Below, one piece after another: positions 1 to 8,098 of a stretch of 8,098 bases of DNA (positions are counted from its first letter, which is position 1; every line of letters starts with the position of its first letter). A program made the position numbers and the translations under genes. The notes beneath the pieces are model-generated. The model was not told the origin of the DNA and ran no database searches. It saw only the letters and a program-made list of their open reading frames with translations. The DNA is taken from positions 1 through 8,098 of the forward strand of contig JAFRMB010000128.1 in assembly GCA_017430945.1 (NCBI GenBank). The letters run 5' to 3'. This DNA is from Clostridia bacterium. Its GTDB lineage: Bacteria > Bacillota_A > Clostridia > Christensenellales > Aristaeellaceae.

Positions 1-1
1 C

Positions 2-289
2 GATGTCCTGGCCCGCACGATGTTCATCGGCGGCACGGGCCAGGCCACCTGCTCGCTGCCCGCGGGCACCTACGTCATCAAGGACGGGGTGGGCCGGCAC
101 TGGTACGGCGAGGAGGAGGCGTTCGGCGATCGGCCCGAGGGCCAGTATGAGATCATGACGTTCGAGGACGGATCTCAGCAGGTAGAGCTCAAGAAGAACT
201 ACCGCACGACCATCACCGTGAACGTCAAGGAGAACGATCCCACCGCCGAGGGCGTGGGATCCGACTGGGAGAGCTGGGACGACTTCTGA
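2..289 (+). CDS. C-terminal fragment of an unrecognised beta-rich, probably extracytoplasmic protein (5' end outside window)
   Basis: The frame is open from the first complete codon at position 2 and stops at TGA 287-289, leaving 95 residues of a longer protein. A methionine at 20 has no convincing Shine-Dalgarno site, and the frame continues upstream of it (D-V-L-A-R-T), so I treat the gene as truncated by the window edge. The fragment alternates short hydrophobic strands with Gly/Asp turns, for example GTYVIKDGVG, then HWYGEEEAFG, then a Thr/Val-rich strand pair (YRTTITVNV). It ends in an acidic, aromatic tail (SDWESWDDF). There are no membrane helices and only one cysteine. This looks like a terminal beta-sandwich module of a surface or periplasmic-type protein, but I do not recognise the family and assign no function. 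The next gene starts 132 nt downstream on the same strand. Confidence 0.7.
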   Translation, partial: DVLARTMFIGGTGQATCSLPAGTYVIKDGVGRHWYGEEEAFGDRPEGQYEIMTFEDGSQQVELKKNYRTTITVNVKENDPTAEGVGSDWESWDDF

Positions 290-306
290 TCCCCCTGTCC
301 GGACGT

Positions 307-327
307 CCGGGCCTTTCCCGGCGTTTT
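307..327 (+). terminator. Weak intrinsic terminator-like hairpin after the first gene
   Basis: A 5-bp all-GC stem (CCGGG 307-311 with CCCGG 317-321) encloses a 5-nt loop and is followed by CG and TTTT (324-327). It lies 18 nt past the stop codon. A 12-bp perfect palindrome, CCGGACGTCCGG at 299-310, overlaps the left arm and could compete with it. The stem is short and the T-run is only four bases, so termination here is plausible but not strong. Confidence 0.4.
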
Positions 328-407
328 CGCATCTCCCCGAGGCTCGGTGTGCGATCGCGAACCGACTGACTTTGGCGCGGGTCGAACACATTCTGACCAT
401 GACATAA

Positions 408-413
408 AGGAGG
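408..413 (+). promoter_or_regulatory. Shine-Dalgarno site AGGAGG that fixes the start at 422
   Basis: AGGAGG at 408-413, within AAAGGAGG, sits 8 nt before ATG 422. It selects this start over the in-frame ATG at 347, which has no ribosome binding site and would add 25 low-quality residues. Confidence 0.85.
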
Positions 414-421
414 AACGACGG

Positions 422-1102
422 ATGGCAAGCAAGACATTTGCCGGTGCGGTCGCGGAGCAGCTCTTCCAGTGGGAGTACACCTGTGAATTCTGCGGCAAGC
501 GCATCGAGAAGACCGGCAAGCTGACCGCCTCACACGGCTTTGGCCGCAACGTCAACACCCGGTGGAACGTGAACGCCGCATGGTCGCAGGAGATGATCGC
601 TCAAGCCGAGCGGAAGCTGGCAGAAATAAAGGCGCAAACAGAAAGCCTGTCGCAAAGCGGCCATTGGGCGCCTGCCGACGACGGTCGATGCCCGCATTGC
701 AGGAAATACCAGCACTGGTCGAAGGCGGCCAGGGAGGCGGTCGAGGCGGGATCGCCGAAGGAAAAGCAGGCCGGCAGACGGCGCTTTTCCCTTCGCGCCA
801 TAGGCGACATGCCCGCCTACTATCTCTTTGTGCTCTGCTTATGCATCGTGCTCTCGTGCCTGCTGATCTATCCGGCGATGGATATCTTTCAGGCAAAGCC
901 CGGCACGACTGCTGTCCTCCCGATCGCGATCGGGTGCCTGGTGATCGGCTTCGGGATCCCCATACTCATCGTCAAGCTGATCCACCGAAGCAAAAACCGC
1001 AGGAACGTCGAGATCCGCAGATCGCTGGACGGCGCACAGGAGACCATGCCGCGCTTTCTCTCCTGGGGCTTCCATCAGAGCTATGTGCAGGGTGTGAACT
1101 GA
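422..1102 (+). CDS. Two-CxxC (zinc-ribbon-like) membrane-hairpin protein of unknown function
   Basis: The 226-residue protein has three visible parts. The N-terminal half carries two cysteine pairs, CEFC at residues 21-24 and CPHC at 90-93. They flank a polar, probably helical insert (about 52-78) and could form a split zinc-binding knuckle. A strongly basic stretch follows (about 112-126, including GRRR). Two hydrophobic segments come next, at about 132-152 and 163-187, joined by a short loop. The C-terminus is basic (H-R-S-K-N-R-R) and polar. Basic residues before the first helix and after the second suggest both ends are cytoplasmic, with a membrane hairpin between them. No catalytic motif is visible. 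Anchoring of a cytoplasmic metal-binding domain is an inference from topology only. The start is set by AGGAGG at 408-413. No good promoter is visible in the 132-nt gap, so read-through from the upstream gene is possible. The gene converges on the kinase gene. Confidence 0.8.
   Translation: MASKTFAGAVAEQLFQWEYTCEFCGKRIEKTGKLTASHGFGRNVNTRWNVNAAWSQEMIAQAERKLAEIKAQTESLSQSGHWAPADDGRCPHCRKYQHWSKAAREAVEAGSPKEKQAGRRRFSLRAIGDMPAYYLFVLCLCIVLSCLLIYPAMDIFQAKPGTTAVLPIAIGCLVIGFGIPILIVKLIHRSKNRRNVEIRRSLDGAQETMPRFLSWGFHQSYVQGVN
919..934. repeat. 16-bp perfect palindrome inside the CxxC membrane protein gene
   Basis: CCCGATCGCGATCGGG reads identically on both strands and contains CGATCG and ATCGCGAT cores. 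It encodes P-I-A-I-G in the second membrane helix, so the coding sequence alone may explain it. A shorter relative, GCGATCGC, occurs at 351-358 in the upstream leader. It may be a methylation or binding motif, or chance in GC-rich DNA. Confidence 0.5.
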
Positions 1103-1137
1103 TAAAACGATGCCGCGCATCCATGGCGCGGCATCGT
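1103..1137 (-). terminator. Intrinsic terminator between convergent genes, oriented for the kinase gene
   Basis: A perfect 12-bp inverted repeat (ACGATGCCGCGC 1107-1118; GCGCGGCATCGT 1126-1137) encloses a 7-nt loop. AAAA at 1104-1107 becomes TTTT immediately after the hairpin when read on the minus strand, which fits a rho-independent terminator about 100 nt past the kinase stop codon. On the plus strand the hairpin begins 5 nt after the stop of the CxxC gene, but no T-run follows it. It may stop both convergent transcripts, more efficiently the minus one. Confidence 0.75.
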
Positions 1138-1154
1138 CGTATGATCTCTCGCTG

Positions 1155-1176
1155 AAAGCTCCTATAAAGCTCCTAT
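1155..1176. repeat. Tandem duplication of an 11-bp unit
   Basis: AAAGCTCCTAT occurs twice back to back (1155-1165 and 1166-1176) in the 136-nt space between the convergent stop codons. No spacer separates the copies. It looks like a small local duplication. No function is apparent and no other copy was seen in the window. Confidence 0.6.
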
Positions 1177-1238
1177 GTGGAAGGAAACCGGAAACATCAT
1201 CGTTGTCTGGACAAGGAACGGGAAACATCCATGGCCGA

Positions 1239-4064
1239 TCACTTCTTCCCCTCCGCCTGCATGAGCACCGCCGTCAACGTCTGAATCAGCTGTCCGACAT
1301 CGATCGGCTTGGCGATGTGCGCCTGCATGCCCGCGTCCATCGCGGCGCGTTCGTCTTCCTTGAAGGCATTCGCCGTCATGGCCAGGATCGGTATATCCGC
1401 AAGGGCCCTGTCCTTCAGCGCCCGGATGGCCCGCGTCGCCTCGTATCCGTCCATCACCGGCATCTGGATGTCCATGAGGATGGCGCTGTAGTAACCAGGC
1501 TCGGAGGCAGAGACCATATCCAGCGCGATCCTGCCGTTTTCCGCGGTCTCCACGACGAATCCGGCCTGCGTGAGGATCATGTTGGCGATCTCCATGTTGA
1601 TCATGTTGTCTTCGACCAGCAAAAGCCGCCTGCCGGAGAAGTCGATCCCCTTCCCGTCGTCCTTCCCGCTCTGGCCGTCTTTCATCTCCTGCTGATCGTT
1701 CGCCACATCCTTCTCTTCGGCGAGCTTCAGCTTCAGCCGGATGATGATGGTCGTGCCGGTCCCCGGCGCCGTTATCACTTCGATGGTCCCGCCCATCAGG
1801 TCGACGATGCTCTTGGTGATCGTCATGCCGAGCCCGGTCCCTTCCACGCCGCTGACCGTCGATGTGCGCTCCCGTTCAAAGGCGGTGAACATTTTATCGG
1901 CGAATTCCCTGGACATGCCGATCCCGCTGTCCTGCACCCGGATCTCATAGGAGCCGTAGCCGCTCTCCCCGCTGCCGGTCTCTGAAAGCGTCGCGATGAT
2001 CGTCCCGCCCTCCGGGGTAAACTTGTACGCGTTGCTCAGGATATTCAGCAGCACGCGATTCAGGTTTTTCCTGTCGCACCACACATAGCGGTCCTGTATC
2101 TGGCCCGTATGGACCTGGAAATCCATGCCCTTTTGGTCCATCTGTTCCGAAAACAGGTCGCGAATGCCGTCAAATACCGCCCGGAGGTCGACCGGCACGA
2201 ATTCCAGCTCGATCGTGCCGCTCTCGATGCGGCTCATTTCAAGGATGTCGTTGATCAGCGAAAGCAGGTGCTGGCTGGAGCGCCGGATCTTGTCGAGGTA
2301 TTCGTGGATCCGTCCGGCGTCTTCCTCCTTTCGGGCCAGATCCGTATAGCCGATGATGGCATTCATCGGGGTGCGGATGTCGTGCGACATGTTGAACAGG
2401 AACTGGCTCTTTGCCAGGCTGCTCTCCACCGCATGGATCTTCTCGCGCTCCACCGCTTCATGCTTCTCCCGAACGACATTCTGGACATACAGCATGACGG
2501 CGAGGCCGACGAATATGATCACCATCAGGATGATGCCGCCCCAGACGAGCGCCTGCTTCATCTGCTCGGCATCCTCCCCGGCGTAGAGCAGCTTTGCCAG
2601 CCACATCAGCGCGGAATAGACCAGCAGGGCAAACAGCGCGACGCCGGAGGTGGACATCCCGCTGTACTCGGTGAGCGTGCTCTTGACGACCGTCCGCCAA
2701 TAGAATACGAATCCGAGCAGACACCACAGCGACAGAAGCAGGAAGGCTTCGCTGCCCATCGCTTCCATGGCCGCCAGCCGCGGGATGATCTGCACGATGA
2801 GGAGTATCACAGATATGATCGCGCCGATCATCCCGGTCACGGTCGCCTTCCGATCTCCCTCTGCCCGGGCGATCCTGTACGCCGCCGCCGAAGAGTAGCC
2901 GAACCCGACGATCGCGCCGAAAGACGTCAGATCGACGAACCAGACCAGCGTGTTCCTGCCGAGCAGAGAGAGCAGTATGGACAGGAGCATGATGAACACG
3001 ATGCTGTAGGTGGTTTTGGAAAACTTCTCAGACAGGATGCGATCTTCCGCCATGGTGGACAGCACGCGCGTCGCCGCGCGGTAACCGCCGATGATGCCGG
3101 TAAGTATGGCGGCGACTGCCGTGGCCGTCATGATGACGAGGCCGACAGGACCCATGATGGATCTGGCGACATAGAACGTCGGCACGGACACCAGCCCCAC
3201 CGATCTGTCCAGCTCCCCGATATACGCCTGCCAGGTCGGGAAGCCATCCGGCACAGAGGCGACGCTGATGAGCGTCATCGATATATAGGCGAACGTCGCC
3301 GCAAGTATGGAGATGACGATGACGATCCCCGTCCGCTTGATCGGGAATCGAAAGTGCGCCGTGTCGAACGCCGTGACCTCGAAGCCCACGAATGCCCACG
3401 GCGCCATGATGACCAGGCTGAACACAGCGTATCCCCTGTTCAGCCCCCGGATGCCGAAGGAGCGCAGCGCGCCGCTTCCGATGGCGTGCGGCAGACAGAA
3501 TATGGTGGTGATGACGATCCCGATGAACAGGATGATCGCCAGGATCGTATGCAGGCGCTGCAGCATCGGCTTGGCCCACACGAACAGGACCCCCACGGAC
3601 GCCAGCACCAGCACGGAAACCAGCGTCTCACCCAGGTATATGGTATTGCCCGCAACGGTATAGTGAAAGCCGCTTTGCGCGACGTCGGCGAACAGCGTCC
3701 GCACGATGAAAAACAGCGCCGTGCCGTTCAAAAACACGATGGTCAGGTACGACAGACATAAAAACCATGAACTCAGGAACGCGTGGTCCCGGCCAAACGC
3801 CTCCTTGGTATAGGTATATACGCCGCCCGTCATGGCAGAGCGCCCCATCAGGTAAGAAAAGTTACTTCCGATGATCAGCATGATCACCATGCCCAACAGC
3901 ATGGAGATCGCGGTCCCGGCTGGACCGGCGACGGGCAGGAACGTCGTTCCCGGCATGGCGAACACGCCCCAGCCGACCATGCAGCCGAAGGCCATCGCCC
4001 ATACATCCACGGTGGACAGGTATCGATCCAGCGGTTTTACCGCTCCCTTGCTCCGGTTTTCCAT
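1239..4064 (-). CDS. APC-family permease fused to a hybrid histidine kinase with receiver domain (putative transceptor)
   Basis: This 941-residue protein joins transport and signalling modules. Residues about 15-460 resemble an APC-superfamily amino acid permease with about 12 helices. Helix 1 carries GWGVFAMPG (31-39) and helix 6 carries PWAFVGFE (222-229), both typical of the family. Two more helices (about 471-495 and 505-528) lead into a charged linker or coiled coil (531-552). The kinase core follows: H-box FNMSHDIRTP with phospho-acceptor His561, N-box NILSNAYKF (674-682), G1 DSGIGM (712-717) and G2 GTGLGM (742-747). After an acidic/basic linker comes a receiver domain (about 812-935) with acidic pocket E818/D819, phospho-acceptor Asp865 (MDIQMP), Thr897 and Lys919. 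By family knowledge it should autophosphorylate at His and pass phosphate to Asp. Ligand sensing by the permease part is inference. There is no HPt or output domain. Whether the permease still transports is unknown, as is its substrate. The start at 4064 is set by AAGGAG at 4078-4073; an upstream ATG at 4277 lacks support. Confidence 0.93.
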   Translation of the reverse strand: MENRSKGAVKPLDRYLSTVDVWAMAFGCMVGWGVFAMPGTTFLPVAGPAGTAISMLLGMVIMLIIGSNFSYLMGRSAMTGGVYTYTKEAFGRDHAFLSSWFLCLSYLTIVFLNGTALFFIVRTLFADVAQSGFHYTVAGNTIYLGETLVSVLVLASVGVLFVWAKPMLQRLHTILAIILFIGIVITTIFCLPHAIGSGALRSFGIRGLNRGYAVFSLVIMAPWAFVGFEVTAFDTAHFRFPIKRTGIVIVISILAATFAYISMTLISVASVPDGFPTWQAYIGELDRSVGLVSVPTFYVARSIMGPVGLVIMTATAVAAILTGIIGGYRAATRVLSTMAEDRILSEKFSKTTYSIVFIMLLSILLSLLGRNTLVWFVDLTSFGAIVGFGYSSAAAYRIARAEGDRKATVTGMIGAIISVILLIVQIIPRLAAMEAMGSEAFLLLSLWCLLGFVFYWRTVVKSTLTEYSGMSTSGVALFALLVYSALMWLAKLLYAGEDAEQMKQALVWGGIILMVIIFVGLAVMLYVQNVVREKHEAVEREKIHAVESSLAKSQFLFNMSHDIRTPMNAIIGYTDLARKEEDAGRIHEYLDKIRRSSQHLLSLINDILEMSRIESGTIELEFVPVDLRAVFDGIRDLFSEQMDQKGMDFQVHTGQIQDRYVWCDRKNLNRVLLNILSNAYKFTPEGGTIIATLSETGSGESGYGSYEIRVQDSGIGMSREFADKMFTAFERERTSTVSGVEGTGLGMTITKSIVDLMGGTIEVITAPGTGTTIIIRLKLKLAEEKDVANDQQEMKDGQSGKDDGKGIDFSGRRLLLVEDNMINMEIANMILTQAGFVVETAENGRIALDMVSASEPGYYSAILMDIQMPVMDGYEATRAIRALKDRALADIPILAMTANAFKEDERAAMDAGMQAHIAKPIDVGQLIQTLTAVLMQAEGKK

Positions 4065-4072
4065 GTCCCGTG

Positions 4073-4078
4073 CTCCTT
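4073..4078 (-). promoter_or_regulatory. Shine-Dalgarno site AAGGAG that fixes the kinase start at 4064
   Basis: Read on the minus strand, AGAAGGAGCA lies directly upstream, with AAGGAG ending 8 nt before ATG 4064-4062. This start places the protein just before the first permease helix. The longest frame would begin at 4277 and add 71 residues with no membrane or domain character, reading through the promoter at 4173-4204. Confidence 0.85.
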
Positions 4079-4172
4079 CTGATCCGACCGGTTCCATACT
4101 CAGGGATCGAACGGGCCTTGCAAGCGGGCCGAATAGACCCTGCCGGCCTGTCGCTCCCCAGTGATGCACAAT

Positions 4173-4204
4173 ATTATAATAGCACAACGCACCGACGAAT
4201 TCCA
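4173..4204 (-). promoter_or_regulatory. Extended -10 sigma-A-type promoter for the permease-kinase gene
   Basis: On the minus strand, TGC (4184-4182) directly precedes TATTAT (4181-4176), an extended -10 element. An overlapping perfect TATAAT lies at 4178-4173. A weak -35 candidate, TGGAAT (4204-4199), sits 17 nt upstream of TATTAT and matches TTGACA at three of six positions; the extended -10 may compensate. This is a distinct AT-rich patch in GC-rich surroundings. Transcription from here would give a leader of roughly 100 nt before the ATG. Confidence 0.65.
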
Positions 4205-4344
4205 GTGCCGAAGCAGATTCTTTTTCAATTGACCGCCGATCGGGTGCCCGCGTTCGATCCATGATCGCATCGCGCATTTTCGTCCGGCCTGCCGGAACCC
4301 CGAAGGTCTGTGATCCGTCAAAAGAGTTGACTCATCATGTGTAC

Positions 4345-4350
4345 AGGAGG
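4345..4350 (+). promoter_or_regulatory. Shine-Dalgarno site AGGAGG for the large secreted protein
   Basis: AGGAGG at 4345-4350 is 8 nt before ATG 4359, which begins a clear signal peptide. A nearer ATG at 4352 is only 1 nt from the site and in another frame, so 4359 is the start. Confidence 0.88.
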
Positions 4351-4358
4351 CATGGATC

Positions 4359-7300
4359 ATGAAGAAGCTGGCGGCCGCGATGCTTGCGGCCATACTCTGC
4401 CTGGTGCTTTCGTGGGCGCTGGCCGAATCCTCGCCGGTCGTGCGCAGCGGCGTGCTGTCCGCTTACACAGACGGCGAGGGCCACATACGGCTGCCCGGGC
4501 ACGACCGGCCCGTCAACCGTGCGGCGGCGGATCGCCTCATCTCCATCGACGCCTATCGCCTGTTGTTCACTTCTCCGGGCGCGGACGGCGCCAGCGACCT
4601 CTATATGATCGATCTCGGCAGCTTTGAAGAGCGCCTGCTGGCTGAGGGCGTGCACACGGCGTGCATGGCCGACGAGTCCGTGCTGTACTATGTGACCGAA
4701 GAGGATCGCAGCATGCTCTGGCGCATGACGCTGCCGGACGGGGAAGCCGAGCTGGCCTACGCCACCTTCGAACCCATCGACCGGCTGTATCGATCCGCCG
4801 AGGGGCTCGTATTTGAGCTGGTGGACCAGGCGGGCGACATGGTGTACGTCAGCCAGACCGACCGCTTCGAAAACTACATGGGCACGCTGCCCGTCAAGGG
4901 GCTGCTGACTGAAGACAGCGAGCTTTATCTTTCCAGGAGCGGCGACCTCTTCATCAAGAGCATCGCGAGCGTTGCCGCAGATCACATCGACTCAGACGTT
5001 CTGTCCTTTTGCATGCTCGACGGCAGGGTCTACTACCTGTGTCACGCTTCCAGCGCCGTGCGTCTTAAGGTCTATGATCCAAATGACATGAGCTGGCGCG
5101 TGGTGCTGACGCTGGACGGTACTTTGGAAAACCAGCTGGCCGCGACCGAGAGCGCGCTGTTCATGCTGGACACGAGCGGGCAGGTCTATCGCCTGCACGA
5201 GCCGAGCGGTACGCTGGCGCCGTTTCGTAGCTTTGCGGATCTGGACCGCTACGATCTGCCCGAAGGCTTCGATGTGTCCAGACTGCGCATCGAGGGCATG
5301 AGCGGCCAGCTGAACGTATACGCGGAACTCACCGAGCGCGCCGCGACACCCGATTTCAGCTTCATCGAATTCACTTCCACATCCGACAGTCTGGAGCCGA
5401 CGCTCCGTTTGCTGGAAGGCATCCCCATCGACGGCGAGGCCGCCGCATGGGAAAGCCTGAAGCCTGCGCCGCAGTATGCCACGCTCATGTGGGGCAGCCG
5501 AGGGGACGCTGTGCGCGCCATCCAGCAGCCCCTTTACGATCTGGGCTATTACGATTACTATGTTGACGGCATCTTCGGCCCGCGCACCCACCGCGCCGTT
5601 CAGCTCCTGCAGGACGATCTGGGCCGCGTGCCCAACGGCGTCGCTGACCCGGACCTCCAGCGCATCATCCTCCAGGGCGGGCTTTCGCAGTATGACCCCT
5701 ACCGCGCGCTCAAGCGCGGGAGCCGCGGTCTGCGCGTTCAGGCGATGCAGGAGCGGCTGCGCGACCTGGGCTATCTCGCAGATCATGCCGACGGCATATT
5801 CGGCGCCAATACCCAGCGGGCCATACAGCTCTTCCAATCGGAAAACGGCCTTCAGACGTCAGACAGCGCCACGCGTGAGACGCTCAGGTGCTTATTCTCG
5901 TCAAGAGCGCGGTCCTGCACGCGGCTCATCGACCTGTACCCAGGCAATACCGGTTACCGTGTGCGCCAGCTGAACAATCGCCTGCGGGATCTGTACTATC
6001 TGGAGGCCGATGCCGGTAGCACCTACACCCCTGAGACCGCCGAAGCCGTGCGCCGCTTCCAGTCGCAGATGGGCTTCACGCAGAACGGATGTGCCTCCGT
6101 GCCCGTGCTGCGCGCGCTCTATGCGTCCGGCGCGCCTGAAGCATCAGGCTACATCCTGTTGCGCAGAGGCGACCGCAACGACCGCGTGTTGGCCATGCAG
6201 ATGCGCCTCAAGCAGCTGGGTTACTACAGCGGCGCGCTGGACGGCTACTTCGGCCGCGTCACCGAAAAGGCCGTTGCGCTGTTCCAGAAGAAGGTCGGTC
6301 TCGATCCGAGCGGCATCGCCACCGTGCGCACGCAGGAGCTGCTGTTCGCTGCCGACGCACCCATTTACGTGAAACCGACGGTCATCGGCAAGCCCGTCAT
6401 CACCGTGGACAGCTACCACCACCGCGAGAACGGCATCTACTGCATCTCCGACGACAGCACGCTGACCGGCTACGTCACGTTCACATGGAGCGCCGAGGGC
6501 GAGGTGAAGTCGTACAATGTCACGATCACCGATCCGAATGGCGCGGAAGTGCTCGATCAGGACACCCTGCTCACCCGCACCGGCGTTTCACTGTCGACGC
6601 TTAAGATCGACCGCACCTACGAGCTGACCATCACAGCCTACCCGGAGGACGGCAATAAAAAGCATGTCACCCGTGCCTCCGTCAGCTTCCGGCACATCGA
6701 ACAGCAGCCCGATCCTGGCCCGGCCGAGGTCGGCGAGCCGGAGATCGAGCTGGACAAGACCGTCCGAAGGCAGAACAGCGTGTGCTACATGCAGCCCGGC
6801 TACATCACCTTCCACTGGTCCGCCTCGGGCGATGTCGACAGCTACTACATCGACATCCAGAACGCCGCCGGAGCGACACAGCTCAGCGTGCGCACATCTG
6901 ACACCCGCGCCAGTTTGCGCACCGAGAACCTGAAAGTCGGCGAGGTCTACACGATCCACGTGTTCGCCATCCCGGCCCGCGGCACACTTGACGATGCGAG
7001 GCACAGCTTCCAGCGCTTTGCCCTGGAGGACGTCTCCCTGCCCACGCCCACGCCGACGCCCAAGCCCTCTCCGACGCCGACGCCGGACGTCACATTCACC
7101 CCCGAACCCTCCTCGACCGCCCCTGCCGATGCGGACCAGGCATCCTCTCAGGACGACGGATCCGACGATGCCGGATCCCAGTCGGACGGCGATCACGATG
7201 GCAATGATATCGCCGGCACCGTGCCCGACATTCCCGCTCCCGGCGGCGATGCCGGGACGGATGACGACGGCGATGCGCAGCAAGTTCCACCGGCCATGCT

Positions 7301-8098
7301 GTTCGCGGCACCGGAAGATACGCCCGGTGAGCTTCAGCTTTCATTTGATACTGTGGTCGGCCATGACGGTGAGGTATCGCTGTTGTCAGATGACGCCGTG
7401 ACCCTCAAATGGCAGTCTGACAGGGCAGCCGCCGGCTATGAAGTCGAGGTGCTCGACTCCTCCGGCAGGACCATGGCCTTCGGCACGACCGAGCGTACCG
7501 AATTGCATGTCGACCCCAACAAAATGGTGGCGGGCGAGGTCTACACGCTGAATGTCACGGCCATCCCGACCGATGGCACGTCCGAAGACGGCCTGAACGC
7601 CAGTGCGCAGTTTGCCCTGTATGTTCCGAGTGTCGACGATCCCGGGTCCGCGCCTGCCGACACCGCTGGCGATGGATCGGATGGGAGCGGCGATCCGGCG
7701 TCCGGCGCTTACGGCGGAACGGATGACATCCCTGATGCCGCATACGACGGTGAGCCGGACGACGACCAGTACGACACGGTCGACGAGGGACCCGGACCCT
7801 ACGAGGAGCCTGAACCCTACGAGGAACCTGAACCCTACGAGGAACCTGAACCCTACGAGGAGCCCGAACCCTACGAGGAGCCTGAACCCTACGATGAGCC
7901 TGAACCCTACGAGGAGCCTGAACCCTACGAGGAGCCTGAACCCTACGAGGAACCTGAACCCTACGAGGAACCTGAACCCTACGAGGAGCCTGAACCCTAC
8001 GAGGAACCTGAACCCTACGAGGAGCCTGAACCCTACGAGGAACCTGAACCTTACGAGGAACCTGAACCCTACGAGGAACCTGAACCCTACGAGGAACC
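4359..8098 (+). CDS. Large secreted multidomain peptidoglycan-binding protein with Fn3/Ig-like domains and hexapeptide repeat tail (3' end outside window)
   Basis: The frame is open without a stop from ATG 4359 to the window end, giving at least 1246 residues. Residues 1-22 form a signal peptide (MKKLAAAM, hydrophobic core, cleavage likely after ALA22). No lipobox cysteine fits. Residues about 25-355 contain roughly six strand-rich repeats of the type 'ESVLYYV...LWRMTL', suggesting a beta-propeller. Four PG_binding_1-type repeats follow at about 376-437, 451-515, 525-588 and 599-664; copies 1, 2 and 4 keep DGxFG then a helix ending in LQ/FQ, while copy 3 has lost DGxFG. Three beta-sandwich, Fn3/Ig-like domains lie at about 678-781, 795-890 and 989-1090, each with a W-centred strand and 'tYeLtItA'-like strand. 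A Thr-Pro linker (895-909) and Asp/Gly-rich linkers separate them. From 1147 the sequence is P-Y-E-E-P-E repeats. It is probably wall-associated and structural or adhesive; no hydrolase domain is visible. Anchor or catalytic domains could lie beyond the edge. Confidence 0.92.
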   Translation, partial: MKKLAAAMLAAILCLVLSWALAESSPVVRSGVLSAYTDGEGHIRLPGHDRPVNRAAADRLISIDAYRLLFTSPGADGASDLYMIDLGSFEERLLAEGVHTACMADESVLYYVTEEDRSMLWRMTLPDGEAELAYATFEPIDRLYRSAEGLVFELVDQAGDMVYVSQTDRFENYMGTLPVKGLLTEDSELYLSRSGDLFIKSIASVAADHIDSDVLSFCMLDGRVYYLCHASSAVRLKVYDPNDMSWRVVLTLDGTLENQLAATESALFMLDTSGQVYRLHEPSGTLAPFRSFADLDRYDLPEGFDVSRLRIEGMSGQLNVYAELTERAATPDFSFIEFTSTSDSLEPTLRLLEGIPIDGEAAAWESLKPAPQYATLMWGSRGDAVRAIQQPLYDLGYYDYYVDGIFGPRTHRAVQLLQDDLGRVPNGVADPDLQRIILQGGLSQYDPYRALKRGSRGLRVQAMQERLRDLGYLADHADGIFGANTQRAIQLFQSENGLQTSDSATRETLRCLFSSRARSCTRLIDLYPGNTGYRVRQLNNRLRDLYYLEADAGSTYTPETAEAVRRFQSQMGFTQNGCASVPVLRALYASGAPEASGYILLRRGDRNDRVLAMQMRLKQLGYYSGALDGYFGRVTEKAVALFQKKVGLDPSGIATVRTQELLFAADAPIYVKPTVIGKPVITVDSYHHRENGIYCISDDSTLTGYVTFTWSAEGEVKSYNVTITDPNGAEVLDQDTLLTRTGVSLSTLKIDRTYELTITAYPEDGNKKHVTRASVSFRHIEQQPDPGPAEVGEPEIELDKTVRRQNSVCYMQPGYITFHWSASGDVDSYYIDIQNAAGATQLSVRTSDTRASLRTENLKVGEVYTIHVFAIPARGTLDDARHSFQRFALEDVSLPTPTPTPKPSPTPTPDVTFTPEPSSTAPADADQASSQDDGSDDAGSQSDGDHDGNDIAGTVPDIPAPGGDAGTDDDGDAQQVPPAMLFAAPEDTPGELQLSFDTVVGHDGEVSLLSDDAVTLKWQSDRAAAGYEVEVLDSSGRTMAFGTTERTELHVDPNKMVAGEVYTLNVTAIPTDGTSEDGLNASAQFALYVPSVDDPGSAPADTAGDGSDGSGDPASGAYGGTDDIPDAAYDGEPDDDQYDTVDEGPGPYEEPEPYEEPEPYEEPEPYEEPEPYEEPEPYDEPEPYEEPEPYEEPEPYEEPEPYEEPEPYEEPEPYEEPEPYEEPEPYEEPEPYEEPEPYEEPEPYEE
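7797..8098 (+). repeat. 18-bp in-frame minisatellite encoding P-Y-E-E-P-E repeats
   Basis: Sixteen complete 18-bp units and 14 nt of a seventeenth run to the window edge. The consensus is CCCTACGAGGARCCTGAA. Variation is almost wholly synonymous: the second Glu codon is GAG or GAA, one unit has CCC for the second Pro codon (7863-7865), and one has CCT for the first (8049-8051). The only amino acid change is Glu to Asp (GAT) in the unit at 7887. Each unit carries three acidic residues, two prolines and one tyrosine, predicting an extended, strongly negative stalk. The unit length is a multiple of three, so copy-number change would alter length without a frameshift. Confidence 0.97.

Follow-up and report, generated by a model that had tools for sequence, protein, structure and literature searches.

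In the literature found, as far as titles and abstracts state it, fusions of a transporter to a histidine kinase are of the SLC5 or the Amt type. CbrA of Pseudomonas, CrbS and RpuS carry an SLC5 transporter part linked to the kinase through STAC, with an additional PAS domain in CbrA, and CrbS is a hybrid kinase by description; Ks-Amt5, the ammonium sensor histidine kinase of Kuenenia, joins a trimeric Amt fold to DHp and CA domains only, has no receiver, and is reported to act as a sensor that has lost transport (PMC13022988, PMC11109136, PMC7096432 and, for Ks-Amt5, PMC5764959; accessible parts of these papers). The protein described here likewise joins a transporter-type domain to a histidine kinase within a single polypeptide, and like CrbS it is a hybrid kinase. 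It differs in transporter family and probably in linker: its permease is of the APC type with a G-W-G motif, and in the model two extra helices run into its kinase. The APC transporters AdiC, CAT1 and the bacterial CAT homologue of 5oqt/6f34, which we take to be GkApcT, lack signalling domains, unlike this protein. APC-type proteins also act in amino acid sensing, as in LysP-CadC and yeast Ssy1/Gap1, and we know of no fused kinase or c-di-GMP enzyme in these. A full-text literature search, weighted towards journals outside subscription and resting on titles and the opening of abstracts, returned no description of an APC-histidine kinase or APC-GGDEF protein, nor of the APC-HK-REC architecture as such. 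An earlier note on this DNA had guessed at a poorly described transceptor class, which fits this result.

The gene lies on the reverse strand of the window, the whole 8,098-nucleotide stretch of DNA analysed, and is confirmed to encode a membrane protein with an amino-acid-transporter-shaped front half and a signalling-kinase back half. Its features are as follows.

1239..4064, reverse strand: coding sequence, 941 aa, in the order APC permease, TM13/TM14, HisKA, HATPase_c, receiver (domain scan and model)
4073..4080, reverse strand: Shine-Dalgarno-like AGAAGGAG, 8 nt 5' of the ATG at 4064 (by eye, unscored)
2655..4034, reverse strand: APC (LeuT-fold) permease domain, residues 11-470
3966..3974, reverse strand: G31-W32-G33, the TM1 helix break and hallmark of the GWG APC branch (alignment and model)
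3378..3401, reverse strand: TM6 motif PWAFVGFE, residues 222-229 (alignment of 52)
2415..2651, reverse strand: two extra helices, residues 472-550, read as putative TM13 and TM14 (AlphaFold2 secondary structure; predicted membrane placement)
2217..2414, reverse strand: HisKA (DHp), phospho-acceptor H561 (Pfam)
1725..2075, reverse strand: HATPase_c, the CA domain (Pfam)
1275..1622, reverse strand: receiver domain, phospho-acceptor D865 (Pfam)

No promoter-like site was found at 900-4500 of the window. Six terminator-like sites were found there against 1.9 expected; five of these lie inside the gene, and they were therefore left out of use.

The earlier note had read this frame as an APC permease, a hybrid kinase and a receiver in one chain, and every computable point (fold, domains, residues) bears this out. 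Pfam returned AA_permease as well as AA_permease_2, the latter at 50.6 bits against a cut-off of 27 over residues 16-428. The profile search thus recovered the APC fold in the N-terminal part, and the AlphaFold2 model contains the LeuT-type fold with a TM1 broken at residues 31-32. Pfam gave no SSF (SLC5) or PAS match in the protein. The back half carries the H box, the N, G1 and G2 boxes, and a receiver with acceptor Asp and Lys, as expected of a hybrid histidine kinase. Among 52 aligned full-length proteins with 54-80% identity to the window protein, H561, the N and G box residues, and receiver residues E818, D819, D865, T897 and K919 are each present in 52/52. Judged from its sequence, the protein falls outside the SLC5 kinases and is classed both as an APC protein and as a hybrid kinase.

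The APC-HK-REC architecture is genuine and occurs widely. When 5.8 billion proteins were searched, 1153 of the 7998 candidates scored were relatives at E ≤ 1e-3, and all four domain types were present in 120/120 of the matches listed. A scan of GTDB genomes gave 112 confirmed stretches, the best 80 of which were kept and correspond to 78 loci, mostly in metagenome-assembled Bacillota genomes from rumen and gut. A few are labelled Coriobacteriaceae, Victivallales or Lentisphaeria, or Chloroflexi, and two records lack a metagenome-assembled or uncultured label. A sequencing fusion or assembly chimera of two genes is ruled out by these relatives in the protein database and in GTDB genomes. Counting the known centre genomes, the permease domain was found in 25/299 genomes sampled from the family of G001 (E ≤ 1e-50), in 17/394 from the order of G008 (query P0203, E ≤ 1e-80) and in 8/391 from the class of G008 (query P0204, E ≤ 1e-60).

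By alignment, the permease is assigned to a distinct APC branch marked by a Trp at the TM1 break. W32 occurs in 52/52 and G33 in 51/52 of the aligned window-type proteins. TM1 G31-W32, TM3 N113 and TM10 W375 are each kept in 52/52, as are W223 and G227 of TM6, and residue 229 is Glu in 41/52 and Asp in 11/52. Of 128 distinct frames of relatives from fetched loci, five were unreadable; the TM1 Trp is present in 122 of the 123 others (121 GWG and one GWS; the exception is GFG). The string GWG near the N-terminus was counted in 120/120, 108/120 and 120/120 of the matches listed in three protein searches. Because all these proteins were chosen by similarity and are relatives by selection, a control on APCs outside the branch was needed. 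Such APCs in seven of the same genomes (six in total, five readable) have GAG, GVG, GSA, ATS and GSG, and Trp in 0/5. Profile alignments place GTG in 5oqt and GAG in CAT1 at this position, and the motif of AdiC is GSG. In ordinary APCs the residue at the Trp position helps to hold the alpha-carboxylate; the small middle residue expected of an ordinary alpha-amino-acid APC transporter is absent here, with Trp instead. A distant stand-alone APC (L196, G018:C49:65575-66879), which scores 270 bits against the A2 profile, also has GWG in TM1, and the branch may extend beyond the proteins sampled.

Other site residues bear on whether the permease still transports. A Lys in TM5 has a proton-coupling role in ApcT-type proteins, and no conserved Lys was seen at 173-190 of TM5. 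In TM6, Q233, E236 and E237 are at 100% in 19 short stand-alone rows and mostly replaced in window-type rows, which fits a lost or changed transport cycle and proves nothing. GGDEF-type sensors retain E236 in 78% and E237 in 94% (n=18), so the TM6 change does not track sensing as such. This retention would suit a working transporter whose kinase reports flux, that is, a permease that still imports its solute and a kinase that monitors the transport cycle, a mode of action proposed for CbrA; so would the core site positions that the fused forms share with their stand-alone relatives (TM1 GWG, N113, W223 and G227). CbrA of P. putida imports L-histidine with or without its kinase part (PMC7096432, accessible part), whereas Ks-Amt5 represents the opposite outcome, with transport lost and sensing kept (PMC5764959, accessible part). 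With the TM6 replacements also on the opposing side, we regard a flux-reporting transporter as possible but doubtful; a sensor role for the protein is likely.

The connection between permease and kinase is helical in the AlphaFold2 model. In the Pfam library scanned, residues 430-550, the linker region in which a STAC domain would be sought, have no match, and the model ends there in one long helix. The second extra helix is continuous at 499-579 and reaches into the DHp domain of the kinase, with block pLDDT values of 59-75 at residues 531-560 and of 59-64 at 541-560, within the helix proposed for coupling; pLDDT falls below 50 at 1-10, 428-435, 728-742 and 789-806. In 11 of the 78 loci (L067-L076 and L078) only about residues 477-939 are matched and the permease is absent. 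These loci encode TM-HK-REC kinases of about 490 aa with 48-52% identity to the window protein over about residues 503-937, as if the input domain had been swapped ahead of TM14.

Beyond the first reading, the permease domain is modular and serves several outputs, and its relatives often have c-di-GMP neighbours. The permease part alone, searched against 20 genomes with window-type genes, found 35 places, 21 of them window-type. Domains were called by local BLAST on the 128 distinct frames, drawn from those places and other fetched loci. They comprise 77 APC-HK-REC proteins and one cut, 5 APC-HK-REC-REC, 3 APC-HK and 3 cut, one APC-REC, 10 APC-GGDEF, and 5 APC-GGDEF-REC-degenerate GGDEF-EAL and one cut. 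A further 20, and 2 cut, were permease only by BLAST; Pfam identifies two of these as HD-GYP fusions, and some of the rest are broken pieces. Examples of each main output kind were verified by Pfam. The GGDEF motif adjoining the permease is intact in 16/16 frames listed; HD[IL]GK, HHE and GYP are found in both HD proteins. An APC-HK-REC protein of 1780 aa (L168:1466-6805, forward strand) has no Pfam match in its last ~800 residues, and one APC-GGDEF protein (L170:4120-7707, reverse strand) has a PAS_4 domain between permease and GGDEF domain.

A quick maximum-likelihood tree was built from 100 permease domains, one in three of the close window-type rows being kept. Short stand-alone permeases (~450-510 residues) lie at its base and 69/69 fused rows fall in one clade of 76 (SH-aLRT 99); the search was short and without bootstrap, the outgroup and some sensors sit on long branches, and the root split is weak (34). 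The output labels require 16 changes across the tree, the broken piece L013 being scored as stand-alone. This topology suggests a single conversion of one transporter kind into a sensor, which was later combined with several signalling parts, including c-di-GMP enzymes. The APC-GGDEF protein P0178 splits off at the base of the window-type group, as a separate fusion. Stand-alone proteins of ~554 residues, six of them in the tree, look like later kinase losses because they are nested inside the kinase-fused clade. These and similar proteins (P0160, P0162, P0184, P0204, P0206 and P0234) extend past TM14 into a charged tail and have no kinase. Stand-alone permeases, fused sensors and seeming kinase-loss forms thus stand on one tree, and a class in which kinase and c-di-GMP outputs share one sensor domain would offer natural material for asking how a transporter becomes a receptor. 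The fusion might instead merely place the kinase at the membrane, with a non-sensory permease and a signal that enters via the cytosolic part. The existence of permease-less sister kinases would suit this explanation, but the site positions are strongly conserved and the same permease is found on unrelated outputs (HK, GGDEF and HD-GYP), kept through the label changes on the tree; we consider it very unlikely.

The neighbourhoods of window-type genes were counted in 64 loci of varying flank length, which remain from the 78 after removal of the 11 kinase-only loci (67) and of L064-L066, which hold small permease fragments or none. Within 6 kb, an Hpt gene is present in 16/64, an EAL gene in 22/64 and both in 14/64. 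Any HK, Hpt or EAL gene is found in 43/64; L013 and L051 enter this count solely through the remainder of the broken sensor gene itself. Same-strand HK or REC genes no more than 150 nt away occur in 37/64, at least three of them (L005, L013 and L051) being such remainders, and in 22/64 the gene so placed encodes an HK-REC-REC kinase. Among the 40 loci with at least 5 kb upstream, 14 have Hpt, 17 EAL and 31 any of the three kinds. No HK, Hpt or EAL gene occurs within 6 kb in 21/64 loci, 8 of which have flanks of 5 kb or more on each side, and in the 8 kb of the window Hpt, EAL and additional kinase genes are all absent. In Ruminococcus-type loci the gene order is REC-GGDEF-EAL, Hpt, (PAS-HK-REC-REC), APC-HK-REC. 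The REC-degenerate GGDEF-EAL neighbours have the three EAL motifs searched and the receiver Asp motif in 21/21 listed, and the first GGDEF is degenerate in 21/21; AHxLKG is present in 14/16 Hpt proteins. In Ruminococcus flavefaciens ATCC 19208 the REC-GGDEF-EAL frame (L037:3852-5375, forward strand) is shorter than those of its relatives and stops inside the EAL domain. Hybrid kinases with an SBP_bac_3-like domain are encoded at L008:10572-13844 (by Pfam) and by the kinase gene alongside in L011, L014, L021, L032 and L077 (by BLAST), placing a solute-binding sensor near the permease sensor.

For the permease-less sister kinases, an Hpt or EAL gene was found in 0/11 loci, 9 with at least 3 kb upstream and 2 with short flanks. 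This contrast is support and not proof, because the comparison has only 11 loci and those counted are related to each other, many coming from rumen metagenome assemblies. The neighbourhood of the window-type sensors thereby lends support to a c-di-GMP output. The receiver might otherwise be a phosphate sink or feed a transcription regulator elsewhere, with an output mainly other than c-di-GMP. The window, which has no linked output gene, and the 42/64 loci with no EAL gene within 6 kb would agree with this. However, EAL genes occur in 22/64 window-type against 0/11 sister-kinase loci and the permease domain is fused directly to c-di-GMP enzymes, so we think this alternative rather improbable.

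We therefore favour, with reasonable confidence, a membrane nutrient sensor, a transceptor-type hybrid histidine kinase with output via Hpt to REC-EAL. Its observed base consists of the domains and fold, the intact catalytic residues, the conserved candidate site residues, the neighbourhoods of relatives, the fusions to c-di-GMP enzymes and the tree. A small solute would bind the central site of the APC-fold domain, and a shift between transporter-like conformations would move TM13 and TM14. TM14, as one helix into DHp, would so set autophosphorylation at H561. The phosphate would then pass to the protein's own receiver at D865, to a separate Hpt protein and to the REC-EAL c-di-GMP phosphodiesterase, a route that may in part be common to neighbouring HK-REC-REC kinases. 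The window copy would use partners encoded elsewhere; ligand binding, coupling, the order of phosphotransfer and the direction of the response are proposed steps. An APC-type class would give rumen bacteria a membrane-level route from nutrients to c-di-GMP.

Clues to the ligand were sought in flanking genes. Among 129 non-signalling frames within 2.5 kb of window-type sensors (48/62 loci; two of the frames are permease pieces), the top Pfam family, Dockerin_1, occurs only 3 times. With no shared family, these frames give no ligand clue, which counts against a simple ligand idea. Stand-alone relatives (~28-40% identity to the window protein) were examined at 13 loci (L122-L130, L139 and L165-L167), of which 6 adjoin phosphonate, choline or sulfonate genes. 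L122 has a sulfopropanediol dehydratase (1543 bits against a cut-off of 1000), its activase (571 against 500), TauE and an Fe-ADH; a reading of these neighbours as taurine/isethionate genes was wrong, as NCBIfam names sulfopropanediol. L129 has phosphonate biosynthesis genes (PEP mutase, 414 against 320; AEP aminotransferase, 464 against 361; nucleotidyltransferase), L128 (scanned as L081) a choline kinase and nucleotidyltransferases, and L126 a TauE-like gene (by BLAST to that of L122), a class III aminotransferase and an Fe-ADH. L124 has an HTH-nucleotidyltransferase, and L125 a similar gene by BLAST cluster only. The GWG-APCs of L122 and L129 are candidate transporters of sulfopropanediol- or phosphonate-related compounds. 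The other 7/13 loci have no such genes in what was scanned, L165 being unscanned: L166 has a MurT and a GATase_3 gene, L167 a GATase_3 gene, L130 an amidohydrolase and an M24 peptidase, L123 an FMN oxidoreductase and L127 an aconitase, and in L139 the one neighbour scanned had no match.

The 6/13 stand-alone neighbourhoods and the loss of the small TM1 residue weakly suggest ligands other than alpha-amino acids, the idea staying weak because 7/13 loci show no such genes in what was scanned, identity of these relatives to the window protein is only ~28-40%, and the 129 frames near window-type genes have no family in common. A bolder reading, which we offer tentatively and rate as unlikely, derives the GWG-APC domain by a single recruitment from stand-alone permeases that carried small polar compounds (C2-C3) other than alpha-amino acids. 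Candidates would be 2-aminoethylphosphonate, sulfonates, and choline or ethanolamine. In rumen and gut anaerobes the domain would then have become a nutrient sensor that plugs into different outputs, successively histidine kinases, diguanylate cyclases, and EAL and HD-GYP phosphodiesterases, and the window protein would report head-group compounds, such as those that rumen protozoa release, to c-di-GMP.

Two other frames flank the gene in the window. A 251-aa frame at 347-1102 (forward strand) has two CxxC pairs (zinc-ribbon-like) and two hydrophobic stretches, and had no match in Pfam or NCBIfam. The divergent neighbour at 4359-8096 (forward strand, open at the window end) encodes a protein that is probably secreted, in which four PG_binding_1 and two fn3 stretches are accompanied by a long tail of EEPEPY repeats.
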